9,408 nt of DNA, taken from contig JADFOP010000060.1 of assembly GCA_022562795.1 (NCBI GenBank), forward strand, positions 1 through 9,408, read 5' to 3'. Position numbers and translations under genes: made by a program. Positions 1-9,408 of the stretch are shown here, piece by piece; the first letter of the stretch is position 1, and each line of letters begins with the position of its first letter. Source of the DNA: Nitrospinota bacterium. GTDB lineage: Bacteria; JADFOP01. A model generated the notes under the pieces. That model saw only the letters and a list, made by a program, of their open reading frames with translations, did not search any database and had not been told where the DNA came from.

Positions 1-749
1 AAAATATAGGCATTCGTTACATTAAACATTACCACAAAGGTGAAGGCAAATGGCCGTGTTCTGCGATATATCAATAGCGGCACAATCAATAAATCGAAGC
101 CCAGCCCGCCATAGCTAACTAAATAAGGGACCCATTCTAGCGTAAGATATTGGCCCACAAAGGGGTAGTGTGTACGAGCGGCGAGCCACGTTCTCATTGG
201 CTCTCCGGCCAACCAGTCCGGGTTCAGCTTGGCGAGACCGCCGTAAAAGTAAGGAATTCCTATCTGGACACGCAGGAGCAATAGAGACCAAAGAGGAATG
301 AATGGAGTTCGTAATTTTGGGTTTATTAAAGCATCCAGGGAAAAAAAGCGATTGCAGGGGATAAAAATAAAAAGTAAACCAAGAAGACAGACCAAATACA
401 TGTGATTTAAGAAAAATGTCTTATCAAGCAGGAATATGTAAGAAACACCTAAGAAGAACAGAGGAGTTACAATGCGGTAGAAAAGTCCTAATGCAATGAG
501 GATAGAAAGAACACCCACGGCTGCGAACAAGTAATACAATCCATCGCCAGGCAATGGCTGCACCCACCCGAAACCATAATAAGTAAAGTGGACGACCGGG
601 CGGATAAACATCGTGTCAAGATGGGGCCAATAATAAGTAAGCTCCAATGGGATAAGCAGCCCAAACGCGACCCGAACGACCACGATGGATGAAGCATCAA
701 CAGGCTCAAACAGTTTATGGGAAACCTTATTCAACAATTTTGAATACAT
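1..749 (-). CDS. Vitamin K-dependent gamma-carboxylase-like (HTTM family) membrane protein, C-terminus cut by window edge
   Basis: The minus-strand frame from the ATG at 749 stays open to base 1 and gives 249 residues; the C-terminus lies outside the window. An in-frame TAG at 755-753 sits two codons upstream, so this ATG is the first possible start; its ribosome site is weak. Several hydrophobic segments (about 20-40, 70-90, 93-108, 117-131, 150-170, 207-228, 232-249) indicate a multi-pass membrane protein. From memory of human GGCX, two family signatures are present: LLDKTFFLNHMYL (107-119), whose H116 matches GGCX His160, and PYFYGGLAKLNPDWLAGEPM (166-185), whose K174 matches the catalytic base Lys218. 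A later FHxxN-type motif reads FNVTN (242-246), so its His is Asn. Known vertebrate members couple vitamin K hydroquinone oxidation to glutamate carboxylation; the substrate of bacterial homologues is mostly unknown. The gene is markedly more AT-rich than the operon beside it, which fits horizontal transfer. Confidence 0.85.
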   Translation of the reverse strand, partial: MYSKLLNKVSHKLFEPVDASSIVVVRVAFGLLIPLELTYYWPHLDTMFIRPVVHFTYYGFGWVQPLPGDGLYYLFAAVGVLSILIALGLFYRIVTPLFFLGVSYIFLLDKTFFLNHMYLVCLLGLLFIFIPCNRFFSLDALINPKLRTPFIPLWSLLLLRVQIGIPYFYGGLAKLNPDWLAGEPMRTWLAARTHYPFVGQYLTLEWVPYLVSYGGLGFDLLIVPLLIYRRTRPFAFTFVVMFNVTNAYI

Positions 750-813
750 AGACTAACTCAGCCTTTTAAGCGCCCGCTCCTACCTCTCCACCATACATAT
801 AATTTTACCGACC

Positions 814-2721
814 TCACCGGAAGGCCGCAAGGCCGCCGTCGCGGCCCGCCACGTAGCAGGTTGAGCCCGCCACCGTGGGGCCGCCAAGACACTCAGCCTC
901 CAGGGGTGCGCCCCAGCGCTCGGCCCCGTCGTCGAGGCTGCGGGCGGTCATTAGGCCCTCGGCCCCTGCGACAAGCAAAAGCTCTCCGCTCAAGGCTGGC
1001 CCGCCCAGGTGCCGGCCCTTCGTGCGCACCCGCCATCGCTCCGCTCCGTCTTCGAGAGCGAGGGCGACGAGAGTCCCGTCGAAGGCCAGAACGTAAGCCG
1101 CGCCTTGTGCGAGCGCCGGGCCCGCGGCCACCCAAGCGGGAAGGCTCAACTGCCATCGCTCCCGTCCCGTGGCTAGCTCCAGGGCCGTGACCGTCCCGTC
1201 TGAGGAGCCGACGACTACGAGGCCGTCGGCCGACGCCGCCGCCCCGTCAATCCATCCGCCGGCCTGCCAGCGCCATCGCTCGCTCAAATCCTCTTGGTCC
1301 AGGGCGTAGAGGCAATGGTCGCGGGAGCCGACGACCACGAGGTCATCGACCAGCAGAGGTGATGAGGCCAAAGCTCCCCGGGCCGTAAAGGTCGCCGAGA
1401 CGGCTCCTCCGGCCCTCTTGAGGCGCACCAGCCGCCCGTCCAGCAAGGGGACGAAGAGGGCCTCTTGGGCGGCGGCGGGCGTGGCCACGACGGGAGCGCC
1501 GACCTCCGCCTCCCACTCGACAGAGCGGTCCATGAAATCAACGGCGTAGAGCCGGCCCCCGTAGCCCCCGACGTAGGCCTTCCCGTCGAGAACCGCAGCG
1601 GAAGCCGGGAGGCTTCCACCCAGAGGAAGCCTCGCGACCTCGCGGCCCCAGGTCTCCTCCAGCAGCACGAGCTCTCCTGTTGTGGTCCCAACCAGCACGA
1701 GGCCGTGGCATACTACCGGAGGGGCCACCACAGGGGAGCCAAGCTCAGCCCGCCAAGCCAGCTGCAGGGGGAGCAAAAGGGCGGGCGCCACGCTCCCTGT
1801 CCGCCTCGGCCCGCCTCGGCCCTGGGGCCAGTCGTAGGCCACCACAGTCGCCTCCTGGGACGGGGTCGCCTCGCCTAAGGCGTCGGCCCCTGAGCGATGA
1901 CCAGCTCGAAGGCGCGGGGCCTCAGCGAGGAGGCGCTCGATGCCTCGAAGCTCATCGGCCAGAGCCTCGGCCGAGGGCGTGCGGTGGGCCGGATCGCGCT
2001 CAAGGAGGCGGCGGAGGCACGAGACGAGCTCCGGCGCGTGATCGGCCCTGGCATTTCCTAAGGGCTCAGGGTCGCTCGACATGATGCGGCTTGCAAGCTC
2101 CCACTGACTTTCGGCCCGAAAGGGGGGCGACCCTTCCAGCATCTCGTAGAAAACCACCCCGAGGCTCCAGAGATCTGAGAGGAAAGTCGCCTGGCCTTTG
2201 AGGTGCTCGGGCGCCATATATGGAATGGTCCCGGCCTGGGTGCGGGCCTCCTCGGTCGGCTGGAGAATGCGCGCCAGCCCGAAATCGGCCACCTTTATGT
2301 CGCCCTCGGCCGAAAGGAGCAGGTTATCGGGCTTCAGGTCGCGGTGAATGACCCCGCGCCCGTGGGCGTACTTGAGGGCTTCGGCCGCCTGCCCCATCCA
2401 GGCCACGGCCTGGGCCGGCTCCACGGGGCCTTCCTTGAGGTGGCGGCGGAGAGACCCGCCGGCAGCATACTCCATTATGAGAAAGAAGGTGTCGTCGTCC
2501 TCATCCGTATCGTAGACCAGACAGATATTGGGGTGAATCAGCTGCGCCTGCGTTCGGGCCTCGGCTGCCAGCCGCTCGGTCGTCACCGGGCTCTGGTCGA
2601 AGGGCACCTTGAGGGCCCTCGGAGCCTTTAAGACCGGATGCCAGGCCAGGAGCACCTCGGCGAAGGCGCCCTGGCCGAGGCGACCGCGAATCTCGTACTT
2701 GCCTAAGGCGGTTCGGGTCAT
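814..2721 (-). CDS. Cytoplasmic Ser/Thr protein kinase with C-terminal PQQ-like beta-propeller
   Basis: This 635-residue protein should phosphorylate Ser/Thr residues on partner proteins. The Hanks-type kinase domain spans about 9-268. Visible are the glycine loop LGQGAFAEV (15-23), the ATP lysine K38 in RALKV, a candidate alpha-C glutamate E54, HRDLKPDN (126-133, catalytic D128), DFG (146-148), and activation-loop threonines T161 and T165 before MAPE (169-172). All catalytic residues are intact. After a linker (about 270-315), eight strand motifs of the type VVVGSxDGxLxAL, many followed by a GRERW-like turn, suggest an eight-bladed PQQ/WD-like propeller closed by the strand LAWRAEL. No transmembrane segment is visible, so unlike PknB-type receptors it should be soluble; Streptomyces AfsK is a known kinase with PQQ-type repeats. 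It is the last gene of the operon, 27 nt after the anti-sigma stop, with a poor ribosome site, so translation may depend on upstream genes. Kinase identity is near certain; its target is inference. Confidence 0.95.
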   Translation of the reverse strand: MTRTALGKYEIRGRLGQGAFAEVLLAWHPVLKAPRALKVPFDQSPVTTERLAAEARTQAQLIHPNICLVYDTDEDDDTFFLIMEYAAGGSLRRHLKEGPVEPAQAVAWMGQAAEALKYAHGRGVIHRDLKPDNLLLSAEGDIKVADFGLARILQPTEEARTQAGTIPYMAPEHLKGQATFLSDLWSLGVVFYEMLEGSPPFRAESQWELASRIMSSDPEPLGNARADHAPELVSCLRRLLERDPAHRTPSAEALADELRGIERLLAEAPRLRAGHRSGADALGEATPSQEATVVAYDWPQGRGGPRRTGSVAPALLLPLQLAWRAELGSPVVAPPVVCHGLVLVGTTTGELVLLEETWGREVARLPLGGSLPASAAVLDGKAYVGGYGGRLYAVDFMDRSVEWEAEVGAPVVATPAAAQEALFVPLLDGRLVRLKRAGGAVSATFTARGALASSPLLVDDLVVVGSRDHCLYALDQEDLSERWRWQAGGWIDGAAASADGLVVVGSSDGTVTALELATGRERWQLSLPAWVAAGPALAQGAAYVLAFDGTLVALALEDGAERWRVRTKGRHLGGPALSGELLLVAGAEGLMTARSLDDGAERWGAPLEAECLGGPTVAGSTCYVAGRDGGLAAFR

Positions 2722-2748
2722 GGGGTATCCGTAGGCGTAGAGAGGTGT

Positions 2749-3336
2749 TCAGGAGGTCGGCTCTCCCTCTGGAGGGGCTTCTTCATCCTCCTCGACCTCG
2801 GCTGCATCTCTCGGCAGCGCAGCCAGAGGCCAAGCCTCCGGCTCTCGGCTCAGGAGACGCTGGAGCCAGGCGGCCGCCTCACTCCCCTCCGGCGGAGGTT
2901 TCCGACCGAGGGCTTCCTCAGCGGCCCGCCTGAGCCGCTCGGCGAGACCCGTTTCGGCCAGGATCGACAGCCGCCCTCGGAGGGAAGCGGGCAGCTCCGC
3001 CCCCTCGGCCGGAGGGTCCCATTCGGCCTCGAAGGCCCTCACGGCCTCGATGAACTCGCGGCAGGCCGGGCACCGCTCGATATGCCGGGCCAGAGCCTTT
3101 CTTGGAGCCTCCTCGCCCTCCCCCGCCAGGTGCTCTGAGATGGCCTCCGCAGGAGGGCAGCTCGCCCCGCTGGCCGTCCAGAGCTCAACCAGCAGCTCTC
3201 TGGTCTCGCCAAGCTCATCGAGGCCTCGGCGACACTCTTCGCAGCCCGCCAGATGCGCCTCGACCCTCCTTCCGGCCTCGGCATCGAGCGCTCCCTCAAT
3301 GTAGGCGACAAGGTCGAGAGTTTCACAGGACGGCAT
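2749..3336 (-). CDS. Soluble anti-sigma factor with two zf-HC2-type zinc-finger modules
   Basis: This 195-residue protein begins four bases after the ECF sigma stop codon, with a strong GGGAGG site (3345-3350) inside the end of the sigma gene, so the two are probably translationally coupled. Residues 1-40 form a classic ZAS/zf-HC2 anti-sigma zinc finger: C4, then YIEGALDAEAGRRVEAHLAG leading to H28, C32 and C35. A second module follows, with C60, H85, C89 and C92 (HIERCPAC). Family members normally bind region 2/4 of the cognate ECF sigma factor and keep it from core polymerase. Most have a single finger followed by a membrane span; here there is no hydrophobic span, and the C-terminus (about 175-195) is acidic (EVEEDEEAPPEGEP). 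Release by membrane proteolysis is therefore unlikely. Release by redox, metal or phosphorylation is possible but is inference. Confidence 0.88.
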   Translation of the reverse strand: MPSCETLDLVAYIEGALDAEAGRRVEAHLAGCEECRRGLDELGETRELLVELWTASGASCPPAEAISEHLAGEGEEAPRKALARHIERCPACREFIEAVRAFEAEWDPPAEGAELPASLRGRLSILAETGLAERLRRAAEEALGRKPPPEGSEAAAWLQRLLSREPEAWPLAALPRDAAEVEEDEEAPPEGEPTS

Positions 3337-3340
3337 CGTG

Positions 3341-3949
3341 CTATCCTCCCAAGCGAGGCTCCAGGAGACCGGCCTTGAGCGCCGCCCGGCGGAAGTGCTC
3401 GAGGCAGCGCTTAATTTGAACCGAAATGGTGTTCAAGGGCCTCCCGAGCCGCTCGGCTATCTCCCGGTAGCTCTCCAGCAGCCCCAGCTTGTACTCCATG
3501 TAGGCCTGGATGACCCCCTTGCAATAGCCCGGCAGACCCTCCAGCAAGGGGCTCCAGCGGGCGAGGTCCCGCCCAGCCAGCACCTTGGACTCAACGGTGG
3601 GCCCGCGGTCGGGCCGGCCGGCCACGGGGTCGACCTCGGGCCTCTCCTCCGCCCCCGGCGGCCGCCCCCGGTGGCGAAGGCGCACCTCGGCGGCCCTGTG
3701 GTGGTCGTGAACCCGGTTGATGGTCGCGCGCTTGACGAAACTTCGGAACGCATCTGCCGAGCGCACCATCGCGAGACCTTTCTCCATTAGCTGAAGCAGG
3801 ACGGCCTGGGCGACATCCTCAGCCGACCCGCCGAGGCCCCATTGAGGCCATCGGGCAACGGAAACCACGTAGCCGTAGAGGTAGCCCCACGCCTCCTCAT
3901 CCCCCTGGCAGCATCGAAGGAAGAGCTCCCGGTCGGAGACCTGGTCCAC
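3341..3949 (-). CDS. ECF-type RNA polymerase sigma factor
   Basis: This 202-residue protein has the two-domain ECF layout. Region 2 covers about residues 8-85, including the region 2.2 core AEDVAQAVLLQLMEKG and the DNA-melting part FRSFVKRATINRVHDHHRA. A charged, proline-rich linker of about 45 residues follows. Region 4 (about 132-192) carries the helix-turn-helix LLESYREIAERLGRPLNTIS followed by VQIKRCLEHFRRA. It should direct core polymerase to a small set of promoters, probably including its own operon. The start is GTG at 3949, three bases beyond the TAG of the FHA gene, supported by a GGAGGG site (3956-3961) six bases upstream. Its likely inhibitor is the next gene. Sigma factors beside Ser/Thr kinases are an established theme: EcfP of Vibrio parahaemolyticus is activated by kinase PknT. 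Here both a kinase and a zinc-finger anti-sigma are present. I cannot assign an ECF group. Confidence 0.92.
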   Translation of the reverse strand: MDQVSDRELFLRCCQGDEEAWGYLYGYVVSVARWPQWGLGGSAEDVAQAVLLQLMEKGLAMVRSADAFRSFVKRATINRVHDHHRAAEVRLRHRGRPPGAEERPEVDPVAGRPDRGPTVESKVLAGRDLARWSPLLEGLPGYCKGVIQAYMEYKLGLLESYREIAERLGRPLNTISVQIKRCLEHFRRAALKAGLLEPRLGG

Positions 3950-3952
3950 CGC

Positions 3953-5287
3953 CTACCCTCCCCCGGCGATTAGGCTCGCCTGCCACGCGGCCTCCAATTT
4001 AGGGTACGGCCACCCGAGAGATTCTAGAGCCTCCTCCATCGAGGAGCCGCCGCCGAGCGCGTTCAAGATCGCCCTGAGCCCCTGCCAGCCGACGGCCTCC
4101 TCCAGAAAGGCCGCCACGCTGTAGGACTGAGCGTAGGCCAAATCAATGAGGGGCTTTTCCTCCAAGCGCCACAAAGGCCCCTCCAGGGCCTGCAGAGGAA
4201 GCAAAGCCTCCCGGCGGGAAGCGGCCTTCAGGCTCTCCACCGCCCGGCGGGGGAGATTCTGGGCCACGAGCTGAGCGATGCCTTCATCCAGCCAGGCAGG
4301 GCAGCGCCCACCGGAGGCGGCCTCGACTGCCACGTGCGCCACCTCGTGGGTGAGCAGCAAGACGAGGAAGGGCGGCTCGGGGAGCGCCCCCTCGCCGACG
4401 GCCACACGGACCGTCCCGTCGTAAACACCCGCCATCCAGGTGGCAAAAGCCTCCGTGGGGACGGGGCTCTCCCTCCTGAGCTCCTCCTCGGTCTGGTAGA
4501 CCTCCACAGCGACGCTTTCCGGCAGGGAGCCGACCGTCTCAAGGAGACGGCGGCGGGCCAGCGCGAGCGTCTTGGCGATGGTCTTAAGCAGCGACAGGTC
4601 GGCGCTCAGAGGGAAGCGGACGACCCAGCCGGGGCCTTCGACCGACACGCGCTCCCCCGACCCCAAAAGGACCTCCGTGGCCGCCCCGTCCTCAACCAGC
4701 AGCGTCTTGACCTTCCCGTAGACCCGCCACTTCTCACCAAGGCGCTTCAGGGCCGACGCAGCTTCGGAGTGCGCCTCGGCCCCCGCGGGAATCGCCCGGT
4801 AGGCGTCCTCGGCCCGCTCCCACCGACCGGCGGCCTCGAATAGGCGGCCCAGCGTGAGACGGCGGTCGTGATCCCCAGGCTCCGAGAGGAGGCCAATCTC
4901 GTAGGCCTGAACCGCCTCTGGAACGCGGCCGTCGGCGCGCAGCCGGTCGCCCTCGGCGAAGGCCGCCGCGGCAGGGCCCTGAGGGAGGGCATCGGCCGGG
5001 AGCGCGTGAACCGTCAGCGTCGTTCGGCCGATTCGAATCTCGTCCCCAGGTCGGAGTAGAGCCCGCTCGATGCGACGGCCGTTTACGAAGGTGCCGTTCG
5101 CGGCGCCCAGGTCCTCCAGAAGATAGCCCCCCTCCCTCTCGATAAGGCGTGCGTGATCCCTGGAGACCTCAGGCCCAGGCAGAACCAGGGAGGAGCCGGA
5201 CCGCCTGCCGATGGTCAGCTCCGGACCCCGGAGGGGCAAGGTGGAGCCCCCTGGGGTGTGGAGGAGAAGCATCATATCTTCGCTCAT
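3953..5287 (-). CDS. FHA domain-TPR-gluzincin (peptidase MA-like) fusion protein
   Basis: This 444-residue protein has three parts. Residues about 16-92 form an FHA domain, the phosphothreonine-binding fold, with its key residues intact: G27-R28, S42 and H45 in SRDHARL, and N64-G65-T66 with N69-G70 in ANGTFVNG. Residues about 105-185 look like two or three TPR-like helical hairpins (RADGRVPEAVQAYEIGL; LFEAAGRWERAEDAYRAI). The C-terminal half resembles peptidase MA-like zinc enzymes: HEVAH at 314-318 supplies two histidine ligands and the catalytic E315, and WLDEGIAQ supplies E335 as third ligand, 17 residues later. All metal ligands are present, so activity is plausible. No signal peptide or membrane span is seen, so it should be cytoplasmic. 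Its GAGGT ribosome site overlaps the stop codon of the gene upstream, 12 bases away, and it ends three bases before the sigma start. Docking to a phosphoprotein made by the operon's kinase is inference. Confidence 0.88.
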   Translation of the reverse strand: MSEDMMLLLHTPGGSTLPLRGPELTIGRRSGSSLVLPGPEVSRDHARLIEREGGYLLEDLGAANGTFVNGRRIERALLRPGDEIRIGRTTLTVHALPADALPQGPAAAAFAEGDRLRADGRVPEAVQAYEIGLLSEPGDHDRRLTLGRLFEAAGRWERAEDAYRAIPAGAEAHSEAASALKRLGEKWRVYGKVKTLLVEDGAATEVLLGSGERVSVEGPGWVVRFPLSADLSLLKTIAKTLALARRRLLETVGSLPESVAVEVYQTEEELRRESPVPTEAFATWMAGVYDGTVRVAVGEGALPEPPFLVLLLTHEVAHVAVEAASGGRCPAWLDEGIAQLVAQNLPRRAVESLKAASRREALLPLQALEGPLWRLEEKPLIDLAYAQSYSVAAFLEEAVGWQGLRAILNALGGGSSMEEALESLGWPYPKLEAAWQASLIAGGG

Positions 5288-5299
5288 CGCCCTGTTACC

Positions 5300-6271
5300 T
5301 CATCGGGCCGAGCGCCTGTATCCGGCCTCACGGGCCTCGGCCTCGTCGGCGAAGAGGACCCGGTTGGCCGAGCCGACCCGGTAGTAGAACCGCCCCCCGG
5401 GCAGGTGGTAGACCTTGCTCGCAAGGTTGCCGACGACGGGGCCGCCCCAGAGCCCCCTTCGGGCCCGGCGGGCCTCGGCCTCCAGGCGTCCAAAGGCCGC
5501 GCGGCGCGGGGCCCCGGCGGTGGCGAGATCGGCATGGACGGCGCCTTGCTCGATAAGCGAGGCGTTGACGTCCGTGCCGTCGGCCAGGGAGACGAAGGCG
5601 AGAAGCGCCCCATCGGCCAACTTCGGCTGAGGAGGATAGTCCAGGGCGACGGCCTTCCCGGCGACCAGCTCCGAGAGGGCACGGCGGGCCCGGCTGCCGT
5701 AAATCTCATCGCCCACCTTCGGGTCATTGTAGGCGGGAGCCCTAAGCCCCGCCATGCGGATGAGTTGGCCTGAGTTTAGACGAATGCGGTCCCCCGTTAA
5801 GATAGCGGCCACGACACCCGTTTCGGGGAGGCCCCCCTGGGCAGTCGCGGCAGGCATCTTGGCCGTATCCAGGGCCGCAGGCGCAGGGGATAACGACCCA
5901 AGCCCGAAAGTCCACCAGACGACGAGCCCCGCCGCAAGCAAGGCGAGGCCGGCGGCCGCCAACAAGCGGCCCCGGGGCGCGCTGAGAGGCGCCGACGCTC
6001 CCTCGGCGACCTCCAATACGCCGTCGAGACCCAGCAGGTCCCACAGGCGCGCGGGGGGGATGCGGGCCTGGAGAGCGGGCCCGGCGGGCTCGGCCCGAAC
6101 GACCACCGCCCCCCAATCCTCGAGAGCGCGCGCCACGGCGCCCATATCCTCGGCGGACTCGAGACGAAGGCTCACCTCCACCAGGTCGGCCGAAGGCCCC
6201 CACCGCCCCTCGGCCCCGTGTAGGGCCGCCAGCATCTGCTCGACGAGCCCCGGCGTCATGCTCGCCGTCAT
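5300..6271 (-). CDS. Single-TM protein with degenerate SNase-like domain and Ada-like C-terminal module
   Basis: This is the first gene of the operon (323 residues). Residues 30-90 form an alpha/beta region, ending ARIPPARLWDLLGLDGVLEV, that resembles a small ferredoxin-like or propeptide fold; I do not recognise it firmly. Residues 103-124 are one membrane span. Residues about 150-276 match the staphylococcal nuclease fold (TGDRIRL, IRMAGLRAP, LLAFVSLADGTDVNASLIEQG). Compared with nuclease A, D21 and R35 have equivalents (D161, R172), but D40, E43 and R87 appear as R177, A180 and A222, so it is probably not a nuclease. Residues 280-318 (GNLASKVYHLPGGRFYY, then AREAGYR) match the Ada-like zinc module often found after SNase domains, but the usual cysteines are G293 and S321. 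The ATG at 6271 follows a GAGGGAAAGGGG stretch. With its short N-terminal part probably cytoplasmic and the folded C-terminal part outside, it could be a sensor, but this is inference. Confidence 0.75.
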   Translation of the reverse strand: MTASMTPGLVEQMLAALHGAEGRWGPSADLVEVSLRLESAEDMGAVARALEDWGAVVVRAEPAGPALQARIPPARLWDLLGLDGVLEVAEGASAPLSAPRGRLLAAAGLALLAAGLVVWWTFGLGSLSPAPAALDTAKMPAATAQGGLPETGVVAAILTGDRIRLNSGQLIRMAGLRAPAYNDPKVGDEIYGSRARRALSELVAGKAVALDYPPQPKLADGALLAFVSLADGTDVNASLIEQGAVHADLATAGAPRRAAFGRLEAEARRARRGLWGGPVVGNLASKVYHLPGGRFYYRVGSANRVLFADEAEAREAGYRRSAR

Positions 6272-6359
6272 GGACCCCTTTCCCTCTATAGGACGAATGA
6301 GGCTGGGCGATTCTTACTGCCCGGCGATGAGAATCCTCTCTCTATTACATGTTTATGCA

Positions 6360-6388
6360 ATATTAACAGAACTGGGCCCCGGCGTCAC
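6360..6388 (-). promoter_or_regulatory. Possible weak sigma-70-type promoter for the sigma/kinase operon
   Basis: On the minus strand GTGACG (6388-6383) and TAATAT (6365-6360) are separated by exactly 17 bases, each matching four of six consensus positions. It lies about 90 bases upstream of the first operon ATG in the only AT-rich patch of this intergenic region. An ECF-type promoter recognised by the operon's own sigma factor is equally possible, but its motif is unknown, so this call is tentative. Confidence 0.3.
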
Positions 6389-6390
6389 GT

Positions 6391-6415
6391 AAAAGGCCCT
6401 CCGCGGAGCCTTTTT
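6391..6415. terminator. Hairpin terminator, possibly bidirectional
   Basis: AAAAGG pairs with CCTTTT around an inner CTCC/GGAG stem, with a two-base bulge. The plus strand ends in five T and the minus strand in four, so it can work either way as an intrinsic terminator. It lies between the operon control region and the tRNA promoter and would insulate one from the other. Confidence 0.5.
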
Positions 6416-6466
6416 CTCGTCGCTCCGGGGGAGGCCTTCCACCTTTCCCTATGAGATGTCTTAACC

Positions 6467-6495
6467 TTTACAGAGGCGCCCCCATACGGTATATT
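6467..6495 (+). promoter_or_regulatory. Sigma-70-type promoter for tRNA-Cys
   Basis: TTTACA (6467-6472) and TATATT (6490-6495) each match five of six consensus positions with an exact 17-base spacer. The predicted transcription start is near 6502, about 24 bases before the mature tRNA, which suits a short processed 5' leader. Confidence 0.65.
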
Positions 6496-6525
6496 TGGAG
6501 ATGGAAGCCTATCCCGGCTCAAGAA

Positions 6526-6600
6526 GGCGGCGTCGCCAAGTGGTAAGGCAAGGGTCTGCAAAACCCTCATGCGTCGGTTCGAATCCGACCGCCGCCTCCA
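6526..6600 (+). tRNA. tRNA-Cys (anticodon GCA), CCA encoded
   Basis: The full cloverleaf can be drawn. The acceptor stem pairs GGCGGCG (6526-6532) with CGCCGCC (6590-6596). A D arm follows. The anticodon stem is AGGGT/ACCCT with the loop CTGCAAA, placing anticodon GCA at 6558-6560. The T stem is GTCGG/CCGAC with loop TTCGAAT. Discriminator T6597 matches the usual U73 of cysteine tRNAs and is followed by encoded CCA (6598-6600). No separate hairpin terminator follows, only a pyrimidine-rich stretch. Confidence 0.97.
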
Positions 6601-6628
6601 TCTTTCTTTTTCCTCTATAATCAATTGC

Positions 6629-6641
6629 CCGCCTGAGGCGG
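6629..6641. repeat. Short palindromic repeat, copy 1 (CCGCCTGAGGCGG)
   Basis: Six-base arms CCGCCT/AGGCGG flank a single central G. The same core recurs at 6727-6741 and 7062-7078, with half-copies at 6783-6793 and 7078-7088. It lies 28 bases after the tRNA. Confidence 0.7.
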
Positions 6642-6663
6642 ACGACCCGCCCTTCATACCCTC

Positions 6664-6702
6664 GGACAGGGAGTCGCAAGCGACCTTTGGTCGGCCCTGT
6701 CC
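6664..6702. repeat. Long hairpin with two competing inner stems
   Basis: The outer stem GGACAGGG (6664-6671) pairs perfectly with CCCTGTCC (6695-6702). Inside, CGAC at 6681-6684 can pair either with GTCG upstream (6673-6676) or with GGTCG downstream (6689-6693), so two inner hairpins exclude each other. Read on the minus strand it is preceded by GTAGGGACAGG, like the start of the repeats at 7011 and 8851. Confidence 0.6.
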
Positions 6703-6726
6703 CTACACAGGCACACGACGATGTAG

Positions 6727-6741
6727 TCCGCCTGAGGCGGA
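6727..6741. repeat. Short palindromic repeat, copy 2
   Basis: TCCGCCT and AGGCGGA form seven-base arms around a central G. A half-copy in the opposite direction (CCTCAGGCGGG) follows at 6783-6793. Confidence 0.7.
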
Positions 6742-6867
6742 TTTAGGCTGTCCGGCCTTTAGGGCAGGAAGCGGCAAGTCTTCCTCAGGCGGGTAAGAGG
6801 CGAGGGCGGCCCCGACAGCCCCCATAACCCTATGTATTTAAATGTATAAAATAATTCAAAAAAACGC

Positions 6868-6896
6868 TTGACAATTTTCCCAGGAGCGGGGATAAT
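6868..6896 (+). promoter_or_regulatory. Strong sigma-70-type promoter for the beta-helix genes
   Basis: TTGACA (6868-6873) is a perfect -35 box and GATAAT (6891-6896) matches five of six -10 positions, with a 17-base spacer. An AT-rich run just upstream (about 6830-6865) could act as an UP element. Transcription should start near 6903, giving a leader of about 220 bases before the ATG at 7123. Confidence 0.8.
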
Positions 6897-6974
6897 GTCC
6901 AAGTTGCCACCCAAACCGTGTTTATTTGTCCTTGTAGTGAGAGAGGCAATTTGTTTGTCCGGCAGAATATAAGG

Positions 6975-7000
6975 AGTCGGGGTCAGGGGCGACCCCGACT
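6975..7000 (+). repeat. Perfect 10-bp stem-loop in the leader
   Basis: AGTCGGGGTC (6975-6984) is the exact reverse complement of GACCCCGACT (6991-7000), with a six-base loop AGGGGC. No T-run follows, so it does not look like an intrinsic terminator. It should form a stable hairpin in the mRNA leader. Confidence 0.75.
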
Positions 7001-7010
7001 ACCCTGGGAT

Positions 7011-7036
7011 GTAGGGGCAGCCTTTATGGCTGTCCG
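7011..7036 (+). repeat. GTAGGG-type hairpin repeat, copy 1
   Basis: The stem GGGCAGCC/GGCTGTCC has one G-T wobble around the loop TTTAT. A diverged copy with the same layout (TAGGG start, GCC-TTTTT-GGC centre, GCCCG end) lies at 8851-8875 between the two beta-helix genes, so this is a dispersed repeat family. Confidence 0.6.
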
Positions 7037-7061
7037 CCGGAATTTAATGAGTCTGGGTGCT

Positions 7062-7088
7062 GTCCGCCTGAGGCGGACCTCAGGCGGA
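7062..7088. repeat. Short palindromic repeat, copy 3 with overlapping half-copy
   Basis: GTCCGCCT and AGGCGGAC give eight-base arms around a central G (7062-7078), the longest copy in the window. It is followed directly by CTCAGGCGGA, a second right arm, so two alternative pairings are possible. It ends about 20 bases before the ribosome site of the beta-helix gene. Confidence 0.75.
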
Positions 7089-7122
7089 ACTCCAACCTGC
7101 ACTCGTTAGGGAGGAAGAAGGA

Positions 7123-8838
7123 ATGAAAAAAATGATGGATGAAACGGGAAAAATCGCTAATTTGAACCTCGTCGCACTGGCGGCAGCCATTGCTCTCGCT
7201 CTCGCCTTCGCCCCGGCGCTGGCCGCGACTATCGTCGTCCCCACCTCTTCGAATCCCGATATCCAGGACGGGATCAACGCGGCGAGCTCCGGCGACACGG
7301 TCCTGCTCAAAGCAAAGTGTAACAGTGCCATCAGTGCCCACTGCGGCTTCAACGGGCTCTACCACCAGGGAGTGGATATCGACAAGAAGCTCACCCTCAA
7401 CTGCAGCGGCGCTATCCTCGACGCCGACGTTCCGCTCGGCAAGAAGGGAGAAACCACTGACGGCGGCGCCACAACCGAATTTGTTGGCCCCATTCGGCTG
7501 GGAGGGGACGGGGTCGATATCCTGTCCGATGGGGACGGTACCACTATCGTCAACTGCACGATAAGGAACTTCAAGGATAACGGCATCGAAGTGAATGATG
7601 CGGACGGCGTCACCATCAGGAGAAACACCCTCATCAACACCGACGGTGATGGAGGACTGGATATAAACTCTTCGGACGATTACCTAGTCGAGCGCAACAC
7701 GTCCATCGAGAATAAAAAGGCAGGCTTCGAACTCGACGGCGACGACGGCATCATCAAGAACAACATCGCCAGGGGGAATGAAAAGGTTGGGTTCGAGGTT
7801 AACGGCGACCGGATCGAAATACTGCACAACAGAGCCTTTAGAAACAAGGACGAAGGGTTCAAGGTTACCGGCGACAGTGTCGGCAGTTTCACCATCATTA
7901 GCAACAGGGCGGAGACCAATAAGAAAGAAGGCTTCAAAATCAAAGATGCCGACGACAGCACCATCTCGAGGAATTTCGCCCGGGCCAATGAAAAGCCTGG
8001 GTTCAAAATCGAAGGCGACGGCGACGACATCACCATAGAGAGGAACGTGTCCCTTTTCAACCAGGATGACGGCTTCGATATCGAAGGCGACGGCCACATT
8101 GTCAACAGGAATGCCGCCATCGGGAATGGAGAATCAGGCTTCAAGATCAAAAGCTTTGACACTACGATAACGCGCAACAGGGCGTTTTTCAACAACAAAA
8201 AAGCGGGGTTTGAAATCGAATGCAAAGATGGTCCTCCCTGCGGCCCGATCACGCGCAACCGCTCCGTCGGCAACGTGAAAGCGGGCTTCGACCTGAAAAA
8301 ACAGAGCGAAACCACCGTCTCACACAATAAGGCCATAGAGAATGAAGAGGATGGCTTCAAAATTGACGATTCCAATACGACTACGTTCTACCACAACCTT
8401 GCCAGGGACAACGGCAATAGTGGTTTCGACATTAAAGACGGCGACGACAACACGTTCGATAGGAACAAGAGCATCGAGAACGACCGGGACGGCTTTAAGA
8501 TAAAAGATAGCGAATCAAATACGTTTATTAAGAACCTGGCCAAGAAAAACAGCGAGGATGGGTTTGACCTCGACGACACCGATGTCGACACAGTCACCAT
8601 GACCGGCAACAGGGCGATCGGCAACGCTAATACGGGCATCGAGAACGACGGCGGAGCTTTTACGACCCTTGAGGACAACACCATGACGGGTAACGGGCTT
8701 GACCTCGCCGGCAAGGGCGACGAAGATGGTGACGAGGCCATCACCTGCCCCGACTCTGCCGGCGCCGCGACTGACCTCGGCGGCAACGTCTTCGCCACCG
8801 GCGGGTTTGACTTCTGTACCCCGGGCCAAACGGATTAA
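7123..8838 (+). CDS. Secreted right-handed parallel beta-helix repeat protein
   Basis: This 571-residue protein starts at an ATG behind a good GGGAGG site (7109-7114). A signal peptide with a hydrophobic core at about 16-33 and predicted cleavage at ALA34-A35 indicates export. Residues 36-62 resemble the opening strand of NosD/pectate-lyase-type beta-helices (IQDGINAASSGDTVLL). From residue 154 to about 524 there are about 16 coils of 22-26 residues, most beginning GF(K/D/E)(I/L/V) and containing an R/H-N-x-A/S-x-x-N segment, the PbH1 pattern. The coils are very rich in Asp, Glu and Asn, which suggests bound Ca2+, though this is not shown. C66, C74, C94 and C145 are shared with the downstream paralogue and may form disulfides. 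No catalytic residues of polysaccharide lyases can be recognised, so carbohydrate binding or lysis, surface structure and adhesion all remain open. No anchor or sorting signal is seen at the C-terminus. Confidence 0.9.
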   Translation: MKKMMDETGKIANLNLVALAAAIALALAFAPALAATIVVPTSSNPDIQDGINAASSGDTVLLKAKCNSAISAHCGFNGLYHQGVDIDKKLTLNCSGAILDADVPLGKKGETTDGGATTEFVGPIRLGGDGVDILSDGDGTTIVNCTIRNFKDNGIEVNDADGVTIRRNTLINTDGDGGLDINSSDDYLVERNTSIENKKAGFELDGDDGIIKNNIARGNEKVGFEVNGDRIEILHNRAFRNKDEGFKVTGDSVGSFTIISNRAETNKKEGFKIKDADDSTISRNFARANEKPGFKIEGDGDDITIERNVSLFNQDDGFDIEGDGHIVNRNAAIGNGESGFKIKSFDTTITRNRAFFNNKKAGFEIECKDGPPCGPITRNRSVGNVKAGFDLKKQSETTVSHNKAIENEEDGFKIDDSNTTTFYHNLARDNGNSGFDIKDGDDNTFDRNKSIENDRDGFKIKDSESNTFIKNLAKKNSEDGFDLDDTDVDTVTMTGNRAIGNANTGIENDGGAFTTLEDNTMTGNGLDLAGKGDEDGDEAITCPDSAGAATDLGGNVFATGGFDFCTPGQTD

Positions 8839-8955
8839 TAGGCCTAGGTATAGGGACGGCCTTTTTGGCTGCCCGACCGTACCAGGGTCCTAATAAGGAG
8901 TTAGTATTATTCATTCGTATCGGAGGCTCAATTCTACTTTAAGGAGGAAGAGAGG
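8839..8955 (+). other. Spacer between the beta-helix paralogues
   Basis: This 117-base spacer holds the second GTAGGG-type hairpin (8851-8875) and an AT-rich stretch (8890-8940) that could carry a promoter, although no convincing -35/-10 pair is visible. The hairpin has its T-run in the loop, not after the stem, so it is not a normal terminator and read-through from the first gene is likely. Confidence 0.5.
8851..8875 (+). repeat. GTAGGG-type hairpin repeat, copy 2
   Basis: GGGACGGCC and GGCTGCCC pair imperfectly (one mismatch, one wobble) around TTTTT. It matches the repeat at 7011-7036 in length, flanking TAGGG and terminal GCCCG/GTCCG. It starts 13 bases after the stop codon of the first beta-helix gene. 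Confidence 0.6.
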
Positions 8956-9408
8956 ATGAGGGGTATGAAAGGAACAGGAATGATAACAAATGGTAGCCTC
9001 GTTACCCTGGCTTCGGCCCTGGTGCTCGCTCTGGCCGGTGGGCAGGCGCAGGCGGCGGTTCTCAAGGTGCCGGCCGATTTCGCCACCATCCAGGCCGCGG
9101 TGGACACGGCGGCATCCGGCGATACGGTGAAGTTGAAGAAAAAGTGCGTAGCGCCTAACACCACCTGTGGCCCCAATGGGGAGTACCAAGAGGTCGTGGA
9201 CATCGATAAGAAAATCACCCTCAACTGCAACGGCGCGGTCCTCGACGGCGCCGTTCAGGGCGACGCCAGCACAGCCACCCCCTCCGCTCATCTGGGAGGC
9301 CCCGGGATCAATATCATGTCCGATGGGGACGGGACCACGGTCGTCAACTGCACGGTGCAGAACTTTGAAGGTGAAGGCATCGAAGTGGATGATGCGGACG
9401 GCGTCACC
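8956..9408 (+). CDS. Second secreted beta-helix protein, paralogue of the upstream gene, cut by window edge
   Basis: The frame from the ATG at 8956 is open to the last base and gives 151 residues; the repeat domain continues outside. AGGAGG (8942-8947) lies eight bases upstream and supports this ATG over in-frame Met4 and Met9. A signal peptide ends at about AQA33-A34. The mature start VPADFATIQAAVDTAASGDT (38-57) is the typical NosD/pectate-lyase-like beta-helix opening. It aligns with the upstream gene along its length: SGDTV(L/K)LK, VDIDKK(L/I)TLNC, SDGDGTT(I/V)VNCT and GIEV(N/D)DADGVT are shared, as are four cysteines. The last 33 bases differ from 7582-7614 at one position, so the pair arose by duplication or is kept alike by gene conversion. 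Its function is unknown, as for its neighbour. Confidence 0.88.
   Translation, partial: MRGMKGTGMITNGSLVTLASALVLALAGGQAQAAVLKVPADFATIQAAVDTAASGDTVKLKKKCVAPNTTCGPNGEYQEVVDIDKKITLNCNGAVLDGAVQGDASTATPSAHLGGPGINIMSDGDGTTVVNCTVQNFEGEGIEVDDADGVT

Follow-up and report, generated by a model that had tools for sequence, protein, structure and literature searches.

A putative kinase-linked signalling operon of a Nitrospinota bacterium combining an ECF sigma factor, a double zinc-binding anti-sigma and an FHA-TPR-metallopeptidase protein

The SigE and SigH systems of Mycobacterium tuberculosis rely on a general kinase whose gene lies apart from them, with ClpC1P2 as the protease. Phosphorylation of the anti-sigma by PknB releases SigE and SigH, and phosphorylation of RseA leads to its proteolysis by ClpC1P2 (PMC8999054). 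A different arrangement is seen in the ECF43 group, exemplified by the Vibrio EcfP/PknT and Xanthomonas EcfK/PknS pairs, where the gene for a Hanks kinase is linked to that of the ECF sigma factor (PMC13147305, PMC8999054). Anti-sigmas such as RsrA, ChrR and RslA bear the Cys-His-Cys-Cys ligands of the ZAS motif, while the FHA proteins of the EmbR/PknH and GarA/OdhI type read the phosphothreonine of a Hanks kinase.

We analyzed a 9,408-nucleotide stretch of DNA from a Nitrospinota bacterium (hereinafter the window), which encodes a five-gene operon with affinities to each of these systems. Like SigE/RseA and SigH/RshA, for which phosphorylation is known (PMC8999054), it combines an ECF sigma factor, a soluble ZAS anti-sigma and a Hanks kinase; unlike them, it encodes the kinase, the anti-sigma and a putative FHA-directed metallopeptidase in one operon, and its anti-sigma has two ZAS motifs. 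The linkage of kinase and sigma genes is shared with ECF43; however, the acidic residues of sigma region 2.2 and the anti-sigma are present here and absent from ECF43, and the kinase here is soluble. The putative phosphothreonine reader resembles EmbR and GarA/OdhI but differs from them in being fused to TPRs and an HExxH peptidase. The preliminary description knew of no system holding both kinase and anti-sigma control together with an FHA-linked predicted peptidase; for the two controls by themselves this does not hold, as PknB acts on zinc anti-sigmas in SigH/RshA and SigE/RseA (PMC8999054), and the new element is the linked FHA-metallopeptidase. The operon might constitute a phosphorylation-gated ECF sigma switch, in which kinase action leads to FHA docking and this to cleavage or displacement of the anti-sigma, a reading that we hold about as readily as we doubt it.

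All five genes share the minus strand of a single contig, encoding in order a membrane pseudo-SNase (SNL, 6271-5300), the FHA-TPR-Peptidase_MA_2 fusion (5287-3953), the sigma factor (SIG, 3949-3341), the anti-sigma (ASF, 3336-2749) and the kinase (KIN, 2721-814), with intergenic gaps of 12, 3, 4 and 27 bases. These positions agree exactly with those first reported, and matches to Pfam and NCBIfam models support the domain identities originally given to all five proteins. Our within-genus comparison pairs the window genome with one other genome of the genus (G001), which carries all five genes in conserved order, the pseudo-SNase gene there being split by an integrative element. The dN/dS values between the two (0.20 for the FHA protein, 0.27 for SIG, 0.16 for ASF, 0.22 for KIN and 0.36 for SNL) indicate that all five genes are under purifying selection in the genus. 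Upstream, a candidate promoter was read by eye, with a -35 element GTGACG (6383-6388, minus strand) and a -10 element TAATAT (6360-6365, minus strand) at a spacing of 17 bp; alignment shows the pair to be kept in the corresponding region of G001, ahead of the orthologous genes. A gene for an HTTM protein lies 64 bases downstream and was rejected as an operon member: since G001 carries a convergent msrA as the next gene, it falls outside the conserved unit.

KIN combines a Hanks-type Ser/Thr kinase domain (residues 9-255; Pkinase, 183.5 bits) with a PQQ/BamB-like beta-propeller (PQQ_2, 137.5 bits). Its K38, HRD (126-128) and DFG (146-148) motifs are intact, placing it among the Hanks kinases, and it has no transmembrane segment and is predicted to be soluble. 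It is the sole Pkinase match detected in the 97%-complete window genome.

SIG, which begins with a GTG start, matches the sigma70-ECF model TIGR02937 with 46.6 bits against a cut-off of 42.9; it is a divergent ECF sigma factor, as its scores with the Pfam r2 (18.5 bits) and r4_2 (19.9 bits) models fall below their respective cut-offs. The kinase linkage raises the alternative that, in the style of EcfP and EcfK, KIN directly adds charge to the sigma factor, with ASF as a separate second brake. In keeping with this, a threonine (Thr118, in GPTVES) of the linker between sigma2 and sigma4, where EcfK and SigH are phosphorylated (PMC13147305), is conserved in both the window and G001 and might be a target of the kinase. 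However, the ECF43 signature of a threonine-containing region 2.2 (STTA/QTTA) and no anti-sigma is not seen here: region 2.2 retains acidic residues (SAED here and AAED in the G001 ortholog), leaving no missing charge to be supplied, and hence control of the EcfP type at this region is unlikely. As an anti-sigma gene is also present and the FHA-peptidase would be left unexplained, we regard direct sigma phosphorylation as decidedly improbable. Beyond the genus, SIG finds its closest match in G071; that locus was rejected as a parallel, as no kinase, FHA or peptidase gene was seen near it.

ASF has two zf-HC2 matches (43.5 bits), corresponding to the tandem ZAS motifs C4-H28-C32-C35 and C60-H85-C89-C92, each with the full C-H-C-C set in both genomes. 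With its Hx3Cx2C signature and no hydrophobic segment or transmembrane helix, it belongs with the soluble ZAS proteins, and family and gene order suggest that it binds and inhibits SIG. Its best sequence match in the PDB is RslA (3hug_B; E 3e-5), while the NCBIfam RsrA model scores 37.7 bits; it differs from RsrA, ChrR and RslA in its two tandem motifs, an acidic C-terminal tail and the lack of a cupin or transmembrane domain. Thr6, Thr54 and Thr194 are conserved. A single-chain AlphaFold model built from a two-sequence alignment was poor (pLDDT 48). The complete ligand sets and the RsrA match could also speak for a redox switch, in which both CHCC sites sense thiol stress as in RsrA and ChrR, the kinase and FHA-peptidase being merely co-transcribed components of another pathway. 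ZAS zinc sites could indeed respond to redox without a kinase, which counts against the phosphorylation-gated switch; nevertheless, a second lineage also has the kinase-FHA-ECF-peptidase set, at loci that yielded no zinc anti-sigma, and we consider the redox explanation improbable.

The fusion protein comprises an FHA domain (residues 25-87; 69.8 bits), TPRs (~110-185) and a Peptidase_MA_2 domain (312-440; 53.5 bits), without a signal peptide. The canonical phosphothreonine-reader residues (G27/R28, S42/R43/H45 and N64/G65) are intact, and a gluzincin motif (HEVAH, 314-318, with E335 as the third ligand) predicts proteolytic activity. The window genome has two FHA domains, the stronger of which is this one, encoded in the same operon as the kinase. 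In a tree that also took in 60 other Peptidase_MA_2 proteins, the window peptidase is sister to those of the class of another genome, G318; the two lineages form one clade (support 99/88) from which the 60 fall apart.

An operon of an ECF sigma factor, a helical-FHA protein and a cytosolic TPR-Peptidase_MA_2 protein runs through this second class (loci L131, L209 and L211), with CvpA and TPR genes also at these loci. In G318, which encodes a single Hanks kinase, all the FHA domains belong to the parallel operon. In two members of the class a Hanks kinase is linked: in G387 to ECF, FHA and TPR-peptidase genes, and in G394 to ECF and FHA genes and a SpoIIE-FHA-TPR-Peptidase_MA_2 fusion. An earlier negative from a survey of 386 genomes, which had confined the FHA-TPR-MA architecture to the genus, was dropped because about four candidates were scored in each genome and the G394 fusion was found later. 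Thus, of the co-occurrence that the preliminary description proposed to check, the four core families hold together within the genus, and kinase, FHA, ECF and peptidase do so in the second lineage; neither the zinc anti-sigma nor the pseudo-SNase was seen at the parallel-class loci. Judging by its sequence pattern and the place of its gene, the helical N-terminus of the parallel-class FHA protein may have an anti-sigma-like role. No homology to anti-sigmas was detected, however: hhalign to ASF gave 0.2%, and searches of PDB and Pfam likewise lent it no support.

Because this set of parts turns up again in a distant lineage, the five genes probably represent a real signalling module. The single-operon link between kinase, FHA-peptidase, ECF and anti-sigma drawn in the preliminary description is supported by conservation in the genus, by KIN being the only Hanks kinase found and by this recurrence. 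In one parallel-class family, the FHA domain is degenerate in 22/22 sampled loci while sigma and peptidase are retained; phospho-reading is therefore dispensable there. This counts against the phosphorylation-gated switch, as do the lack of a zinc anti-sigma at the parallel loci, the negative homology searches with the helical-FHA protein there and the low identity (only ~20%) between the sigma factors from either lineage.

GarA, OdhI and EmbR-type FHA proteins act as kinase-bound regulators, and these, with FHA proteins of M. tuberculosis, are the closest solved relatives of the FHA domain here. The FHA domain might accordingly bind the autophosphorylated kinase, with the TPR-peptidase serving as an adaptor or acting on another substrate; as in SigH/RshA, phosphorylation or the loss of zinc would then suffice to release ASF. 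PknB phosphorylation frees the M. tuberculosis anti-sigmas without a dedicated FHA protease. However, the peptidase motif is invariant in 43/43 proteins across the two lineages, even where the FHA domain is degenerate. This argues for a role of catalysis at the sigma locus, and we deem the adaptor explanation unlikely.

For the phosphorylation-gated switch, we infer the steps of phosphorylation, binding, cleavage and sensing as follows. At rest, as family and gene order suggest, the soluble double-ZAS ASF would hold SIG. KIN would be activated by a signal, which might be a ligand bound by its cytosolic propeller or might come from the membrane pseudo-SNase, and would phosphorylate a threonine on ASF or on a partner; the best conserved candidate site on ASF is Thr6, beside the zinc ligand C4. 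The FHA domain could then dock on the phosphothreonine and bring the HExxH peptidase to ASF, which would be cleaved or pulled off by the peptidase protein, freeing SIG. The bolder proposal, that a dedicated operon-encoded FHA-guided metallopeptidase destroys the phosphorylated anti-sigma in a self-contained ECF-release pathway of two distant lineages, is tentative and somewhat doubtful. If true, it would bring together in a single cassette Hanks kinases, FHA readers, ECF sigma factors and the regulated proteolysis of anti-sigmas, provide a natural phosphothreonine-triggered protease switch, indicate what class of substrates cytosolic Peptidase_MA_2 proteins are likely to have and offer a lead for kinase-adjacent ECF groups beyond ECF43 that retain the acidic sigma2.2 motif.

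SNL is not tied to the operon core outside the genus. It has an N-terminal cytosolic domain of ~98 residues, one transmembrane helix (~103-121), a degenerate SNase domain (171-275; 43.3 bits) and, as an addition to the original annotation, a C-terminal sunset domain (281-321; NF051437, 36.9 bits, cut-off 27). The N-terminal domain has no Pfam match, and we make no claim for a subtilase-propeptide-like beta-alpha-beta-beta-alpha fold; an AlphaFold model from a two-sequence alignment was poor (pLDDT 38). SNase genes near Peptidase_MA genes at two other loci (L055 and L071) look incidental, as these SNases appear active and their neighbors are unrelated. When judged by the equivalents of R35, E43 and R87, SNL falls outside the active SNases: those of E43 and R87 are absent in both the window and G001, so that the label of pseudoenzyme was well chosen, whereas an intact SNase borne by the integrative element of G001 retains them. 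The sunset-domain codons of SNL contain a site (5403-5416, minus strand) matching the attachment core of that element, which reads AGGTGTACCACCT in G001 and AGGTCTACCACCT in the window.

The window is a complete contig of 9408 bases (G000:C60) from a genome, G000, of 2.15 Mb and 97% completeness. The preliminary description of five minus-strand genes separated by gaps of 12, 3, 4 and 27 bases proved exact when the coordinates were rechecked. Domain searches recover a pseudo-SNase, SNL (5300..6271), with a cytosolic part of about 98 residues, a TM helix, an SNase fold and a sunset domain; an FHA-TPR-Peptidase_MA_2 fusion (3953..5287); a divergent ECF sigma, SIG (3341..3949); an anti-sigma, ASF (2749..3336), with two zf-HC2/ZAS motifs; and a Hanks kinase with a PQQ propeller and no TM segment, KIN (814..2721). 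SNL alone among these proteins has a clear TM segment. On the minus strand, 64 bases downstream of KIN, lies a gene for an HTTM-domain (vitamin K-dependent carboxylase-like) membrane protein (3-749), which does not adjoin the operon in the congeneric genome G001. Two plus-strand genes lie side by side at 7123-8838 and 8956-9408, the second continuing past the contig end; both encode exported NosD/beta-helix repeat proteins, which are related at their N-termini.

Few relatives of G000 could be compared: G001, the one other sampled genome of its genus, and G002 from the same class, in which no match to SIG or KIN was found. The expectation that all five families would co-occur in order was borne out in G001 for FHA-SIG-ASF-KIN, which is unbroken (74-78% identity); the SNL gene is present there but split. 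Since this gene, too, occurs in G001, where an integrative element interrupts it, the common ancestor of the genus probably had all five genes in this order. The dN/dS ratios, taken from computed dN and dS of the G000/G001 pair, are 0.36 (SNL), 0.20 (FHA), 0.27 (SIG), 0.16 (ASF) and 0.22 (KIN), by which measure all five genes are under purifying selection. The two genomes share a divergent upstream tRNA-Cys (identified in G001 by reading the sequence) and a candidate promoter-like pair, GTGACG / 17 / TAATAT; the remaining flanks are unlike.

Genome-wide domain searches of G000 returned exactly one Pkinase match, KIN, two FHA domains, one of them in the operon, and no PP2C_2. Should the FHA domain of the operon recognize a phosphothreonine made by a Hanks kinase, KIN is the only candidate writer detected in G000. 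The second FHA domain, by our reading of the sequence, is C-terminal in a guanylate/adenylate cyclase (L166:3668-4720 on G000:C8; L098:6283-7329 in G001) adjoining a GAF-SpoIIE-like phosphatase; an msrB-like gene is also a neighbor.

Searching with the window FHA-peptidase led to G318, one of 82 sampled genomes of a second lineage, the parallel class. Its operon encodes an ECF sigma, an FHA protein whose N-terminus is helical (proteins of this type carry one or two FHA domains), a TPR-Peptidase_MA_2 protein without a signal peptide, CvpA and TPR. Both FHA domains of this genome lie within that operon, and its single kinase is about 64 kb away. In 12 other genomes of the class there is one strong kinase of 650-700 aa per genome, in some of them alongside weaker ones. 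The peptidase occurs in 77/82 genomes and the linked sigma/FHA/peptidase triple at no fewer than 32 loci, several others being truncated in the short stretch examined. In two genomes a kinase joins the operon: G387 has the order Hanks kinase, TPR-peptidase, ECF sigma, helical-FHA, and G394 has kinase, ECF sigma, helical-FHA and a SpoIIE-FHA-TPR-Peptidase_MA_2 fusion, followed by another FHA protein, a kinase and PP2C-like pieces. The window architecture is therefore no one-off. The G394 stretch (L211, G394:C525:15000-24500) is a dense phospho-signalling cluster, with two Hanks kinases, PP2C-like fragments and two FHA proteins besides the sigma and the fusion.

In a tree of 73 Peptidase_MA_2 domains, marked by long branches and by domain borders set by a profile of the window, G001 and G318, the window and G001 domains are sister to those of the parallel class (support 99/88), separate from 60 others. 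The HExxH..WxxE motif is unbroken in 43/43 peptidase proteins. Outside family f41, each of the 17 parallel loci at which an FHA protein was found has a canonical FHA core; in f41 the core is degenerate at 22/22 loci. As the protein encoded beside the f41 sigma has an eroded FHA half but keeps its helical N-terminus, the latter is suggested to be the sigma-facing part; the ECF sigma and peptidase motif are likewise retained at these loci (L142-L162, L164).

Gene order and the ZAS motifs of ASF (C4/H28/C32/C35 and C60/H85/C89/C92, a sequence match to RslA) make it the likely holder of SIG. The EcfP mechanism, in which phosphorylation supplies a missing charge (PMC13147305, PMC8999054), does not fit SIG because its region 2.2 still has acidic residues (SAED in the window, AAED in G001). 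In Mycobacterium tuberculosis, PknB phosphorylates RseA and RshA, releasing SigE and SigH, and phosphorylated RseA is subsequently degraded by ClpC1P2 (PMC8999054 and works cited in it); the operon may be read as a dedicated version of this control. The simplest reading, every phospho-step of which we infer, is that KIN would write a phosphothreonine, the FHA domain would read it and the metallopeptidase would then remove ASF. The ASF threonines conserved between the window and G001 are Thr6, which adjoins a zinc ligand, Thr54 and Thr194. Control by a kinase has been described for ECFs and for zinc anti-sigmas, both separately and, in Mycobacterium, in combination; what is new here is the linked FHA-metallopeptidase. 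Full-text searches for ECF + anti-sigma + FHA and for Hanks kinase + ECF + anti-sigma, in literature covering few subscription papers, returned no described module of this type.

SNL may bring in an envelope signal; this is the weakest part of the model, because no SNL was found outside this genus, one of whose two members has a broken copy. In G001 the element lies within the sunset-domain codons (L019:7876-9237 and about 7980-8015; L098 about 1640), leaving residues 2-291 on contig C782 and 285-323 on C144, so that the C-terminus is cut off. The split gene adjoins a tyrosine-type integrase, and a 13-bp core, AGGTGTACCACCT, is found at both junctions. Within the element is an SNase gene that appears intact (L019:13186-13842); SNases resembling it are encoded on contigs C685 and C288 of G001.
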